DNA of 64,000 bases from assembly GCF_014779595.1 (NCBI RefSeq), contig NZ_JACXZT010000018.1:62001-126000 (forward strand), read 5' to 3'. The notes beneath the pieces were generated by a model. The model saw only the letters and a program-made list of their open reading frames with translations, was not told where the DNA came from and ran no database searches. Position 1 is the stretch's first letter; each line of letters begins with the position of its first letter. Made by a program: the position numbers and the translations under genes. Below are positions 1-64,000 of this stretch, piece by piece. This DNA comes from Halomonas sp. ML-15. GTDB lineage: Bacteria > Pseudomonadota > Gammaproteobacteria > Pseudomonadales > Halomonadaceae.

Positions 1-15
1 TACTTCAGCGAATAA
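1..15 (+). CDS. 3' end of an upstream gene (partial)
   Basis: The first five codons read Tyr-Phe-Ser-Glu-stop in frame 1. The binding protein encoded at 533-1318 ends in a similar Arg-Tyr-Phe-Ser-Tyr context, so this may be the tail of a paralogous extracellular solute-binding protein. Only four residues are visible and the match could be chance. Confidence 0.3.
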   Translation, partial: YFSE

Positions 16-369
16 GCCAGGGTACCGCGCCTGAAGATCGGCCCCGCCGTGAGGCGGAGCGCTTGACAGGCGCGGCCCGATCACGCATGTTTTCACGGTG
101 GTTTCGACACCTGCAGAGGTTCACTTCCATGACCGTCCACCCCAGGATCGTCCAGACGAGTTTCGTTGAGAGCTTCTATCTCAGCGAATGGTTCGACGAA
201 TAGCCCTCTCCCTCGGCCAGCCCTGGCCACTCGGCACTCCTGTGCCTGATACCGCTACTGCCGTCGCGATAAAGACACCTCTGGATTAACCCAGGACGTG
301 ATTCGCTGACGCTACCCGCGGCCAACTCAACGCGTGACCAACAATCACAAGCTGCCACCGCGCGGCGAC
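16..369. other. intergenic stretch without a recognisable gene
   Basis: About 350 bp lie between the partial gene and the MITE-like element. One 26-codon open frame (129-209, +) has no convincing ribosome-binding site and no family resemblance. The 79-residue minus-strand frame at 176-415 runs into the repeat element and has a composition unlike a real protein. I see no terminator, tRNA or clear promoter. Confidence 0.5.
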
Positions 370-516
370 CTAGGCTCTGTCTGAAAAGTCGACGAGCGAG
401 GGTCAGACAAGGCAAAAATCGGTGAGAAGACGGAGTTTACGGGTTGTAAATGAGTGCTTTGAGCCGATTTTTAACGCCGTATGGCCGAGCGCAGGCAGTT
501 CTCGGACAAAGCCTAG
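370..516. mobile_element. MITE-like element with imperfect terminal inverted repeats and CTAG ends
   Basis: A stretch of about 147 bp is bounded on each side by CTAG (370-373 and 513-516). The left end reads GGCTCTGTCTGA and the right end, on the other strand, reads GGCTTTGTCCGA, giving imperfect terminal inverted repeats. A second inverted pair lies inside (AAAAATCGG at 413-421 and CCGATTTTT at 464-472), so the whole element can fold into a long hairpin. It encodes no transposase. CTAG-type targets are used by some IS5-family elements, so a non-autonomous IS5-type derivative is the best guess. It ends 16 bp before the start codon of the next gene and must carry or displace that gene's promoter. 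Confidence 0.65.
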
Positions 517-532
517 ACCTATGGAGATTCCC

Positions 533-1318
533 ATGCATTATTCCATGCTGCTGCTGAGCGCTACGCTCGGCGCCACCCTGATCACCGGCACCGCTCAAGC
601 TCGCGACTACGACGAGGTTCGCCTCGGCGTTGATATTCCCTACGAACCCTTCATGTACCGCCAGGCCGACGGCGAACTGACCGGCTTCGAGATCGAACTC
701 GGCGAGGCCGTCTGCGACTATCTCGACATCACCTGCAGCTGGGTCGAGCAGGACTGGGACGGCATCATTCCCGGCCTGATGGCGCGCAACTACGACGCCA
801 TCATGTCGTCGATGGCGATCACCGAGGAGCGCGCCCAGCGAGTGCTGTTCTCCGAGCCCTACTACACCACCCCCAGTGCTTGGATCACCACCCACGAGCA
901 TGATATCGATATCGATGATCGCGACAGCCTTGCTGGTCTGACGGTGGGCGTTCAGCGCGCTACCCTGCAGGACAACTACGTCACCGAACTGTATGGCGAC
1001 GTACTCGATATTCGCCGCTATACCGGTGTCGACGACGTGGTCACCGACCTGCGCGCCGGGCGCCTCGATCTGAGCTTCATGGACTACCCGATCGCCGAGT
1101 CGGCCATCGAGATCGACACCGAAGGTAGTGACTTCCAGCGCATCAGCGACTTTATCAAGGAGCCCGAGCATATCTTCGGCCAAGGCGTCGGCGTCGCCTT
1201 CCGCCCCCGTGACGAGGCCCTCGCGGAGCGCTTCAACGAGGCCCTGGCGGCACTCAAGGAGGACGGCACCTATGATGAGATCATGCAGCGGTACTTCAGC
1301 TACGACGTAAAACTCTAA
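533..1318 (+). CDS. ABC transporter substrate-binding protein, polar/cationic amino acid type
   Basis: This 261-residue protein is a periplasmic solute-binding protein of family 3 (HisJ/ArgT/FliY type). Residues 1 to about 22 form a signal peptide ending in Ala-Gln-Ala. The mature part begins with the typical strand and Pro-Tyr-Glu-Pro-Phe motif, followed by the Gly-Phe-Glu-Ile-Glu-Leu segment and the Met-Ser-Ser-Met-Ala-Ile-Thr hinge region. I chose the ATG at 533 because a GGAG sits six bases upstream; an upstream in-frame extension to 422 would start inside the MITE and lacks a signal peptide. No permease or ATPase genes are adjacent, so it is an orphan here, followed by an isoaspartyl-dipeptidase-like gene. 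Substrate assignment to arginine, lysine or histidine is by family only. Confidence 0.85.
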   Translation: MHYSMLLLSATLGATLITGTAQARDYDEVRLGVDIPYEPFMYRQADGELTGFEIELGEAVCDYLDITCSWVEQDWDGIIPGLMARNYDAIMSSMAITEERAQRVLFSEPYYTTPSAWITTHEHDIDIDDRDSLAGLTVGVQRATLQDNYVTELYGDVLDIRRYTGVDDVVTDLRAGRLDLSFMDYPIAESAIEIDTEGSDFQRISDFIKEPEHIFGQGVGVAFRPRDEALAERFNEALAALKEDGTYDEIMQRYFSYDVKL

Positions 1319-1388
1319 CGTCACTCGCCCCCCATGGCGCCGGCTAGATGGCCGGCGTCATGGGTGATCTGCCTCCCAGAGAACTGCC

Positions 1389-2528
1389 ATGCTGACACTG
1401 CTCAAGAACGCCAACATTTACGCCCCCGAACCGCTGGGGCTATGCCACCTGCTGATTGCCGACCGGCGCATTGCCGCGATCAGCGCTGCACAGGAGCCCC
1501 CGCCCATTGACGGGTCCGCCGTCGAGGTGATCGACCTAGATGGCCGACGGGTGATCCCCGGTCTGGTCGACCCGCTGGTGCATATCACCGGCGGCGGCGG
1601 CGAAGGCGGCTTCGGTACACGCACCGCCGAGCTGACCAGCGCCGATGCACTCGCCTCCGGCGTCACCACCCTGGTGGCGGCGCTGGGCACCGATGCGCTG
1701 ACTCGCACCCCCGCCAATCTGATCGGCAAGGCGCGAGAACTCGCCGCCGCAGGCCTGAGCGTCTACGCCTACACCGGCTCCTATCAGCTGCCCCCGGTGA
1801 CCCTGACCGGCTCGGTGGCCAGCGATATCCTGTTCATCCCCGAGTTTATCGGCGTCGGCGAGGTCGCCATCAGCGATCATCGCGGCTCACAGCCCAGCGC
1901 CCAGGAATTGACCCGGCTCGCCTCGGAGGCGCGCACCGCTGGCCTGCTGGCCGGCAAGGCGGGAATCGTCTTCATCCACACCGGCGATGCCGAGACCCAT
2001 CTCGAACCGCTGCGCGAGGTGGCTCGCAGCAGCGCCATTCCGCTGTCGCAGTTCTACCCCACCCATATCAACCGCACCCCCGCCCTGTTCGAGGACGGCC
2101 TGCGCTTCGCCCGTGAAGGTGGGCGTATCGATTTCACCACCAGTACCACCGATGAGCTGCTCGCCGGCGGCGAGGTGGCCGCCTCGGAGGCCGTGGCCCG
2201 CGCCCGCCATGCCCGCGTCGACCTGGCTCGGGTCAGCCTCTCCTCGGATGCCAACGCCTCACTGCCGCAGTTCGACGCGGCGCGACATTTCGTCGGCCTC
2301 AAGCCCGGACGCCTGGCCAGTCTGTTCGAGGTGCTCGGCGAGTGCGTTACCCACCACGACATCCCGCTGGAGCAGGCGCTGCCTTGCGCGGCCAGCAATG
2401 CCGCCGAGGCGCTGAAGCTGCCGCACAAGGGGCGTTTGAGGGTGGGCGCTGACGCCGACCTGCTGGTACTCTCCGACACCGGCTGGGCCATCGACGAGGT
2501 GTGGGCGCTGGGCCGGCGGGTGCATTGA
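1389..2528 (+). CDS. iadA: isoaspartyl-dipeptidase-like amidohydrolase (peptidase family M38)
   Basis: This 379-residue protein matches beta-aspartyl (isoaspartyl) dipeptidases, which cleave isoAsp peptide bonds with a binuclear metal centre. Visible are the Gly-rich loop after the first metal motif (residues 66-74), the Thr-Gly-Ser-Tyr segment (132), the Ile-Ser-Asp-His-Arg segment (161-165), His197, the Pro-Thr-His of His226 and Ser-Ser-Asp287. Two positions are unusual. The expected Asp-x-His-x-His motif reads Asp61-Pro-Leu63-Val-His65, so one histidine ligand is a leucine. The bridging carboxylated lysine position carries Glu158, as in some other amidohydrolase subgroups. It starts 70 bp after the binding-protein gene on the same strand and could be co-transcribed. 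Specificity may differ from classical IadA. Confidence 0.75.
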   Translation: MLTLLKNANIYAPEPLGLCHLLIADRRIAAISAAQEPPPIDGSAVEVIDLDGRRVIPGLVDPLVHITGGGGEGGFGTRTAELTSADALASGVTTLVAALGTDALTRTPANLIGKARELAAAGLSVYAYTGSYQLPPVTLTGSVASDILFIPEFIGVGEVAISDHRGSQPSAQELTRLASEARTAGLLAGKAGIVFIHTGDAETHLEPLREVARSSAIPLSQFYPTHINRTPALFEDGLRFAREGGRIDFTTSTTDELLAGGEVAASEAVARARHARVDLARVSLSSDANASLPQFDAARHFVGLKPGRLASLFEVLGECVTHHDIPLEQALPCAASNAAEALKLPHKGRLRVGADADLLVLSDTGWAIDEVWALGRRVH

Positions 2529-2533
2529 CGCCA

Positions 2534-3733
2534 TCAGCGCAGCACCCGCCGGATCAGGAAAGGGCCGATCAGTTCGAAGAGCACGGTGGAGGCCACCACT
2601 GCCGAGAGCAGCAGCGAGCGGTGCTCGGGGAAGCGCTCGACCACCAGCAGCGCCATGCCCATGGCGATGCCGGCCTGGGGCGTCAGCGCCAGGCCAATAT
2701 CCCGGGGCAGCTCGGCGCTACGCCCCACCAACTGCACCCCCAGCGCCCCACCCATGAAGCGCCCCGCCAGGCGCAGCACGATATAGGCCAGCGTCAGCCA
2801 CAGCGCGGCGCCTATATAGCCAAGGTCGATGTGCGCCCCGGAAAGCACGAAGAAGAACACCAGGAACGGCCACTCGATATGCTCGATCTGACGAAACGAG
2901 CGTTTATGGTGGGAGGAGAGGTTGGCCACCAGCGCGCCTGCCAGCATCGCCGCCAGCAGCCCCGACACCTCGAGCCAGGTGGAGAACCCCGTCAGCAGCA
3001 GGATCAGCGCAAAGGCCTCGACCTGGGTCGGCTCCCCCGGCCGCAGGCGGCCGGTGAGCCAGGCCGCCGGCAGACCGATGGCCAACCCAAGCAGCAGTGC
3101 CCCGCCCAGCTCCCAGCCGGCATAGGCCAGCGCCAGGCTGCCGTCACCGGTCAGCTGCCAGCTGAGCAGCGCCATGGCCACCCCGAACAGCAGGATGCCC
3201 CAGGCATCGTCGATGGCCACCATGCCCATCAGCAGTCGCGCGCGCAGGCGGTCATCGCCCCGCGCGTAGACTTCGTCGCTGATCTCCGCCGGTTCGGTGG
3301 CCACCGAGATCGCCGCCAGGGCGACCACCACCACCAGTGGGAAGCCCAATAACCACAGCCCCACCCCGACCAGCAGCGCCCCGCTCAGCACGATGGACAG
3401 CGAGATCACCACCAACAGCCAGCCGTTGCGGCGCAGCCGCCTCAGGGTCAGCTCGCCGCCGAGCAGAAACGACACCAGCACCAGCGCCAGATGAATCAGC
3501 GGCTCGCTCATCGCCCCCAGCGGCGCGCTACCGTCACGCCCCAGCAGCAGCTGCTGGATAAGCGCCAGGGCCACGCCGACCAGCACCAGCAGCGAGATAC
3601 GCGGCAGACGCAGCCGCCTGGCCAGCGCGTCCACGCCGATGCTGACACTCAGAATGACACCCAGCAGGATCAGGTTGGCCGTCCCCGCACTGAGTTCGGC
3701 CATCGGCCACTGCCAGGTCTCGCTCGCGGTCAT
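2534..3733 (-). CDS. cation:proton antiporter, CPA2 family
   Basis: This 399-residue membrane protein has about 11 to 12 hydrophobic segments and matches the Na+/H+ exchanger domain (KefB/NapA-like CPA2). The Ile-Asp-Asp pair near residue 174, in the context Met-Val-Ala-Ile-Asp-Asp-Ala-Trp-Gly, corresponds to the ion-binding aspartates of electrogenic CPA2 exchangers. No regulatory RCK/TrkA domain follows, so it is a short form. Its start lies nine bases after the stop of the glutamine amidotransferase gene, which suggests co-transcription as the last gene of the long minus-strand cluster. The start could instead be Met11 at 3703. The exchanged ion is not determinable. Confidence 0.85.
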   Translation of the reverse strand: MTASETWQWPMAELSAGTANLILLGVILSVSIGVDALARRLRLPRISLLVLVGVALALIQQLLLGRDGSAPLGAMSEPLIHLALVLVSFLLGGELTLRRLRRNGWLLVVISLSIVLSGALLVGVGLWLLGFPLVVVVALAAISVATEPAEISDEVYARGDDRLRARLLMGMVAIDDAWGILLFGVAMALLSWQLTGDGSLALAYAGWELGGALLLGLAIGLPAAWLTGRLRPGEPTQVEAFALILLLTGFSTWLEVSGLLAAMLAGALVANLSSHHKRSFRQIEHIEWPFLVFFFVLSGAHIDLGYIGAALWLTLAYIVLRLAGRFMGGALGVQLVGRSAELPRDIGLALTPQAGIAMGMALLVVERFPEHRSLLLSAVVASTVLFELIGPFLIRRVLR

Positions 3734-3742
3734 ACGCCGAGC

Positions 3743-4450
3743 CTAGCGAGCCTGCTGCATGAAATTCAAGATCCAGCGCACCGTCAGCTCAGCATCCAGC
3801 GGCGCATCCAGCGAATCGAGGCCCTCGGCAACGCGTGACTCTCCCACCAACTGCTCACGCAGCTGCATCAGGTCGCGTGAGTAGGGCTTGGCAAACTCCG
3901 GATGCCCCTGCACGCCGAGGAAGTGCTCGCCGACCTGCATCAGGTAGTGGGGGCAGAAGTCGCTGCCGGCCAGCACCCGCGCCTCCGGCGGCAGCCGTTC
4001 GACCTGGTCCTGGTGGCTGACCAGCAGGTCGAGATTGGGCTGCCACGGCTGCATCCACTCGGTGCGGGCATTGACGCAGTTGAACGACATGCCCACCCCC
4101 CAGCCCCGCGGGCTCTTGACCACCTCACCGCCCAGCGCCTTGGCGATCAGCTGGTGGCCGAAGCAGACCCCCACCAGCGGCTTGCCGGCGTCCCACAGCT
4201 GGCGCACGAAGTCGCACAGCGCATCGACCCATGGCAGGCCGTCATTGACGCCGAACTTGGAGCCAGTGGTCAACCAGGCGTCGGCGGCCTCCACGTCGTC
4301 GGGGATCTCGCCGTCGAGGCAGCGCCACACGCGAAACTCGAGACTCGGGTCGACGCGCTTGAACAGCGCCTCGAACATCGCCGGGTAGTTGCCATGAGTC
4401 TCGATCAACTCCGGCGCCACGTCATCACACTGCAGCAGTCCTATGCGCAT
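3743..4450 (-). CDS. class I glutamine amidotransferase, probable gamma-glutamyl hydrolase
   Basis: This 235-residue protein is a stand-alone class I glutamine amidotransferase (GATase1) domain. The nucleophile is Cys96 in Gly-Val-Cys-Phe-Gly-His, with His183 and Glu185 in Gly-His-Pro-Glu-Phe. A strong AGGAGG sequence seven bases before the ATG at 4450 sets the start, seven codons inside the longest open frame. It sits with a glutamine-synthetase-like ligase, an aldehyde dehydrogenase and an alcohol dehydrogenase. In gamma-glutamylated amine catabolism a hydrolase is needed to release glutamate at the end, as PuuD does in putrescine degradation, and I infer that role here. It belongs to the GuaA-C-terminal-like subgroup rather than the PuuD peptidase C26 subgroup. 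Confidence 0.8.
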   Translation of the reverse strand: MRIGLLQCDDVAPELIETHGNYPAMFEALFKRVDPSLEFRVWRCLDGEIPDDVEAADAWLTTGSKFGVNDGLPWVDALCDFVRQLWDAGKPLVGVCFGHQLIAKALGGEVVKSPRGWGVGMSFNCVNARTEWMQPWQPNLDLLVSHQDQVERLPPEARVLAGSDFCPHYLMQVGEHFLGVQGHPEFAKPYSRDLMQLREQLVGESRVAEGLDSLDAPLDAELTVRWILNFMQQAR

Positions 4451-4487
4451 CGCCCGGCCTCCTGAGTCCATGCTTCACGACTATGAG

Positions 4488-5669
4488 TCAAAGACGCCCC
4501 TCCACCGCCGCGACAAAGATGTCGCGATACTGCGCGGCGTCGAAGGCGATCGGGTTGGTCCCCGAGGAGGGGTCGGCCACTGCCATCTGCCCCACCTTGT
4601 CGGCCTGCTGGGTATCGATCTTGAGCTCGGCCAGGGTGTGGGGAATCGCCAATCGTTCGCGCAGCTCCAGCACCCAGTCGATCACCGCCTCGGTGCCCGG
4701 CTGGCGCAGGTCGAGGTAGCGCCCCAGCCGCACCATCTGCTCGCCGATCGCCTGCTGGTTGGCGCGCAGCACATAGGGCATGAGGATCGCATTGAGGGTG
4801 CCGTGGTGGGCGTCGTAGAGCGCCCCCAGCGGATGCGCCAGGGCGTGCATTGCGCCCAGGCCGCGCTGGAAGGCGGTGGCCCCCATGCTCGACGCCACCA
4901 GCATGTTCATACGCGCCTCGAGATCGTTGCCATCTGCGTAGGCCCGCGGCAGGTAGTGGCAGACCCGGCGCATGCCCTCCACGGCGATGCCCTCGGCCAT
5001 GGGGTGATAGAGCGGCGAGCACCACGCCTCCAGGCAGTGCGACAGCGCATCCATGCCGGTTGCAGCGGTCAGCGTGGGCGGCAGGCCGGCGGTCAGTTCG
5101 GGATCGAGAATCACCGTGGCCGGCACCATCCCTGGATGAAAGATGATGCGCTTGACGTGCTCGACCTCGTCGGTAATCACCGAGGCGCGGCCTACCTCGG
5201 AGCCGGTGCCCGCGGTGGTCGGCACCGCCACGATGGGCGCGATGGCGTCAGCGTCGGCATTCTTCCAGTTGTCGCCAACGTCCTCCAGCGACCACAGCGA
5301 GAGCCCGTCGCGCTGGTTGGCCATCAGCGCCACCGCCTTGGCGGCATCGAGTCCCGAGCCACCGCCGAAGGCGATTACCCCGTCGTGGCCACCGTCGCGA
5401 AAGGCGGCCATGCCATCGAGCACATTCTTGCCAGTGGGGTTGCCCTTGATCTCGCTGAACACGGCAATGCCCAGGCCGCTGTTATGGCACGCCAGCACGA
5501 TATCGCGCACCATCGGCAGATTGGCGAGGCCGGGGTCGGTCACCAGTAGTGGCGCCTGCATGCCCAACGCCTGGCATACGGCGGGCAGCTCGCGGACTCG
5601 CCCGACGCCGGTGAGAATATTGGCGGGGTAGTTCCAGCCCATGCTGAACTGGCTCATATCCTGGTTCAT
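4488..5669 (-). CDS. iron-containing (group III) alcohol dehydrogenase
   Basis: This 393-residue protein is a Fe-dependent NAD(P)+ alcohol dehydrogenase of the FucO/EutG/AdhB type. It carries the nucleotide-binding Gly-Gly-Gly-Ser-Gly-Leu-Asp (about 102-108) and the metal ligands Asp207 and His211 (Met-Asp-Ala-Leu-Ser-His), His279 (Ala-His-Pro-Leu-Gly) and His289 (Asp-Ala-His-His-Gly). It lies between the GATase and the aldehyde dehydrogenase, nine bases downstream of the latter. In the proposed pathway it would oxidise the hydroxyl group of a gamma-glutamylated amino alcohol to an aldehyde. Its presence in place of the FAD oxidase PuuB is the main argument against a polyamine substrate. Confidence 0.9.
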   Translation of the reverse strand: MNQDMSQFSMGWNYPANILTGVGRVRELPAVCQALGMQAPLLVTDPGLANLPMVRDIVLACHNSGLGIAVFSEIKGNPTGKNVLDGMAAFRDGGHDGVIAFGGGSGLDAAKAVALMANQRDGLSLWSLEDVGDNWKNADADAIAPIVAVPTTAGTGSEVGRASVITDEVEHVKRIIFHPGMVPATVILDPELTAGLPPTLTAATGMDALSHCLEAWCSPLYHPMAEGIAVEGMRRVCHYLPRAYADGNDLEARMNMLVASSMGATAFQRGLGAMHALAHPLGALYDAHHGTLNAILMPYVLRANQQAIGEQMVRLGRYLDLRQPGTEAVIDWVLELRERLAIPHTLAELKIDTQQADKVGQMAVADPSSGTNPIAFDAAQYRDIFVAAVEGRL

Positions 5670-5678
5670 CGACGACTC

Positions 5679-7064
5679 CTAAGCGTGCTTGAGGTGGAAA
5701 GACTTGGGCCGGGTCAGGGTCTCGTAACCGAGCCGCGACAGCGAACAGCCGCGCCCCGACTGCTTGACGCCGGTCCAGGCCAGTTCGGGGTCGAGGTAGT
5801 CGCAGCGGTTGGTAAACACCGTGCCCGCCTCCAGGCGCTGCGCGAGGCGCTCGCCGGCCGCCATATCGCGGGTGAACACCGCCGCAGTGAGGCCGAAGGC
5901 GCTGTCGTTCATCAATGCCACCGCCTCGTCGTCGGAGGCCACCGGCATGATCCCGACCACCGGGCCGAAACTCTCCTCGTGCATGACCCGCATCGAGTGG
6001 TCGACGCCGGTGAGCAGCTGCGGGGCCAGGTAGGCACTACCCGGCAGCGAGAGCGGATAGTCCCCGGGATCGATCCACGCCTTGGCGCCGGCGGCGACCG
6101 CCTCTTCGACCTGGCCCCTGACGAAATCCGCCGCCGTCGGGCGCACCAATGGGCCGAGGCTGGTGGCCGGGTCGGTGGGATTGCCTAGTCTAAGCTGCTT
6201 GACCCAGGCCACCGCACGCTCGACGAAGGCGTCGAAGATCGCCTGGTCGACATAGATGCGCTCGATGCCGCAGCAGCTCTGTCCCGAGTTGAAGAAGGCG
6301 CCGTCCATCACCCCCTCCACCGCGGCATCCAGATCCACGTCGCCACGAATATAGGCCGGATCCTTGCCGCCCAGTTCCAGGCCGGTGGCGATAAAGCGCC
6401 CGACGCTGTTGCGCTCAACCATCTCGCCGCCGGCCACCGAGCCGGTAAAGGAGACGTGATCGACACGCCGGTCGCGGATCAGCTGCTCGGTCGCAGCGTG
6501 GGACAGGTGCAGATGCTGGAACACCCCCTCGGGCAGGCCCACCGCATCGAAGGCCTGCTGAATACGCTCGGCGCACAGCGGGGTCTGGGCGGAGTGTTTG
6601 AGAATCACCGTATTGCCGGCCATGATCGCCGGCACGATGGCGTTCACCGCGGTCATGAAGGGAAAATTCCACGGTGCGACGATAAACGACACGCCCAGCG
6701 GTTCGCGGGTGATATAGCGGGTAACGCCCGGCTTGTCGGCCAACCGGATCGGTGCCAGCGCCGACTCGGCCAGGCTGATCATGCCCCTGGCGCGCTCCTC
6801 GAAGCCGCCGATCTCGCCCCCCGCGGCAGAGATCGGCCGGCCCATCTGCCAGGTCAGCTCGCCGGCCAGCTCATCGCGCCGGGCGACGAAGGCGTCGACC
6901 ATCGCCGAGCAGTAGCGTGCGCGCTCGACGATCGGCACCTCGCGCCAGCTACGCTGAGCGCTGGCCGCCCGCGACAGCGCGGTCTCGATCTGTGCCGGAT
7001 CGGCCAACTCCCGCTCGACATAGACCGAGCCATCGACGGGAGATATCGTTTTCTGTGTGGGCAT
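5679..7064 (-). CDS. aldehyde dehydrogenase
   Basis: This 461-residue NAD(P)+-dependent aldehyde dehydrogenase has the Pro-Trp-Asn-Phe-Pro motif (131-135), the general base Glu230 in Leu-Glu-Leu-Gly-Gly-Lys and the nucleophile Cys264 in Gly-Gln-Ser-Cys. A second Cys follows at 265. It is a little shorter at the N-terminus than typical 480 to 500 residue family members. It is the likely second oxidation step after the Fe-alcohol dehydrogenase encoded next to it. A good AAGGAAAG lies upstream of the ATG. The 391 bp between it and the ligase gene upstream contain an intergenic repeat, so the distal part may be expressed separately from the promoter-proximal part. Confidence 0.9.
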   Translation of the reverse strand: MPTQKTISPVDGSVYVERELADPAQIETALSRAASAQRSWREVPIVERARYCSAMVDAFVARRDELAGELTWQMGRPISAAGGEIGGFEERARGMISLAESALAPIRLADKPGVTRYITREPLGVSFIVAPWNFPFMTAVNAIVPAIMAGNTVILKHSAQTPLCAERIQQAFDAVGLPEGVFQHLHLSHAATEQLIRDRRVDHVSFTGSVAGGEMVERNSVGRFIATGLELGGKDPAYIRGDVDLDAAVEGVMDGAFFNSGQSCCGIERIYVDQAIFDAFVERAVAWVKQLRLGNPTDPATSLGPLVRPTAADFVRGQVEEAVAAGAKAWIDPGDYPLSLPGSAYLAPQLLTGVDHSMRVMHEESFGPVVGIMPVASDDEAVALMNDSAFGLTAAVFTRDMAAGERLAQRLEAGTVFTNRCDYLDPELAWTGVKQSGRGCSLSRLGYETLTRPKSFHLKHA

Positions 7065-7455
7065 ACGCTTATCTTTCCTTCCTGTAGCGAGTCATAAGGC
7101 TTAGTTCGCTGCTTCCCGAAGCCGCCAGCCACTCGGCCCGCGGCTAATCCGGCGACAGGCCATCGCGAAGACGCTGTAAACCCTTCCCTGGGCGCTCCAT
7201 TCTTCTTCTGACCGCCAAGGATGGCGGGAATGCCGGAATTGAAAGGAGCATTTTCCGGCCCTGAAGAATGAGCTTCGCTCCTGCCTGTCCCCGGCGCCGC
7301 TCATCGTTCCGCCTACCAGTACTACCAAGGTGAGCACTGAGCGAGCGGTTCGCAGGCAAGGCGGAGCGGAAATGAGTGAGCGGAGTTGACTCCAGTCAAT
7401 GAGCATCGCGAGTTTTCGCTTCAACGCAGCCTGCGGATCGCGCAGCCAGTGCGGA
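7065..7455. repeat. intergenic region carrying copy A of a two-copy intergenic repeat (about 7146-7316)
   Basis: This 391-bp gap holds no gene. From about 7146 to 7316 it contains a structured sequence that starts with CTAATCCGGCGACAGGC and ends with GCCTGTCCCCGGCGCC, roughly inverted ends. The core ACGCTGTAAACCCTTCCCTG followed by GGCGCT (about 7171-7196) is repeated nearly exactly at about 22612-22636. Both copies then carry a short palindrome (here ACCGCCAAGGATGGCGG), a GGAGCA-containing segment and the GCCTG(T/C)CCCCGGCG end. It resembles the palindromic intergenic repeats of halomonads and related genera. Here it separates the ligase gene from the aldehyde dehydrogenase gene within one transcription direction. 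Confidence 0.6.
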
Positions 7456-8835
7456 TCAAATAATCTCGAAATAGCGATCCAACTCCCAATCGGTTATGTG
7501 GCGGCGGAACTCCCGCTCCTCCCACTCCCGGGTCGCCGCGAAGTGCTCCACGAAGTCGTCGCCGAACAGCGCCCGGGCCGGCTGCGACGCCTTGAGCCGC
7601 TGGGCGGCTTCCCACAGGGTGCGCGGCAGCGCCTGGTGCGCGGGGTGCTCGAATTCATAGGCGTTACCGCGCACCTGCTCGTCCGGCTCGAGGCGCTGCT
7701 GAATGCCGTACAGGCCGGCGCCGATGGCGGCCGCCAGCGCCAGATAGGGGTTGGCATCGGCGCTGCCGAGGCGGTACTCGACGCGCTGCGACTTGGCGCT
7801 GCCGGGAATCACCCGCAGCGCCGTGGTGCGGTTCTCTACCCCCCAGGTCGCCTCGGTGGGCGCCCAGAAACCGGGAATCAGCCGCGTATAGCTGTTGATG
7901 GTCGGCGCAAACATCGCCAGGAACTCGGGCATCAGCTGCTGCTGACCGGCCACGAAGTGGCGCTGAATATCGCTCATGGTATAGGGCTGGTCGGCGTCGA
8001 AGAAAGCCGACTCACCGCTGTCGGCGTGGGTCAGCGACAGGTGGATATGGCCGCTCTGGCCCGGGTAGTCCGGCGACCACTTGGCCATGAAGGTGGCCAT
8101 CAGACCGCGGCGCTGCGCCCACACCTTGGTGAAGGTCTTGAACAGCGCGCCCTTGTCGCCCGCCGCCAGGGCGCCGTCGACGCCGATGGCCGCCTCGAGT
8201 ACCCCGGGGCCGGTTTCGGTGTGCAGCCCTTCGATGGGAAAATCCATCGCCTCGGAGAGCGCCAGCAGCTCGTGGTAGAGCTCGGCGTGCACCGAGCTTC
8301 TCAGCATCGAGTAGCCCATCATGTCCGGCGTCAGCGGGGTCAGGTTGCGATAGCCTTTCTCGCGGATCGACTCCGGGGTCTCGCGAAACATGAAGAATTC
8401 GTACTCCAGCGAGCCGTGGGCCTTGAAGCCCATGGCGCTGGCCTGATCGAGCACCCGTCGCAGCAGCCCGCGCGGGCAGATCGCCTCAGCCTTGCCGCTG
8501 AACTCGGCGAGAAACAGCAACATGTCGCCCTCGGCCGGCACCTCGCGGCAGCTCTCGGGAATGATGCACAGCTGGGCGTCCGGATAGCCGGTATGCCAGC
8601 CGGTGTACTTGACGTTGTCGTAGAGCTCATCCTTGCTGTCCCAGCCCAGCACCACGTCGCAGAACGCAAAGCCCTCCTCCAGGGCATGGAAGAACTTGTC
8701 GCGATGCATGTACTTGCCGAGCATCACGCCGTCCATGTCGAACATGCCGACCTTGACGTGGGTCAGGCCGCGCTCCTCGACCAGGCGTCGGGCCTCGTCG
8801 GCGCTGGTGATGTATCGGGGTGATAGTTGACTCAT
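7456..8835 (-). CDS. glutamine-synthetase-like gamma-glutamyl ligase (GlnA3/GlnA4/PuuA type)
   Basis: This 459-residue protein has the beta-grasp N-terminus and the catalytic domain of glutamine synthetase. Visible are Gly-Ser-Leu-Glu-Tyr-Glu (first metal site), His-Thr-Glu-Thr-Gly-Pro-Gly (second metal site), the Gly-His-Ile-His motif and the Glu-Asn-Arg-Thr-Thr-Ala-Leu-Arg stretch. The adenylylation loop of assimilatory GlnA (Asn-Leu-Tyr-Asp-Leu-Pro) is not conserved; the region reads Asn-Ala-Tyr-Glu-Phe. Together with the dehydrogenases and the amidotransferase this points to ATP-dependent gamma-glutamylation of an amine rather than ammonia assimilation. The amine is unknown; ethanolamine or a related amino alcohol is my inference. 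Confidence 0.85.
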   Translation of the reverse strand: MSQLSPRYITSADEARRLVEERGLTHVKVGMFDMDGVMLGKYMHRDKFFHALEEGFAFCDVVLGWDSKDELYDNVKYTGWHTGYPDAQLCIIPESCREVPAEGDMLLFLAEFSGKAEAICPRGLLRRVLDQASAMGFKAHGSLEYEFFMFRETPESIREKGYRNLTPLTPDMMGYSMLRSSVHAELYHELLALSEAMDFPIEGLHTETGPGVLEAAIGVDGALAAGDKGALFKTFTKVWAQRRGLMATFMAKWSPDYPGQSGHIHLSLTHADSGESAFFDADQPYTMSDIQRHFVAGQQQLMPEFLAMFAPTINSYTRLIPGFWAPTEATWGVENRTTALRVIPGSAKSQRVEYRLGSADANPYLALAAAIGAGLYGIQQRLEPDEQVRGNAYEFEHPAHQALPRTLWEAAQRLKASQPARALFGDDFVEHFAATREWEEREFRRHITDWELDRYFEII

Positions 8836-8911
8836 GGCAGCTTCCTAAATGGGCCAAAGGTCATTGGCGGGCATACGGGGAGCGGTCCAGTGGCCCGCCC
8901 CCTGAGGTTCC

Positions 8912-9973
8912 TCAACTGTAGCGGTAAGGAGGCCCCGCCTGCTGCATGGTTTCGCGATAATCCTTGAGGATCTGCACCACCTTGGCGCTGCGTTCGCTCT
9001 GCTCGGCGATCTCATCCCAGAACGCCAGCGCCTCGTCCTCGAGGGTCTGCCACTCCTCCTCGGGGATCGAGGTGAGCTCGAGCTTGCCACCGGTGGTGCG
9101 GTAGTGGGCTTCGCCCCACCAGTACCAGTGCTGGCGGTAGTAGTGGGAGTTGTCCATGCACAGCTTGAACAGCGTCTGCAGGTGCTCGGGCACTTCGTTC
9201 CAGCGGTCGCTGTTGGCGAAATAGGAGCCGGCCCAGGCACCGGAGATATTGTTGGTCAGGTAGTAGCTGCTGACGTCGGCCCAGCCCACGGTGTAGGCCT
9301 CGGTAATGCCGGCCCAGGCGATCCCGTCGAGCTCGCGGGTCTGCATGGCGACCTCGATGTCCTCCCACGGCAGGGTCACCGGTACCACCCCGAAGCGGCT
9401 CAGGAAGCGACCGGCGGTGGGGAAGGTGAAGACGCGCTTGCCGCGCAGGTCCTCGAGGCTGCGAATCGGCTCGCGGGTCACGAAGTTGCAGGGATCCCAG
9501 GACCCGGCGCCGAGCCAGGTCACGCCATCCACCTCGCCGTAGGCCTCCTCCCAGATCTCCTTGAGGCCGTAGTGGTGGAACAGTGCCGGCACGTCGAGGC
9601 TGTAGCGCGAGGCGAACGGGAAGTAGCCGCCGAACACCGACACGTCCACCGGAGCGTTGATCGAGTCGTCGTCGCTCTGCACTGCATCGATGGTGCCGCG
9701 CTGCATGGCGCGGAACAGCTCGCCGGTGGGCACCAGCTGGTCGGCATAGTAGAGCTCGATCTCCATCTCGCCGTTGGCGGCCTTGTTGAAGGCATCGATG
9801 GAGGGCTTGATGACGTGGGCAGCCAGCGCCGGTCCGGCGTAGGTCTGCATGCGCCAGCGGATCGGGCTCGACTGGGCATGCACATAGGGCGCGCCGATGG
9901 TGGCCGCGCCCACCGTGGCAGCGGTCGCCGCCCCAGCCTTCTTGAGAAAATTGCGCCTGTTGTTATCGGTCAT
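8912..9973 (-). CDS. dctP: TRAP transporter substrate-binding protein (DctP family) with Tat signal
   Basis: This 353-residue protein is the periplasmic binding component of a tripartite ATP-independent transporter. The N-terminus has a twin-arginine motif (Asn-Arg-Arg-Asn-Phe-Leu-Lys, residues 4-10) and an Ala-rich hydrophobic stretch ending in Val-His-Ala-Gln, so export through the Tat system is likely. The ATG at 9973 is preceded by GGGAGAAG; the longer frame starting at 10006 has no good site. It follows the DctM gene by 91 bp. Its abundance of Trp and Tyr around residues 220 to 280 resembles the alpha-keto-acid/amine-associated DctP subgroup, but the ligand cannot be read from sequence. 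Confidence 0.9.
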   Translation of the reverse strand: MTDNNRRNFLKKAGAATAATVGAATIGAPYVHAQSSPIRWRMQTYAGPALAAHVIKPSIDAFNKAANGEMEIELYYADQLVPTGELFRAMQRGTIDAVQSDDDSINAPVDVSVFGGYFPFASRYSLDVPALFHHYGLKEIWEEAYGEVDGVTWLGAGSWDPCNFVTREPIRSLEDLRGKRVFTFPTAGRFLSRFGVVPVTLPWEDIEVAMQTRELDGIAWAGITEAYTVGWADVSSYYLTNNISGAWAGSYFANSDRWNEVPEHLQTLFKLCMDNSHYYRQHWYWWGEAHYRTTGGKLELTSIPEEEWQTLEDEALAFWDEIAEQSERSAKVVQILKDYRETMQQAGPPYRYS

Positions 9974-10064
9974 GATACTTCTCCCATGGATTGTTGTTGT
10001 TACCACTTCTCACACCGCTTGCTCGCGGCACTTGTGCTTGCCCGTCGCCGGGCATACTCACGAT

Positions 10065-11384
10065 CTATCCGTAGTAGAGCTCCGGCAGCCATAGCGCCAA
10101 CTGCGGGAAGGCGGTGATCAGGCCCAGCCCCAGCACCATGATCGCCACGAACGGCCACACGCTGCGGTAGATATCCATCAGCGTCACCTCGGGGGGCGCC
10201 ATGGCGCGCATCAGGAACAGGTTGTAGCCGAACGGCGGCGTCATGTAGGCGATCTGTACGGTGATGGTGTAGAGCACGCCGTACCACACCGGATCGAAGC
10301 CCAGACTCACCACCAGCGGCACGTAGAGCGGGGCGACGATCACCAGCATCGCGGTGTCGTCGAGGAACATGCCCATCAGGATGTAGGAGAGCTGCATCAT
10401 CAGCAGGATCTCCCAAGGGCCGAGGCCCATGCGATCGAGGAACACGTTCTCGATGGCGCGCACCGCCCCCAGACCGTCGAACACCGCGCCGAAGCAGAGC
10501 GCGGCGAGGATGATCCACATGAACATGCAGCTGATGCCCAGGGTGCGACGCACCGTGACCTCGATCACCGCACGGGTCAGGCGCCCCTTGACCAGCGCCG
10601 CCAGGATCGCCGCGAAGGCGCCATAGGCAGCACTCTCGACCAGGCTGGTAACCCCCATCAGAAACAGTCCGGTCATCGAGAAGAAGATCAGCAGCGGCAG
10701 GATCCCGGCGCTGAGCAGCTTGAGCTTGGACCCCAGGCTCATGTTGCGCTCCTCGGCGGGCAGCGCCGGGCCCAGGCTCGGCTGCAGCCGGCAGCGCACC
10801 ACGATATAGATCACGAACATCGCCGCCAGGATCAGCCCCGGGAATACCCCCGCCAGCCACAGCTTGCCTACCGGCTGACGCGCAATCATGCCGTAGAGCA
10901 CCAGCACCACACTGGGCGGCACCAGAATGCCCAGCGAGCTGCCGGCCTGAATCACCCCGGTGACCATGATCTTGTCGTAGCCGCGGCGCAGCAGCTCCGG
11001 CAGGGCGATACTGGCGCCAATTGCCATGCCCGCCACGCTCAGCCCGTTCATCGCCGAGACCACCACCATCAGGCCGATGGTGCCGATCGCCAGACCGCCT
11101 TTCAGCGAGCCCATCCAGACGTGAAACATCTCGTAGAGATCGCCGGCGATACCCGACTCGGAGAGCATGTAGCCCATGAACACGAACAGCGGCAGGGTCA
11201 GCAGCGGATACCAGTTCATCAGCACGAAGCTGGCGTTGAACGGCATCTCCACCCCACCGTCGCCCCACAGCAGCAGCGCTGCGGCGGCGCCGACGAAACC
11301 GATCACCCCGAACACCCGCTGGCCGGTCAACAGCAGCAGCATCATGGTCGAGAACATCATCAGCGCGATCATCTCGTAGCTCAT
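10065..11384 (-). CDS. dctM: TRAP transporter large permease (DctM)
   Basis: This 439-residue membrane protein has about 12 hydrophobic segments and matches the DctM/TRAP-T large subunit, which couples Na+ entry to substrate import. The characteristic Pro-Pro-Ser motif (Gly-Ile-Leu-Val-Pro-Pro-Ser) is near residue 157 and the second Thr-Pro-Pro-Phe-Gly near residue 383. Its ATG overlaps the DctQ stop by four bases, indicating translational coupling. It is the standard partner of the DctQ and DctP encoded beside it. Confidence 0.93.
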   Translation of the reverse strand: MSYEMIALMMFSTMMLLLLTGQRVFGVIGFVGAAAALLLWGDGGVEMPFNASFVLMNWYPLLTLPLFVFMGYMLSESGIAGDLYEMFHVWMGSLKGGLAIGTIGLMVVVSAMNGLSVAGMAIGASIALPELLRRGYDKIMVTGVIQAGSSLGILVPPSVVLVLYGMIARQPVGKLWLAGVFPGLILAAMFVIYIVVRCRLQPSLGPALPAEERNMSLGSKLKLLSAGILPLLIFFSMTGLFLMGVTSLVESAAYGAFAAILAALVKGRLTRAVIEVTVRRTLGISCMFMWIILAALCFGAVFDGLGAVRAIENVFLDRMGLGPWEILLMMQLSYILMGMFLDDTAMLVIVAPLYVPLVVSLGFDPVWYGVLYTITVQIAYMTPPFGYNLFLMRAMAPPEVTLMDIYRSVWPFVAIMVLGLGLITAFPQLALWLPELYYG

Positions 11385-11908
11385 GCGTCGCCCTCCTCGT
11401 CGATGGGGCGACCCAGCGCCACGCCCAGATCACGGAAGAAGGTGGCGAAGGCCTGCAACAGCATCAGCACGATGCCGGTGCACATGATGAGTTTGATCGG
11501 CGCCAGCGGTGGGGCCCACGAGGAGTGGTTTCGCTGGCCGTACTCCAGCGCGTACTGGGTGCTCGAGATACCGCCCAGCAGCAGGGTGACCAGGAAGGTG
11601 ATCAGAAACACGATGGTGATGGCATCGACGCTGGCCTGGGTACGCGGCGACCAGCGACTGTAGAACAGGTCCATGCGCACATGAGAGCCCATCTGCATGG
11701 CGTAGGCGCCGCCCAGCAGGTAGTAGCTGGCGAGCATGAACTGCGACATCTCCACCCCCCACAGCAGCGGCGCATTGAGCACCGAGCGCGAAAAGGAGGC
11801 GTAGAGCAGCAGCCCCATCATGATGAAGATCATGTACATCACCAGCCGCCCCACCCCACGATTGAGGCGCTCTACCCAGCGGACATAAACACTTATTGTT
11901 CTTGGCAT
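11381..11908 (-). CDS. dctQ: TRAP transporter small permease (DctQ)
   Basis: This protein of about 175 residues has four predicted membrane helices and the Trp-Gly-Val-Glu-Met-Ser pattern of DctQ small subunits (typically Trp-x-x-Glu-hydrophobic). It overlaps dctM by four bases. I chose the ATG at 11908; the frame can be extended eight codons to a GTG at 11932, and neither start has a strong ribosome-binding site. It is the first structural gene after the LysR regulator. Confidence 0.85.
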   Translation of the reverse strand: MPRTISVYVRWVERLNRGVGRLVMYMIFIMMGLLLYASFSRSVLNAPLLWGVEMSQFMLASYYLLGGAYAMQMGSHVRMDLFYSRWSPRTQASVDAITIVFLITFLVTLLLGGISSTQYALEYGQRNHSSWAPPLAPIKLIMCTGIVLMLLQAFATFFRDLGVALGRPIDEEGDA

Positions 11909-12003
11909 TGGATCGTCATTCCCGCGTCGCACAACGAATGGCTTTCAGTCTTGGACGCAGATTGACGATCTGGCAAAGAGCATCGGTGGCGCCGACGCCG
12001 CCG

Positions 12004-12022
12004 CTATCGGAAAAATCGATAG
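12004..12022. promoter_or_regulatory. inverted repeat in front of dctQ, possible LysR operator
   Basis: CTATCG and CGATAG are separated by seven bases (GAAAAAT). The pair lies in the 155-bp gap between the LysR gene and dctQ, about 95 bp upstream of the dctQ start. LysR regulators typically bind dyads with T-N11-A spacing near the promoters they control, and this dyad contains such a spacing. It could also be a weak stem-loop between the two genes. Confidence 0.35.
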
Positions 12023-12063
12023 TGCACACCCAAGGCGCACTGGGTGGGATCCGATGCGCCGAC

Positions 12064-13023
12064 TCAGGGCTGGGTAGAGACCTCGCCGGAGAGCCAGGGC
12101 AGGCCGCGGTCGAGCTCCTGTCGGAAGCGCAGCTCAAGCAAACGACGGGCGTCGCGGGCCAGCTGGGCAGGGAGATCACCCAGCTCGTCGCGGCGTGAGA
12201 CCAGCGTCAGCTCACGCTGCAGGGGCGCCACCGGCAGCGGCGCCACCCGCACCTGCAGCGTCTCCAGGCCGGCCTGGTAGAGGCATAGCGGGGTGGTGAT
12301 GGTCCAGCCGGCGCCGGCGCTGACAAGGCGCAGCACGGCGAAGGTGTTGTCGAGATGCAGGCGTGCCGGGAGTTCGAGCTGGTTGAGGCGCAGGTGGCGC
12401 TCGATGGCCTGGCCGATCAGCGACTGCGGGGTATAGCGCACGAAGTCGAGCTGGCGGGTCAGCCAGCGCAGGTTGTCGAGGGGCCCTGACCAGCTGGCCG
12501 GCGCCACCAGCACGAAGGGCTCGCGCAGCACCGCATGGCGCTCGAGGCCATCGTAGTTCTCGAGACGGTCGTCGGAGACGATGATATCGACGTGGCGAGT
12601 CAGCAGGGCGTGGCTATGCATATGCGACAGCCCGGTGGTCAGGGTGTAGTCGCGGGTGTGCCGCTTGATCAGCTCGATCAGCGGCTGCCCAACCGCCGTG
12701 GCCAGCGAGTCGACCAGCGCCAGGCGCACCTGATGCAGCTGACCGAAGGCCCCGGAGACCAGTTCGCGGCGGGTGCTGCGCGCCTCGTCGAGCAGGCGCC
12801 GCGCACGGTCGTAGAAGAAGCGCCCGGCAGCGGTCGGTTCCAGCGGCCGGGCATGGCGCTTGAACAGGCTGACGCCCAGCCCCTCCTCGAGGGTGGCCAG
12901 GCTCTGAGACACCGACGACTGCTTGAGCCCCAGGCGCCGCGCGGCAGCGCTCTGGCTGCCCTGCTCCAGGGTCTCGACGAAGATTTCCATGCTACGTAGA
13001 TCGAACCCGAAACCGCTGCGCAT
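12064..13023 (-). CDS. LysR-family transcriptional regulator, likely controlling the adjacent TRAP/gamma-glutamyl cluster
   Basis: This 319-residue protein has an N-terminal winged helix-turn-helix (about residues 8-67, with Gln-Ser-Ala-Ala-Ala-Arg-Arg-Leu and Ser-Ser-Val-Ser-Gln-Ser-Leu in the recognition region) and a LysR substrate-binding domain (about 95-300). It is encoded immediately upstream of dctQMP on the same strand and divergently from the cyclotransferase-like gene. The position suggests it regulates the cluster in response to its substrate or a gamma-glutamyl intermediate. Confidence 0.88.
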   Translation of the reverse strand: MRSGFGFDLRSMEIFVETLEQGSQSAAARRLGLKQSSVSQSLATLEEGLGVSLFKRHARPLEPTAAGRFFYDRARRLLDEARSTRRELVSGAFGQLHQVRLALVDSLATAVGQPLIELIKRHTRDYTLTTGLSHMHSHALLTRHVDIIVSDDRLENYDGLERHAVLREPFVLVAPASWSGPLDNLRWLTRQLDFVRYTPQSLIGQAIERHLRLNQLELPARLHLDNTFAVLRLVSAGAGWTITTPLCLYQAGLETLQVRVAPLPVAPLQRELTLVSRRDELGDLPAQLARDARRLLELRFRQELDRGLPWLSGEVSTQP

Positions 13024-13119
13024 CCTCGTATCCTTGAATGACCCACCCCTTGACCCTGTATCTCTAGCAACAGAGTATCGTTTAAGGATGATCAGGCCCA
13101 GCCTGACCGGGAGGATCCC

Positions 13120-13530
13120 ATGTCACATCTACTCTTCGTTTACGGCACCCTCAAGCGCGGCTTCGCCAACCACGCCGGCTACCTCGGCGAGGCCGAATTC
13201 CTCGACCTGGCGGTGACCTGCGAGCCCTTTCCACTGGTGCTCAACGGCCCGCGCTTCTCGCCGGTACTGGTCGATGCCCAGGGCAAGGGCCTCAAGGTCC
13301 GGGGTGAGCTGTTTCGGGTCGATTCGCCGACCCTGGATGAACTCGACCGCCTGGAACGGGTCAATGAGCGCGATGGCTATCGCCGCCGCCGGCTGGCAAT
13401 TGCCGACCCGCACGGCCAGGTTCGAGCCGCCTGGAGCTATCTCAAGCCGCCCAGTTGGGTGGACGACGTGAGAAGCGAGCCCATGGCCATGTATGATGAC
13501 AACCGCTATCGGGCCAGGCCTGACGCCTGA
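13120..13530 (+). CDS. gamma-glutamylcyclotransferase-fold protein (AIG2/GGACT-like)
   Basis: This 136-residue protein has the Tyr-Gly-Thr-Leu-Lys-Arg-Gly substrate loop at residues 8-14 and the Leu-Asp-Arg-Leu-Glu79 motif followed by a Tyr-Arg-Arg, the signature of gamma-glutamylcyclotransferase-like enzymes. Related proteins release 5-oxoproline from gamma-glutamyl amines or peptides. Glu79 would be the catalytic acid/base. A GGGAGGATCCC precedes the ATG. Being divergent from the LysR gene of a gamma-glutamylation cluster makes a role in clearing gamma-glutamyl compounds attractive, but this is inference from position and fold. Confidence 0.8.
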   Translation: MSHLLFVYGTLKRGFANHAGYLGEAEFLDLAVTCEPFPLVLNGPRFSPVLVDAQGKGLKVRGELFRVDSPTLDELDRLERVNERDGYRRRRLAIADPHGQVRAAWSYLKPPSWVDDVRSEPMAMYDDNRYRARPDA

Positions 13531-13564
13531 CCCACCTGCCCATCGCTACAACCCGGAGGTAACG

Positions 13565-14377
13565 ATGCGCGCGACGGCAAGCGCCGCCCCTGACACTGTT
13601 CGCCCCGCCTCGACCTGGACCGCCTGGGGCCAATGGCTGGCCCTGGCTACCATGAGCGTCGACCACCTGACCCGCTACGTGCTGCCCGGCAGCTGGCAAC
13701 TCGACTGGGCCGGCTCCTCGATCGGGCGCATCGCCTTCCCGCTATTTGCCGCCATGGTCGCCTGGCACGGGCTGTTCAATACCCGCAATCCGCAGCGCTA
13801 TGCGCGGCGCATTCTGATCATCGGCCTCGCCGCCCAGTTGCCGTACATGATGATGCCGCGGGACTCGGATGCCCTGATTCTCAATGTCTGCTTCACCCTG
13901 GCGGCGGGGCTCGCCGGCGGCGCCTGGCTGCGCCTACTGGCGACTCGCCAGGGGCGCGGCGAACTGGCCGCCCACTGGGCCGCGCTGGGCGCTGCCGCCG
14001 CGCTGGTCGGCTGGTACCTGCTGGGGCACTGGGTCGAGTATGGCCACAACGGCCTGCTGCTGATTCCGCTGTTGATGTTCGCCATGCACCACCTGAGCCA
14101 GGCCGGTGACAGCCTGCCTGAGCGCCTGCTGGCGGCCGCCGCGGCAGTGCCGGTGCTATGGGTGGCCGGCCAGATGAACGCCTCGGACATGGCCAAGTCG
14201 TTCACCGTGGCCACCTGCCTGGCGGTGCTGCTGCTCGCCGCCGGCGCCGCCCAGCGTGTGCCCCAGATCAGCAGGACGATGCCGCGGCGGCTATGGCTGG
14301 CGTGGTATCCCGGCCACTTTGCGCTGATTGCCGCCTGGCTGTGGGTGATCGGCGCCTCAGACTGGCCCCTCGGCTAG
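13565..14377 (+). CDS. TraX-family membrane protein
   Basis: This 270-residue protein has about seven to eight hydrophobic helices and the TraX-family features Met-Ser-Val-Asp-His (about 29-33) and Gly-Arg-Ile-Ala-Phe-Pro-Leu-Phe (about 54-61). TraX of F plasmids acetylates pilin, but chromosomal homologues are widespread acyltransferase-3-like proteins of unknown function. CGGAGGTAACG in front of the ATG at 13565 fixes the start, 24 codons inside the longest frame. It begins 34 bp after the cyclotransferase-like gene and could share its transcript. No conjugation genes are nearby. Confidence 0.75.
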   Translation: MRATASAAPDTVRPASTWTAWGQWLALATMSVDHLTRYVLPGSWQLDWAGSSIGRIAFPLFAAMVAWHGLFNTRNPQRYARRILIIGLAAQLPYMMMPRDSDALILNVCFTLAAGLAGGAWLRLLATRQGRGELAAHWAALGAAAALVGWYLLGHWVEYGHNGLLLIPLLMFAMHHLSQAGDSLPERLLAAAAAVPVLWVAGQMNASDMAKSFTVATCLAVLLLAAGAAQRVPQISRTMPRRLWLAWYPGHFALIAAWLWVIGASDWPLG

Positions 14378-14394
14378 GCGAGCCTCACGCGCTC

Positions 14395-15240
14395 TTACGG
14401 CCAGCTATAGACACCGCGATTGAGGCCGTCGCGCATCGCCGAGATCACCTTGGCGCCGCGCAGGGTGGCGCCGCTGAAGCCGTCCACCTCATCGACCACT
14501 CGCGCGGGCTCGTAGAGAGCGAAGATCGAGGTCAAGGGCTCGCCCTCCAGCCACTCGGTGATGCGACGATGCTGCAACATCACCGGGTATAGATCCTCGT
14601 CCTCCTCCAGCGTCAAGTAGTCGACGCCGCGGTAGGCGAGGTGGCGGAAATTCACGTCCGTCAGCTGGCCATCGCGCAGGTCGAAGGTGATATTGACCTG
14701 AATCTCGCCGCGGTCGGTGAACACGCCGCGATAGTGGCCATCCATGGGCTGGCCCAGCATCGCCCGGTGCAACCGCAAGTCCTCGGCGGGTGACGGCGCA
14801 GCGTCCGGGGCCGCCTCGGCGGTTTCCTGACTTGCCGCCTGACCGGTCTGGTCATTCGCCTCGCCACCCTCTATCGGCTCTCCCTGGTCATCCACCAGTC
14901 GCCCGATACGGTAATCCTCCAGCTGGCGCTCGGCGGCTGGACTATGCGGCCGTCCAGGGCTCTTGTTGTCCCACGCCTCGCTGGATTCACGCCCGCACCA
15001 GTCGAGGATCACCTCCTCATCGGTAGGGTGGTCGGGGACGTAGTCGGTGATGTCGTAGACGCCGCCGTGAATGGCCTTCCAGCAGCTCTCGGCGCTGGCG
15101 TGTTCGGCCAGCTCATCGAGGGTGATATCCCGCGCTTCGCTGGCGGTGTCGGCCTCGTCCGAGGAGAGCGCCTGCACCGATATCAGGGTGCCGATACTCG
15201 CCAGGAAGGCGATGAAGGCGCTATAGGCAATCTTGTTCAT
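14395..15240 (-). CDS. cytochrome b5-like / FMN-binding domain fusion protein
   Basis: This 281-residue protein starts with a membrane anchor or signal peptide (1-25). A cytochrome b5-like domain follows (about 38-115) with candidate heme ligands His71 (Asp-His-Pro-Thr) and His99 (Arg-Pro-His-Ser). An acidic, Ala-rich linker (about 116-152) leads to an FMN-binding domain (about 165-281). That domain contains Asp-Gly-Phe-Ser-Gly-Ala-Thr (253-259), the consensus for covalent flavinylation by ApbE, with Thr259 as the predicted attachment site. Its start overlaps the stop of the upstream reductase gene by four bases. It likely sits on the periplasmic face and takes electrons from that reductase; the final acceptor is unknown. 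Confidence 0.8.
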   Translation of the reverse strand: MNKIAYSAFIAFLASIGTLISVQALSSDEADTASEARDITLDELAEHASAESCWKAIHGGVYDITDYVPDHPTDEEVILDWCGRESSEAWDNKSPGRPHSPAAERQLEDYRIGRLVDDQGEPIEGGEANDQTGQAASQETAEAAPDAAPSPAEDLRLHRAMLGQPMDGHYRGVFTDRGEIQVNITFDLRDGQLTDVNFRHLAYRGVDYLTLEEDEDLYPVMLQHRRITEWLEGEPLTSIFALYEPARVVDEVDGFSGATLRGAKVISAMRDGLNRGVYSWP

Positions 15241-16535
15241 AGGAAATCGAAGACCTCGCAGTGGATGCGCGATGCTGGCACGCCTTGGGCGGCGAGCAGC
15301 TCTCGCAGGTGGCCAATCATGCCCGGCGGGCCGCACAGGTAGATCTCGCGATCGGCATAGTCCGGGCAGTGGTGGCGCAGGAAGGACTCGCTGAGCGGTC
15401 CCAACTGGCGATAGAAATGGGGTGTCACCGTGAAGTGCTCGACGCCCTCGGCACAGCGGCTGAGTTCATCCAGGTAGTAGGCCCGGTCGGCGTCATTGGC
15501 CAGATAGAACAGCTGGACGCGACGCGACTCGTCTGCCGCCGCCATGCCTCGCGCACCGCTGACGAAGGGCGTAATGCCGATGCCGCCGCCCAGCCATAGC
15601 GCATCGCGCTGGGGATAGTGCGCAGCGAAGAAGTCACCGTAGGGCCCCTCGATCATCGCCCGGCTGCCCACGCTGACCGTCTGCAGCGCGTGGCTGGCGT
15701 CGCCGAGATCCTTGATGCCGACCCGCAACAGCGAATCGTTCGGGGCCGAGGCGATGGTGTAGGGGTGTTCCTCGCCCCGTCCCGCCGTCAACGACTCGTC
15801 GAGCGGCGTGAGATAGATGAACTGGCCGGGGCGATAGTCGAGCCCACGGACCTCCGGGCGCAGCGCAATCTCCACCACCCCGCGGGCCAGCGACTCGACG
15901 CTCTCCACCCGATAGGGGTGGCGGGCCAGCGACGGCGACAGCAGCTTGCGCCATACCATGGCACCAGCACCCAGCGCCCCCAGCAGCCACCACGGCCAGG
16001 TCTCCCCCGCCAGCGGCAACGCATGCCCTAGCGCCAGCAGCAGAGCCGCCGCCGACAGCATATGCAGGCGCTTCCAATGCTGGTAGTCGAGCCGCCCGAA
16101 GAACTGGAAGGTCGGCGCCAGGAAGATCACCATCGCCAGCCACGCCAGCCAGCCGCTCCAGAGCGCCAGCTGCGAGAGCGGCGGAAACAGCGTCAGCACC
16201 GCCACCTCCAGGCCCGCCGGCACCCGCGCCAGACCCAGCGCCAGCACATGCAGCATGATCAGGATAAAGGCGCTGAAGCCGAGCAACCGGTGCAGCTGCC
16301 AGAGCCGGTCGAGCCCGCCGAACCAGCGGTCGAATCCCGGCAGCCGAATGCTCAAGGCCGCGGTCACCAGCAGCATGGCTAGCCCTAGAATACCGCTGAC
16401 GCGCCCCACCCAGCCGAGCAGCGCCGCCGCCTCACCCGGCGGCCAGCCCAGTCTCGGCCCTGCCACCGCCAGCGGCACCAGCAGCGCAACAATCAGCAGT
16501 AGATCGCCGCGGTAGAGACGCAACGGCATAGACAC
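15237..16535 (-). CDS. ferric-reductase-like membrane flavocytochrome
   Basis: This 432-residue protein has six hydrophobic segments in the first 200 residues, with His residues in transmembrane positions (His-Arg-Leu-Leu-Gly and Met-Leu-His-Val). This is the ferric-reductase-like heme-binding domain. A ferredoxin-reductase-type module follows: FAD motif His-Pro-Tyr-Thr-Ile-Ala-Ser near 255, NAD(P) motif Gly-Gly-Gly-Ile-Gly-Ile-Thr-Pro near 318 and Cys-Gly-Pro-Pro-Gly near 402. It should move electrons from cytoplasmic NAD(P)H across the membrane. The overlapping downstream gene encodes the probable electron acceptor. An FNR-like box 67 bp upstream suggests oxygen-responsive control. Confidence 0.85.
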   Translation of the reverse strand: MSMPLRLYRGDLLLIVALLVPLAVAGPRLGWPPGEAAALLGWVGRVSGILGLAMLLVTAALSIRLPGFDRWFGGLDRLWQLHRLLGFSAFILIMLHVLALGLARVPAGLEVAVLTLFPPLSQLALWSGWLAWLAMVIFLAPTFQFFGRLDYQHWKRLHMLSAAALLLALGHALPLAGETWPWWLLGALGAGAMVWRKLLSPSLARHPYRVESVESLARGVVEIALRPEVRGLDYRPGQFIYLTPLDESLTAGRGEEHPYTIASAPNDSLLRVGIKDLGDASHALQTVSVGSRAMIEGPYGDFFAAHYPQRDALWLGGGIGITPFVSGARGMAAADESRRVQLFYLANDADRAYYLDELSRCAEGVEHFTVTPHFYRQLGPLSESFLRHHCPDYADREIYLCGPPGMIGHLRELLAAQGVPASRIHCEVFDFL

Positions 16536-16601
16536 TCCTCATCAGTTAGAGCTTCAGTGTCGACGAGGAGCGAATAGACGCAAGGCCAGATGCGGCGCGG
16601 C

Positions 16602-16615
16602 TTGATCTCAGTCAA
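16602..16615. promoter_or_regulatory. FNR/Anr/Dnr-type box
   Basis: TTGATCTCAGTCAA matches the FNR/Anr consensus TTGAT-N4-ATCAA at nine of the ten fixed positions. It lies in the divergent intergenic region, 67 bp before the reductase start at 16535 and about 90 bp before phoX. The distance suits control of the reductase operon; the phoX side has its own Pho-box-like site. Confidence 0.6.
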
Positions 16616-16640
16616 GTTATGTCAACCAATCGACACCATC

Positions 16641-16658
16641 AGGTCATGCTAATGTCAT
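16641..16658 (+). promoter_or_regulatory. Pho-box-like direct repeat upstream of phoX
   Basis: AGGTCAT, a four-base spacer (GCTA) and ATGTCAT reproduce the 7-4-7 arrangement of PhoB boxes (CTGTCAT-N4-CTGTCAT), with five and six of seven matches. The site is about 47 bp upstream of the PhoX-type phosphatase start, which fits phosphate-starvation control. Confidence 0.6.
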
Positions 16659-16705
16659 CAATGCTGCCAACAATGGCCCCTCGGACCACATGAGGAGACA
16701 TGGCC

Positions 16706-18724
16706 ATGAAACACCCGCAGCGACCCGGCGAGGTCGATCAGATTCTTGCCGATGGCGACGAGCCGCTCAGCAATACGTCCAACAACGACTATTTCGGCGA
16801 TATTCTGCACACTCGCCTGAGCCGGCGCAGCGTGCTGCGCGGCAGCCTCGCCACCTTTATCGCCGGTGCCATGGCCACCCATCTGCCGTTCTCAACGGCC
16901 TTTGCCGGTGAAGGCGCCACGGCCCCCAGCATCGGCTTCGCGGCGATCCCCACCAGCGCCGCCGACAAGGTCGTCGTACCCGACGGCTATCGCGTTCAGC
17001 CCTTCATTCCCTGGGGCACGCCCATCAGCGGCAGCATGCTCACCTACTCGCTCTCCTCCAGCGGCGAGGACCAGGCCCATCAGGTCGGCAGCCACCACGA
17101 CGGCATGCACTTCTTCCCCCTGGAAGGCAGCAGCCGCGATGGCCTGCTGGTGCTCAACCACGAGTATATCGAGCCGCGCTTCATGCATGCCGCCGCCACT
17201 GGCTTGGCCCTGGACCGCGGCGGCTTCCCGCAGAACGAGGATGGCAGTCGTGACGACGACCAGGTGCTCAAGGAGCTCAACGCCCACGGCGTCACCGTGG
17301 TCCGGGTCCGCGAGGGCGACGACGGCCAGTGGCAGGTGGTAGAGGATGCCCATAACCGCCGCATCACCGGCCTGACGCCGATGCGGCTCAGCGGGCCGGT
17401 GGCCGGCACGGATCACGTCGTGACCAAATACAGCCCCGACGGCAGCATGACCCGCGGCACCCTCAACAACTGCGCCCACGGCGTCACCCCCTGGGACACC
17501 TACCTGGCCGCCGAGGAGAACTGGGCCGGCTACTTCGCCAACAGCGACACCGAGATCGACCGGCGCCAGGCGCGCTACGGCATTACCACCCGCGACAGCG
17601 GCCGCTACCAGTGGCACAAGGCCGCTGGCGGCGCCGACGAATACCAGCGCTTCGACGCCAGCACCCGCGGCGCCTCGGCCCGCGATGACTACCGCAACGA
17701 GCCCCACACCTTCGGCTACATGGTGGAGATCGACCCCCGCAACCCCGAGGCCATCCCGGTCAAGCGCACCCACCTGGGGCGCTTCGCCCACGAGGGTGTG
17801 ATCTTCGCCCCCGCCGAGGAGGGCCAGCCGGTGGTCGCCTACTCCGGCGACGACGCGCGCTTCGAGTACATCTACAAGTTCGTCTCGGCGCGCCCCTTCG
17901 ACGCCGCCAGTGCCGACGGCTCGCTGCTCGACGAGGGCACCCTCTACGTGGCCAGGTTCAACGACGACGGCAGCGGCGAGTGGCTGGCGCTGGCGCCGGG
18001 GGAGAACGGCCTCACCGCGGAAAACGGCTTCGCCGACCTGGCCGATATCCTGGTCAATACCCGCAGCGCCGCGGACCACGCCGGCGCCACCAAGATGGAT
18101 CGCCCCGAGTGGGGCGCCGTGGACCCGGTCACCGGCCAGGTCTACTTCACCCTGACCAACAACACTGAGCGCGAGGAGGGCCAGACCGACGCCGTCAATC
18201 CGCGTGCCGACAATGCCTTCGGCCAGATCGTGCGCTGGGATGAGCTCGACGGTCATGCCGGCACCCGCTTCGCGTGGGAGCTGTTCGTGCTGGCCGGCGA
18301 CCAGGAGGAGAGCCGGGATCTGGCGGGCCACCCCCTCGATGACGACGCGATCTTTGCCTCACCCGACGGACTGTGGATCGACCCTGATCGGCGCGTCTGG
18401 ATTCAGACCGACATCAGCGAGTCGGGCATGAACCAGGGGGTCTATGAGGTGTTCGGCAATAACCAGATGCTCGCCGCCCACCCCGAGACCGGCGAGATTC
18501 GCCGCTTCCTGACCGGTCCCATCGGCCAGGAGATCACCGGCGTGATCACTACCCCGGATCAGCGCACCATGTTCGTCAACGTGCAGCACCCGGGGGCCAC
18601 CACCAGCGCCGAGGCCTTCGCCAACGGCGATCTCAACGGCCACTGGCCGGACGGCGGCAACGCCATCCCGCGCTCGGCGACGCTGGTCATCACCCGTGAG
18701 GATGGCGGCATCATCGGCGCCTGA
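16706..18724 (+). CDS. phoX: PhoX-family alkaline phosphatase with Tat signal
   Basis: This protein of about 672 residues belongs to the DUF839/PhoX family, Ca2+/Fe-dependent alkaline phosphatases that release phosphate from organic esters. Residues about 38-70 hold a twin-arginine signal (Ser-Arg-Arg-Ser-Val-Leu-Arg-Gly followed by a hydrophobic stretch), so it is exported folded. Family-typical segments include Leu-Asn-His-Glu-Tyr, Asn-Asn-Cys-Ala-His-Gly-Val-Thr-Pro-Trp and Gly-Arg-Phe-Ala-His-Glu. I prefer the ATG at 16706 because GAGGAG is eight bases away, whereas the ATG at 16700 is only two bases from it. A hairpin terminator follows. Confidence 0.9.
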   Translation: MKHPQRPGEVDQILADGDEPLSNTSNNDYFGDILHTRLSRRSVLRGSLATFIAGAMATHLPFSTAFAGEGATAPSIGFAAIPTSAADKVVVPDGYRVQPFIPWGTPISGSMLTYSLSSSGEDQAHQVGSHHDGMHFFPLEGSSRDGLLVLNHEYIEPRFMHAAATGLALDRGGFPQNEDGSRDDDQVLKELNAHGVTVVRVREGDDGQWQVVEDAHNRRITGLTPMRLSGPVAGTDHVVTKYSPDGSMTRGTLNNCAHGVTPWDTYLAAEENWAGYFANSDTEIDRRQARYGITTRDSGRYQWHKAAGGADEYQRFDASTRGASARDDYRNEPHTFGYMVEIDPRNPEAIPVKRTHLGRFAHEGVIFAPAEEGQPVVAYSGDDARFEYIYKFVSARPFDAASADGSLLDEGTLYVARFNDDGSGEWLALAPGENGLTAENGFADLADILVNTRSAADHAGATKMDRPEWGAVDPVTGQVYFTLTNNTEREEGQTDAVNPRADNAFGQIVRWDELDGHAGTRFAWELFVLAGDQEESRDLAGHPLDDDAIFASPDGLWIDPDRRVWIQTDISESGMNQGVYEVFGNNQMLAAHPETGEIRRFLTGPIGQEITGVITTPDQRTMFVNVQHPGATTSAEAFANGDLNGHWPDGGNAIPRSATLVITREDGGIIGA

Positions 18725-18745
18725 CAGGCTCGCTAGCACCAGCGT

Positions 18746-18778
18746 CTCAGGCTATCGGTGATATGCCGGTAGCCTGAG
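18746..18778 (+). terminator. stem-loop terminator after phoX
   Basis: CTCAGGCTATCGG pairs with CCGGTAGCCTGAG across a seven-base loop, with one G-T pair, 21 bp after the phoX stop. The following run is only CTTT, so termination may be moderate. Confidence 0.6.
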
Positions 18779-18820
18779 CTTTGAATACCCCAGAGGTGCC
18801 CTCACCCAGGCTGCAGCGAC

Positions 18821-18843
18821 AAAAAGACCGCCCCTTGGGGCGG
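18821..18843 (-). terminator. rho-independent terminator of the Tsx-like porin gene
   Basis: Read on the minus strand, CCGCCCC-AA-GGGGCGG is followed by T-C and five Ts. It lies 36 bp after the porin stop codon and is a classical intrinsic terminator. Confidence 0.8.
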
Positions 18844-18879
18844 CCAACCACGCGAGCGAAACGTTGGCTCAGAGCAGCA

Positions 18880-19737
18880 TTAAAAGTGCCACTCGAGATT
18901 GACGGTCAGCGCGTCGGTATCCACCCCCGGCGCATTCTGATTGCCGAACTTGTTGCGCCAGTACTCATAACCGACGCCGGCCCACAGCTCGTTGCTCTCA
19001 CCCCAAGCAAGCTGCCCCACGTCGAGCATCAACGCACTGCGCAGCAGCTGCTCGGTAGCGGTGTCATTGCCGAAGTAGTCCTCCCCCTTGCTGCCGTTGA
19101 TGTTATAGAACCCCTGGAATTTCATCGGCAACGCGCCGGCATCGAAGGGCACGCTCCAGGCGATATTGAGCTGATAGTAGGGGTCGAAGCTGATGCGGTT
19201 GTCGACGCCGGCGCTGTCGCAGACCTGGCCGCAGTGGTTCCACTCGCGGCTGAAGAACAGGCTGACGTCGAGAAAGCCGCGCGGCAGATCGAACTTGAGG
19301 GTCGGCCCCAGCACCAGCTGGCGCTTGCGCGGGGCGAAGGCGCTGTTCTTGGTATTCAGATCGAATCCACCCGTCAACGCCACGTCGCCCACCGGCCCGA
19401 AGGCCAGCGGCTCGCCGAATAGCTTGCCGTAGTGCAGCTGATGACGATAGACCAGATAGGCCTCGGTGGCGCCGCTATCGCTGCCCGCAGCCGGATCGTT
19501 GCCATCCGACTGCAGCAGGTCGAGGCTGAAGAAATTCTGGCCGCGGGAGTAGCCGCTGGCATGGCTCAGGTTGAGGATATGCTTGCTGACATCATCGGGA
19601 TTATTGGGCTCGGTAAAGTCGCTACCGTAGCGATAGCCGATCGAGGTATCGCTCCAGGTGGCGGCCTGCGCCTGGCCGCCGAGGGCAAGTGCCAGCGCCA
19701 ATCCAGCGCCGAGGGGGAACATTCGTACATGAATCAT
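18880..19737 (-). CDS. Tsx-like outer membrane channel protein
   Basis: This 285-residue protein has a signal peptide (Ala-Leu-Ala-Leu-Ala region, cleaved after Ala-Gln-Ala-Ala, about residue 26). The mature part is a beta-rich sequence with many alternating aromatic strands and ends in Trp-His-Phe, the usual outer membrane C-terminal aromatic. It fits the nucleoside-specific channel (Tsx/OmpK-like) family. The start could be 19737 or the internal Met at 19722. A LysR-type gene is transcribed divergently 153 bp away and may regulate it. Confidence 0.75.
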   Translation of the reverse strand: MIHVRMFPLGAGLALALALGGQAQAATWSDTSIGYRYGSDFTEPNNPDDVSKHILNLSHASGYSRGQNFFSLDLLQSDGNDPAAGSDSGATEAYLVYRHQLHYGKLFGEPLAFGPVGDVALTGGFDLNTKNSAFAPRKRQLVLGPTLKFDLPRGFLDVSLFFSREWNHCGQVCDSAGVDNRISFDPYYQLNIAWSVPFDAGALPMKFQGFYNINGSKGEDYFGNDTATEQLLRSALMLDVGQLAWGESNELWAGVGYEYWRNKFGNQNAPGVDTDALTVNLEWHF

Positions 19738-19890
19738 CGGGAAAAGGGTCTCCAGCGTCTTGTCGTTGTCATGGATGCAGCCGTGCCGCACCCGCACCAG
19801 TCTAGGGACGCCAGAGAAGATGAAAACCGATATACTTCAATACAACTTATAAAAGAAACAATATGACCAAAAGGTCAACAAGGAGCCGCC

Positions 19891-20811
19891 ATGACGTCTC
19901 GCCAGGCCTCTCTCGACCCCTATCTGCTGCATGTGCTGTGCCTGCTGATCGCCGAGCGCAGCGTGTCGCGAACCGCACTGCGGCTGCACCAGTCGCAGCC
20001 GGCGATCAGCGCCGCACTGCGCAAGCTGCGCGAAACCTTCGACGACCCGCTGCTGGTCAGGGAGAAAGGCGGCATGGTGCCCACCGAACGCGCCCTGCAG
20101 CTACTGCCCGACGCCGAGGCGGCGCTGGCCGCCCTCGACAAGCTGACCCGGCCGCCAGCCGCGTTCAGCCCGTTCGACAGCCGTCAGCGCTTCCGCCTTG
20201 GCGCGCCCGACTACCTGGCACCGGTCTTCATGACCAACGCCGTGGCACGTTTCTGCCGCGAGGCGCCCCAGGCGCAGCTGGAGATTCAGTCCCTGGGCCC
20301 GGAGTTCGACGTGGAGAGTGCCCTGGCCGAGGGGGAGCTGGATGTGGTGATCGGCAACTGGCCAGAGCCGCCGGAGCGTATGCACCTGTCGATGCTGCTG
20401 GAGGATGAGATCGTGTGCCTGGTGTCATCGCGCCATCCGCTGGCACGCCGCGGCATGAGCCGTGACCAGTACCTGGCCGCCCGCCACGTGGTACCACTGC
20501 CCTACTCGATGAGCCAGCGCGGGCTGATCGACAGCCAGCTGGCCAGCCTGCGTGAGCACCGTCATGCCGTGGTCGAGGTGCAGTCGTTTACCCTGGCCCC
20601 CTACCTGCTGCCGGACAGCGACTTGGTGTTTACCACCAGCCGCCATTTCGCGCGCTTTTACGCCAATCTGCTGCCGCTGAGTATCCTGCCAGCGCCGATC
20701 GACTTTCCGCCGATGCGCTTCTATCAGCTGTGGCATGAGCGCAGCCACCAGGCACCACCTCAGCGCTGGCTGAGGCGGTTGCTCGGTGAGGCCGGGCGGC
20801 AGGTGCAGTAG
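19891..20811 (+). CDS. LysR-family regulator (NodD/NahR-like subgroup)
   Basis: This 306-residue protein has an N-terminal helix-turn-helix (about residues 8-65; Ser-Val-Ser-Arg-Thr-Ala-Leu-Arg-Leu and Gln-Pro-Ala-Ile-Ser-Ala-Ala-Leu) and a LysR effector domain with the Arg-Leu-Gly-Ala-Pro-Asp-Tyr start typical of the PcpR/NahR group. AAGGAGCCGCC precedes the ATG. It faces away from the porin gene. The first bases of this intergenic region are AT-rich (about 19825-19865), a likely place for divergent promoters. Confidence 0.88.
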   Translation: MTSRQASLDPYLLHVLCLLIAERSVSRTALRLHQSQPAISAALRKLRETFDDPLLVREKGGMVPTERALQLLPDAEAALAALDKLTRPPAAFSPFDSRQRFRLGAPDYLAPVFMTNAVARFCREAPQAQLEIQSLGPEFDVESALAEGELDVVIGNWPEPPERMHLSMLLEDEIVCLVSSRHPLARRGMSRDQYLAARHVVPLPYSMSQRGLIDSQLASLREHRHAVVEVQSFTLAPYLLPDSDLVFTTSRHFARFYANLLPLSILPAPIDFPPMRFYQLWHERSHQAPPQRWLRRLLGEAGRQVQ

Positions 20812-20814
20812 CGG

Positions 20815-21927
20815 CTATTCGAAGCTGAAGCGCGGCGCCGGCGCATCCGGCAGCAGCGCCGCGCAAGCGCGCACCTTGTCGAGCAGCTCGGCGTGGGTCG
20901 GCGCCAGCAGATTGACGTGGGCCAGCTTGCGCCCGGCCCGCTCTGTCTTGTCGTAGCGGTGCAGGTGGGCGTCGGGGATCGCCAGGATCTCGCCAGGAAC
21001 GCCTTCGCGGCCGATCACGTTGACCATGCAGGTCGGCATGCGCGCCGCGGTATCGCCCAGCGGCAGGCCCTGAATGGCGCGCAGATGATTCTCGAACTGG
21101 CTGGTCACCGCACCGTCCATGCTCCAGTGACCGGAGTTGTGCACCCGCGGCGCCATCTCGTTGGCCAGCAGGCCACCATCGCGGGTCTGGAACAGCTCCA
21201 GGGTCAGCACGCCCACGTAGTCGAGCTCGTCGAGTAGCGCGCGGATATAGCCGTCGGCGGTCTGCTGCACGCTCTCGTCCAGGTCGGGCATGGGGGCCAC
21301 GGAGTAGCGCAGGATGCCATCCACGTGCTGGTTCTCGGCCATTGGATAGAACACCACCTGGCCGTCGCGGCCGCGTACGGCGATGATCGAGACTTCGCGC
21401 ACGAAGTCGACGAAGGCCTCGACGATCAGCCGCGGGTGGCCGATGGCACGCCAGGCGTCATGCGCCTCGGCCGGGTCGCGGATCACCGCCTGCCCCTTGC
21501 CGTCGTAGCCCTCGGTCACCGACTTGGCGACCACCGGGCAGCCCAGCTCGCGGGCCGCCGCTTCCAGCTCATCGGCATGCTCCACCAGCCGGTAGGCCGG
21601 CGTGGGAATCCCTAGCCGGTCGAACAGCGCCTTCTCCTCAGCGCGGTTCTGGCACACGCGGATCGCCTCGCTGGAGGGATAGACCGGCTTGACCTCCTCG
21701 ATGGCCTGCACCAGCGAGACCGGCAGATGCTCGAACTCGTAGGTGACCAGGTCGACCTTGGCCAGGAAGGCCTCAAGGTGCTTCCTGTCGGTGTCGATCA
21801 TCACGTCGCCGATACCGGCGCTGGGATGGCCGGTGGTATCGAGAAAGGTGAAGCGGTTGGCCAGGGGATAGCCGGCCAGCGCCAGCATGCGCCCCAGCTG
21901 GCCGGCACCGAGTACGCCGATGTTCAT
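20815..21927 (-). CDS. purK: N5-carboxyaminoimidazole ribonucleotide synthase
   Basis: This 370-residue ATP-grasp enzyme converts AIR, ATP and bicarbonate to N5-CAIR in purine synthesis. The start motif Gly-Val-Leu-Gly-Ala-Gly-Gln-Leu-Gly-Arg-Met is at residues 4-14, with Glu-Gly-Tyr-Asp-Gly-Lys-Gly-Gln in the ATP-binding loop and Ala-Pro-Arg-Val-His-Asn-Ser-Gly-His near the active site. The ATG at 21927 lies ten bases after the purE stop with GAGGTGA as ribosome-binding site, so the pair is an operon. The longer open frame beyond this start is a shadow of purE. Confidence 0.96.
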   Translation of the reverse strand: MNIGVLGAGQLGRMLALAGYPLANRFTFLDTTGHPSAGIGDVMIDTDRKHLEAFLAKVDLVTYEFEHLPVSLVQAIEEVKPVYPSSEAIRVCQNRAEEKALFDRLGIPTPAYRLVEHADELEAAARELGCPVVAKSVTEGYDGKGQAVIRDPAEAHDAWRAIGHPRLIVEAFVDFVREVSIIAVRGRDGQVVFYPMAENQHVDGILRYSVAPMPDLDESVQQTADGYIRALLDELDYVGVLTLELFQTRDGGLLANEMAPRVHNSGHWSMDGAVTSQFENHLRAIQGLPLGDTAARMPTCMVNVIGREGVPGEILAIPDAHLHRYDKTERAGRKLAHVNLLAPTHAELLDKVRACAALLPDAPAPRFSFE

Positions 21928-21937
21928 CTGGGTCACC

Positions 21938-22462
21938 TCACTGCGCTTGCGGTCGGGGATCGGGGTTGTCGAGCACCGCCTGGGTCTGCTCGGCGCGGAA
22001 GGCCTCCACCGCCTCGCGTACCTTGGCGTCCTGCAGGGCGACGATCTGCGCCGCCAGCAGGCCGGCATTGGTGGCACCGGCCTTGCCGATCGCCAGGGTA
22101 CCCACCGCGATACCGCCGGGCATCTGAGCGATCGACAGCAGCGAATCGAGGCCTTTCAGCGACTTGGACTCCACCGGTACGCCGAGCACCGGCAGCGGCG
22201 TCTGTGCGGCGACCATACCCGGCAGATGGGCGGCGCCACCGGCGCCGGCGACGATCACCTGCAGGCCACGCTCGGCGGCGCTCTTGGCGTAGTCGAACAG
22301 CAGGTCCGGGGTGCGGTGGGCAGAGACCACCCGGGTCTCGCAGACCACGCCGAGGCGCTCGAGCATGGCCACCGCATGCTCCATTACCGGCCAGTCGGAC
22401 TTGGACCCCATGATCACGCCGACACGCGGCGCGGATTGTGACGTCGGGTTCGACGACGGCAT
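21938..22462 (-). CDS. purE: N5-CAIR mutase
   Basis: This 174-residue class I PurE rearranges N5-CAIR to CAIR. The motif Gly-Ser-Lys-Ser-Asp-Trp (19-24), Ser-Ala-His-Arg-Thr-Pro (47-52), [10 protein letters not shown] (73-82) and Gln-Met-Pro-Gly-Gly (113-117) are all present. It precedes purK in the usual purEK order. Confidence 0.96.
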
Positions 22463-22507
22463 GAGCGGCTCCTCAGCTAACTCGCTTGATGAAAGCCAGG
22501 CATTCTA

Positions 22508-22527
22508 ACGGCGCCCGCGGGCGCCGT
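22508..22527. promoter_or_regulatory. perfect 20-bp palindrome upstream of purE
   Basis: ACGGCGCCCGCGGGCGCCGT is a perfect 20-bp palindrome about 45 bp upstream of the purE start. It is not followed by a T-run on either strand. It could be an mRNA 5' stem, an operator or a weak terminator from upstream transcription. Confidence 0.4.
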
Positions 22528-22577
22528 CATCTTGACCAGGCGGGCAGGACCATTGCAGATAGCAGCACCGCTCAGGA

Positions 22578-22790
22578 CTGATCCGTCGGCAGGCCTGCGA
22601 GGAGGCGCTGTAAACCATCCCTGGGCGCTACCGATGCCCTGCTGCGCTCTCGCATCCTGCTTCGCTTGCAGGACCGGTGCTGGCCATCCATGGCCAGCCC
22701 GTTCGGAGCAATGCTCCTCACCCATGGCATCGAAACCTCCTCTTCGGCCTGCCCCCGGCGTCCTTCGCTGAGGAGCTATGCGCGTTTAGC
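22578..22790. repeat. copy B of the intergenic repeat, in the TRAP-purE gap
   Basis: The 345-bp gap between the TAXI-TRAP permease and purE has no gene. Most of it is a structured repeat related to the one at about 7146-7316: a GGCAGGCC start, the core GCGCTGTAAACCATCCCTGG followed by GCGCT (22613-22636), a palindrome TGGCCATCCATGGCCA, a CGGAGCAATGCTCC hairpin and the end GCCTGCCCCCGGCG. It carries more internal hairpins than the first copy. Confidence 0.6.
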
Positions 22791-22807
22791 CTAGGCGTGC
22801 AAAGCGC

Positions 22808-24832
22808 TTAGCCGCTGCTCGTCGAAGGTGTAGCCGCCGCCTCACGACGACTGGCCAACCAGTTGCCGCCGATCGCCAGCGCCATCACCACCACCCCGAC
22901 GATCTCGGCCAGCAGGTTGGGATAGAACACTGCAATGATCGACGGCACGATAAGCAGCCGCGGCAGCCACGACATGCGCGTGAACAGATAGCCCTCCAGC
23001 GCCGCCGCAAAGGCACATAGCGCAAATATCGCGATCACCCCGTTCCAGATCACCACCGGTACCGGGCCGCCAACGATGATCTCCGGGTTGAAGACCATGA
23101 ACATCGGGATCAGGTAGAGCCCCTTGGCAAACTTCCAGGCCTGGAAGCCGGTTTCCATCGGCTTGGAGCCAGCGATCGCCGCCCCAGCGAAGCCGGCCAG
23201 GGCTATCGGTGGCGTAACGTTGGAGTCCTGCGAGTACCAGAACACCACCAGGTGGGCAATCAGCAGCGGCACGCCGAACTCGGCGGTCAGCGCCGGGCCG
23301 ACCAGCACGATCAGCACGATATAGCTGGCGGTCACCGGCAAGCCCATGCCCAGGATCAGGCTGGCCAGCAGCACCATCACCAGCGCCAGCACCAGGTTGC
23401 CACCGGAGAAAGCCATCATCATGGAGGAGAACTTCAGCCCCAGGCCAGTCAGGCCGACCACGCCGACGATGATACCGGCCACGGCACACGCCATGGAGAC
23501 CGCCACGGCGTTGCGCGCACCCAGCTCCAGGCCCTCGACCAGCTTGATAAAGCCGGCGATCACCACCCGCTTGATGCTCTCGAAGGTCACCGCCTGCCCC
23601 TGGCGAGGCGCCACGAACAGGAACCAGATCGTGTAGCGCAGCACCGCCACCGCGACCATGGTGACCACCGCATAGAAGCCCACCCGCATCGGCGAGAGGT
23701 TCATCACCAGTAGCCATACCAGCACGCCCAGCGGCAGCAGGAAGTGCCAGCCGTCGCGCATCACATCGCGCATCTTGGGCAGCTCGCTGCGCGCCATGCC
23801 CTGCATGCCCTGCTTGAGCGCGATGATATGCACGAACAGGTAAACGGTGGCGAAGTACATGATCGCCGGCAGGATGCTGACCTTGACCACTTCGAGGTAA
23901 GGGGTATTGGTGTACTCGGCGATCAGGAAGGCGCCGGCGCCCATCAGCGGCGGCATGATCTGGCCGCCAGTTGAGGCCGCGGCCTCGATGCCACCGGCCT
24001 GATGCGGCTTGTAGCCGAGGCGTTTCATCAGCGGAATGGTGAAGGCACCGGTGGTCACCACATTGGCGATGGCACTGCCGGAGATCGAGCCCATGCCCGC
24101 CGAGGCAAGCACCGCCGCCTTGGCCGGTCCACCGCGCTGCCGACCGGTCGCCGCGTAGGCCATATCGATAAAGAACTTGCCGGCCCCGGTGCTCTCGAGG
24201 AAGGCGCCAAACAGCACGAAGATAAAGATATAGGTCGCCGCCACGCCCAGCGGCAGGCCAAAGATGCCCTCCTGACCAAGATAGAGCTGGCCGGCAACGC
24301 GATCCAGATTGTAGCCGCGGTGCTCGAGAATGCCAGGCAGCCACTGACCGAGCCACGGCAGCTCACCGCGCGGCCCGGCGAAAGCGTAGACGATGGCCAG
24401 CACGCCGATCAGCGTCATGCCGAAGCCCACCGCGCGACGGCTAGCCTCGAGCACGGTAACGGTAGCGATGCAGGCGATCAGGATATCCGTCTCGCTCCAG
24501 AAGCCGGCCCGCGAGATGATCTCATCGAGGAAGAACAGAATATAGCCGCCGGTTACCAGCGCCCCGGCAAAGAACACCGCATCGATCAGCCAGCCGATAA
24601 TGCCGCGTTTGCGCCCCGGGCCAAACACCGGAAAGATCAGGAAGGCCAGCATCATGATCAGCGCCAGGTGAATACCGCGCTGGTAGAACAGTCCCAGCGG
24701 CTGGATACCCGCCGAATAGAGCTGGAACAGTGACAGCCCTACCGCCACGATGGTGATCAACCACAGCACCGCGCGGGGTTGGATAGCGTTGCCGCCCGGC
24801 ATCTGCACCGGCGGGCTCGTAGAGTCGCTCAT
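22808..24832 (-). CDS. TAXI-type TRAP transporter fused 4TM/12TM permease
   Basis: This 674-residue membrane protein joins the small (first about 130 residues) and large (about 150 onward) subunits of a TAXI-family TRAP transporter. Characteristic segments are Gly-Ser-Ile-Ser-Gly-Ser-Ala-Ile-Ala-Asn-Val (about 257-267), Gly-Gly-Gln-Ile-Met-Pro-Pro-Leu-Met-Gly-Ala and Asp-Ser-Asn-Val-Thr-Pro-Pro-Ile-Ala-Leu. It is the last gene of an operon TAXI-SBP, DUF1850, permease. Substrates of this class are usually C4-dicarboxylates, glutamate or related compounds; the specific one is unknown. Confidence 0.93.
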   Translation of the reverse strand: MSDSTSPPVQMPGGNAIQPRAVLWLITIVAVGLSLFQLYSAGIQPLGLFYQRGIHLALIMMLAFLIFPVFGPGRKRGIIGWLIDAVFFAGALVTGGYILFFLDEIISRAGFWSETDILIACIATVTVLEASRRAVGFGMTLIGVLAIVYAFAGPRGELPWLGQWLPGILEHRGYNLDRVAGQLYLGQEGIFGLPLGVAATYIFIFVLFGAFLESTGAGKFFIDMAYAATGRQRGGPAKAAVLASAGMGSISGSAIANVVTTGAFTIPLMKRLGYKPHQAGGIEAAASTGGQIMPPLMGAGAFLIAEYTNTPYLEVVKVSILPAIMYFATVYLFVHIIALKQGMQGMARSELPKMRDVMRDGWHFLLPLGVLVWLLVMNLSPMRVGFYAVVTMVAVAVLRYTIWFLFVAPRQGQAVTFESIKRVVIAGFIKLVEGLELGARNAVAVSMACAVAGIIVGVVGLTGLGLKFSSMMMAFSGGNLVLALVMVLLASLILGMGLPVTASYIVLIVLVGPALTAEFGVPLLIAHLVVFWYSQDSNVTPPIALAGFAGAAIAGSKPMETGFQAWKFAKGLYLIPMFMVFNPEIIVGGPVPVVIWNGVIAIFALCAFAAALEGYLFTRMSWLPRLLIVPSIIAVFYPNLLAEIVGVVVMALAIGGNWLASRREAAATPSTSSG

Positions 24833-24862
24833 GGATTCCTCGTCAGACGTCGTCTGGCTCGC

Positions 24863-25387
24863 TCAATGCTCGAGCGTGATAAGTTGTAGTGTGACTCGTT
24901 CGCCGCTGGCCTGCTCGCTGAGACTCAACGACTGTGTCTCACCGCCCTCCTCCCAGATCAGGCGATGATCTACCGCATGAGACCCCACTCTCAGCGCATA
25001 GCGGTTGTGGAGAACGGGCTCATCAATATTCTCGATCCAATAGCCGCCCTGGCCATCGGAGACCTGCTCGCCGCGCCCCTGGGAGTGACCCAGGCCCGCC
25101 GCAAAATCGGGCTGGTGGCTGCGTTCCAGCTGCATTTCGCCGGCCACATTGCGGTAGCAATCGAGCACCGTGAAATGGCGCACCGAGTGGTTCCAGGCCA
25201 GGCACCAGCGCTCACCCGATGCCCGCTCCACGTCGGCCAGAACGACGCCGCTCTCGCTCACCGCCTGCAAGGCGGCAGGGTGCGCCGCATCATCGGCCAC
25301 CGCTAATATGGAGACGCTGCAACACAACAGCAGGGCGGACACCAGTGTCCGCCCTGCCAGGTTGCTAGATCGCACGATGCGTATCAT
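24863..25387 (-). CDS. DUF1850 protein, TAXI-TRAP accessory
   Basis: This protein of about 174 residues has an N-terminal signal peptide (hydrophobic Leu-Val-Ser-Ala-Leu-Leu-Leu region) and the DUF1850 pattern Trp-x-x-x-x-x-His-Ser-Val (residues 65-73 region). DUF1850 proteins are encoded with TAXI-type TRAP permeases, as here, and probably act in the periplasm or membrane with the transporter. The ATG at 25387 is one codon after a GTG and no strong ribosome-binding site is visible. Confidence 0.75.
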   Translation of the reverse strand: MIRIVRSSNLAGRTLVSALLLCCSVSILAVADDAAHPAALQAVSESGVVLADVERASGERWCLAWNHSVRHFTVLDCYRNVAGEMQLERSHQPDFAAGLGHSQGRGEQVSDGQGGYWIENIDEPVLHNRYALRVGSHAVDHRLIWEEGGETQSLSLSEQASGERVTLQLITLEH

Positions 25388-25414
25388 CACATCAGTGGAT
25401 AGCGTGTGCCGCGA

Positions 25415-26374
25415 TTATTCGCGCAGACGATCCGGGATATCCGCGTCGACTTCTTCGAAGTAGCGAATCGCGCCCGGGTGCAGCGGTACCGGCGTGGACT
25501 CCATGGTGAACTCGATAGTGGTGTCGTTGGCCGCCGGGTGCACGGCAATCAGCTCGTCAGTATGCTCGAACAGCAGCTTGGTCAGCTGGTAGGCCAGCTC
25601 TTCGTCCATATCGGAATTGACCACCAGCACGTTGGGAATCCCGATGGTCTGTACGGCCTCGTCCATGCCATCGTACATACCGGCCTCGAGCTCATAGGGG
25701 GCGAATACCGGCTCGACTTCCTGGGCGTTGGCGATCTCCTCGTCGGAGAAGCCGATCAGGCGAATATCGCGGGTCGCCGCCAGGTTGAGGATCGAGCTGG
25801 TGGGCGGCCCAACGCTCCAGAAACCGGCGTCGATGTCACCGTCGCGGATCGCGTCGGCGGTCTCGTTGAAATTGAGACGCTGGGGATTGAAGTCATCGTA
25901 GCTCATGCCGTTGGCTTCGAGCAGCGCGCGAGCGTTGAGCTCGGTGCCGCTGCCTGGCGCCCCTACGGAGACGCGCTTGCCTTCGAGGTCGGCCAGCGAC
26001 TCGATATCGGAGTCGGCCAGGGTCACAAGTTGGACGGCGTTGGGATAGACCGACGCGAGTGCCCGAGTGTTCTCGATCTGGCGCTCTTCGAAATCGCCGG
26101 TACCGTTATAGGCTTGATAGACGGTATCGGCCAGGGCCAAGGCCAGGTCGGCATCGCCGCGCATGATCAAGCCCATGTTCTCCACAGAGGCGCCGGTCAC
26201 TTCGGCAGTGGCATCAGCCCCCTCGATATGCTCGTTGATCATTTCGGCGAAGCCGCCACCGATCGGATAGTAAACCCCACCGGTACCGCCGGTGGCGATG
26301 GACAGCTGCTGGGCAGCTGCCAGTGGCGCAGTGGCCAATAGCGAAGCGGCGACTGCATATTTGATTGTGCGCAT
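25415..26374 (-). CDS. TAXI family TRAP transporter substrate-binding protein
   Basis: This 319-residue protein has a signal peptide (1 to about 21, ending Leu-Ala-Ala-Ala) and the TAXI start Ile-Ala-Thr-Gly-Gly-Thr-Gly-Gly-Val-Tyr-Tyr-Pro, with Ser-Val-Gly-Ala-Pro-Gly-Ser-Gly-Thr-Glu in the ligand cleft. GGAGGAAGTCC before the ATG at 26374 settles the start, eleven codons inside the longest frame. It delivers the ligand to the fused permease encoded downstream. Confidence 0.93.
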   Translation of the reverse strand: MRTIKYAVAASLLATAPLAAAQQLSIATGGTGGVYYPIGGGFAEMINEHIEGADATAEVTGASVENMGLIMRGDADLALALADTVYQAYNGTGDFEERQIENTRALASVYPNAVQLVTLADSDIESLADLEGKRVSVGAPGSGTELNARALLEANGMSYDDFNPQRLNFNETADAIRDGDIDAGFWSVGPPTSSILNLAATRDIRLIGFSDEEIANAQEVEPVFAPYELEAGMYDGMDEAVQTIGIPNVLVVNSDMDEELAYQLTKLLFEHTDELIAVHPAANDTTIEFTMESTPVPLHPGAIRYFEEVDADIPDRLRE

Positions 26375-26538
26375 GGACTTCCTCCGGTCGTGAAACCTGA
26401 CGTTCATTATGATTGTTGGCGGTCCGCCGCACCTGATCGTCGGGCGGCCGCACTCATGAAAAACCTAGCACGTCAGTCGCCTAGGTGACTACAACGACAA
26501 TTTCACCATTGTCTGATACGGCAAGATATGCTGCCCAT

Positions 26539-27078
26539 TCAACGCTCGCCGCTGAGCCAGGCCGGGGTCAGTTCATGCTGGCCGTCGCCATCGGTCACAT
26601 AGAGTGTGTCCTCGCTGATCATCACCGCCCAATCGATGGTGCGCGGCAGGCCCTCGGCCAGCGCCGCCAGCGGCGCGTCGGGCAGGCTTGCGACATGCAC
26701 GTTGGCCAGCGTCTCCGCCGTGGCCAGCACACGCGACGCCCAGGCGTCGACCTTGCCGTAGGCCAGCAACGAGACCCGCTCGGCGCGTCGCGAGCACCAG
26801 GTAAGGCGGTCGGCATCGGGCAGGCCCACCTCGATCCAGTGCAGCACCCGTCCGTCGAGGCTCTTGTGCCACAGCGCCGGCTCGTCGACATCTGACAGCC
26901 CGCGCCCAAAGGCCAGCGTCTCGTCATACCACAGCGCATGGGCCAGCAGCCTCACCGCCAGGCGTGTTTCGGTTTCCGACGGGTGTCGGGCCACGGTGAA
27001 ACGCTCGGTGGCATAGACGCCGCGATCCAGGTCGGTAAGCGACAGGTTCACTTTATAGGGGGTCGCGCTAAGCGCCAT
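26539..27078 (-). CDS. yaeQ: YaeQ family protein
   Basis: This 179-residue protein matches YaeQ over its full length, including Met-Ala-Leu-Ser-Ala-Thr-Pro-Tyr-Lys at the start and a PD-(D/E)xK-like fold inferred for the family. YaeQ is compact, cytoplasmic and of unclear biochemical function; it was linked to antitermination suppression of RfaH loss in enterobacteria. It stands alone between the TRAP operon and the divergent HTH gene. Confidence 0.88.
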   Translation of the reverse strand: MALSATPYKVNLSLTDLDRGVYATERFTVARHPSETETRLAVRLLAHALWYDETLAFGRGLSDVDEPALWHKSLDGRVLHWIEVGLPDADRLTWCSRRAERVSLLAYGKVDAWASRVLATAETLANVHVASLPDAPLAALAEGLPRTIDWAVMISEDTLYVTDGDGQHELTPAWLSGER

Positions 27079-27242
27079 TGCAAGATCCTGATGTTCAAGG
27101 CAATAAATGAAGCAATGCCGAGTAGTCTACGCGCTCTCTTGAGGCAGGTCTGCGCGGGGTAAAAAAATCTCCGAGAAGCGCTGGAAGATTGCCGCAAAAC
27201 CTTGCATCCTGAGCGGGTCGCAAGCCAAGCCAACGGAGCCTC

Positions 27243-27512
27243 ATGAGCACGGCACGATTAACGACCGGTTGGGACCTGCGCGGACCATCGCCAGCGACAC
27301 CCGACCTGGACGTACGGGAACTCGAGAAGCGTTCCCGTCTGATGCGCGTCGTCACTCGCCGCATCGCCCTATCTGACCTGCCCAACCGCGAGATTGCTCA
27401 GCGCGCCGGCATTCCCACGCAGCGCCTGAGCGACCTGCTGGCCGGCAAGATCGAGCACTTTTCCGTCGAAGAACTGGAAATCCTGCGTCATAGCGTCGAA
27501 GACGAGGAGTAG
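27243..27512 (+). CDS. small HTH (XRE-like) DNA-binding protein
   Basis: This 89-residue protein has a helix-turn-helix at about residues 42-80 (Leu-Pro-Asn-Arg-Glu-Ile-Ala-Gln-Arg-Ala-Gly followed by Gln-Arg-Leu-Ser-Asp-Leu-Leu-Ala-Gly-Lys). The domain resembles the XRE-type HTH of small regulators and HigA-like antitoxins. No toxin gene is adjacent. Its stop codon directly abuts the ATG of the oxidoreductase gene, so it heads the operon and is a candidate local regulator. Confidence 0.7.
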   Translation: MSTARLTTGWDLRGPSPATPDLDVRELEKRSRLMRVVTRRIALSDLPNREIAQRAGIPTQRLSDLLAGKIEHFSVEELEILRHSVEDEE

Positions 27513-28661
27513 ATGGCCCGCGAGCTGCTGCTGGTGGGTGGCGGTCATAGCCATGTCGAGGTCCTGCGCCGTTTTGCGCTGACCCCCGACCCCGAGGTGC
27601 GCCTGACGCTGGTCAGTCGCGACCGTTTTACGCCCTACTCCGGCATGCTGCCCGGCTACCTCGCCGGGCACTATGCGTTCGACGACGTGCATATCGACCT
27701 CGCACCGCTGGCCGAGGCCGCTGGCGCACGATTCCTGCGCGACAGCGTCGACGGACTCGACCTCGCCGCACAGCGGGTGATCCCCCATGACCACTCGCCA
27801 CTCAGCTATGATCGCCTGTCGCTCAATATCGGTGCCTCCCCACAGCTGGCCACCGTGCCCGGCGCTGCCGAGCATGCAACTCCGGTCAAACCCATCGACG
27901 GGCTCAATTCGCGCTGGCTGGCACTGCTCGAGCGTCTGCAGCACAGCCCGGTCGACAAGACCATCATGGTCGTCGGCGGCGGCGCCGGCGGTGTGGAAGT
28001 GCTGCTGGCCATGCAGCAGCGCCTGCAGCGGCTATGCCGTGAGCGCGGTCTGCCCGAGTCGCTGCTGCATTTCTGTCTGGTCACTCGCGGCCCGCGGCCA
28101 CTGACCAACCACAATGCCCGCGTCCAACGTCGTTTCGCCCGCCTGCTAACACAACGCGGCGTAGCACTTCACAGCGATGCCGAGGTGGTCAGGGTCGATG
28201 CCGGCCAGGTTCACATTGCCGACGGCCGCATCCTCGACTTCGATGAGCTGCTATGGGCGACCCAAGCCGGCGCCGCGCCCTGGTTGGCCGACACCGGCCT
28301 GACGCTGGACGGGGCCGGTTTTATCCGGGTCGACGACCACCTGGCCAGCGTCAGCCACCCCCACGTATTCGCCGCCGGCGATATCGCCTCGATGGTCAAC
28401 TATCGCCGCGACAAGGCCGGGGTGCAGGCCGTGCGCCAGGGGCCGCCTCTGGCCGACAACCTGCGCGCCAGCCTCCACGACCGGGCGCTGACCCGCTATC
28501 GCCCTCAGCGCCGCCACCTGGCGCTGATCAGTACCGGCGACCGCCATGCCGTCGCCTCACGCGGCCCCTGGAGCTGGTCAGGCGACTGGGTATGGCGCTG
28601 GAAGGACCGCATCGACCGGCGTTTCATGGCCCGCTACCGGCCTCCGTTGACAGCCCCATAA
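27513..28661 (+). CDS. FAD-dependent pyridine nucleotide-disulfide-type oxidoreductase of the SelD-linked family
   Basis: This 382-residue protein has two dinucleotide folds: Leu-Val-Gly-Gly-Gly-His-Ser-His near residue 7 and Val-Val-Gly-Gly-Gly-Ala-Gly-Gly-Val near residue 152. The FAD motif Val-Phe-Ala-Ala-Gly-Asp-Ile is near 287. The sequence Phe-Thr-Pro-Tyr-Ser-Gly-Met-Leu-Pro-Gly is typical of the family found fused to, or encoded next to, selenophosphate synthetase SelD. No selD is in this window. It starts immediately after the HTH gene and is followed at 63 bp by a PhnD-like binding protein. The electron acceptor is unknown. Confidence 0.78.
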   Translation: MARELLLVGGGHSHVEVLRRFALTPDPEVRLTLVSRDRFTPYSGMLPGYLAGHYAFDDVHIDLAPLAEAAGARFLRDSVDGLDLAAQRVIPHDHSPLSYDRLSLNIGASPQLATVPGAAEHATPVKPIDGLNSRWLALLERLQHSPVDKTIMVVGGGAGGVEVLLAMQQRLQRLCRERGLPESLLHFCLVTRGPRPLTNHNARVQRRFARLLTQRGVALHSDAEVVRVDAGQVHIADGRILDFDELLWATQAGAAPWLADTGLTLDGAGFIRVDDHLASVSHPHVFAAGDIASMVNYRRDKAGVQAVRQGPPLADNLRASLHDRALTRYRPQRRHLALISTGDRHAVASRGPWSWSGDWVWRWKDRIDRRFMARYRPPLTAP

Positions 28662-28724
28662 GCGACGTGTCGATCTGCTATCATGCGGGCTTTCTTGGTC
28701 CTCAGATAGAGTGGATAGCCCGAC

Positions 28725-29609
28725 ATGGAAAGCCCCAATATGCTACGGCGCCTGATCGTTACCGGCAGCGCCGGCCTCGCGCTGCTGCTAGCCCCGCTGG
28801 CCGCTGCCAGCACGCTGGTATTCACCGCCATCCCCGACGAAGATGAAACGCGACTGCAGCAACGCTTTCAGGCGGTGGCCGACTATCTCGCCGACGAGCT
28901 CGAGGTGGACGTGCGCTTCATTCCGGTCACCTCCTATGCCGCTTCGGTCACCGCCTTTCGCAATAACCAGGTGCAGCTGGCCTGGTTCGGCGGCTTTACC
29001 GGGGTTCAGGCCCGCGAGATGGTGCCCGGTTCACGGGCCATTGCGCAGGGTGTCGAAGATCCGGCGTACAAGAGCTACTTTATCGCCAACCATGGCACGG
29101 GCCTTGAACCCCACGACGGCGACACCGCCCCCGAGGGGCTACGCGACCTGACCTTCAGCTTCGGCTCGCAGAGCTCCACCTCCGGGCGTCTGCTGCCGGA
29201 GTACTTTCTGCGCGAACACCTCGGCGACTCACCGGATGAGCTGTTCTCCCGAGTCGGCTTCAGCGGCAACCACAGCCGCACCATCTCGGTGGTGCAGTCC
29301 GGCGCCTACCAGGCCGGCGTGGTCAGCTACAAGGCGTGGGAGAACGAGCTCGAAGCCGGCAATATCGACCTCGAGCGCGTCCAGGTGATCTGGGAGAGCC
29401 CGCCCTACCCCGACTACCAGTGGACGGTACGCGGCGACATCGACGAGCGCTTCGGCGACGGCTTCACCGAGCGCCTGCAGCAGGCGCTGCTCGACATGGA
29501 CGACCCCGAACTGCTGGCGAGTTTCCCCCGCGCGGGCTTTATCCCCGCCGAGAACGACGACTATCAGGAAATCCTCGACGTCGCCCGTCAGTTGGAACTG
29601 CTCGACTGA
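28725..29609 (+). CDS. PhnD-like ABC transporter substrate-binding protein (putative selenate type)
   Basis: This 294-residue protein has a signal peptide (about 6-28) and the phosphate/phosphonate-binding fold of PhnD-like proteins: Phe-Thr-Ala-Ile-Pro-Asp-Glu-Asp at the mature start, Gln-Leu-Ala-Trp-Phe-Gly-Gly in the first lobe, Ser-Gln-Ser-Ser-Thr-Ser-Gly-Arg in the anion-binding loop and Ser-Gly-Asn-His. The subgroup located beside SelD-linked oxidoreductases has been proposed to bind selenate or a related oxyanion; phosphite, phosphonate or another ester are alternatives. The start could be the internal ATG at 28740. Its stop overlaps the ATPase start by one base. Confidence 0.75.
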   Translation: MESPNMLRRLIVTGSAGLALLLAPLAAASTLVFTAIPDEDETRLQQRFQAVADYLADELEVDVRFIPVTSYAASVTAFRNNQVQLAWFGGFTGVQAREMVPGSRAIAQGVEDPAYKSYFIANHGTGLEPHDGDTAPEGLRDLTFSFGSQSSTSGRLLPEYFLREHLGDSPDELFSRVGFSGNHSRTISVVQSGAYQAGVVSYKAWENELEAGNIDLERVQVIWESPPYPDYQWTVRGDIDERFGDGFTERLQQALLDMDDPELLASFPRAGFIPAENDDYQEILDVARQLELLD

Positions 29610-30262
29610 TGATCCCGCTGGCGCTCACTGATGCCGTAGCCGCCTACGGCGAGACTCGCGTACTCGGGCCACTGAGCCTGACGCTTGCCCCCGGCGAGCG
29701 GGTCGCGCTGGTCGGCAAGAGCGGTGCCGGCAAGTCGACGCTGCTGGCGCTGATGCACGAAGAGTGGCGCGAGCGGGAGGTGGCGCTGATGCCTCAGGCG
29801 TTGGGGCTGGTGGACACCCTGTCGGTGTTCCATAACGTCTATATGGGGCGCCTGGATCGCCACCCCTGGTGGCGCAACCTGCTTACCCTGGTGCGGCCGC
29901 GACCCAGCGACGTCGCCGAAGTCGACGCCCTGCTCGAGCGCCTCGGCATCGCCGACAAGCGCTGGACGCCCTGCGGCGAGCTCTCCGGCGGCCAGCGCCA
30001 GCGGGTGGCCTCGGCGCGGGTGCTCTATCAGGGCGGCGAGGTGCTGCTCGCCGACGAGCCGGTTTCGGCCCTCGACGGCCCCCAGGCCGCCAGCGTGATG
30101 CAGGCCCTGGCCGACGGCTATCCAACGGCGGTGGTGGCGATGCACGACCTCGACCTGGCGCTGCGCTACTGCACCCGGGTAGTCGGCATTCAGGCCGGCG
30201 AGATCGCCATCGACCAGCCCAGCCAGCGCTTGAGCGTCCACGACCTCCAGCCCCTCTACTGA
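29609..30262 (+). CDS. PhnC-like ABC transporter ATP-binding protein
   Basis: This 217-residue ATPase has Walker A Gly-Lys-Ser-Gly-Ala-Gly-Lys-Ser-Thr (about 34-42), signature Leu-Ser-Gly-Gly-Gln-Arg-Gln-Arg and Walker B Leu-Leu-Ala-Asp-Glu-Pro, then the switch His. The real start is the ATG at 29609 overlapping the preceding stop (TGATG); the longer open frame upstream is a shadow of the binding-protein gene. It powers the permease encoded ten bases downstream. Confidence 0.9.
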   Translation: MIPLALTDAVAAYGETRVLGPLSLTLAPGERVALVGKSGAGKSTLLALMHEEWREREVALMPQALGLVDTLSVFHNVYMGRLDRHPWWRNLLTLVRPRPSDVAEVDALLERLGIADKRWTPCGELSGGQRQRVASARVLYQGGEVLLADEPVSALDGPQAASVMQALADGYPTAVVAMHDLDLALRYCTRVVGIQAGEIAIDQPSQRLSVHDLQPLY

Positions 30263-30272
30263 CCGCCGCGCC

Positions 30273-31754
30273 ATGACGATGCCGCTCTCCGCCACCGTTC
30301 GCGTGACCCTTGGCCTGATCGCCGTGGCCCTGGCCTGCCTGGCGTTCGGCGACTTCGAGATCAGCACCCACGACCCTTGGCAGGCCCTCGGGCGGCTGTT
30401 CCTGGGGCTGATTCAGCCCGACTTCTCCAGCGTCGACTTCCTCGGCGAAGCGATCCTGCGCACCGTCGCCTTCGCCTTTGTCGGGGTGGGACTCGGCGCG
30501 GCGGCAGGCATGCTGCTGGCGCTGCTCTTTCAGCACCTCTGGGTGCGCACCCTGTGCGCCTTCATTCGCGCCATTCACGAGCTGTTCTGGGCGCTGATCT
30601 TCCTGCAGAGCTTCGGCCTGCACCCGATCACCGGGGTACTGGCCATCGCCATCCCCTATGCCGGCACCTTCGCCAAGGTCTACGCCGAGATCCTCGACGA
30701 GACCGACCCGGAGCCGGCGCGCACTCTGCCACGCCGCGCCGGGCGCCTCTCGGTGCTGCTCTATGCGCGCATCAGCCAGGCCTGGCCGCACCTGGTCAGC
30801 TACACCGCCTATCGCCTCGAGTGCGGCCTGCGCTCCAGCGCGGTGATCGGCTTCGTCGGCATGCCCACCCTCGGCTTCCACCTCGCTGGCGCCTTCGCTC
30901 AGGGCCACTACGCCACCGTCGGCGCACTGCTGATCCTGTTCTACGTGCTGATCGGTACCCTGCGGCTGTGGGTCCGCCCCCGGCTGCTGCCGTTCTACCT
31001 GATTGCCGCGCCCTTCTGCCTGGGCACCGGCCTGCCCATCGTGTGGAGCAACGTCAGTCGCTTCTTCACCCACGACATCGTGCCCGCGCCGCTGCGACGC
31101 GGCGAGGGCCTGGAGGGGCTGGTGCCGTGGTTTAACGATCTATTCGTGCAGCAGGCGCTGCCCGGCATCTGGAACACCCTGCTGCTGACCCAGATCGCGC
31201 TGGTACTCACCGGGATCCTGGCCATGGCGCTGTTCCCGCTGATCTCCCGCCACTTCACCGGGCGCCTGGGCGGCACCGCCGGCCACGTGCTGCTGGTGGT
31301 GATGCGCTCGACGCCGGAGTACCTGCTGGCCTTTATTCTGCTGCAGCTGTGGGGCCCCTCGATGCTGCCGGCGGTGGTCGCACTGGCGCTGCACAACGGC
31401 GGCATCATCGGCCATCTGATAGGCCGCCGCAGCAACGAGATCGCCCTACGCCAGGATGCTCCCCGCGGCGTCGATCGCTACGCCTACGAGGTGGCGCCAC
31501 GGGTCTACGGCCCCTTCCTGGCGCTGCTCTTCTACCGCTGGGAGATCATCATGCGCGAGACGGCGATCCTCGGCATTCTCGGCATCGCCACCCTGGGCTT
31601 CTACGTCGACAGCGCCATCCAGGAGATCCGCTTCGACCGCGCCATGCTGCTGATCCTGATCACCGCCCTGCTCAATATCGGCATCGATATCCTCGCCCGG
31701 CGGCTACGCGCCTACCTGCGCCTGAGGCACGGCATCAACCGCCAGCACTGCTAG
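30273..31754 (+). CDS. PhnE-like ABC transporter permease, two fused permease domains
   Basis: This 493-residue membrane protein carries two copies of a binding-protein-dependent permease domain (about 55-235 and 295-485), each with a conserved coupling segment (Gly-Phe-Val-Gly-Met-Pro-Thr-Leu-Gly-Phe near 192 and Gly-Ile-Leu-Gly-Ile-Ala-Thr-Leu-Gly-Phe near 433). Fusion of the two PhnE-type subunits into one chain gives the whole transmembrane pore. It completes the operon HTH, oxidoreductase, SBP, ATPase, permease. Confidence 0.88.
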   Translation: MTMPLSATVRVTLGLIAVALACLAFGDFEISTHDPWQALGRLFLGLIQPDFSSVDFLGEAILRTVAFAFVGVGLGAAAGMLLALLFQHLWVRTLCAFIRAIHELFWALIFLQSFGLHPITGVLAIAIPYAGTFAKVYAEILDETDPEPARTLPRRAGRLSVLLYARISQAWPHLVSYTAYRLECGLRSSAVIGFVGMPTLGFHLAGAFAQGHYATVGALLILFYVLIGTLRLWVRPRLLPFYLIAAPFCLGTGLPIVWSNVSRFFTHDIVPAPLRRGEGLEGLVPWFNDLFVQQALPGIWNTLLLTQIALVLTGILAMALFPLISRHFTGRLGGTAGHVLLVVMRSTPEYLLAFILLQLWGPSMLPAVVALALHNGGIIGHLIGRRSNEIALRQDAPRGVDRYAYEVAPRVYGPFLALLFYRWEIIMRETAILGILGIATLGFYVDSAIQEIRFDRAMLLILITALLNIGIDILARRLRAYLRLRHGINRQHC

Positions 31755-31760
31755 CTGCCG

Positions 31761-33446
31761 TCACTCCGGCAGGTCGGTCACCGCACCTTGGGAGGCCGAA
31801 CTTACCGTCTTGGCGTATTTGGCCAGCACGCCGCGGGTGTAGCGCGGCGCCGGCTGCTGCCAGGCGCTGCGGCGGCGCGCCAGCTCCTCGTCGGAGAGGT
31901 CGACCTCGATGATGTCTGCCTCGGCATCGATGGTGATGGTGTCACCGTCCTCGACCAGCGCCAACGGGCCGCCCTCGAAGGCTTCCGGGGAGACGTGTCC
32001 GACCACGAAACCGTGGCTGCCGCCGGAGAAACGGCCGTCGGTGATCAGCGCCACCTGGCTGCCCAGACCGCGGCCCATGATCGCCGAGGTTGGGGTCAGC
32101 ATTTCACGCATGCCAGGGCCGCCCCTGGGGCCCTCGTAGCGAATTACCACCACATCCCCGGCCACCACGCTGCCGTCGTTGATGCGCGCCTGGGCCTCCT
32201 CCTCGGAGCCGAACACCCGCGCGCTACCGGAGAAGCGCGTGCCCTCCTTGCCGGTAATCTTGGCCACCGCGCCCTGGGGCGCCAGGTTGCCATAGAGGAT
32301 GCGCAGGTGACTCTCGGCCTTGAGCGGCGCCTCGAGGGGCGCGATGATCTTCTGATCCACTGGATAGGGCGCCACCTCAGCGAGGTTCTCGGCCAGCGTC
32401 TTGCCGGTCACCGTCAGGCAATCGCCGTGCAGCATGCCAGCATCGAGCAGCACCTTCATCAGCGGCTGGATACCGCCGATGGCCACCAGCTCGCTCATCA
32501 TGTAGTGGCCGCTGGGGCGCAGGTCGGCCAGCACCGGCACGCGCTTACCGATCTCGGTGAAGTCCTCAAGCGATAGATCGACGTTCATGGTGTTGGCCAT
32601 GGCGATCAGATGCAGTACCGCGTTGGTGGAGCCGCCCAGGGCTATCACCACGGTGATGGCATTCTCGAAGGCCTGACGGGTCATGATGTCGGAGGGCTTG
32701 ATGTCCTGGGCCAGCAGTTCCAGCACAGCGGCGCCGGCGGCCTCGCAGTCGGCGGCCTTGGCATGGGACACGGCGTTCTGCGCCGAGCTGCCCGGCAGGC
32801 TCATGCCCAGCGCCTCGATCGCTGAGGCCATGGTATTGGCGGTGTACATGCCGCCGCAGGAGCCCGGCCCGGGAATCGCGGTCTCCTCGATCTGCTTGAG
32901 TTCGATAAGGTCCAGGTCGCCACGCGAGTGGGCACCCATCGCCTCGAACACCGAGACGATGTCGGTGTGCCCCTCGCCGGGCATGATGGTGCCGCCATAG
33001 ACGAACACGCTGGGCCGATCGAGCCGCGCCAGGCCCATCAGGCAGCCCGGCATGTTCTTGTCGCAGCCACCGATGGCCACCAGGCCATCGAAGCCTTCGC
33101 AGGCGGCCACTGTCTCGATGGAGTCGGCGATCACCTCCCGCGACACCAGCGAATACTTCATGCCCTCGGTGCCGTTGGCGATACCGTCGGAGATGGTGAT
33201 GGTGTTGAAGATCACGCCCTTGCCGCCGGCCGCATCGGCGCCGTCGCTGGCGCGCCACGCCAGGTCGTCGATATGGCTATTGCAAGGGGTAAGGTTGCTC
33301 CATGTCGAGGCGATGCCGATCTGCGGCTTCATGAAGTCGCTGTCGGTGAAACCCACCGCACGTAGCATGGCACGGCTGGCCGCCTTGCCGGGGCCATCTA
33401 CCACCGGGGCGGAGTGGCGGCGGGAATCCTTCGGCGTATCGCTCAT
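31761..33446 (-). CDS. ilvD: dihydroxy-acid dehydratase
   Basis: This 561-residue Fe-S enzyme makes 2-keto acids in valine, leucine and isoleucine synthesis. The cluster ligands are visible in Thr-Pro-Cys-Asn, [10 protein letters not shown] and [11 protein letters not shown]. The C-terminal Ser-Gly-Gly-Ser-His-Gly-Phe is intact. AAGGAGAGCCCC before the ATG at 33446 decides the start, 18 codons inside the longest frame. It is convergent with the ABC operon and has only six bases between stops. Confidence 0.96.
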
Positions 33447-33558
33447 GGGGCTCTCCTTAATCATTCGGCTAGTCGTTCGGCTTATCACTAAGCGCTTCAT
33501 TTTGGTCGGAACAATCCCTAGAGAGTGGCCGTCTTGAGGTGATCTGGCAACCGCACCG

Positions 33559-34257
33559 TTAGCGGGTCGTCACGCGCGCCCAGACCGCGTCGTGGAAGGC
33601 GCGCTCCTTGGCCACCGTGTCGCGGAAGCGCTCGGCCATGGACGCGAAGGCATCGTCACCCAGAGTCAGCGCCTCTTCGTCCAGCCGCCGGCACAGCCAG
33701 GCGACAAATTCTTGAAAGGCCGGGCTGTCGTGTAGATCGATCCACTCGGCGTAGAGCGGGTGCAGACCCTCGGCGCGGGTGATGCGCGTCGCCCAGCCGA
33801 GATAGAGCCATTCGGTCACCACCAGTACCGCCAGCATCTCGGCATAGCCGCCGTGCATGCCGGTGTCGACGAGCAGCTGCTGGAAGGCGCGCGTCTCGGG
33901 CAGGTAGTCGGCGGCCTGGTCGGCGACGCCGAAGGTCTCGAAGGTGCGCTGGAAGGTGCTGTTCTCATCGCTGGTCAGCATACCCATGAACTGCCCCAGC
34001 ACCACCCGGTCATGCATGCTCGGGGCATGGCCGATGGCGTGGCCGATCAGCGCCGTAAAAGGGTCGACGAATCCGTAGTCCTGCACCATGTAGGCGGCAA
34101 AGTCCGGCTCCGCCAGGCGCGCCTCGGCCAGGGCATCGAACAACGGATGGGCGACGGTGGCCGACCAGTCGGGCTCGCTGATCTCGCGCAGCCAGTTGCT
34201 GACCCGCGGCGCGCTCTGTGCGGCGGCCCAGTCGCGGTAGTCAGAAAGCATACTCAT
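33559..34257 (-). CDS. tenA: TenA family thiaminase II / aminopyrimidine aminohydrolase
   Basis: This 232-residue helical protein matches TenA, which hydrolyses base-degraded thiamin (aminomethyl pyrimidine) to HMP for thiamin salvage. The N-terminal Pro-Leu-Phe-Asp-Ala-Leu, Tyr-Met-Val-Gln-Asp-Tyr, the central Glu-Trp-Leu-Tyr and the C-terminal Glu-Arg-Ala-Phe-His-Asp-Ala-Val-Trp are family segments. Its ATG at 34257 overlaps the stop of the symporter gene by four bases and has AAGGAG seven bases upstream. A TPP riboswitch heads the pair, which supports the assignment. Confidence 0.9.
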
Positions 34258-35654
34258 GAAGAGCTCCTTGGCATAGCGGCAGAGTGAGAGGGGCGCCACC
34301 AGGCGATCAACAGACTGACCAGGGTAGAGGCCAGCAGCGCGCCGAGGAAGGGCGCCAGGGTGGGAATGCTGTCGGGGAAGCTCGCCGCCAGCAGGCCAGC
34401 GCTGAGGCTGCCGGAAGCGATCCATCCGGGTACCACGGCGCCGAGCATGCCGGCAATCCCCCCGGCCACCGCGGCCAGCGGGCTCATGCGACGCCACAGC
34501 CCCAGCAGCACCGGCACCACGATGGCGGCACACAGCAGGTCGGCAATCAGAAACAGCCGCAGCACCGAGTAGCCCTGCAGGGCCACCACCACCACCGGCA
34601 CCATCAGCGCCACGGTGGCCAGCCGTGCGCCGCCGATGGACAGGCCGGGCTTGTCGGCATCCGCCACCACCAAGGAAGCGATGCCGTTCTGCAGGGTATC
34701 GACGCTCGACGCCACCAGGGTGACCGCCAGCACCAGCGCAGGAAGCGCCAGCCAGGCCGGCGCCTCCGCCAGCAGCGCGAAGAACGGGATCGGCGGCTCG
34801 CCGAGGGCGATACCGCTCATCGCTGCCAGCATGCCCAGCCCGCCGATCAGCATCACCACCACCACGCAGATGCCGGCGCCCAGCCAGGCCCCCTGCCCCA
34901 GGGCCCTATCGTCGCGGGCCGACCACACCCGCTGCCAGTAGCCCTGGTGGAAGAGGTTGGCCGCGGTGACCGCAATCACCAGCGTCAGCGCCACCGACAG
35001 CGAGTTACCCAGCGGCGCGCTGGGCAGCGTCGCGCCGGCCGGCATCTCTGGCAGCCGCCACAGGGCCACGCCGCCCACCAGTAGCAGCAGCACCAGCAGC
35101 AGCCAGGCCTGCCAGCGGTCGGTGGCGAGGCTGGCGCGCAGTCCGCCCAACGCGGTGTAGAGCAGCGTCACCAGCGCCACACCGATCACCACCAGCGCTG
35201 GAGGCACATCCGAGAGCAACGCGGCAATCGCACCGATGGCGGTCAGCTCGGCGGCCAGGAAGCAGGCCATATAGGCCACCGACACCAGCGAGACCCAGCG
35301 CCGTACGCCGACCCCATAGCACGCCTCGGCGAACTCGCCGATGCTGCGCCCGCGGGGCAGACGACGACGGATCGCCGGACCGTACAGCCCCAGCACGATA
35401 AACGGCAGCGACGAGCCAATGGCGTAGCCGGCCAGCGCCAGCGGCCCCACGAAGGCGCCGATCTCCGGCGGCGCGAACAGGATCCAGGCGCCCATGCTCG
35501 AGGCCAGGAACGACAGTCCCAGCGTCTGGGCGCCCTGGGAGTTGCGGGCGGTGACGTAGTCGTCGAGGGGCCCATTGGCGCGACGCGCGCGCAGGCCGAG
35601 ATAAGCAAAATAGAGCAGCGCCGCGCCGAGCACGGCAGACGTGAGATAGGGCAT
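34254..35654 (-). CDS. sodium:solute symporter, probable thiamin or thiamin-precursor transporter
   Basis: This 466-residue protein has about 13 to 14 membrane segments and matches the SSS (PanF/PutP) family, for example Val-Ala-Ser-Ser-Val-Asp-Thr-Leu near residue 311 in the Na2-site helix. It is under a TPP riboswitch and translationally coupled to tenA, so uptake of thiamin, HMP or base-degraded thiamin is inferred. Rodionov and colleagues predicted such TPP-regulated SSS members (ThiV); whether this is an orthologue needs alignment. Confidence 0.85.
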   Translation of the reverse strand: MPYLTSAVLGAALLYFAYLGLRARRANGPLDDYVTARNSQGAQTLGLSFLASSMGAWILFAPPEIGAFVGPLALAGYAIGSSLPFIVLGLYGPAIRRRLPRGRSIGEFAEACYGVGVRRWVSLVSVAYMACFLAAELTAIGAIAALLSDVPPALVVIGVALVTLLYTALGGLRASLATDRWQAWLLLVLLLLVGGVALWRLPEMPAGATLPSAPLGNSLSVALTLVIAVTAANLFHQGYWQRVWSARDDRALGQGAWLGAGICVVVVMLIGGLGMLAAMSGIALGEPPIPFFALLAEAPAWLALPALVLAVTLVASSVDTLQNGIASLVVADADKPGLSIGGARLATVALMVPVVVVALQGYSVLRLFLIADLLCAAIVVPVLLGLWRRMSPLAAVAGGIAGMLGAVVPGWIASGSLSAGLLAASFPDSIPTLAPFLGALLASTLVSLLIAWWRPSHSAAMPRSSS

Positions 35655-35662
35655 GTCGCGCT

Positions 35663-35750
35663 TCCTCCGCCGGTATGAACCGGATCAGGTTCCAGGGTCG
35701 GCGCATGGCCCTCTCAGCCCCCGCAAATGCGGCGGGACTCCCCTGGCGAC
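35663..35750 (-). ncRNA. TPP riboswitch (THI element)
   Basis: On the minus strand the conserved blocks appear in order: GGGGAGTCC, CTGAGAGGG (35709-35717 on +), GACCC, then GGAACCTGATCCGG and the ACCGGCGGAGG end. Pairing of CCGGATCAGG with CCGGTTCAT-type stems matches the THI-box fold. The 3' conserved block overlaps the ribosome-binding site (GGAGGAA) of the symporter gene nine bases before its ATG, so TPP binding should block translation directly. No separate terminator hairpin follows. Confidence 0.92.
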
Positions 35751-35943
35751 AGTGAATCGTGGATGGTGAACCCGGCCTAGACCGGGGCGATTATCATCGG
35801 ACGCTCCTCCCAATAAGTCAAAGTCATCGCATGCGGCTCAAGTCGACGATCTTCTCAGCCGATACTAATGTGATGGACGACTGATGCTGCCGCACCTGCT
35901 GGTGCGATGCCGACAACAAGACTCACCGCCACGAGACTGCACC
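35751..35943. promoter_or_regulatory. divergent promoter region between thiamin operon and unknown gene
   Basis: This 193-bp stretch must hold the promoter of the riboswitch transcript (minus) and that of the unknown plus-strand gene. A short stem CCCCGGTCTAGGCCGGG (minus strand, about 35771-35787) precedes the riboswitch. I cannot assign -35/-10 elements with confidence. Confidence 0.3.
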
Positions 35944-36645
35944 ATGCCTTTTCAGGAAGCCCAGGAACACGCCGCAGGCCGCTTGCACACGCTATTTGCC
36001 GAGCCCTACAGCGCCTTCGAGAATGACGCCATGGAGCGACAGCTGCATCTGGTTGTTGCACTGAAATTGCTGTTCGAAGCACCGCTGCGTGCCGGACGCC
36101 TGAAGCTGCGGGTGATCCATGGCTGGGAGAACGGCAGTGCTGAGCCGGCAGATCTAGCCCACAGTGAATACCGGATCGCCGCGCTGGCAGACGCGCAGGC
36201 GGTAGCTGAGCGCTACCACCAGGCCGTGGTGGAGGGCAGCGCATTTCCTTGCGATGCCGACTCGCTACTGGCCGAACCGCTCGCCGACGCGATCGCCAAC
36301 GCCGAGGCCCAGGGGGAACCTGTCGATGACGAGACACGCGACAACCCCGCCCACTGGCCAGCATTCGAGCGGGGGCTGTCGCTATATACCTTCTTCAAGG
36401 TCTACCACCGGCTGACCTACGGTGAAGACGATAGCTACCGCGTCAGCCGCTGCGATACATCGGAGGGTATCCGCGAGATTCACGAGTTCCATCTCGAGGA
36501 GGGCGAGTTTGCCATCGTCACCCCATCTGCCGACGCCACCGGCGGCGACACTCTGCTGATCCTCCACGAGAGCCAGCTTGCGACCGTACTGGCACTGATG
36601 GAGGAGTGCCTGATGGCGGCGCGCAAGTGGGGACTGGTCGGCTAG
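35944..36645 (+). CDS. protein of unknown function
   Basis: I do not recognise this 233-residue cytoplasmic protein. It is acidic (many Glu and Asp), has no signal peptide or membrane helix, and contains Tyr-Thr-Phe-Phe-Lys-Val-Tyr-His and His-Glu-Phe-His-Leu-Glu-Glu-Gly patches. The frame is open back to 35884 but the first 20 codons look non-coding, and no start has a clear ribosome-binding site. It converges with selO, their 3' ends overlapping by four bases. Confidence 0.6.
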   Translation: MPFQEAQEHAAGRLHTLFAEPYSAFENDAMERQLHLVVALKLLFEAPLRAGRLKLRVIHGWENGSAEPADLAHSEYRIAALADAQAVAERYHQAVVEGSAFPCDADSLLAEPLADAIANAEAQGEPVDDETRDNPAHWPAFERGLSLYTFFKVYHRLTYGEDDSYRVSRCDTSEGIREIHEFHLEEGEFAIVTPSADATGGDTLLILHESQLATVLALMEECLMAARKWGLVG

Positions 36646-38135
36646 GTGCCGCAGAAAGTGCGAAAGACCTGCGCGGTAGGCGGCGCCGGCTGGGCGTAGT
36701 CGGCATGCTCGGCGCGCTCCTCGAAGGGCCTCGCCAGCACCTGCATCAGCCGCTCGAAAGGCGCGAAGTCCTCCTCATCGATGGCCGCGGCGAGTGCCGC
36801 TTCGACGCGATGATTGCGTGGGATATAGGCCGGATTGACCGCCCGCATCTGCTGCGCGATCTCGCCGACCGCGACGCCCTCCCGCGCCAGCCGCTGGCGC
36901 CACTCGGCCACCCAGGCCTGGATCGGCTCGGCGCGCTCGAACAGCGCCACCAATTCACTCTCATGCCCCTCGCCCTCTGCAGCGTCGCAAAGCCGTCGGA
37001 AGGTCAGGGTGAAATCGGCGCGCCCGGTATGCATCGCCTCGAGCAGCGACTCAATGAGCCCCCGGTCTGCCGAGTCACTGCCGGCCGCCGCCTCACTTAG
37101 CCCCAGCTTGGCGCGCATCACCGCAAGCCACTCCGCCTCATACACCGCCGCGTAGGTCTTGAGCACCTCGGTCGCCCTGTCGATACCCCGCTGCTGGTCG
37201 TCGTCGATCAGCGGCAGCAGGGTCTCGGCGAATCGTGCCAGATTCCACTGCGCGATCCACGGCTGGTTGGTATAGGCGTAGCGGCCGCCCTCATCGATGG
37301 AGCTGAACACCGTGGCCGGATCATAGCGCTCCATAAAGGCGCAGGGGCCGTAGTCGATGGTTTCGCCGGCGATCGAGGCGTTATCGGTGTTCATCACGCC
37401 GTGAATGAAGCCCAGCCCCATCCACCTGGCCACCAGCACCGCCTGGCGTGCCTGCACCGCCTCGAACAGCGCCAGATAGCGCTCCCCCGGCGACGCGATA
37501 TCGGCCAGGGCCGGATAGTGACGCTCGATGGCGTGATCGGCGAGCCGCTTGACTGCCTCGCTGTCGCCTTGCGCTGCGAAAAACTGGAAGGTGCCGATGC
37601 GCAGATGGCTCGAAGCCACACGAGTCAGCACCGCCCCGGGGACCGGCACGCCGCGGATCACCCGCTCGCCGGTGGTGACCGCCGCCAGTGCGCGGGTGGT
37701 AGGCACGCCCAATACCTGCATCGCCTCGCTGATCAGATACTCGCGCAGCACCGGCCCCAGCGGCGCACGACCGTCGCCGCCGCGGGAGAACGGCGTGCAG
37801 CCGGCACCCTTGAGCTGAATATCACGCAGTCTGCCCTCGCCATCGGTGACCTCTCCGAGCAAGACCGCCCGGCCGTCGCCCAGACGCGGGTTGAAGTGGC
37901 CGAACTGATGGCCAGCGTAGGCCTGAGCCAGTGGTGCGGCTCCCTCAGGCACCCGGTTACCAGAGAACCAGTCGGTGGCCAGCGTCGCGTCGAAGGCGAT
38001 CAGGTCGAAGCCGAGTTCTTCGGCCAGCGGCCGATTGAAGGCCACCAGCCTCGGCGACTTGACCGGGACCGGATCGAAACGGGTATGGAAACGCTCGGGG
38101 AAGTGCGCATAGCGCAGGGTGAACTCGGGAAACAT
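36642..38135 (-). CDS. selO: protein adenylyltransferase SelO (YdiU)
   Basis: This 497-residue pseudokinase-fold enzyme transfers AMP to protein hydroxyls. Family segments seen are Ala-Gln-Ala-Tyr-Ala-Gly-His-Gln-Phe-Gly, the nucleotide loop Gln-Leu-Lys-Gly-Ala-Gly, His-Gly-Val-Met-Asn-Thr-Asp-Asn and Ile-Asp-Tyr-Gly-Pro. The protein ends Phe-Cys-Gly-Thr, so a cysteine sits third from last, the position of selenocysteine in animal SelO. GCGGAG six bases before 38135 supports that start over an upstream ATG at 38174. Confidence 0.93.
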   Translation of the reverse strand: MFPEFTLRYAHFPERFHTRFDPVPVKSPRLVAFNRPLAEELGFDLIAFDATLATDWFSGNRVPEGAAPLAQAYAGHQFGHFNPRLGDGRAVLLGEVTDGEGRLRDIQLKGAGCTPFSRGGDGRAPLGPVLREYLISEAMQVLGVPTTRALAAVTTGERVIRGVPVPGAVLTRVASSHLRIGTFQFFAAQGDSEAVKRLADHAIERHYPALADIASPGERYLALFEAVQARQAVLVARWMGLGFIHGVMNTDNASIAGETIDYGPCAFMERYDPATVFSSIDEGGRYAYTNQPWIAQWNLARFAETLLPLIDDDQQRGIDRATEVLKTYAAVYEAEWLAVMRAKLGLSEAAAGSDSADRGLIESLLEAMHTGRADFTLTFRRLCDAAEGEGHESELVALFERAEPIQAWVAEWRQRLAREGVAVGEIAQQMRAVNPAYIPRNHRVEAALAAAIDEEDFAPFERLMQVLARPFEERAEHADYAQPAPPTAQVFRTFCGT

Positions 38136-38796
38136 GGCGACTCCGCTCGGCGGCTGCGCCTGCAGCCGGTACATGATTACCCGAGTATAACGCTCAGGAT
38201 TGGCGCTTTCGACCTGTCACGACCAGCGCCCACCGCAGCGGCCCGCCGTTGGCTGCGCAGCATTTCAGGCTCATTCGGCGTTTCGAAGGAGCTGGCGACA
38301 TTTCTCCTCCCATTGGTCACCCAATTGGAGCCAATTGGACTTTTGCACGCCAGGTGGTTAGGGTAGGCGTCCCTCGGATCAGCCAACAATTCGTATAAAA
38401 CAGATCCTTGACAGGCTACGGCCACCGCGCCAATGCCTCCTGGTCTTGCATAAACGCAAACTGGATCACCGGTCCTCTCGACTGCACGTCGTCGACGCCA
38501 TCGATAGAGAAGTCATCCATGTCGCGCCATTACGCTGATGAAGGGCGGTGCATGCCGCACCGCCCGCCGCCTGATCGCCCCGCCCTGGGGTGACGCCTTT
38601 CCACGGCGTTGCACTGCCGTGTCCGATCGATAGCGCTCGACGCTGCTCCACTACTGGTGCCAGCACGCCTGTGCCTGGGCGTTTGGCTGCCTAGCGCCAC
38701 TATCGGCACTGCCCCCCACCGCTTCCACCGCATTCGGCATGTCGACTCGCTCGACCTGCTCAGAATGCCTCCGTTTCACTTATCGAGGGACTGCTC
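38136..38796. other. 660-bp leader/intergenic region upstream of a sodium symporter gene
   Basis: No convincing large gene lies here. It contains tandem palindromic 10-mers CCAATTGGAG and CCAATTGGAC (38321-38340), preceded by a degenerate CCCATTGGTC. A 24-codon frame with ATG at 38519 and TGA at 38591-38593 has no strong ribosome-binding site. A nine-base-pair hairpin, GGGCGGTGC with GCACCGCCC (38543-38565), overlaps that frame without a T-run. Together these suggest a long regulated 5' leader for the symporter at 38797, but no known riboswitch class was recognised. Confidence 0.4.
38321..38340. repeat. tandem palindromic decamers, possible operator
   Basis: CCAATTGGAG is followed directly by CCAATTGGAC; each contains the palindrome CCAATTGG and they are one helical turn apart. 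Such phasing is typical of binding sites for dimeric repressors or activators. It lies between divergent selO (about 185 bp) and the symporter gene (about 455 bp). Confidence 0.4.
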
Positions 38797-40491
38797 TTGA
38801 ATAGCGAGCTCTATCAATTCTCGACCCTGACCGTCGTCCTGCTGCTGCTGGCCTTTTACGGCGGTACCTACCTGCTGACCCTGAGTATTCGCAAGAAGAA
38901 GGAAGACGCCGACGCCTTCATGGTATCCAACCACCGCGTGGGCTTCGGCATGGGGGCGGCCAGCATGACCGCCACCTGGATCTGGGCCGCCTCCTTCTAC
39001 GCCGCAGCCACTTCCGGCTACACCTACGGCGTCTCCGGCCCCATCCACTACGGCCTGTGGGGCGCACTGATGATCCTGTTCATCTACCCCTTCGGTCGAC
39101 GTTTCAGGGCGCTCGCGCCCAATGCCCACACCCTGGGTGAGCTGATCCACGCCCGTCACGGCTCCTCCAGCCAGTTGATCCTGGCGCTTTCCAACGTGCT
39201 GGGCAGCGTGATCAGCCTGATGGTCAACTTCACCGCCGCCGGTGCCCTGGTCGCGGTACTCTCGCCACTCTCCTTCCAGGCCGGGGTGATCATCGCTGGC
39301 GCCGGGGTGCTGTTCTACACCCTGTGGTCGGGTTTCCGCGCCTCGGTGCTGACTGACTTTGCCCAGTTGGTGGCGCTGATGGCGATTGCCATCGTGATCA
39401 TTCCCGCGGTGTTCTTCGCCATGGGTGGCCCCAGCGAGCTGGTCGCCGGCATGGGCAACCTGACCGCCGAGCAGACCAACTTCTTCTCCATGGATGCCAT
39501 CCTCAACCAGGGCGCGCCCTTCTTCGTCGCCGTGCTGGCCTATGCCATCGGCAACCAGACCATCTCCCAGCGCTTGTTCGCGGTCAACGAAGCGCATATC
39601 AAGCCGACCTTCCTGACCGCTACCGTCGGCTACGGCGCCATCGTCATCGGCCTGGGCATGATCGGCCTGATGGCGCTGACGCTGGGCGTGCAGCCGATCG
39701 ATGGCAACATGAACAACCTGATCCCGCAGATGGTCTCCAGCTACCTGCCGCCGCTGTTCATCGGCCTGTTCTTCATACTGGTCATCGGCTCGCTCTCCTC
39801 CACCGCCGACTCCGACCTCTCGGCGCTATCGGCGATCATGATGGCGGACGTGTATGGCAAGAACCTCGCCCGCGGCAAGGCCGACCCCCGGCGCATGCTG
39901 CTGGTGGGCCGACTGACCATGATCGTCGCCACCGTGGTGGGCATCATATTTGCCAGTTTCTCGCTGGATATTCTGGTCATGCTGGTCTTCGTCGGCGCGC
40001 TGTGGGGGGCCATCGTCTTCCCGGTGATCGCCAGCTGCTTCTGGAACCGAGTCACCAACCAGGCCTTCACCACCTCGGTGCTGGTGGCCATGGTGCTGTT
40101 CTGCGCGGCGCGTTTTGAGCTGCTACCGCTGACCGGCGGCAGTGGCCTGTTCTTCGAACTGCTGGCCAGCGTCGGCGGCGGGGTGATCATCGGCCTGATG
40201 GTATTCGGCTTCCTCGGCCGCACCGCGGGCTTTATCGCCGCCGCCATCGCCCTGGTGGCGATGCTGATCTTCGCCACCGGCTTCCTGCGCGACTACACCG
40301 TGCTGCTGGCCTCGTTGACCGCCTACGGTGCCAGCACCGTGGTCTGCGTGGTAATGAGCCTGATCAGCCGCCAGCCGGACTTCGACTTCGCCACCATTGG
40401 CGAGCGGGTCGGCGACTACGACGCCACCGAACCCAGCGAGTCGTACGGCGAGACGGTGCCAGGCGCCGCCAAGCTGGCGCCTCAGCGCTGA
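38797..40491 (+). CDS. sodium:solute symporter family protein, TTG start
   Basis: This 564-residue protein has about 13 to 15 membrane helices and matches the SSS family: Thr-Trp-Ile-Trp-Ala-Ala-Ser in helix 2, Gly-Asn-Gln-Thr-Ile-Ser-Gln-Arg and Ser-Leu-Ser-Ser-Thr-Ala-Asp-Ser-Asp-Leu, the Na2-site helix. The only start compatible with the full N-terminal helix is TTG at 38797, with GAGGGA six bases upstream. The next in-frame ATG would remove the first helix. It is followed at 71 bp by a 42-residue membrane protein of the kind annotated as a putative transporter small subunit. The substrate is unknown. Confidence 0.9.
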   Translation: MNSELYQFSTLTVVLLLLAFYGGTYLLTLSIRKKKEDADAFMVSNHRVGFGMGAASMTATWIWAASFYAAATSGYTYGVSGPIHYGLWGALMILFIYPFGRRFRALAPNAHTLGELIHARHGSSSQLILALSNVLGSVISLMVNFTAAGALVAVLSPLSFQAGVIIAGAGVLFYTLWSGFRASVLTDFAQLVALMAIAIVIIPAVFFAMGGPSELVAGMGNLTAEQTNFFSMDAILNQGAPFFVAVLAYAIGNQTISQRLFAVNEAHIKPTFLTATVGYGAIVIGLGMIGLMALTLGVQPIDGNMNNLIPQMVSSYLPPLFIGLFFILVIGSLSSTADSDLSALSAIMMADVYGKNLARGKADPRRMLLVGRLTMIVATVVGIIFASFSLDILVMLVFVGALWGAIVFPVIASCFWNRVTNQAFTTSVLVAMVLFCAARFELLPLTGGSGLFFELLASVGGGVIIGLMVFGFLGRTAGFIAAAIALVAMLIFATGFLRDYTVLLASLTAYGASTVVCVVMSLISRQPDFDFATIGERVGDYDATEPSESYGETVPGAAKLAPQR

Positions 40492-40562
40492 GCCCTGGCA
40501 CCTCGACCATGACACGGCGGTGCCGGTCGGTACCGCCACAAGTGACAGAAGGAGATAATGAG

Positions 40563-40691
40563 ATGACCGCACTCTATGGCTTCTACGTATTGATCTGGCC
40601 CGCCCTGACCCTGGCGGTACTGGTCGTGATCTGCCGCGCGGTACTGCGCGACCACCGCAAGGCGAAAGAGGAAAGACGCGAGCTGGTGTGA
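40563..40691 (+). CDS. small membrane protein, putative symporter small subunit
   Basis: This 42-residue protein has a single hydrophobic helix (about residues 5-26) followed by a highly charged tail rich in Arg, Lys and Glu. AGAAGGAGATAATG lies upstream of its ATG at 40563. Small proteins of this type are found directly after sodium:solute symporter genes. A strong terminator follows at 40705, so symporter and small protein form a two-gene operon. Confidence 0.75.
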   Translation: MTALYGFYVLIWPALTLAVLVVICRAVLRDHRKAKEERRELV

Positions 40692-40704
40692 ACACTATCG
40701 CGTG

Positions 40705-40742
40705 AACCACAACGGGCCCTGCTAGCAGGGCCCGTTGTGGTT
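40705..40742 (+). terminator. strong palindromic terminator
   Basis: A perfect 38-bp palindrome (arms AACCACAACGGGCCCTGC and its complement, centre TAGC included) follows the small-subunit gene by 13 bp and ends in TT plus TTTC context (GTGGTTTC). It also lies 43 bp after the stop of the convergent dctM gene and may end transcription from both sides. Confidence 0.8.
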
Positions 40743-40785
40743 TCAGGGGCTGGGGTTTCAGGGGCAGGAGTTCAGAGGCAAGAGA

Positions 40786-42051
40786 TCAGCGCCCGATCAG
40801 GCCGGTGGTCAGCCACGGCTGCCAGGCCAGCAGCACCAGGGTGGCGAGGGTGGCAAGCAGGAATGGAATCAGCGCGCGGAAGATATGCAGCGTCGAGGCG
40901 CCGGTCATCGACGAGGCGATGAACAGTCCCGCCCCCACCGGTGGGGTGAGCAGGCCAAGCACCAGGGTCAGACATACCACCACGCCGAACTGGTAGGGGC
41001 TGATGTCGAACTGCTGAGTTGCAATGGGCAGCAGGATCGGCACCACCAGGATCAGTGCGGCGATGCCGTCGATGACCATGCCCACCAACAGCAGCGAACC
41101 GATCACCAGCAGCAGGAACAGGAAAGGGTCGGTGGTCAGCGCCGAGATGGCTGCCGCCGCCATCTGCGGCAGGCGTTCGTAGGTCACCACCCAACCGAAC
41201 ACGCCGGCGGCGGCAATCAGCATGATCACCAGTCCGGCGTTGACTGCAGTGCGGGTCAGCACCCGCGGCAGCTGGCCGAGGGTGAGCTCACCGTAGAGCA
41301 ACCGACCCAGCAGCAGCGCCACCAGCGAGGCCAGCGCCGCCGACTCGGTGGGCGTGGCCACCCCGAGCAGAATCCCGCCGATGATGATCAACGGAATCGA
41401 CAGCGCCGGCACGCCCATGATCAGCGCCCGACGCGCCTCGGCACGGGTCGGCCAGTTGCCCTTGGGGTACTGCTGGCGCAACCCGACCACGGCAATCGCC
41501 AGGAAGAAGCTGAAGCCCAGCAGCAATCCGGGCAGGATGCCGGCGATAAACATCTCGGCGATCGGCACCTGGGCGATCACCCCGAACAGCACGAACAGCA
41601 TCGATGGCGGAATGATCGGCGACAGCAGGCCGCCAGCGGCGGTGATCGCCGCGCTGTAGGACTTGTCGTAGCCCTCACGCTCCATGGCCGGCACCATCGC
41701 CCGGGACATGATCGCGATCTGCGAGGCCGCCGAGCCGATGATCGCCGCCATCATCATGTTGGCGACCAGATTGATATAGGCCAGGCCACCCCGGAAGCCG
41801 CCCACCAGCAGACGCGCCAGGTCGATCAGGCGGCGGGTCACGCCACCTTCGTTCATCAGCTCGCCGGCCAGCATGAACAGCGGGATGGCGAGCAGCCCGT
41901 AGCTCTCGATGGCACCGAACAGCTGCTGCGGATAGGACTCGAACAGCACCGTATTGCCCGAGGCGGCGATATACCACACCGCGGTGAGCGCCAGCACCAG
42001 GGCAATGGGCACCGCGGCGAGCAGCAGGATGGCAAACACCGCCACCGTCAT
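40786..42051 (-). CDS. dctM: TRAP transporter large permease (DctM), second system
   Basis: This 421-residue membrane protein has about 12 helices and the DctM motifs Leu-Leu-Ser-Pro-Ile-Ile-Pro-Pro-Ser (about 142-150) and Leu-Leu-Thr-Pro-Pro-Val-Gly (about 369-375). It overlaps the DctQ stop by four bases. It is more similar to the SiaT/YiaN-type large subunits than to the first DctM of the window, whose motif is Gly-Ile-Leu-Val-Pro-Pro-Ser. Confidence 0.93.
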   Translation of the reverse strand: MTVAVFAILLLAAVPIALVLALTAVWYIAASGNTVLFESYPQQLFGAIESYGLLAIPLFMLAGELMNEGGVTRRLIDLARLLVGGFRGGLAYINLVANMMMAAIIGSAASQIAIMSRAMVPAMEREGYDKSYSAAITAAGGLLSPIIPPSMLFVLFGVIAQVPIAEMFIAGILPGLLLGFSFFLAIAVVGLRQQYPKGNWPTRAEARRALIMGVPALSIPLIIIGGILLGVATPTESAALASLVALLLGRLLYGELTLGQLPRVLTRTAVNAGLVIMLIAAAGVFGWVVTYERLPQMAAAAISALTTDPFLFLLLVIGSLLLVGMVIDGIAALILVVPILLPIATQQFDISPYQFGVVVCLTLVLGLLTPPVGAGLFIASSMTGASTLHIFRALIPFLLATLATLVLLAWQPWLTTGLIGR

Positions 42052-42614
42052 GGGCTGGGCTCCTCTGCCGGGGCGCCCAGCTCACGCAGCGCCTGCCACA
42101 GGTTGGTAACGCCGTGCAGCGTCAGCGACACGGCGAACAGCGGCATGATCAACCACACCCAGAACTTCCTGATGCCCAGGGTCGAGGTGTTTTCGGCGTA
42201 GATGAAGTTGAAGGTCTGGCCCTGGAAGGCCTGGATATCGAAACCTGCCCGCCACAGCGCCAGCGGCTGATACCAGCGCCAGCACAGCCACAGCATGAGC
42301 AGCGCAAAGGTCAACACCGTGAGGTCGACGAACAGCGACAGCCAGCGCCGCGGGCGGCCCGGCAGCGCATCGCTGAGCAGCGTCACGGCGATCCCCTGGC
42401 GGCGTTTGAGCACCGCCGAGGCGATCAGGAAGGTCATCCAGATCATCGCATAGATGGCCAGCTCGCTGATCCAGTAGAGCGGGCTACCCGCAGCACGAAA
42501 GGCGATATTGATCAGGATCAGCAGAGTCACCGAGGCGGCCAGCGCCGCCGCGGCGATCTCTTCGAGCCTGGCCAGACCCTGGGAGAGGCGTGACAGCATG
42601 GCGCGTTCGTTCAC
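42048..42614 (-). CDS. dctQ: TRAP transporter small permease (DctQ), second system
   Basis: This 188-residue protein has four membrane segments and the Trp-Ile-Ser-Glu-Leu-Ala motif (about 48-53) of DctQ subunits. Its ATG at 42614 overlaps the DctP stop by four bases, although Met6 at 42599 is an alternative. DctQ and DctM are coupled by another four-base overlap, so the three genes form one tightly packed operon. Confidence 0.9.
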   Translation of the reverse strand: MNERAMLSRLSQGLARLEEIAAAALAASVTLLILINIAFRAAGSPLYWISELAIYAMIWMTFLIASAVLKRRQGIAVTLLSDALPGRPRRWLSLFVDLTVLTFALLMLWLCWRWYQPLALWRAGFDIQAFQGQTFNFIYAENTSTLGIRKFWVWLIMPLFAVSLTLHGVTNLWQALRELGAPAEEPSP

Positions 42615-43597
42615 TCCTCGCGCAGGCGATCGGCTTCCTCACGCAGCGCCTCGAGGGACGGCGCCTTGTCGGCCCAGATGCCCTCCCACTCAGCGATAGC
42701 GTCGCTGAAGAACTCGGCGTCGGCCTCGACGATATTGAGGTCGAGCTCGCGGATCTCCTGCTCCTGCTCGGCATCCTGCTGCTGGAAGCCGGTGATCACG
42801 TTGTCGAGGTGCTCGGCCATGGTGCTGCGGATCAGTTCCTGATCGTCCTCATCCAGCTCATTCCAGACCCGCCCCGAGACCACACCCACCATTGGGAACA
42901 TCATATGGTTGGAGATCAGCAGGTTATCGGCCTGCTCGTGGAATTTGAGGATCAGGATCGAATCGAAGTCCATGTCGATGGCATCGACCTGGCCGTTGGC
43001 CAGCGCATCGTAGACCTCGAGCAGCGGCAGCGGCGCCGGGGCCGCCCCGGTGGCGGTGTAGAAGTCGCGGATCGGATCGAACGGGGTTATCCGCAGGCGC
43101 TGGCCGCGCATGTCGTCGACGCTCTCGATGGGCGAGCGCGACAGCACCTGGCGCATGCCCACCATGCCGTAGCCCATGCCGACCAGGCCAACACCGCTGG
43201 GCAGCTGATCGAGCAGCGCATTGGCGGCATCGGACTGCAGCAGACGCGCGGCGTGATCGACATCGTCGACCAGGTAGGGCGCGTAGAGCGCGCCGAAGTC
43301 CGGCACCCGGTTGGAGATCTCGGCAATGGTCAAAAAGGCCATATCCAGCGCGCCGGTCTGCAGCTGCTGGACCATCTGCGCTTCGTTGCCCAGCTGCTGG
43401 GCCGGATAGACGCTGACGCTGTGCTCGCCGTCGGAGCGCTCGGCAAGCGTCTCGGCGAAGGACTCGGCCTCTTGGGACCACATATGCTGGGGCGGCGTGA
43501 TCAGCCCCAGCCGAAAGTCCCGCGCCTGGGCGGAGAGCGAAGCAGCAGCAAAGGTGGTGGCCGCAACGGCCAGTGTCAGCGTCTTGAGGGGGCGCAT
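42611..43597 (-). CDS. dctP: TRAP transporter substrate-binding protein (DctP), second system
   Basis: This 328-residue protein has a Sec signal peptide (1 to about 25, ending Ala-Gln-Ala) and the DctP fold: Gln-Leu-Gly-Asn-Glu-Ala-Gln-Met-Val-Gln-Gln-Leu (about 67-78), Met-Arg-Gly-Gln-Arg-Leu-Arg-Ile (about 163-170) and the Arg that usually contacts a carboxylate. It lacks the Tat motif of the first DctP. GACGAGGC precedes the ATG at 43597. The ligand is probably an organic acid, but its identity is open. Confidence 0.92.
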   Translation of the reverse strand: MRPLKTLTLAVAATTFAAASLSAQARDFRLGLITPPQHMWSQEAESFAETLAERSDGEHSVSVYPAQQLGNEAQMVQQLQTGALDMAFLTIAEISNRVPDFGALYAPYLVDDVDHAARLLQSDAANALLDQLPSGVGLVGMGYGMVGMRQVLSRSPIESVDDMRGQRLRITPFDPIRDFYTATGAAPAPLPLLEVYDALANGQVDAIDMDFDSILILKFHEQADNLLISNHMMFPMVGVVSGRVWNELDEDDQELIRSTMAEHLDNVITGFQQQDAEQEQEIRELDLNIVEADAEFFSDAIAEWEGIWADKAPSLEALREEADRLREE

Positions 43598-43723
43598 GGA
43601 AGCCTCGTCATTATCGGAATAGTAGCAACCCGACAAGGTTACCTCAGCGCCTGCGTTGATGGCACCCACCGCTCGCCGCCAGCCTCGCTGAGGCGAAAGT
43701 CGGTGAGCGCCATTTGCAGCGGC

Positions 43724-44209
43724 TTAGAATAGCAGCGAGGGGGGAAGCGTGACGCCGATCATCTGGATGAACAGTACCCATACCACCGCCGCTACCAGCA
43801 CTGGCACGAGCAGGATGCTCTTGATCCGCGCGCCGGGCGCCAGCACGGCAATCAGCACGGCATTGTAGAGGTAGGTCGAGACGATCAAGCCCAGGTTGAG
43901 CACCATCCAGAAATAGATCACCGCACCGCCCAGCATCAGCCCCGAGGCCAGGCCGAGCGCCACCAGATCCTGCGCCGGCCCTTCAGGCGTCCCCTTGCCC
44001 TGGCGCTCACGCCTGAACTCCAGGCCCAGCATGGCCAGCACCCAGATCCCCGAGGCGATCAGGAAGTAGTAGGCCGTCTGCGGCATGATGTAGGACGGCA
44101 CCAGCGGCGCCACCCGCCAGTTGCCGTACTGGATATGCAGCAGACCCGCCACCCCGAGCGACAGCATCACGGCCACCGACAGCAGCTCTCTCACCATTGT
44201 GCGGTTCAT
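43724..44209 (-). CDS. tctB: tripartite tricarboxylate transporter small subunit (TctB)
   Basis: This 161-residue protein has four hydrophobic helices and matches TctB. Its ATG at 44209 overlaps the tctA stop (AAATGA), so translation is coupled. The longer frame starting at 44302 is a shadow of tctA. TctB and TctA form the Na+-coupled membrane part of the system. Confidence 0.88.
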   Translation of the reverse strand: MNRTMVRELLSVAVMLSLGVAGLLHIQYGNWRVAPLVPSYIMPQTAYYFLIASGIWVLAMLGLEFRRERQGKGTPEGPAQDLVALGLASGLMLGGAVIYFWMVLNLGLIVSTYLYNAVLIAVLAPGARIKSILLVPVLVAAVVWVLFIQMIGVTLPPSLLF

Positions 44210-45720
44210 TTCTTGGCCCTCAACGCAAAGGTGAATAGCAGGATCAGCGCGACCGCCGCCACATAGAAACCGATGGCAATCGGGCTCTTGACCAGCACCC
44301 ACCAGTCACCGCCGCCCATGATCATTGACTGACGCAGGGCACGCTCGGCGCCCGGGCCGATGATGAAGCCCAACACCAGCGGCGCCAGCGGGAACTTGAG
44401 CAGACGCAGCGTCACCCCCAGCAACCCGGCGAACAGCAGCACCCAGACATCCACCACCGAGTTGTTGGCGGCGTAGGTCCCGACGATGGCCAGAATGAAC
44501 ACCGTCGGTATCAGATACCCCGGCTGGATCATGGCGATCCGCGAGTAGTAGGGCAGCAGCACCTTGCCCAGTACCAGGTTGACCAGGTTGGCGAAGATCA
44601 GCGTGAAGAAGAGTGCGTAGATGATCTCGGTATTGTCGTTGAGCAGGCTCGGCCCCGGGGTCATCCCCATCAGGATGAAGGCCGCACCGAACAGCGCCGC
44701 CGTGGCACTACCGGGAATCCCGAACGCGAACAGCGGAATAAAGGTCGAGCCGGCGGTGGCACTGTTGCCCGACTCGGCGCTGGCAATGCCCTCCAGCGAG
44801 CCCTTGCCGAACTCCTCCGGCGTCTTCGAGAAGCGCTGCGCCAGGCCGTAGCTCATAAAGGCTGCCAGCGACTGCCCTGCACCGGGCAGCGCCCCGATAA
44901 AGGTGCCCACCGCCGCGCCGATATAGGTGGCCTTGAGGGTGGACTTGAACTCCTTCCACGACAGCTGATCCTTGCGGATATCGTAGCCCTGCAGCAGGCT
45001 GGCCTGCTCGGCCACATCGTCCATCAGGTTGTCGACCTTGCGCCGCCACAACTTGGCGCCCTGCACCACCACTTCGGAGATCGCGAAGATCCCGATCAGC
45101 ACCGGGATCAGGCTCAAGCCCCCCGACAGCCCCGGCATGCCAAAGGTCATGCGTGCCGCGCCGGTGATCGGGTCGCGTCCGATCATCGCCAGCAGGATGC
45201 CGATGGCCGCCACGGCGAGTCCCTTGGCCACCATGCCCTGACTAAGCGCCGCGATCAGCATCAGCGAGAAGGCGTAGAGGGCGAAGAATTCGATAGGCCC
45301 GAAACTCAGCGCCACCGCGGCCAGCGGCACGGCGATAAAGATCAGCACCAGGTCACTGGTGGTATCGCCGATCACCGAGGAGTAGAGCGCGGTATGCAGC
45401 GCCTTGCTCGGTTTGCCCTTGAGCTTGGCCTGGTAGCCGTCGATGCTGGTGGCCGCCGCACCTGGCGTACCGGGCACTCCGAACGAGATGGCGGCAATCG
45501 AGCCACCAAATAGCCCGCCTTTATATATCCCCACCAGCAGGCCCATGGCCATGGCCGGTTCCAGAAAGAACACGAAGGGCAGTAGCAGGGCAATGGCCAT
45601 ATCGCCCGACAGGCCAGGAATCGCGCCTAGGGTGATGCCCAGCAGCACCCCCAGCATCACGTACATCAACACATAGGGATGGAAGGCCAGCGCACTGGCC
45701 TCAATGACAAGATCTAGCAT
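44206..45720 (-). CDS. tctA: tripartite tricarboxylate transporter large subunit (TctA)
   Basis: This 504-residue protein has about 12 helices and the TctA signatures Gly-Ala-Ile-Pro-Gly-Leu-Ser-Gly (about 32-39), Phe-Gly-Val-Pro-Gly-Thr-Pro-Gly-Ala-Ala (about 79-88) and Gly-Ala-Leu-Pro-Gly-Ala-Gly (about 274-280). It lies downstream of its binding protein with a hairpin in the 77-bp gap. Confidence 0.94.
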   Translation of the reverse strand: MLDLVIEASALAFHPYVLMYVMLGVLLGITLGAIPGLSGDMAIALLLPFVFFLEPAMAMGLLVGIYKGGLFGGSIAAISFGVPGTPGAAATSIDGYQAKLKGKPSKALHTALYSSVIGDTTSDLVLIFIAVPLAAVALSFGPIEFFALYAFSLMLIAALSQGMVAKGLAVAAIGILLAMIGRDPITGAARMTFGMPGLSGGLSLIPVLIGIFAISEVVVQGAKLWRRKVDNLMDDVAEQASLLQGYDIRKDQLSWKEFKSTLKATYIGAAVGTFIGALPGAGQSLAAFMSYGLAQRFSKTPEEFGKGSLEGIASAESGNSATAGSTFIPLFAFGIPGSATAALFGAAFILMGMTPGPSLLNDNTEIIYALFFTLIFANLVNLVLGKVLLPYYSRIAMIQPGYLIPTVFILAIVGTYAANNSVVDVWVLLFAGLLGVTLRLLKFPLAPLVLGFIIGPGAERALRQSMIMGGGDWWVLVKSPIAIGFYVAAVALILLFTFALRAKK

Positions 45721-45762
45721 CGGTGCTCTCCGAGGAGCCAGGAAGGATCACGCAAACAGAGA

Positions 45763-45781
45763 AAGCCGGCAGCGCCGGCTT
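45763..45781 (-). terminator. intercistronic hairpin between tctC and tctA
   Basis: On the minus strand AAGCCGGC, a three-base loop and GCCGGCTT are followed by TCTCTGTTTG. A partial terminator or mRNA-stabilising stem between a binding-protein gene and its permease genes is common and would allow more binding protein than permease. Confidence 0.55.
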
Positions 45782-45797
45782 CCTCTGCGCCCAGCGG

Positions 45798-46784
45798 TCA
45801 GTCTTGCTCGATGGCGGCGAGCACTTCCTGAACCCGCACGGTGGTGTCGCGGTAGATCTGCTGCGCGCTCTCGCGGCCCTGAACATCGTTCAGCCCGGCG
45901 GAGGCCTGGCTGGACATGGTTTGAGCGGTCTCGGTCTCGAGGCCCTGCATGATGCAGTCCGAGAGCGCCTGCTGGATCTCATCGGAAACATTCGAGTAGG
46001 TGTAGACCAGCAGCGGCGCCTCGAAGGAGACGTCATAGCCGGCTTCCTGGAAGGTCGGCACGTCGGGCAGCACGTCGGAACGCTCATCGGCAAATACACC
46101 GATGGCCGTGACTTCGCCTTCCTCGACGTTGGAGACGATGGATGGCGGCAGCGTCATGCCCAGGTGAGCGTGCCCGCCGAGGATCATGGTGCGCGTCTCG
46201 CCGCCACCGGTGGTCGGCAGGTGCACGTTCTGGATGCCGGTTTCCATCTCCAGCAGCACCAGCGGCAGGTGCACCAGGCTAAGCGGATCGGCGTGGCCGA
46301 AGATCAGCGTATTGGGCTCCGCTTCCGCCAGTTCGATCCAATCCTCGATGCTCTGGATGGGATGGTCGGCCTTGACGTAGACGGTGGGTTTCCAGTCGGT
46401 GAGATGGACGATCGGCGCCCAGTCCTCTACCTCCCAGTCGGTGTCTTCGGTAAGCGTCTGGGTAATGGTCGCGGAGTAGTCCGCCATCAGGATGGTGTGA
46501 CCGTTGGGCTCGGCATCGGCAACGAACTGCAGCCCCTCCATGCCACCCGCACCCGGCATGCTGACGACATCGATACGCGTACCACAATATTCGGCCGCAT
46601 TGGCGGCAATAATACGCGCGGTAATGTCGGTACTTCCCCCTGCACCATAGGGCATCACAATACGGATTGGATCACTTCCCAGCAGTGACTCTGCGTCTGA
46701 CGCTGCAGCAGACGAAGCCATCATGGCGGTGGAGATCATGGCGGCGCTGATCGCCACGCTGATTTTCGACATTTTGGGCGTCAT
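45798..46784 (-). CDS. tctC: tripartite tricarboxylate transporter binding protein (TctC/Bug family)
   Basis: This 328-residue protein has a signal peptide (about 1-28, rich in Met and Ala) and the Bug/TctC features Val-Met-Pro-Tyr-Gly-Ala-Gly-Gly-Ser-Thr-Asp (about 43-53), Met-Pro-Gly-Ala-Gly-Gly and Leu-Pro-Asp-Val-Pro-Thr-Phe-Gln-Glu-Ala-Gly-Tyr. The start at 46784 has GAGGAAC upstream. Bug proteins bind carboxylates such as citrate, succinate, aspartate or aromatic acids; the ligand is not predictable. Confidence 0.92.
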   Translation of the reverse strand: MTPKMSKISVAISAAMISTAMMASSAAASDAESLLGSDPIRIVMPYGAGGSTDITARIIAANAAEYCGTRIDVVSMPGAGGMEGLQFVADAEPNGHTILMADYSATITQTLTEDTDWEVEDWAPIVHLTDWKPTVYVKADHPIQSIEDWIELAEAEPNTLIFGHADPLSLVHLPLVLLEMETGIQNVHLPTTGGGETRTMILGGHAHLGMTLPPSIVSNVEEGEVTAIGVFADERSDVLPDVPTFQEAGYDVSFEAPLLVYTYSNVSDEIQQALSDCIMQGLETETAQTMSSQASAGLNDVQGRESAQQIYRDTTVRVQEVLAAIEQD

Positions 46785-47158
46785 TATGAGTTCCTCAGTA
46801 TCTTTCATGTTCTTGTTAAGCAAGGAGATAACAACTATCTAACGCGACAGTTAGCCTTCCTTTCCAGGAGCAGTTACCGGCCGATTGACGAGCCGATCAG
46901 CAAGCATTTTCATGATTATCTTTGCCTGCTAAAGGTATGCCGCTTAACTGTATCGCCAATGGCTTTCAGCTCCTTTTAAGAGCCTAATAGGCTCACTCAC
47001 ATGACACTTGCCGATTCCCCGGAAATCTTTGTCAATTACCCGGCGATAAGCCCGCAAGCATAGGATTTTTACTAATAAAGATGTCTTGAACATCATCAGC
47101 TAGCCTGGCCATCTCGCGCTACACTGGCGCAAACGGTTTCCCTTCGCTGGAGTCCCTG
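46785..47158. promoter_or_regulatory. divergent intergenic region between tctC and DNA glycosylase gene
   Basis: This 374-bp region is AT-richer than its surroundings. It contains a dyad CTAAC-N6-GTTAG (46839-46854), 55 bp upstream of tctC, that could be an operator, and a small stem GAGCCT-AAT-AGGCTC (46980-46994). No small gene was convincing. No regulator gene for the Tct system is adjacent. Confidence 0.35.
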
Positions 47159-47989
47159 ATGCAGGATGACGCTACTTGCCACGCCAACGCCCCTGCCACG
47201 CCACACAGCCTCGAACTCGCTTACCGGCCGCCCTATGCCTGGCAGACACTGCACGACTTCTATGCCAAGCGCGCCATCCACGGTCTGGAGTGGGTCGATA
47301 ACGACCGCTACGGCCGCACCATCCACTGGGGCCAGGCACGCGGCCGCTTCACCGCCGTGCACCGCCCGGCGCGCAACGGCTTCGAGGTCCACCTGCAGTT
47401 AGACGCCCCACAACGGCTCGACCCGGTAGTGGGCAATATTCGCCGGCTGCTCGACCTCGACGCCGACACCGCGCTGATCGAGTCGCACTTGAGCAAGATG
47501 CTACCCGGGCTGGCACTGGTGAAAGGGCTGCGCTTGCCCGGTATCTGGTCGCCGTTCGAGGCCGGAGTGCGGGCGATCCTCGGCCAGCAAGTGTCGGTGG
47601 CCGCCGCCCGCCGCCTGGTCACCACGCTAGTCGGCGAGCTGGGCGACGCCGAGGCCGATGGCCAGCGCCATTTCCCCACCGCCGAGCAGATCGCGGCAAG
47701 CGACTTGGCCTTCCTCGGCATGCCTGATGCCCGGCGCCAGACGCTGCGCCGCTTCGCCGCCTGGCATGCCAGCGATGAGGCAGACGACGATCCCCGCGCC
47801 TGGACCACGCTCAAGGGCATCGGCCCGTGGAGCGCCGACTACGCCGCTCTGCGTGGCACCTCGCATCCGGATATCTGGCTAGGCGGCGACCTGGGCATCC
47901 GCAAGGCGCTGCCGGCGCTGCAAGACGTAGACCCTCGGCGTGCCACCCCCTGGCGCAGCTACCTCACCTTTCAACTCTGGAGCCGCTGA
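47159..47989 (+). CDS. DNA-3-methyladenine glycosylase II-like (AlkA family)
   Basis: This 276-residue protein has an AlkA-type N-terminal domain (about 15-110) and a helix-hairpin-helix GPD glycosylase domain (about 125-270). The segments Ile-Leu-Gly-Gln-Gln-Val-Ser-Val-Ala-Ala-Ala and Leu-Lys-Gly-Ile-Gly-Pro-Trp-Ser-Ala-Asp-Tyr are diagnostic. The catalytic Asp is in Trp-Leu-Gly-Gly-Asp-Leu-Gly. It excises alkylated purines in base-excision repair. No Ada domain is present and it appears monocistronic. Confidence 0.87.
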   Translation: MQDDATCHANAPATPHSLELAYRPPYAWQTLHDFYAKRAIHGLEWVDNDRYGRTIHWGQARGRFTAVHRPARNGFEVHLQLDAPQRLDPVVGNIRRLLDLDADTALIESHLSKMLPGLALVKGLRLPGIWSPFEAGVRAILGQQVSVAAARRLVTTLVGELGDAEADGQRHFPTAEQIAASDLAFLGMPDARRQTLRRFAAWHASDEADDDPRAWTTLKGIGPWSADYAALRGTSHPDIWLGGDLGIRKALPALQDVDPRRATPWRSYLTFQLWSR

Positions 47990-48273
47990 TCCAGCATAGG
48001 AACTGGCAATCACGATCATCCATTAACTTCATCAGACATGGCGATATATCCCACCCAGAACCGCATAGCGTCAAAATTAGCAGGATCGAGCAATCTTTCG
48101 CGATAAATACGCCTACTGGTAGCGTCCCTCCCCTCCTATCATCTCTCTCACGGTCGTAACGGCCGACATGCCACCAGCCGGGGCATCCATCGCGACAACA
48201 TCCATCAAGGCGACGCGAAGGAGCACATCACCCCGGCAAGGCGGATATGTCATTCAATGAGAGGATTACTGCC

Positions 48274-48645
48274 ATGAAATACGCCACTGTTATTATGCAA
48301 ACCATCACCGCCGGTGCCCTGGTCATGGGCCTGGCCGCCCAAGCCACTGCCGCCGACGCCACCCAGGTCCGCTTCGAGCCCGGCAGCCCGGCCCTGGGCG
48401 GCACACGGGAAGGCGTCCATCAGTACCGCGTAGCAGCAGAGGGTGACCAACTCGCCGAGAACCAGGACGCCAGACACTACCGCACCACTTTCGAGGTCGG
48501 CAGCCCGGCCCTGGGCGGCACGCGGGAAGGCATCCACCGTGAGCGCGTCGAGGTCGAGAGCAACCAGGTCGCTGATCGTCAGGTTGCCCAATCCGAGCAT
48601 GCCGGCCCGGACGTCAGCCTCCCGACACAAGGCACTCGCGGCTAA
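48274..48645 (+). CDS. small secreted protein of unknown function with two internal repeats
   Basis: This 123-residue protein has a signal peptide (1 to about 26, ending Ala-Thr-Ala-Ala). The mature part holds two 39-residue repeats, each with Gly-Ser-Pro-Ala-Leu-Gly-Gly-Thr-Arg-Glu-Gly. Arg/Glu/Gln-rich spacers follow. I do not recognise a family. The ATG at 48274 has AGAGGATT upstream; a longer frame to 48247 adds nine codons before the signal. It is flanked by a 280-bp promoter region and a strong terminator, so it is a stand-alone transcript. A periplasmic or secreted stress-type protein is possible. Confidence 0.7.
   Translation: MKYATVIMQTITAGALVMGLAAQATAADATQVRFEPGSPALGGTREGVHQYRVAAEGDQLAENQDARHYRTTFEVGSPALGGTREGIHRERVEVESNQVADRQVAQSEHAGPDVSLPTQGTRG
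48382..48536 (+). repeat. 117-bp tandem repeat within the small secreted protein gene
   Basis: The 38-base segments at 48382-48419 and 48499-48536 differ at only two positions (A/G and G/A), both synonymous or conservative, while the DNA between them has diverged. The period is 117 bp, exactly 39 codons. The pattern indicates internal duplication with the Gly-Ser-Pro-Ala-Leu-Gly-Gly-Thr-Arg motif kept by selection or by gene conversion. Confidence 0.8.
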
Positions 48646-48684
48646 GCTCAACGCTGATATACCCCGACAGCAAAACAGCCAGCG

Positions 48685-48708
48685 CGGGCCACCCACTTGG
48701 GTGGCCCG
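48685..48708 (+). terminator. rho-independent terminator after the repeat-protein gene
   Basis: CGGGCCACCCA pairs with TGGGTGGCCCG across a CT centre and is followed by TTTACG, 40 bp after the stop codon. Confidence 0.8.
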
Positions 48709-48835
48709 TTTACGTGTTGCGTGCTCCGTGCACGCAGGCAAGGCGCCACATTTGAGAAGGAGCATACTGTCCCTCCCGCAGCTACAATGACTCCACCGCG
48801 CGTTGACATCAGCGTGAGGAATATAGGGAATCACT

Positions 48836-49438
48836 ATGCCCAAGCACATCACCTACTACTTCAGCCAGGTCTCTCCCTGGTCCTACCTTGGCCACGCCAA
48901 GCTCGGCGAGATCGCTTCGCGATACGACGCCACGATCGACTATGTGCCCGTTACCCTGAGCGCCGTTTTCCCCCGCACCGGCGGACTGCCGCTCCCCAAG
49001 CGGGCGCCGGAGCGCCAAGCCTACCGCATGGCCGAGCTGAAGCGTTGGCCACAGCTACGCGGCGTGCCGCTCAATGTGGAGCCCCGGCACTTTCCTACCG
49101 ATGATCGCCCGGCAGCTCGCATGGTATTGACGGCCAAGGCGCAGGGGCACGACGTCGCCCAGCTATCGCTGGCCATCCTGCGGGCCTGTTGGCATGAGGA
49201 GCGCGACGTCGCCGACCTCGCCACACTGGGTGAGATCGCCACGGCGTTTGGCCTGGATGGGCCGGCTCTACTCGAGGAAGCGGAGGCCGAGCCGGGGCAG
49301 AAGCGTCTCGACGACGCCTGCGAGCAGGCGACTGCCGCCGGCTGCTTCGGTGCCCCCTGGTACGACGTGGATGGCGAACCCTTCTGGGGTCAGGACCGCC
49401 TTGAACTGGTGGAGAAAAAACTGGCCGGCGAGCTGTAA
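48836..49438 (+). CDS. kappa-class GST / 2-hydroxychromene-2-carboxylate isomerase-like protein
   Basis: This 200-residue protein belongs to the DsbA-fold kappa GST group: Tyr-Tyr-Phe-Ser-Gln-Val-Ser-Pro-Trp-Ser-Tyr-Leu-Gly (residues 7-19) provides the Ser active-site region and Phe-Gly-Ala-Pro-Trp-Tyr-Asp-Val-Asp-Gly (about 171-180) the cis-proline loop. It lacks CxxC. Members isomerise glutathione-dependent aromatic intermediates or conjugate glutathione. The gene is isolated, so the substrate is unknown. Confidence 0.85.
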   Translation: MPKHITYYFSQVSPWSYLGHAKLGEIASRYDATIDYVPVTLSAVFPRTGGLPLPKRAPERQAYRMAELKRWPQLRGVPLNVEPRHFPTDDRPAARMVLTAKAQGHDVAQLSLAILRACWHEERDVADLATLGEIATAFGLDGPALLEEAEAEPGQKRLDDACEQATAAGCFGAPWYDVDGEPFWGQDRLELVEKKLAGEL

Positions 49439-49477
49439 CCCGCTCCGAACCGCCTGCTTCTGAGCATGTGATGCCTC

Positions 49478-50422
49478 TCAATGCGCCAGTGCCATGCCCG
49501 CGGCCTGTGTCGAGGGCAACAGCGCCAGCGAAGCCTTCATTTCACGCACCTCCTCACGCGGAGGCCGCCCGAACAGACGTTTGAACTCGCGGCTGAACTG
49601 CGACGCGCTTTCGTAGCCCACTCGGGCCGCCGCGGCGGCCGCGGTCAGGCCTTCCCGAATCATCATCAAGCGGGCCTGGTGCAGCCGCGTCGACTTGATG
49701 TACTGCAGGGGCGAGGTCTGCGTTACCGCCTTGAAGTGGACGTGAAAGACAGGCGTGCTCATGCCGACTTCGCGAGCCAGACGGCCCACCTCCAACGGCT
49801 CTGCGTAATCGATATGAATACGCTGCAGTGCCTTTGCGATACGCCCGAACTGCCCCGGATGGGCGAGCGCCGCACGCACACTTCCACCCTGCTCGCCGAC
49901 CAGCACACGATAGTAGATTTCGCGCACGATCCCCGGCGCCAACACCCGCGCCTCGGTAGGCGAGGCGAGCGCCTCGATCAGCCTGAGCGTGGCATCCGCC
50001 ATGGACTCATCCAGCGGCGTGGAGAGCATGCCCCGTGGTGTCGACTCTGAGCGTGCGTCCGCCTGATCCAGCATGAAGGCCAGCTCTGCTACCACTGCCA
50101 TATCCAGCCGAATCGACATGGCCAGCAGCGGCTCCTCGGGGCTGGCCTCGGTTTCCGATACGAAGGGCAGCGGTACGGACAGCACGAGATAGTGCAGCGC
50201 ATCGTAGAGATACACCTCGTCGCCCAGGTACCCACGCTTGCGCCCCTGGCAGACGATCACGATGCTCGGCTCGTAGAGTACCGGCGTATGCCGCAGCGGC
50301 CGATCCGAGCGCAGCAAGCGCACCTCATCCAACAGCGACTGGGTATAGCCCTCATGCGGGGCGAGCCGATACAGGCACTCCACCATCCGCGAATGGGGAA
50401 TCGGCATAGGTCGTGTCGCCAA
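49478..50422 (-). CDS. AraC-family transcriptional regulator
   Basis: This 314-residue protein has the AraC N-terminal domain (about 20-170) found in regulators of SDR and oxidoreductase genes, and two C-terminal helix-turn-helices (about 215-300) ending with Gly-Tyr-Glu-Ser-Ala-Ser-Gln-Phe-Ser-Arg-Glu-Phe-Lys. It is divergent from the SDR gene with 206 bp between them and probably controls it. Confidence 0.9.
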   Translation of the reverse strand: MATRPMPIPHSRMVECLYRLAPHEGYTQSLLDEVRLLRSDRPLRHTPVLYEPSIVIVCQGRKRGYLGDEVYLYDALHYLVLSVPLPFVSETEASPEEPLLAMSIRLDMAVVAELAFMLDQADARSESTPRGMLSTPLDESMADATLRLIEALASPTEARVLAPGIVREIYYRVLVGEQGGSVRAALAHPGQFGRIAKALQRIHIDYAEPLEVGRLAREVGMSTPVFHVHFKAVTQTSPLQYIKSTRLHQARLMMIREGLTAAAAAARVGYESASQFSREFKRLFGRPPREEVREMKASLALLPSTQAAGMALAH

Positions 50423-50628
50423 ACGGAACTCCTCGCTGTTTGCTTTTCTTGTATTTAGGCAAATTTCATCCGAATAGAACAGCCTAAGAACCCGTCATCA
50501 ATAGAAACAGGCAAGGCTTCAATAGAAATGCTCCTGTCGGCATATCCGGCGCCTCCGTAGGCTTACCTCAACGACGCTTCCGCTCCAGTGAGAGCGTCGT
50601 CCCAAGCCACCAATACGGAGTCATTCCC

Positions 50629-51351
50629 ATGAACAAGGTCATCCTTCTCACCGGCGCCAGCAGCGGCATTGGCGAAGCCACCGCACGACTGCTGGCCAAA
50701 CAAGGCCATCGACTGGTCATCGGCGCACGCCGTACCGACAGGCTGGCAGCACTGGCGCAGGCCATTAGCGCCGAAGGCGGCAGCGCAGACTACCGCGCCC
50801 TCGATGTCACCCAGCGGGACGACGTGCAGGCCTTTGCCGACGCCGCACTGGAGATCCACGGCCGCATCGACGTGATCATCAACAATGCCGGCGTGATGCC
50901 GCTCTCGCCCCTGGCCTCGCTCAAGGTCGACGAGTGGGACCGCATGATCGACGTCAACATCCGCGGCGTGCTCCACGGCATCGCCGCCGTACTGCCCACC
51001 ATGCAGGCCCAGGGCAGCGGTCAGATCATCAATATCTCCTCCATCGGCGGGCTCTATGTGGTGCCCACCGGTGCCGTCTACTGCGCCACCAAGTACGCCG
51101 TGCGCGCGATTTCCGACGGGCTGCGCCAGGAGCACGACAAGCTCCGGGTGACCTGCGTTTACCCCGGCGTCGTCGAGTCGGAACTGGCCAATACCATCAC
51201 CGATGCCAGCGCCGCCGAGGCAATGGCGAGCTTTCGTGAAATCGCGCTCAAGCCCGACGCCATCGCCGCGGCGATCGCCCATGTCATCGGCCAACCCGAC
51301 GAAGTGGATACCAGCGATATCGTGGTTCGCCCCACCGCCAGCCCGGCATGA
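50629..51351 (+). CDS. short-chain dehydrogenase/reductase (SDR)
   Basis: This 240-residue classical SDR has the cofactor motif Thr-Gly-Ala-Ser-Ser-Gly-Ile-Gly (8-15), Asn-Asn-Ala-Gly (about 85-88), Ser in Asn-Ile-Ser-Ser and the catalytic Tyr-Cys-Ala-Thr-Lys (Tyr147, Lys151 by rough count). Arg residues after the first strand suggest NADP(H). Its stop overlaps the following gene by four bases. The substrate is unknown. Confidence 0.92.
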   Translation: MNKVILLTGASSGIGEATARLLAKQGHRLVIGARRTDRLAALAQAISAEGGSADYRALDVTQRDDVQAFADAALEIHGRIDVIINNAGVMPLSPLASLKVDEWDRMIDVNIRGVLHGIAAVLPTMQAQGSGQIINISSIGGLYVVPTGAVYCATKYAVRAISDGLRQEHDKLRVTCVYPGVVESELANTITDASAAEAMASFREIALKPDAIAAAIAHVIGQPDEVDTSDIVVRPTASPA

Positions 51352-51719
51352 GCCAAGCCGCTTCGAGAATGCCGATGAGCATCGCGACCACGCCGCGCAA
51401 ATCCACGCTTTTCGCCTTGGCCATGCTCGCAGCCCTCCCCCTCCTGGGGTGGGCTGCCACCGCAACAGGAGACGCCGACATGGCAGACCATCCCTACGTC
51501 GGTATGTGGGTCACCGACGACGGCTATATTCGCCACGAGCTACTGCCCAACAACCGCTACGACGAAGCCCGCGGCGAGCGCGAGAGCGCCTATCAAGGGC
51601 GCTACAGGGTGACTGGCCACTATATCGAGTACTGGGACGATACCGGCTTTACTGCCGACGGCGAGTTCATCGACGGTGTGCTCTATCACGCCGGGATGGT
51701 GTTGCGGCGTAAGGAGTAA
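51348..51719 (+). CDS. Atu4866-family protein with signal peptide
   Basis: This 123-residue protein has a signal peptide (about 18-38, Leu-Phe-Ala-Leu-Ala-Met-Leu-Ala-Ala-Leu) and the Atu4866 domain: Val-Gly-Met-Trp-Val-Thr, Ile-Arg-His-Glu-Leu-Leu-Pro-Asn-Asn-Arg-Tyr-Asp-Glu-Ala-Arg-Gly and Asp-Asp-Thr-Gly-Phe. The family is a small lipocalin-like barrel of unknown function often encoded with AraC/SDR pairs. Overlap with the SDR gene shows co-translation. Confidence 0.82.
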   Translation: MSQAASRMPMSIATTPRKSTLFALAMLAALPLLGWAATATGDADMADHPYVGMWVTDDGYIRHELLPNNRYDEARGERESAYQGRYRVTGHYIEYWDDTGFTADGEFIDGVLYHAGMVLRRKE

Positions 51720-51722
51720 CAC

Positions 51723-52670
51723 TCACTTCTCAATGATACCGAAACCCTGATTGAGCTGTCCGAACGGTACATGTACAGACGGCAGGATATCGCTAGTGGC
51801 CGAGAGGTGGGAGGCCTGGTCGTCGAAGAAGATATGCGGTTTGATGATACCGAGCACATGCTCCTTGGCGATGCCGCCGAGGAAATAGGCCTCGTTGACG
51901 GTCACCCCCCAGCTGCGCATGGTGTGAATGACCCGCTCATGGGCCGGCGCATTACGGGCAGTGACGATGGAGACCCGAACCCTGGGACGATAGCGGCCTT
52001 GCGTCTCCTCTTCACGCTGTTTCTCCAGCGACTGAATATGCGCCAGCTTACGCAGAAAAGCGGCCAGCAAGCCCGCCTCGGACGGCACCCGGGCGTTAGT
52101 CCGTTCATAGTCGCGGAACGCCTCGATTCCCTGCTCCTGATAGATCGTTTCTGACTCGTCGGTGACCAGCACGCCGTCGAAATCGAAGGCGATTCGCAGC
52201 TCCTCTTCATCGGTCAGATCGAGGTCACCCGACGACAACACCTGCCCCGCCGGATGCCCCGCCAGAATCGCTTGATCGACATCCTGACGGTTGGCCGACA
52301 GAAATAGACTGATGTTGAGTGCCGGGATGAAACGGTGGGGGTAGCGCCCCTGCAGGAAGACCGCCCGCGTAATGCCCAGCTCATAGTGCTCGATTGACTT
52401 CATGACACGCAGGCCGGTTTCCGGGTCATTACGCGACAGCAGCATCACCTCGATGGGCGGATCTTCCGGGCTCAATTCGTTCAGTGACAGCAGACGCTTG
52501 ATAAAGGGGAAGGCAACGCCGGTAATGAGGGGAATATCCTCATGATCGCGCTGGTAGATACGATAGGCCGCCTCCCCCTGTTCGCGAAACACCTGGTCAG
52601 ACTCCGACAGATCGAAGAGGGCGCTGGACGCCAGTCCAATCACCAGGCGTGTACTGAGATCGTAGGACAT
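51723..52670 (-). CDS. 5'-nucleotidase, cytosolic type I-like
   Basis: This 315-residue protein matches the 5'-nucleotidase family that includes cytosolic 5'-nucleotidase IA. The catalytic Asp-x-Asp motif is seen in Ala-Phe-Asp-Phe-Asp-Gly-Val-Leu-Val (about 161-169), with Val-Thr-Ala-Arg-Asn-Ala-Pro and Phe-Phe-Asp-Asp-Gln later. It would hydrolyse nucleoside monophosphates. Its 3' end is four bases from that of the Atu4866 gene. The start at 52670 is chosen because the upstream 23 codons look non-coding. Confidence 0.85.
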   Translation of the reverse strand: MSYDLSTRLVIGLASSALFDLSESDQVFREQGEAAYRIYQRDHEDIPLITGVAFPFIKRLLSLNELSPEDPPIEVMLLSRNDPETGLRVMKSIEHYELGITRAVFLQGRYPHRFIPALNISLFLSANRQDVDQAILAGHPAGQVLSSGDLDLTDEEELRIAFDFDGVLVTDESETIYQEQGIEAFRDYERTNARVPSEAGLLAAFLRKLAHIQSLEKQREEETQGRYRPRVRVSIVTARNAPAHERVIHTMRSWGVTVNEAYFLGGIAKEHVLGIIKPHIFFDDQASHLSATSDILPSVHVPFGQLNQGFGIIEK

Positions 52671-52790
52671 GCGTGTCGCTCGCTGCCGATGGCAAGAAGT
52701 AGATTGCTTGACCATGCCCCAGCAGCAATGGTCGATCAAGCGTCGTCACTATCGCACGGCTGAGGGACACCGCGCGCGAGTCGCTTGGGC

Positions 52791-53162
52791 TTAGCGCATG
52801 GGCACCGAAGGCTCCGGTCGCGTCACCAGCCAGATCGCCACTGCCACCAGTAGCGCCACGATGGCCCAGCGCAGCCAGCCCTCGCCCAGATGCAGCAGAA
52901 TCATCACCATACTGGCGCAGATCATCCCCACGGCGACGAACTTGGCACGCCGCGGAATCGCCCGCTCCTTCTCCCAATTCTCGAGCATCGGCCCGACATA
53001 GCGCCGCGAGCGGATCCAGGCCTCGAAACGCGGCGAACCACGCGACGCGCAGTAGACCGCCGCCAGCATGAACTCCGTGGTCGGCAACAGGGGGAGAAAC
53101 AGCCCCAGGAACCCAATCGCAAAACTCAGCGCCGCCAACGCCACCCAGAAAATGCGCGCCAT
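52791..53162 (-). CDS. YbaN-family (DUF454) inner membrane protein
   Basis: This 123-residue protein has three to four membrane helices and the family segment Gly-Leu-Phe-Leu-Pro-Leu-Leu-Pro-Thr-Thr (about 20-29). The ATG at 53162 has GAGGAG six bases upstream, preferred over the GTG two codons earlier. DUF454 proteins are of unknown function and often lie near iron or heme genes, as this one does. Confidence 0.85.
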   Translation of the reverse strand: MARIFWVALAALSFAIGFLGLFLPLLPTTEFMLAAVYCASRGSPRFEAWIRSRRYVGPMLENWEKERAIPRRAKFVAVGMICASMVMILLHLGEGWLRWAIVALLVAVAIWLVTRPEPSVPMR

Positions 53163-53251
53163 GCTCACTCCTCTTTCACCTTCTGTTCTTGGGCCACACT
53201 CCTCCGATATAACGTCTCAGGTCGGCCGACTCCTCAATCAACGGCACAGTT

Positions 53252-53268
53252 GAGAATAGTTATTACTC
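53252..53268. promoter_or_regulatory. Fur-box-like dyad upstream of the siderophore-interacting protein gene
   Basis: GAGAATAGTTATTACTC is an AT-rich imperfect palindrome resembling Fur hexamers (GATAAT arranged in inverted order). It overlaps a likely promoter (TTGAGA at 53250 and TATAGT at about 53271, spacing 15) and is about 40 bp before the start at 53307. Iron-dependent control is plausible. Confidence 0.5.
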
Positions 53269-53306
53269 GCTATAGTATTTGCTTCTCGACCAAGGAGTCA
53301 TTAGCC

Positions 53307-54236
53307 ATGGCTGGACGCACGAGCTATCGCCTTTTCGATATCACCCTGGCACGGCGTACCCAGGTCAGCCCCTCGCTGGTCAGGTTCACCTTTACCGGGC
53401 CGCAGGTTAGCCAGATGGCCACCCATGCGCCGGACCAGCGCATCAAGCTGTTCTTTCCCAAGGACGCCAACGGCCTGGACGCCCTGTTCGAGATCGCCAA
53501 ACTGGAGGAGCACGACTGGTTCGGCGCCTATCGCGCCCTGCCCGAGGCGCAGCGCCCACCGATGCGCACCTATACCATTCGTGCGCTGCGCCCCGCCCGC
53601 GCGGAGGTCGATGTGGAGTTCGTACTGCATGGCGACAACGGGCCCGCCTCACGCTGGGCCATGCGCGCCCGACCCGGCGACCGCCTGGCGATGACCGCCC
53701 CGCTGGCCAACGCCGGAGGCGAGAAGCTCGGCTATGAGTGGAAACCACCGCGGGGCGTGCGCCGCATTCTTATCGTCGCCGACGAAACCGCCCTGCCGGC
53801 GGCGGCTGGCATCTTCGAGACGCTCGATGAGCTGCCTCTGGCCCCCAGGGTCGAGGCCTTGATCGAAGTCCCGCGTAGCGATGATATCCAGCTCCTCTCT
53901 CCCCCCGCCAAGCTGCGCTGGTTGACCCGCGATACTGAGCCGAATTGCCAACACGGCGACCTGCTGATGCGAGCGCTGCGCGATATCGACCTGCATCAGG
54001 AGATCCGCGCCCTGGGTGGCCAACAGCAGGCGGGTGCCGCCGATACCCTCGACCAGGACGACGCCGTACTGTGGGAGCCCGCCACCCTCGACGACAATGC
54101 CCCCTTCTATGCCTGGATTGCGGCAGAAACCAAGGTAACGCGGAATATCCGCCGCTATCTGGTCAATGAGTGCGGGCTGCCCAAACAGTGCGTCACCAGC
54201 ATGGGGTACTGGCGCCAGGGCAAGGCCGACGATTGA
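53307..54236 (+). CDS. siderophore-interacting protein (ferric-siderophore reductase, SIP family)
   Basis: This 309-residue protein has the N-terminal FAD-binding barrel of SIP reductases (Arg-Thr-Tyr-Thr-Ile-Arg, about 88-93, and His-Gly-Asp-Asn-Gly-Pro-Ala-Ser-Arg-Trp, about 112-121) and a C-terminal NAD(P)H domain (Ala-Asp-Glu-Thr-Ala-Leu-Pro-Ala, about 152-159). It reduces ferric chelates in the cytoplasm to release Fe2+. AAGGAGTCATTAGCC precedes the ATG at 53307; the much longer open frame upstream is a shadow of the divergent YbaN-like gene. A cytochrome b561 gene follows at 22 bp. Confidence 0.9.
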   Translation: MAGRTSYRLFDITLARRTQVSPSLVRFTFTGPQVSQMATHAPDQRIKLFFPKDANGLDALFEIAKLEEHDWFGAYRALPEAQRPPMRTYTIRALRPARAEVDVEFVLHGDNGPASRWAMRARPGDRLAMTAPLANAGGEKLGYEWKPPRGVRRILIVADETALPAAAGIFETLDELPLAPRVEALIEVPRSDDIQLLSPPAKLRWLTRDTEPNCQHGDLLMRALRDIDLHQEIRALGGQQQAGAADTLDQDDAVLWEPATLDDNAPFYAWIAAETKVTRNIRRYLVNECGLPKQCVTSMGYWRQGKADD

Positions 54237-54258
54237 ACAACGCCTGGAAACTTGAGTG

Positions 54259-54840
54259 ATGGCATCACCCACCAATCGCTGGCGCGACACACCGGATCGC
54301 TACGGCCTCGTCAGCCGCCTCCTCCACTGGCTGACCGCCGCGCAGGTGACGCTGCTATTCGCCGTGCTGCTGGCCTGGAAGGGCGTCGGTGAAAGCCCCG
54401 TCACGCTCTTTTTGGCAAAGATCGGCCCCCACGGCTCCCTCGGCGCCATGCTGCTGGTAACGACGCTGCTACGCGCAATCTGGGCCTACCGCCAACGCCA
54501 TCACCGACCGCCCCGCCCAGAAGGATGGGCTGGCGTAGTGGCGCGCTGCGTGCACCTGGCCTTCTATGCGCTGTTGATCCTGATTCCGGCGATGGCCATC
54601 CTGCGCCAGTATGGCCGCGGCGGCCCGCTGATCTTTTACGGCAAGGAGCTGATGCCGGAAGCGGAGCGCCATATCGCCTGGATGGTCGCCCCCGCCGACC
54701 TGCTGCACAGCACCCTCGCCTGGCTGCTGCTGGGGCTGATCGCCGGCCATGTGGCGATGGCGCTGGCCCATCGCCTATGGCTCAAGGATGGCATCCTGGC
54801 GCGCATGCTGGGCAACCCCAGCCCCCAACAGGACACCTAA
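54259..54840 (+). CDS. cytochrome b561 family protein
   Basis: This 193-residue protein has four membrane helices with conserved His residues at about 23 (Leu-Leu-His-Trp), 58 (Gly-Pro-His-Gly), 100 (Cys-Val-His) and 150 to 164. It is a diheme b-type cytochrome that moves electrons from quinol. Being 22 bp after the ferric reductase gene it may belong to the same iron-reduction operon. Its 3' end overlaps the 3' end of the exporter gene by four bases. Confidence 0.85.
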   Translation: MASPTNRWRDTPDRYGLVSRLLHWLTAAQVTLLFAVLLAWKGVGESPVTLFLAKIGPHGSLGAMLLVTTLLRAIWAYRQRHHRPPRPEGWAGVVARCVHLAFYALLILIPAMAILRQYGRGGPLIFYGKELMPEAERHIAWMVAPADLLHSTLAWLLLGLIAGHVAMALAHRLWLKDGILARMLGNPSPQQDT

Positions 54841-56186
54841 CCTGCAGCAAAGGCCCCCGCCACCCGGTCGATATCGCCCTTATCGAGCACCCCCGCCTGC
54901 CAGCGCAGCGAGAGCCAGGCCAGCAGGTAGTCATAGCGGGCGCGGGCCAGGTCGCGCTGGGCTTCGACATGCTGCTGTTCGGCGTTGAGGGCATCGAGGC
55001 TGGTGCGCTCGCCGCCGAGGATGCTGCGGCGGGTGGCGTCCAGGCGCGCCTCGGCGGCGGCCACGGCGTCGCGGTAAGCGTTGATGCGCCGCTGGCTGCT
55101 CAGGGTCATGCGGTACTGGCGTTCGACGTCATTGAGCAGCTCAGCGATGGCGCCGTCGAGCTCGAAACGGGCCTGCTCCAGGGTGTCGCTGGCCTGCCGG
55201 CTGGCGGCGCGTACGCGTCCCCCCACGTAAAGCGGCACCTGCACCTCCACGCCGATGCTATCGGTGTCGTAGCGCTGCCCCACCTGGTTCTCGGCGTTGG
55301 AGTCGGTGATCTGGCTGCGTGCCACCAGCCGCACGCTGGGCAAGTGGCCGGCGCGCTGCTGGTTACGCTGCTGCCGGGTGGCTTCCAGCAGGCTGCGCTG
55401 GGCGGCAAGTTCGGGGTTATGGGCCACGGCGCGCTCGCGCCACTCTTCCAGGGGCGGGAGGTCGGGCGCTTGCATCAGCGCGGCGTCGCTCAGCGGCGCC
55501 AGTTCCGCGGCGGGCGGGTGGCCGATCAACACCGCCAGGGCGTTGCGGGCATCCTGCCAACGGTCCTCGGCCTCGATCAGCTGCGCCTCCACCAGCCGTC
55601 GCTGCGCCTCGATCTCCATCTGGTCGGTGCGGGTGCCCTCGCCGCCTTCCACGAAGCGCCGGCTGCGCTCGGCCTCCTCTTCCAGGGCACGGCCATGGGC
55701 GCGGACCAGGGCCACCTCCTCCTCGGCATAGAGGGCTTCGGTATAGGCCTGCAGCACCCGCACCGCAAGCGCCTGACGCGCCCGCTCCAGGGTCAAACCG
55801 GCGGCCTCGGCCCGCGCCTTGCCCTCGCGGTACTGGGCGAAGGCCGCCGCATCGAACAGCGGCTGGCTCAGGGTGAAGCCAGAGGAGTAGCTGGAGTACT
55901 CCAGATCCTGACGGGTGGTTCCCGCGACGGTGTCCTGGCGAATCTCCGCGTCGTTGCGCATGCGGGTATAGCGGTAGCTCAGATTGGGCAGCAGCGCGGC
56001 ACGCCCCAGCGCCCGCTCGTGGCTGCCCGCGGCGCTCTCGCTGCGAGCCGCCTGCCAGGTCGGGTCGTGCTGCAGCGCCAGCTCGTAGGCCTGGCGGAAA
56101 TCCAGCTCCATGGCGGGCAGGGCCAGCAGTCCGAACCCCGCCCCCAGCAGCCAGGCGGCGAACACGCGGCAAACCAGCTTATCCAT
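54837..56186 (-). CDS. TolC-family outer membrane channel of a type I secretion system
   Basis: This 449-residue protein has a signal peptide and two TolC/OEP repeats with long helical heptad regions, Gln-Pro-Leu-Phe-Asp (about 107-111) and Gln-Val-Pro-Leu-Tyr-Val-Gly-Gly (about 306-313). It is the third gene of an ABC/MFP/OMF set lying downstream of the hemophore gene, corresponding to HasF/PrtF. Its start overlaps the MFP stop by one base. Confidence 0.9.
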   Translation of the reverse strand: MDKLVCRVFAAWLLGAGFGLLALPAMELDFRQAYELALQHDPTWQAARSESAAGSHERALGRAALLPNLSYRYTRMRNDAEIRQDTVAGTTRQDLEYSSYSSGFTLSQPLFDAAAFAQYREGKARAEAAGLTLERARQALAVRVLQAYTEALYAEEEVALVRAHGRALEEEAERSRRFVEGGEGTRTDQMEIEAQRRLVEAQLIEAEDRWQDARNALAVLIGHPPAAELAPLSDAALMQAPDLPPLEEWRERAVAHNPELAAQRSLLEATRQQRNQQRAGHLPSVRLVARSQITDSNAENQVGQRYDTDSIGVEVQVPLYVGGRVRAASRQASDTLEQARFELDGAIAELLNDVERQYRMTLSSQRRINAYRDAVAAAEARLDATRRSILGGERTSLDALNAEQQHVEAQRDLARARYDYLLAWLSLRWQAGVLDKGDIDRVAGAFAAG

Positions 56187-57541
56187 CAGGCATCCCCCCA
56201 GGCGGTGCGAGCGCGATCCAGCAGCGGCTTGAACAGATAGTTGAGCAGCGTACGCTCGCCGGTGCGCACGAAGGCTTCCACCGGCATCCCGGCGCGCAGG
56301 GCGTCGCTGCCCAGCCCCTCCAGGGCCGGCGCCGCCACCGCTACCTGAATGCGGTAGTAAGGCTCGCCGCTGCGCTCATCGACCAGGCGGTCGGCGGAGA
56401 CCTGGGTCACCTCGCCAGCCACCCGAGGAGTGGTGCTGCGCTCGAAGGCGGTGAAGGCCAGCTCCACCGGCAGCCCGGCGTGCACCCGGTCGATATGCTC
56501 CACCGGCAGCTGGCCCTCCACCAGCAGCGGCTCATGCTCGGGGACGATCTCCATCAGGCGGCCGCCGGGCGCCACCACGCCGCCTTCGGTGTGCTGCGCC
56601 AAGCCCACCACGATGCCTGCCGTCGGGGCACGCAGTTGGGTATGCACCAGATCGAACTCCGCCGAGGTCAGGCGGCCGGCCAGCTCACGCATGCGGGAGC
56701 GTGCCTGGGTCAAGGCTTCGCGTACATCGCGCTGATACTCGTCACGGCGCTGGGTCATGCGCAGCTCGAGCTCGTCGATCTGGCGCTGAGTCTGCTCCAG
56801 GGTGCCGCTGTCGGCGACCAGCTCCCCCTGCAGCTGGGCATACTGGCTCTCGATCTCCAGCAGGCGATTGCGCGGGATATAGCCCTCTTCCGCCAGGCCG
56901 CGCAGGTTGTCGCGCTGCTCGCCCAGCAGCTCCTGGCGCAGGCGCTTCTGCGCCAGTGAAGATTCGAGCCCGGTGGCCTGCGCCCGCTGCCCTGCCAGGC
57001 TGGCCTCCAGCCCCGCCAGCTCCGAGGCGAGCGAGGCCTGGCGACTCTCGAACAGCTGGCGGTGTAGCGCCAGCACGGTCAGCAGCTCGGGATCTGCCTG
57101 CTCGGTCAATTCGGCGGGGTAGTCAACGCTGGCGAGGCCGTCGCGCTCCGCCTCGAGGCGGGCGATCTCCGCCAGGGCGGCGCTGTACTGGCCGCTCAAG
57201 ACCTCCACCTCGCTGGTATGGCGGGTCGCATCCAGGCTGACCAGCACCTGGCCCTGGGTGACGCGGTCGCCCTCGCCGACCCACAGGCGCTCGACGATAC
57301 CGCCGCTGGGATGCTCCACCGCCTGACGGTTGCCCGACACCACCACGGTGGCGGGTACCGCCACGCCGTTGTCCAGTGGCGCCAGGGCCGCCCACACCAC
57401 GAAGCCCGCAAAGCCCACTAGCAGCAGCCAACCGCCCAGGCGACGCGGGCGACGCCGCTGCTGCGCCATCGCCTGCCAGTCCGGAGTAGTCGCAGCGGTG
57501 TCGGGCTCGGCGCCACGCGCCGCATCGGTAGATAACGTCAT
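56186..57541 (-). CDS. hasE: HlyD-family membrane fusion protein (HasE/PrtE type)
   Basis: This 451-residue protein has a single N-terminal membrane segment (about 36-56), a lipoyl-like half motif, long coiled coils (about 100-290, rich in Leu, Glu and Gln) and a C-terminal [14 protein letters not shown] segment. It links the inner-membrane ABC exporter to the outer membrane channel. It overlaps the ABC gene by four bases. Confidence 0.92.
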
Positions 57542-59286
57542 GCGCTGCGCTCCATCTGGTAGGGGCTATGTGACATCAGGGCCGCACCGCTGGCAGCGGC
57601 CTGACGTGACGCCCCCGCCTGCAGTACCTCCTGGGTCGTGCCGAAGGTCGCCTGCCGGCCGCCCTTCAATGCCAGTAGATGTGTGGTGGCCTTCAGCACC
57701 TGAGGCCGATGGGTGATCAGCACCACCGTCACCTTGCGCTCACGCAGCCACTCCAGGGCCGCCAGCAGCGCCTGCTCGCCGGCCTCATCGAGGTTGGCGT
57801 TGGGCTCGTCGAGCACCACCAGCGACGGCGGGCCGTAGAGCGCCCGCGCCAGGCCGATGCGTTGCCGCTGGCCACCGGAGAGTCCCACGCCGCTATCGCC
57901 CAGCGGCGTGTCGTAACCCTGGGGCAGCGACAGGATCAGCTCATGCACCCCAGCCGCCTTGGCGGCGGTGATGACGTGCTCCGACTCGGGCTCGGCAAAG
58001 CGCGCGATATTCTCCGCCACGCTGCCGGCGAACAGCTCCACGTCCTGGGGCAGGTAACCGATATGCGGCCCCAACTGGGCCTTGTCCCAGTGCTGGATGG
58101 CGGCGCCATCCAGCCGCACCGTGCCCACCTGGGGCCTCCACACCCCCACCAGCAGCCGCGCCAGGGTCGACTTGCCGGAACCGGAGGGGCCCACCACTCC
58201 CAGCGCGTCGCCCGCCGCCAAGCGAAAGTCGATCTGCACCAGGGTCGGTTTGCGCCCTCCGGGCGGCATCGCGCTGACGGTCTCTACCGCCACCTCGCCC
58301 CGCGGCGCTGGCAGCGCCATGCCCGTTTCGCGGGCAGGATGCGCCTCCAGCAGCCCCGCCAGACGCTGATGTGCCAGCCGCGTGGTACTCCACTGCCGCC
58401 AGGCGTTGATCACCTGGTCGATGGGCCCCAGCACACGGCCCATCAGGATCGACCCCGCGATCATGGTGCCAGGGCTGATGACACCGCCCACCGCCAGCCA
58501 GGCGCCCAAGCCCAGCACCAGCGACTGCAGCGCCACGCGCAGGCTCTTCGACGCCGCGGTGATCAGCGCCGTGCGCTCACTGGCCAGCCCCTGCAGGGCG
58601 ACGAAGCCGCCGTGCAGCCGCGCCCAACGCCGCGACAGCGCACCCAGCATGCCCATGGCTTCGATGGCCTCGGCATGGCGCAGCTGCGCCTCGGCGGTGC
58701 TGGCGGCCTGCACCGACAGGCCGCCCGCTTCGCGCAACGGCGGCTGGGATAGTCGCTCGTTCAGCCACGCCAGGCCGACCAGCAGCACCGCTCCCACCAG
58801 TGCCAGGCAGCCGATCCAAGGGTGGAACAGGAACATCACCAACAGATAGAAGGGGAACCAAGGGGCATCGAAGAAGGCGAAGATGGCGTTGCCGGTGATG
58901 AACTGGCGCAGCGAATCGAGATCCCGGGTAGCCTGGCCGGCCTGGGCGCCCTGCCCGGCCAAGCCGCGCTCGAAGGCGGCGGTATAGACCCGCTCGCCGA
59001 GGCGCTCATCCATCCGCTCGCCGACCTGGATCACCATTAGGCTGCGCACATACTCCAGCGCCCCCATCAGCGCCAGCAGCCCCACCGCCATCAGCGTCAA
59101 CAGCAGCAGCGTGGTGGTGTTGCCCGAGGCCAGCACCCGGTCATAGACCTGCAGCATGTAGAGCGGCGGCACCAGCATCAGCAGATTGATCACTGCGCTA
59201 TAGACGCCAACGCTGCGAAAGCCGCCGCGATAGGCCCCCAGCGCCTGGCGTATTTCGTTACGCGGCTGACCGCGCGAAGGTTTCAT
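57538..59286 (-). CDS. hasD: type I secretion ABC transporter (HasD/PrtD type)
   Basis: This 582-residue half-transporter has a membrane domain (about 20-310) and an ATPase with Walker A Gly-Pro-Ser-Gly-Ser-Gly-Lys-Ser-Thr (about 373), signature Leu-Ser-Gly-Gly-Gln-Arg-Gln-Arg (about 480) and Walker B Leu-Val-Val-Leu-Asp-Glu-Pro. It lacks the C39-like N-terminal domain of HlyB, typical for PrtD/HasD exporters of hemophores and proteases. The neighbouring hasA encodes its probable cargo. Confidence 0.93.
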
Positions 59287-59514
59287 GATGGGCTGCCCCT
59301 ATCGGATGAGTCGTGAAAACCCGACGAATCCCTTTCGGGGACTCGCTTGCGTATTCGATTTCACTCATCGCAGGGTCACGGTAGCCAGGCTTGACATCGT
59401 GCCGCCGCCGGCGACAATGCCAAGGCACCGCGCCCCGGGCCCAAGGCCCGTGGCGCGGTGATCAAAGGTTGCGGCAAGGGGACTCCCCTTGCCTTTTTTA
59501 TTATGTGGCGATGC
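59287..59514 (-). promoter_or_regulatory. hasA-hasD intercistronic region with two hairpins
   Basis: Two strong stem-loops lie here: CACCGCGCC paired with GGCGCGGTG (59428-59462) and GGCAAGGGG paired with CCCCTTGCC (59475-59495). The second is followed by TTTTTT only on the plus strand. On the minus strand they act more like stabilising or partially terminating stems. Such structures after hemophore genes let hasA be made in excess over its exporter. Confidence 0.6.
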
Positions 59515-60129
59515 TCAGGCAGCCAGGGCGAAATCGACGTCGCTGGTATCGGCCACGCCGGTGGTAGAGACATCTCCTGCCAGGCCCGCCAGTTCCAGAT
59601 CGGCGAAGGTAGAGTTCACCGACAGATTGTAGCCATCGAGAATCTCGTTGATGACGCCCTCAAGAGCGGTGGTGTCACCCCCCATCAGGCCCCATACCAC
59701 TTCATGGACGATATTGTCTTGGCCTTCGCTCAACTCGCCGAACAGGCCAAGGCCGCTGAGGTCGAGATGCGTTTCATCAAGTGCGAAGTTACCATCACCG
59801 GTCGACTGCCAATCCTCCAAGTCGGCACCGAACGCCAGCGAGTCCAGTGAACCATACAAAGTATGGAAAGGCAGATCACCAAACAGCGTATAGGTGAGCT
59901 CGTTGCCATCCGCCGCACCGGCAATAAACGAGAAATCTTCGATATCGCCAAGCTCGGAGGCAACAGCGTACTCGGTGCCCTGCAGCGGCCCCGGGAAGGT
60001 ATCCTCGCTATTGAACCAGCTGTTGTACTCGTGGCCATCCTGAGCAAAGAAGTCACTAAAGTCGCTGAAGAAATCCGCCAGCGTGCTGGAAGCAGTAAGG
60101 TTACCGCCATACTCTACAAAGAAGGACAT
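59515..60129 (-). CDS. hasA: secreted heme-binding hemophore HasA
   Basis: This 204-residue protein matches HasA hemophores. It has no N-terminal signal peptide. The conserved strand Leu-Thr-Tyr80-Thr-Leu-Phe and His89-Thr-Leu-Tyr-Gly provide the tyrosine heme ligand and its hydrogen-bonded histidine (Tyr75 and His83 in Serratia HasA), with one extra residue between them here. The distal loop holds His33, a candidate second ligand. Ile-Val-His-Glu-Val-Val-Trp-Gly-Leu-Met and Leu-Ser-Val-Asn-Ser-Thr-Phe are also conserved. The C-terminus, Asp-Phe-Ala-Leu-Ala-Ala, is a type I export signal. AGGAGATGTAAAC precedes the ATG. Confidence 0.92.
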   Translation of the reverse strand: MSFFVEYGGNLTASSTLADFFSDFSDFFAQDGHEYNSWFNSEDTFPGPLQGTEYAVASELGDIEDFSFIAGAADGNELTYTLFGDLPFHTLYGSLDSLAFGADLEDWQSTGDGNFALDETHLDLSGLGLFGELSEGQDNIVHEVVWGLMGGDTTALEGVINEILDGYNLSVNSTFADLELAGLAGDVSTTGVADTSDVDFALAA

Positions 60130-60159
60130 GTTTACATCTCCTGTATTGCCTAGTTGAAT

Positions 60160-60207
60160 GGAGCAGCAATATGCTCCGCTATTCTGACCACCGGCGAGCC
60201 GGCGGTC
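60160..60207 (-). promoter_or_regulatory. two hairpins between hasR and hasA
   Basis: The 100-bp gap between hasR and hasA has a ten-base-pair stem (60186-60207, GACCACCGGC with GCCGGCGGTC, one mismatch) and a six-base-pair stem (60160-60177, GGAGCA with TGCTCC). Neither has a T-run. They may attenuate read-through or stabilise the hasA message, whose ribosome-binding site lies just downstream. Confidence 0.5.
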
Positions 60208-60229
60208 GGAATTCTGGTGTTTACCTCCA

Positions 60230-62947
60230 TCAGAAGCGGTACTCGGCCCCTGCTATTACCGTTCGCCCCGGTGATGGACTCAAGACTTGAACATCCCCCA
60301 TGGGAATGCCGTAGGCTTCGTCACGCAGGTTATCCACGGTCAGGTTGAGTCGTAGATTCTCCGTCGGGGTATAAACGGCATAGAAGTCGGTGACGTTATA
60401 CGGCTGAATGGTCCCATCACGAGTGGAGTTATAAACGCCTACATCCGAGCGCAGCTGCTTATGCCCCGAGGAGTAGCGATGGCGCAGGCCGACATCCAGA
60501 CGCTGGTTAAAGGCTCGAGTGCCCAACTGCAGCGTATAGACCTGCCGCGGTGGCAGGGGATAATAGAATAATCCAACACGATTGCATGTTGTGTCATATC
60601 TTGGGTTGTTCGAGGGAGAACAACTGTTTCCGCCGAGAGTATTCGCGTCATAAACCAAGTTGGAAGACATCTCAGTATCGGTATAGCTTGCCCGGCCATA
60701 CACCCTGCCGGTGTCGTAGCTCAGCTCGACCTCGAATCCCTCGCTGTCCACTGGCGATTCGACATTGACAAAACCCACGAGTTGAAGAGAAGTCCTGCAG
60801 AGTTGATTGGTTCTGGGCGGGCAGATCCCTGCCATTCCCATGAAGTCCTCGGTACGGGTAGTGAAGTAGCTGACTTTGGCACGCAGGCGGTCGCCATCGA
60901 GGAACAGGTCATCGAACATCAGGTTGCTGCCCACCTCCCAGGTCTCCGAACGCTCCGGCCCGAGATCGGGACTGGGAAAGACCCGGGTTCTATCATTTAC
61001 ATAGAGATGGTCACCACCCGCCAGGGCCTGGGTGATCGTCGGTGGCCGCCAGCTCTTGCCCCAGTTGGCGTAGAGCTGCCAGGGCTCGAAGGGCTTGATC
61101 GCAATACCAAGATTGGGCGAGAAGGCGCCCTGTGACGATTCAGCTTCGGCGCTCTGTTCGCGCTGGCCTGCTGGTAAAAGCGGGTTTTCATATTCCGCTT
61201 CTCCCGTCAGTTCATAGTGGTCGTAGCGTAAGCCGGCTTGCAGGGTAAGCCACTCATTGTGCTCGAGGCTCAGTGAGTTGAAGACGTTGCTGAGCCAGCG
61301 CTCGCCCTCGGGGTTCATGCGCTCCAACCCACTAGCATAGTCGGTATTGGTCTCTCTCGATCCCGAGGCGCGGGGCGACGTCTCGTCTTTGCTAATATCG
61401 AAACCATAGTTCCAGGTCACGTCGAAGCCGGGGATAGTAAAGCGGGCGTTGTTCTCCGCGGTTATCCCATAGGTCTCGGTGCGGGTCCGCGAGTTAAAAC
61501 CACCGGGCATGAGTGGCTTTGCGAAATCCGGTAAATCTTCGAAACGGTCAGGATACTCCTGATCGTTGCGGGTATCGACATAGTAAAGTCTGGTATCCAG
61601 TGCTAGCCAATCGCTATCGGGACGCCATTCATGACCGATGGAGAAGGTGCTTGTCTCGACCTTATTGCTGGTAGGGAAAATGTCAGCATCTGGGTGGCTA
61701 TAGCCGAGGCTAGACGATGCCGTATCGAACTCAAACTCGCTACGCAGCGCGCTCAGGCTCAGGCGCTGGGTGTCGGTGAGACGGAAGCCCCCCTTGAGCA
61801 AGCCACTGCGCCGCTCTTGACGCGTGATAGCCACGAGATCCCCTTCGTTTTCGTAGCCTTTGTTAGTAGGGTTGCTATAGCTGTAATTCACTCGCCCATA
61901 CTGCCCGCGGCTGCCTGCCCTGAATTCCCCCTTCCGCATCTGGCTATAGCCGGCCAGTAACTCGACGTCATTACCGGCTCTGAAACCAGCTACCACACTG
62001 CCATCGTAGTCGTTGCCCTGGCTGTACTTGCCTATCCCGGTGGAACCGCGCAGCCTCACGCCTCGCTCTTCGCCCTCGGCGATAATGTCATCGACGCCCA
62101 CGGTACGGAAATTGGCGCTGCCAGCAAGCGTGCCGCCACTACCCAAGGACGCAGATGGCCCCTTTTCGATGATGACATCGCTAATGAATTCGGGATCGAT
62201 AAAGGCTTCACCGTTGCGCTGTTGGTGACCACTGATCGCATAGTTCTGCCTCGCACCGTCGACCATCATATTGACCCGACCGAAGTCCTGCATGCCGCGA
62301 ATATTGAGCGCCAGGCCCGGCGTCTGATAATTCATCGAGGCATTGACCCCCGGCGTCTCCTGGAGGATTTCCGCGATATGCCGGGGAGGGTGTCTATCGA
62401 TCTGCTCGCGGGTGATCACGTTCACCGAGCGCGCTTCGTGGTAGACCCAGTCGTCACCAAGGCGGTCGGCTTCGACCGTCAAGGTGCTGAACTCGATTTG
62501 ATCGTCTACGCTGGTCATCGTTGCCGGCTGCGGCTCGACGATTTCCGCGGTGCGGTGGTTGCGGTACTCGATCTCCAGCCCCGTGCCACTCAGCAGGCTG
62601 CGCAGCGCCTCATCGGCGGTCATCTCGCCGCTAATGGCCGGTGCCGTGGCATCAATGGCTCGGGCATCCGGACGCAGTACCGAGATATTGGTGATGGCGG
62701 TAAACTCGCCTAACGAGTAGAGCAACGACTGTTCGGGCAGATCGAAGCGGTAACGCTGCTGGGCAAGCGGCTGGTTATCGCCCAGCTCCGACACTTCGCG
62801 ACTCTCCCCCGACTGCCCATGGGCCTCGCGCAACCCGACGAGCGCCACGAAAATCGCCAGCATCGCGACGATTCCCACCACCTCGGCGATCTTGCGATAG
62901 TGGCTTTTCCCCGCGCCGGGCAGCCTCCTCCTCTGTCCATGCTGCAT
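60230..62947 (-). CDS. hasR: TonB-dependent heme/hemophore receptor HasR with N-terminal signalling domain
   Basis: This receptor of about 905 residues has a basic N-terminus with a hydrophobic signal (about 22-47). A secretin/TonB short N-terminal (STN) domain follows (about 65-125), then a plug (about 155-280) and a 22-stranded barrel ending in Glu-Tyr-Arg-Phe. The STN domain is the part that signals to an anti-sigma factor in HasR-HasS-HasI systems. The ATG at 62947 has GGAGGGGG upstream; the open frame extends to a TTG at 63001. The gene order hasR, hasA, exporter is the classical has operon. Confidence 0.93.
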   Translation of the reverse strand: MQHGQRRRLPGAGKSHYRKIAEVVGIVAMLAIFVALVGLREAHGQSGESREVSELGDNQPLAQQRYRFDLPEQSLLYSLGEFTAITNISVLRPDARAIDATAPAISGEMTADEALRSLLSGTGLEIEYRNHRTAEIVEPQPATMTSVDDQIEFSTLTVEADRLGDDWVYHEARSVNVITREQIDRHPPRHIAEILQETPGVNASMNYQTPGLALNIRGMQDFGRVNMMVDGARQNYAISGHQQRNGEAFIDPEFISDVIIEKGPSASLGSGGTLAGSANFRTVGVDDIIAEGEERGVRLRGSTGIGKYSQGNDYDGSVVAGFRAGNDVELLAGYSQMRKGEFRAGSRGQYGRVNYSYSNPTNKGYENEGDLVAITRQERRSGLLKGGFRLTDTQRLSLSALRSEFEFDTASSSLGYSHPDADIFPTSNKVETSTFSIGHEWRPDSDWLALDTRLYYVDTRNDQEYPDRFEDLPDFAKPLMPGGFNSRTRTETYGITAENNARFTIPGFDVTWNYGFDISKDETSPRASGSRETNTDYASGLERMNPEGERWLSNVFNSLSLEHNEWLTLQAGLRYDHYELTGEAEYENPLLPAGQREQSAEAESSQGAFSPNLGIAIKPFEPWQLYANWGKSWRPPTITQALAGGDHLYVNDRTRVFPSPDLGPERSETWEVGSNLMFDDLFLDGDRLRAKVSYFTTRTEDFMGMAGICPPRTNQLCRTSLQLVGFVNVESPVDSEGFEVELSYDTGRVYGRASYTDTEMSSNLVYDANTLGGNSCSPSNNPRYDTTCNRVGLFYYPLPPRQVYTLQLGTRAFNQRLDVGLRHRYSSGHKQLRSDVGVYNSTRDGTIQPYNVTDFYAVYTPTENLRLNLTVDNLRDEAYGIPMGDVQVLSPSPGRTVIAGAEYRF

Positions 62948-62976
62948 ATGAAGTTCCCCCTCCGCACTGCAATTTA

Positions 62977-63001
62977 TTGAATGATTGTGCTTCTCATTCA
63001 A
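62977..63001. promoter_or_regulatory. dyad upstream of hasR, possible iron-regulatory site
   Basis: TTGAATGA and TCATTCAA form a perfect inverted pair with nine bases between them, 30 bp before the hasR ATG at 62947. The region is AT-rich and resembles an extended Fur-type palindrome, though the spacing differs from the classical 19-bp box. Confidence 0.45.
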
Positions 63002-63139
63002 ACAACGTCCGAGGCAGAGGGATTCCTCAACGATTCGAGAAAAAATGTGTGAAATAGCGGCGAAGCAGAGAGCGCTTCAGCGTTACGCTAGGGTGGCAGG
63101 CCAAGGCTCGGGGGGGCTCGAGCATCAACGGAGGACAGT

Positions 63140-63544
63140 GTGCCGAAAACGATACAAGCCGCTTGCGCCGTCATTCAGCGTGAGGATGGCGCCATCCTGA
63201 TGATAAAGCGCCTCAACCCGCCCGAAGCGGGCTTATGGTCCGTACCCGGCGGCAAAGTCGAGCCTGGGGAGAGTTTGCCTGCCGCCGCCGCCCGCGAGGC
63301 GTTCGAGGAGACGGGGTTGCACGTCGATGTTGGCCAACGTCTCTGGACGGCGCAGTTGGCCTTGGATGATGACCTCGTCTATGAGCTGCATGACTTTGCC
63401 GCGATCCCCACCGGCGGCGTACTACAAGCCGGTGACGACGCTGCCGACGTCCGCTGGGTGCCGGCCAGCCAGTTAGGCAGCCTGCCGATGGTCCCTGAAC
63501 TGCTCGATCACCTACGCGCCGCGGGACTGGCTCCCCGCCTGTAG
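63140..63544 (+). CDS. NUDIX hydrolase (ADP-ribose pyrophosphatase/MutT-like)
   Basis: This 134-residue protein has the full Nudix box: Gly-Gly-Lys-Val-Glu-Pro-Gly-Glu followed by Arg-Glu-Ala-Phe-Glu-Glu-Thr-Gly (about residues 37-59). It hydrolyses a nucleoside diphosphate linked to another moiety. The start is a GTG with GGAGG a few bases upstream. It lies between hasR and the heme oxygenase gene and points away from hasR. No functional link to heme is evident. Confidence 0.87.
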   Translation: MPKTIQAACAVIQREDGAILMIKRLNPPEAGLWSVPGGKVEPGESLPAAAAREAFEETGLHVDVGQRLWTAQLALDDDLVYELHDFAAIPTGGVLQAGDDAADVRWVPASQLGSLPMVPELLDHLRAAGLAPRL

Positions 63545-63577
63545 CTATCTCGTTGTCTCTACCGCGCGGTTGAGATA

Positions 63578-64000
63578 TCAACGAACCAGCGGACGAGCCA
63601 ACGCTTCAACATAGGCAAAGGCCTCCTTGGCTCCTGCGATCGCCTCGGCGATATCGGTCTCGGTCAGCGCTATCGCATCCAACTGCTGGGTAAAGTTGCG
63701 CCAGTGCAGGCCGCGGCCGTCGTCACTAGGCGCCAGGTGGCGAGCCCCATAGCTGGCAGACAGCCCCAGCTCGGCGGCGCGCTTGAACAGAAAGGCCGCC
63801 CCCAGATTGGAACCCTCGTTAACGTATAACCAACCCAGCAGATGAGACGGCGCCTCACTTAGCGGTACCTCAGTCGACCTGGCCTCGGCCCGCTGTTCGG
63901 CGTCGACACCTAGATCCTGGCAGTCGCCTACCACGGCGGCATATCGGCAGCGCAGGGTCAGGTCGAAGATCCAGTCGGCCAGCTGCGGATGTCGATAGCA
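63578..64000 (-). CDS. heme oxygenase, biliverdin-producing (5' end beyond the window)
   Basis: The open frame runs off the right edge; about 140 C-terminal residues are visible. Family segments are Leu-Arg-Cys-Arg-Tyr-Ala-Ala, Leu-Gly-Trp-Leu-Tyr-Val-Asn-Glu-Gly-Ser-Asn-Leu-Gly-Ala-Ala (distal helix with the Gly-rich kink) and Gly-Ala-Arg-His-Leu. It fits HemO/PigA-like heme oxygenases. The N-terminal part with the proximal His is outside the window. It would degrade heme imported by the Has system to biliverdin, CO and Fe2+. Its 3' end converges with the NUDIX gene. Confidence 0.85.
   Translation of the reverse strand, partial: CYRHPQLADWIFDLTLRCRYAAVVGDCQDLGVDAEQRAEARSTEVPLSEAPSHLLGWLYVNEGSNLGAAFLFKRAAELGLSASYGARHLAPSDDGRGLHWRNFTQQLDAIALTETDIAEAIAGAKEAFAYVEALARPLVR

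Follow-up and report, generated by a model that had tools for sequence, protein, structure and literature searches.

The gene cluster between 2534 and 13530 of a 64,000-nucleotide stretch of halomonad DNA (hereafter the window) raises the question of which small amine it serves, and how it relates to the gamma-glutamylation operons already described. The host belongs to the Franzmannia genus. Ethanolamine from membrane lipids is a marine source of nitrogen and carbon, and its use is tracked by marker genes, according to the available text of PMC10132767. We conclude, with a probability of about 0.85, that the cluster is an operon for using ethanolamine by gamma-glutamylation, and that it is a known pathway in a second version, put together separately.

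Gene content and boundaries of the locus

The genes run head to tail on the minus strand from 13023 to 3743, in the order LysR, dctQ, dctM, Tat-dctP, GS-like ligase, aldehyde dehydrogenase (ALDH), Fe-dependent alcohol dehydrogenase (Fe-ADH) and class I amidotransferase (GATase) (Table 1), confirming the gene set and single-strand order given by an earlier, sequence-only reading. Each is an intact ORF, and the domains are as named by profile matches in all but DctQ, which has no NCBIfam match and is named from its position and from tblastn homologues that adjoin DctM/DctP in related loci. Spacing within the run ranges from a 4-base overlap up to about 130 bases, the exception being 391 bases between the ligase and ALDH genes, and a weak terminator-like stem (12041–12021) lies behind the LysR gene. 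The arrangement of ligase, ALDH and Fe-ADH adjoining TRAP genes is seen again in many other genomes, so the grouping is not due to chance. DctM is 63–98% identical to its homologues of related loci.

Table 1. Features of the proposed ethanolamine-type locus and its flanks (positions in the window)
Feature	Position	Strand	Evidence
Na+/H+ exchanger-family antiporter	2534..3733	-	PF00999
Class I glutamine-amidotransferase-like protein, predicted gamma-glutamylglycine hydrolase	3743..4471	-	PF00117
Fe-dependent alcohol dehydrogenase, predicted gamma-glutamylethanolamide dehydrogenase	4488..5669	-	PF00465 + PF25137
Aldehyde dehydrogenase, predicted oxidiser of gamma-glutamylated aldehyde	5679..7064	-	PF00171, 416 bits
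GS-family ligase, predicted gamma-glutamylethanolamide synthetase	7456..8835	-	PF00120, 322 bits
Trp codon at site of catalytic flap Glu327 of ammonia-using GS	7864..7866	-	alignment
DctP TRAP solute-binding protein, EtoX-like, Tat-exported; predicted ethanolamine binder	8912..about 9967	-	
Glu codon of GITE motif, equivalent of Csal_0678 Glu220	9299..9301	-	alignment
DctM large TRAP permease subunit, EtoW-like	10065..11384	-	TIGR00786, 243 bits, below cut-off 268
DctQ small TRAP permease subunit, EtoV-like	11381..11932	-	position; 4-base overlap with DctM; tblastn homologues
LysR-type regulator	12064..13023	-	PF00126 + PF03466
GGACT/AIG2-like gene (cyclotransferase)	13120..13530	+	PF06094, 77 bits

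The earlier span also took in the two flanking genes. The antiporter gene is 9 bases behind the operon and lies immediately 3′ of the GATase gene in two genomes of the host's own genus (G003 and G004), while at other loci it is displaced or was not found within the stretch. Since their linkage is not maintained in all kin, the antiporter and the cyclotransferase were rejected as parts of the pathway, and the span shrinks to a core set at 3743–13023.

Proposed pathway

We infer the catalytic steps, the role of the regulator and the final hydrolase as follows. The Tat-exported, EtoX-like DctP would capture ethanolamine for entry through DctQM, and the GS-family ligase would use ATP to join the amine to glutamate, yielding gamma-glutamylethanolamide. 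The Fe-ADH would oxidise the hydroxyl to the aldehyde, and ALDH would convert the gamma-glutamyl aldehyde to gamma-glutamylglycine. Hydrolysis of the latter to glutamate and glycine would fall to the class I amidotransferase-like enzyme. The evidence fits the scheme proposed by the sequence-only reading, in which a gamma-glutamylated amino alcohol passes through an alcohol and an aldehyde dehydrogenase to an amino acid plus glutamate. Both dehydrogenase families, PF00465 and PF00171, lie near the ligase gene, as in the C. salexigens-type operon, and ALDH is close to the ligase in related loci as well.

For comparison across loci, we denote the clade of the window ligase as type A and the Csal_0679-type clade as type B (25 and 34 aligned sequences, respectively). 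A LysR homologue is present at 16/16 EtoX-bearing type A halomonad loci (L096, L097 and L101–L114) and is full-length at 8/13 EtoX-less type A loci (L237–L249). The LysR-type protein probably controls the operon.

Transporters and the probable substrate

DctP, whose TAT signal scores above the cut-off, is 68–69% identical to Csal_0678 (PDB 4UAB) across 311–313 residues, making it an EtoX/Csal_0678-type binding protein like that of the C. salexigens-type operon. The structure of Csal_0678 was determined with ethanolamine, and residue Glu220 holds both the amine and the hydroxyl of the ligand, as reported in the available part of PMC12410723. This platform Glu (residue 220 of the Chromohalobacter-like L092 protein, residue 223 of the window DctP) is unchanged in 19/19 aligned sequences. 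Its surroundings read AGITEA in halomonad EtoX versus SGITED in most others, so the ligand range of halomonad EtoX may differ judging from the motif. There is also a second structure of Csal_0678, PDB 4xf5, with a ligand that we take to be 2-amino-1-propanol.

The EtoX tree reveals that these proteins have been reassorted between the two ligase clades, with label A changing 8 times and at least 5 of these changes forced by starred branches. Twenty-one of 80 EtoX loci have no ligase found nearby; a Pfam search of 20 neighbour ORFs at 12 such loci, some of the ORFs probably not genes, showed no Eut protein or common alternative.

The window-type ligase (≥70% identity) occurs in 39 of 151 genomes of the family, and EtoX in 35, of which 24 carry the window-type ligase. 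Fifteen genomes have this ligase without EtoX, and 12 of the 13 fetched have an APC permease adjoining the ligase; at EtoX-less locus L239, no transporter gene adjoining the ligase was seen. Three of the 12 permeases were scored with the TIGR00908 ethanolamine-permease model (cut-off 382 bits), a model that also gives below-cut-off matches in 11/14 control genomes: those of L242 (554 bits) and L244 (536 bits) lie above the cut-off, and that of L249 (353 bits) lies below. Seven of the 12 are 40–42% identical to the best-scoring one, and the sole scored member of these seven is the 353-bit protein. In the host genome, the profile search identified no TIGR00908 permease and no EutB ethanolamine ammonia-lyase, the latter being matched in the E. 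coli control; by this mark no Eut microcompartment system was recognised.

Because EtoX has been reassorted between the ligase clades, and because APC permeases adjoin the ligase in EtoX-less relatives, we take ethanolamine as the most likely substrate, a prediction built on transporters, homology and neighbourhood. The sequence-only reading had called for a hydroxyl-bearing substrate and listed ethanolamine first; together with the identity of DctP to Csal_0678, these findings make it the best supported of the amino alcohols named. An equivalent pathway for another amino alcohol (L-alaninol, isopropanolamine, 3-aminopropanol or serinol), with specialised type A enzymes and ethanolamine as a side substrate, is unlikely. 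It would accommodate the AGITEA motif, the 4xf5 structure and the placement of the window ligase in a clade other than that of Csal_0679, but the identical enzyme set is found with permeases above the TIGR00908 cut-off, and the reassortment of EtoX makes different substrates for the two clades hard to see.

The ligase

The best NCBIfam models for the ligase are GlnA (TIGR00653, 209.8 versus a cut-off of 429 bits), type III GS (193 versus 470 bits) and PuuA (GGputSyn, 180 versus 650 bits), all far under their cut-offs. The ligase shares about 31% identity with that of C. salexigens, with values of 30–32% against 5dm3 and the L092 ligase. In the ligase tree, type A ligases form a separate clade (support 97/99), and the window ligase falls outside the Csal_0679 clade. 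A tree that places type A together with type B and the kin of type B in a single clade is rejected at p-AU 5.5e-4 on a sample of 29 rows, for a grouping picked after the tree was seen.

The position of the catalytic flap Glu is Trp in 25/25 type A ligases, Phe in 34/34 type B ligases, and Glu in the host's own GlnA; it is Trp (W296) in PauA7 and Phe in GlnA4, according to the available part of PMC6529630. The window ligase retains the equivalents of GS residues E129, E131, E212, E220, H269, R321 and R339, with Pro at the N264 equivalent and a gap in the Tyr179 column. In the Asp50 column, 24/25 type A ligases have Asp, unlike GlnA4 and PauA7, in a stretch that aligns poorly and has pLDDT <50 in the ligase model (residues 59–81). 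The ligase had been said to be without the GlnA adenylylation loop: the NLYDLPPEE context is indeed missing, but 25/25 type A and 34/34 type B ligases have a Tyr aligned with GlnA Tyr397.

We weighed a plain glutamine synthetase or polyamine (Puu) enzyme, which would make glutamine or gamma-glutamylputrescine and leave the two dehydrogenases to something else. The PF00120 domain, the identity of the top models and the Asp in the Asp50 column are in keeping with such an enzyme, yet the model scores, the Trp at the flap and the resemblance of the TRAP protein to an ethanolamine binder all argue against it. Moreover, the host encodes a GlnA of its own and, in a distinct cluster, two more GS-like ligases along with a PuuD-like protein, and no amine oxidase or PuuB-like gene was found among the genes scanned in 2534–13530, where the Fe-ADH is present instead. 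We regard this alternative as highly improbable, and predict from homology that the window ligase is a gamma-glutamylethanolamide synthetase.

The predicted final hydrolase

The closest solved relative of the GATase is gamma-glutamyl peptidase 1 (PDB 9k7i; E 9e-21, over 175 residues only), and Cys103, His190 and Glu192 are retained in 16/16 aligned sequences. The GATase gene was found near 12/25 type A ligases and not near the other 13, mostly of Pseudomonas. Among ORFs of Pseudomonas type A loci L170, L154, L153 and L191, the matches were to alpha/beta hydrolases, Mem_trans proteins and an SDR, or were lacking, and none is a clear gamma-glutamyl hydrolase. A hydrolase of the PF05013 (N-formylglutamate amidohydrolase) family was found near 29/34 type B versus 0/25 type A ligases, and the window has the class I GATase instead; Fisher values on the GATase and PF05013 counts (5e-6 and 5e-12) ignore relatedness.

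Could the GGACT/AIG2-like protein release the product, splitting gamma-glutamylglycine (or gamma-glutamylethanolamide) to 5-oxoproline, with the GATase doing something else? Its PF06094 match and its linkage at 8 of the 16 type A halomonad loci with EtoX that were fetched speak for this. Its gene is on the opposite strand, is one of five PF06094 genes in the genome and is present at 0/13 EtoX-less loci versus 11/13 for the GATase, which lies directly behind the Fe-ADH and has the peptidase as its nearest solved relative. We consider the GGACT route quite improbable, and keep the GATase as the predicted hydrolase.

Taken as a whole, we lean towards a reading in which bacteria put the gamma-glutamyl ethanolamine route together two or more times, using distinct GS-family ligases and final hydrolases unrelated to each other, with exchangeable transporters shared between the sets. 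One set would combine a Trp-flap ligase with a class I GATase, the other a Phe-flap ligase with a hydrolase of the N-formylglutamate amidohydrolase family; the EtoX TRAP transporter would serve both, and an APC ethanolamine permease the first set also. If the set in the window does indeed serve ethanolamine use, surveys based on Csal_0679-type ligases or PF05013 hydrolases would miss it in the halomonads, Pseudomonas and Vibrionaceae species seen here, and two ligases of separate descent acting on the same small amine could be compared to ask which features of the GS fold set amine choice. The listings of the open-licence library searched showed no report of this variant; it may have been published elsewhere.

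Comparison with known systems

The E. coli Puu pathway gamma-glutamylates, oxidises, oxidises again and hydrolyses, using the amine oxidase PuuB and the transporter PuuP. The window follows the same order of steps, with an alcohol dehydrogenase in place of PuuB, a TRAP transporter in place of PuuP, and a ligase far below the PuuA cut-off. Gamma-glutamyl peptidase 1, presumably a plant protein, is likewise class I GATase-like and acts on gamma-glutamyl peptides by its entry name; the substrate of the window GATase is predicted.

Gamma-glutamylation of ethanolamine by Streptomyces coelicolor GlnA4 has been assayed (PMC6529630). Compared by description rather than sequence, GlnA4 is also a GS-like ethanolamine ligase with an aromatic residue replacing the flap Glu; the available part of PMC6529630 mentions no TRAP transporter and proposes a hydrolase of the formylglutamate amidohydrolase family. 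In Phaeobacter sp. MED193, the operon EtoVWX-ETAGA-GAADDH-GETADH-GGAH is induced on phosphorylethanolamine as judged by proteomics, EtoX binds ethanolamine with a Kd of 7.9 uM, and the regulator is of the RpiR type, as given in the available text of PMC10132767. Likened by description, not sequence, its transporter kind and four steps match the window, with a different gene order.

The C. salexigens Csal_0678/0679 ethanolamine operon was reportedly described by Vetting et al. in 2015. The window resembles it in the EtoX-type TRAP transporter, the GS-family ligase, the Fe-ADH, the ALDH and the predicted route to glycine and glutamate, a pathway that the available parts of PMC10132767, PMC9397018 and PMC12410723 present as a prediction plus a ligand structure. 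A TRAP transporter serving such a pathway fits, as the sequence-only reading had it, but is not unusual, EtoX/Csal_0678 being already known. The unusual part, which that reading overlooked, and what is new beyond the described pathway and transporter, is that the ligase (Trp rather than Phe at the flap, and of another clade), the final hydrolase (GATase rather than PF05013) and the regulator (LysR, versus the RpiR domain present in the C. salexigens-like locus L092) are unlike those of the C. salexigens-type operon.

Organization of the operon

The operon of the window's own genome (G000; 4.80 Mb in 20 contigs) has short intergenic gaps, except for 391 bases between the ligase and ALDH genes, and a Na+/H+ antiporter gene starts 9 bases past its end. 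DctP bears a TAT signal (23.6 bits vs a model cut-off of 16.7). The terminator-like stem between LysR and dctQ is graded as weak, because shuffled sequences contain on average 3.6 such sites, compared with 7 found.

Features of the operon and its surroundings (window coordinates)
Feature	Position	Strand	Remark
Family 3 solute-binding protein	422-1318		adjoins isoaspartyl dipeptidase
Isoaspartyl dipeptidase	1389-2528	plus	TIGR01975, 404 bits, above cut-off
LysR, DctQ, DctM, DctP, GS-like ligase, ALDH, Fe-ADH, class I glutamine-amidotransferase-like protein (GATase)	13023 down to 3743	minus	in that order
Surroundings of the ethanolamine-holding Glu	9290-9310		in DctP
Terminator-like stem	12041-12021		LysR/dctQ interval
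GGACT/AIG2-like (gamma-glutamyl cyclotransferase family)	13120-13530	plus	divergent from LysR
Cytochrome b5-like and ferric-reductase-like gene pair	14395-16535	minus	by reading only

Two types of ligase and of predicted final hydrolase

The window ligase is 31.6% identical to the ligase of the Chromohalobacter-like locus L092 and 30% identical to 5dm3, the structure titled Csal_0679; its own predicted structure has a mean pLDDT of 74, a moderate value. A scan of named genomes with a DctP alignment yielded at least 574 candidates encoding a relative, of which the best 80 were kept. Among these best 80, 25 loci encode a ligase closer to that of the window (type A, 59-97%), 34 encode a ligase closer to that of L092 (type B, 54-68%), and 21 have no ligase in the stretch examined, some stretches being short contigs. 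The ligase-less loci include L124, L128 and L132, with TRAP genes for EtoX, the DctP type predicted to bind ethanolamine; the enzymes of such loci may be encoded elsewhere or be of a different kind. Type A hosts in this set are Halomonadaceae, Pseudomonadaceae, Vibrionaceae, Thalassospira, Oceanibacterium and Desulfopila, together with one Desulfobacteraceae MAG and one gammaproteobacterial MAG.

In the GS flap, the Glu327 position is Trp in 25/25 aligned type A ligases (window and 24 loci, without L121) and Phe in 34/34 aligned type B ligases (L092 and 33 loci, without L171). Elsewhere in the window's genome, GlnA has Glu at this position, and two further GS-like ligases have Ser and Tyr; a published study places Phe331 of GlnA4 and Trp296 of PauA7 here (PMC6529630). 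A contrary sign is the Asp50 column, which lies in a poorly aligned stretch and is Asp in 24/25 type A ligases. In a tree of 29 rows (9 type A, 7 type B and 13 others), type A forms a clade (support 97/99) and is nearer to other GS-like proteins than to type B; uniting A with B and B's kin was rejected (p-AU 5.5e-4). Both results are limited by long branches and by the small size of the sample, whose rows were chosen by hand.

Among the best 80 of at least 574 loci, a class I GATase, the predicted final hydrolase of the window operon, lies near 12/25 type A vs 0/34 type B ligases, and a PF05013-like hydrolase near 29/34 type B vs 0/25 type A ligases, the PF05013 domain being confirmed in L092 and L071 only. 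One of the 12 GATases, that of L184, is merely 30% identical, and the type A contig L121 stops within Fe-ADH. GATase residues Cys103, His190 and Glu192 are kept in 16/16 aligned sequences, and the nearest solved chain to the window GATase is gamma-glutamyl peptidase 1.

Transporters associated with the type A ligase

Three lines of evidence speak for ethanolamine as the substrate: the spread of ligase types over the DctP tree, the permeases of type A genomes lacking EtoX, and the lack of EutB and of a TIGR00908 match in the window's genome. On a DctP tree of 81 rows (79/80 loci, leaving out the fragment L165, plus the window and L092; a quick tree without bootstrap), ligase type does not form one clade. 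Label A changes 8 times and label B 10 times, with at least 5 and at least 7 of these changes, respectively, forced by starred branches. Specifically, two type B Pseudomonas are nested within type A Pseudomonadaceae, while type B Kiloniella adjoins type A Vibrionaceae and Thalassospira. From this we conclude that both ligases are served by one kind of transporter. Around the ethanolamine-holding Glu, halomonad EtoX reads AGITEA, not SGITED. On the same tree, L130, a record titled Bacillus subtilis SK6B4, clusters with Pseudochrobactrum; the record is probably mislabelled or contaminated.

In the family survey, a type A ligase (at least 70%) occurs in 39/151 genomes and EtoX in 35/151, with both in 24. 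Thirteen of the 15 type A genomes lacking EtoX were fetched (G115 and G133 were left out), and in 12/13 an APC permease immediately precedes the ligase; none was seen by the ligase in L239. Three of the 12 permeases were scored against the ethanolamine-permease model (cut-off 382 bits): those of L242 (554) and L244 (536) lie above it, and that of L249 (353) lies under it. The permeases of L243, L237 and L248 are 80-99% like that of L242, while six more, like that of L249, are just 40-42% like it. This latter group is less sure, because the model gives sub-cut-off matches in 11/14 control genomes. One cluster of Litchfieldella anticariensis (L122, 11891-13315) encodes both kinds of transporter, the EtoX TRAP set and, at 551 bits, an ethanolamine permease. 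Upstream of the L250 ligase, near 8957, tblastn matched only one tenth of DctP, at 81% identity; this is perhaps a decayed EtoX.

Searches of the window's genome found neither EutB nor a match to TIGR00908, the ethanolamine-permease model. Its separate cluster L098 encodes a PuuD-like protein (211 vs a cut-off of 266 bits) and two further GS-like ligases, both of which score far under the cut-off for PuuA.

Flanking genes

Among kin, the antiporter lies right behind the GATase only in the own-genus genomes G003 and G004, which argues against its being a core part; in the remaining kin it is displaced or was not found in the stretch examined. The GGACT/AIG2-like gene is linked in 8/16 type A halomonad loci that have EtoX (L096, L097, L101-L114) and in 0/13 that lack it. 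It was likewise rejected as a core part on this linkage, and is either accessory or a neighbour by chance. In L239, the ligase is immediately preceded by a pair comparable to the cytochrome b5-like/ferric-reductase-like genes, which suggests that this neighbourhood is old.

Comparison with known systems

The sequence-only reading had proposed a gamma-glutamylation pathway for an amino alcohol, with its own TRAP transporter. Such a pathway is already printed, as three papers attest (PMC10132767, PMC9397018, PMC6529630). In Phaeobacter sp. MED193, an operon comprises RpiR, gamma-glutamylglycine amidohydrolase, TRAP EtoVWX, ethanolamine gamma-glutamylase, and aldehyde and alcohol dehydrogenases; phosphorylethanolamine raises its enzymes and EtoX, which binds ethanolamine with a Kd of 7.9 uM, and C. 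salexigens and Agrobacterium C58 are also cited, after Vetting et al. (PMC10132767). The C. salexigens proteins are tabulated as PF00120, PF00465, PF00171 and PF05013 (PMC9397018), and Streptomyces GlnA4 glutamylates ethanolamine (PMC6529630). Given these printed accounts, the proposed pathway is not new.

We infer, with a probability of roughly 0.85, that the window operon serves ethanolamine gamma-glutamylation with a ligase, last hydrolase and regulator of its own kind; all its enzymatic steps would work like those of the known pathway. In these three tested features it differs from the C. salexigens-type operon (Csal_0678/0679), and it is therefore kept out of that operon type.
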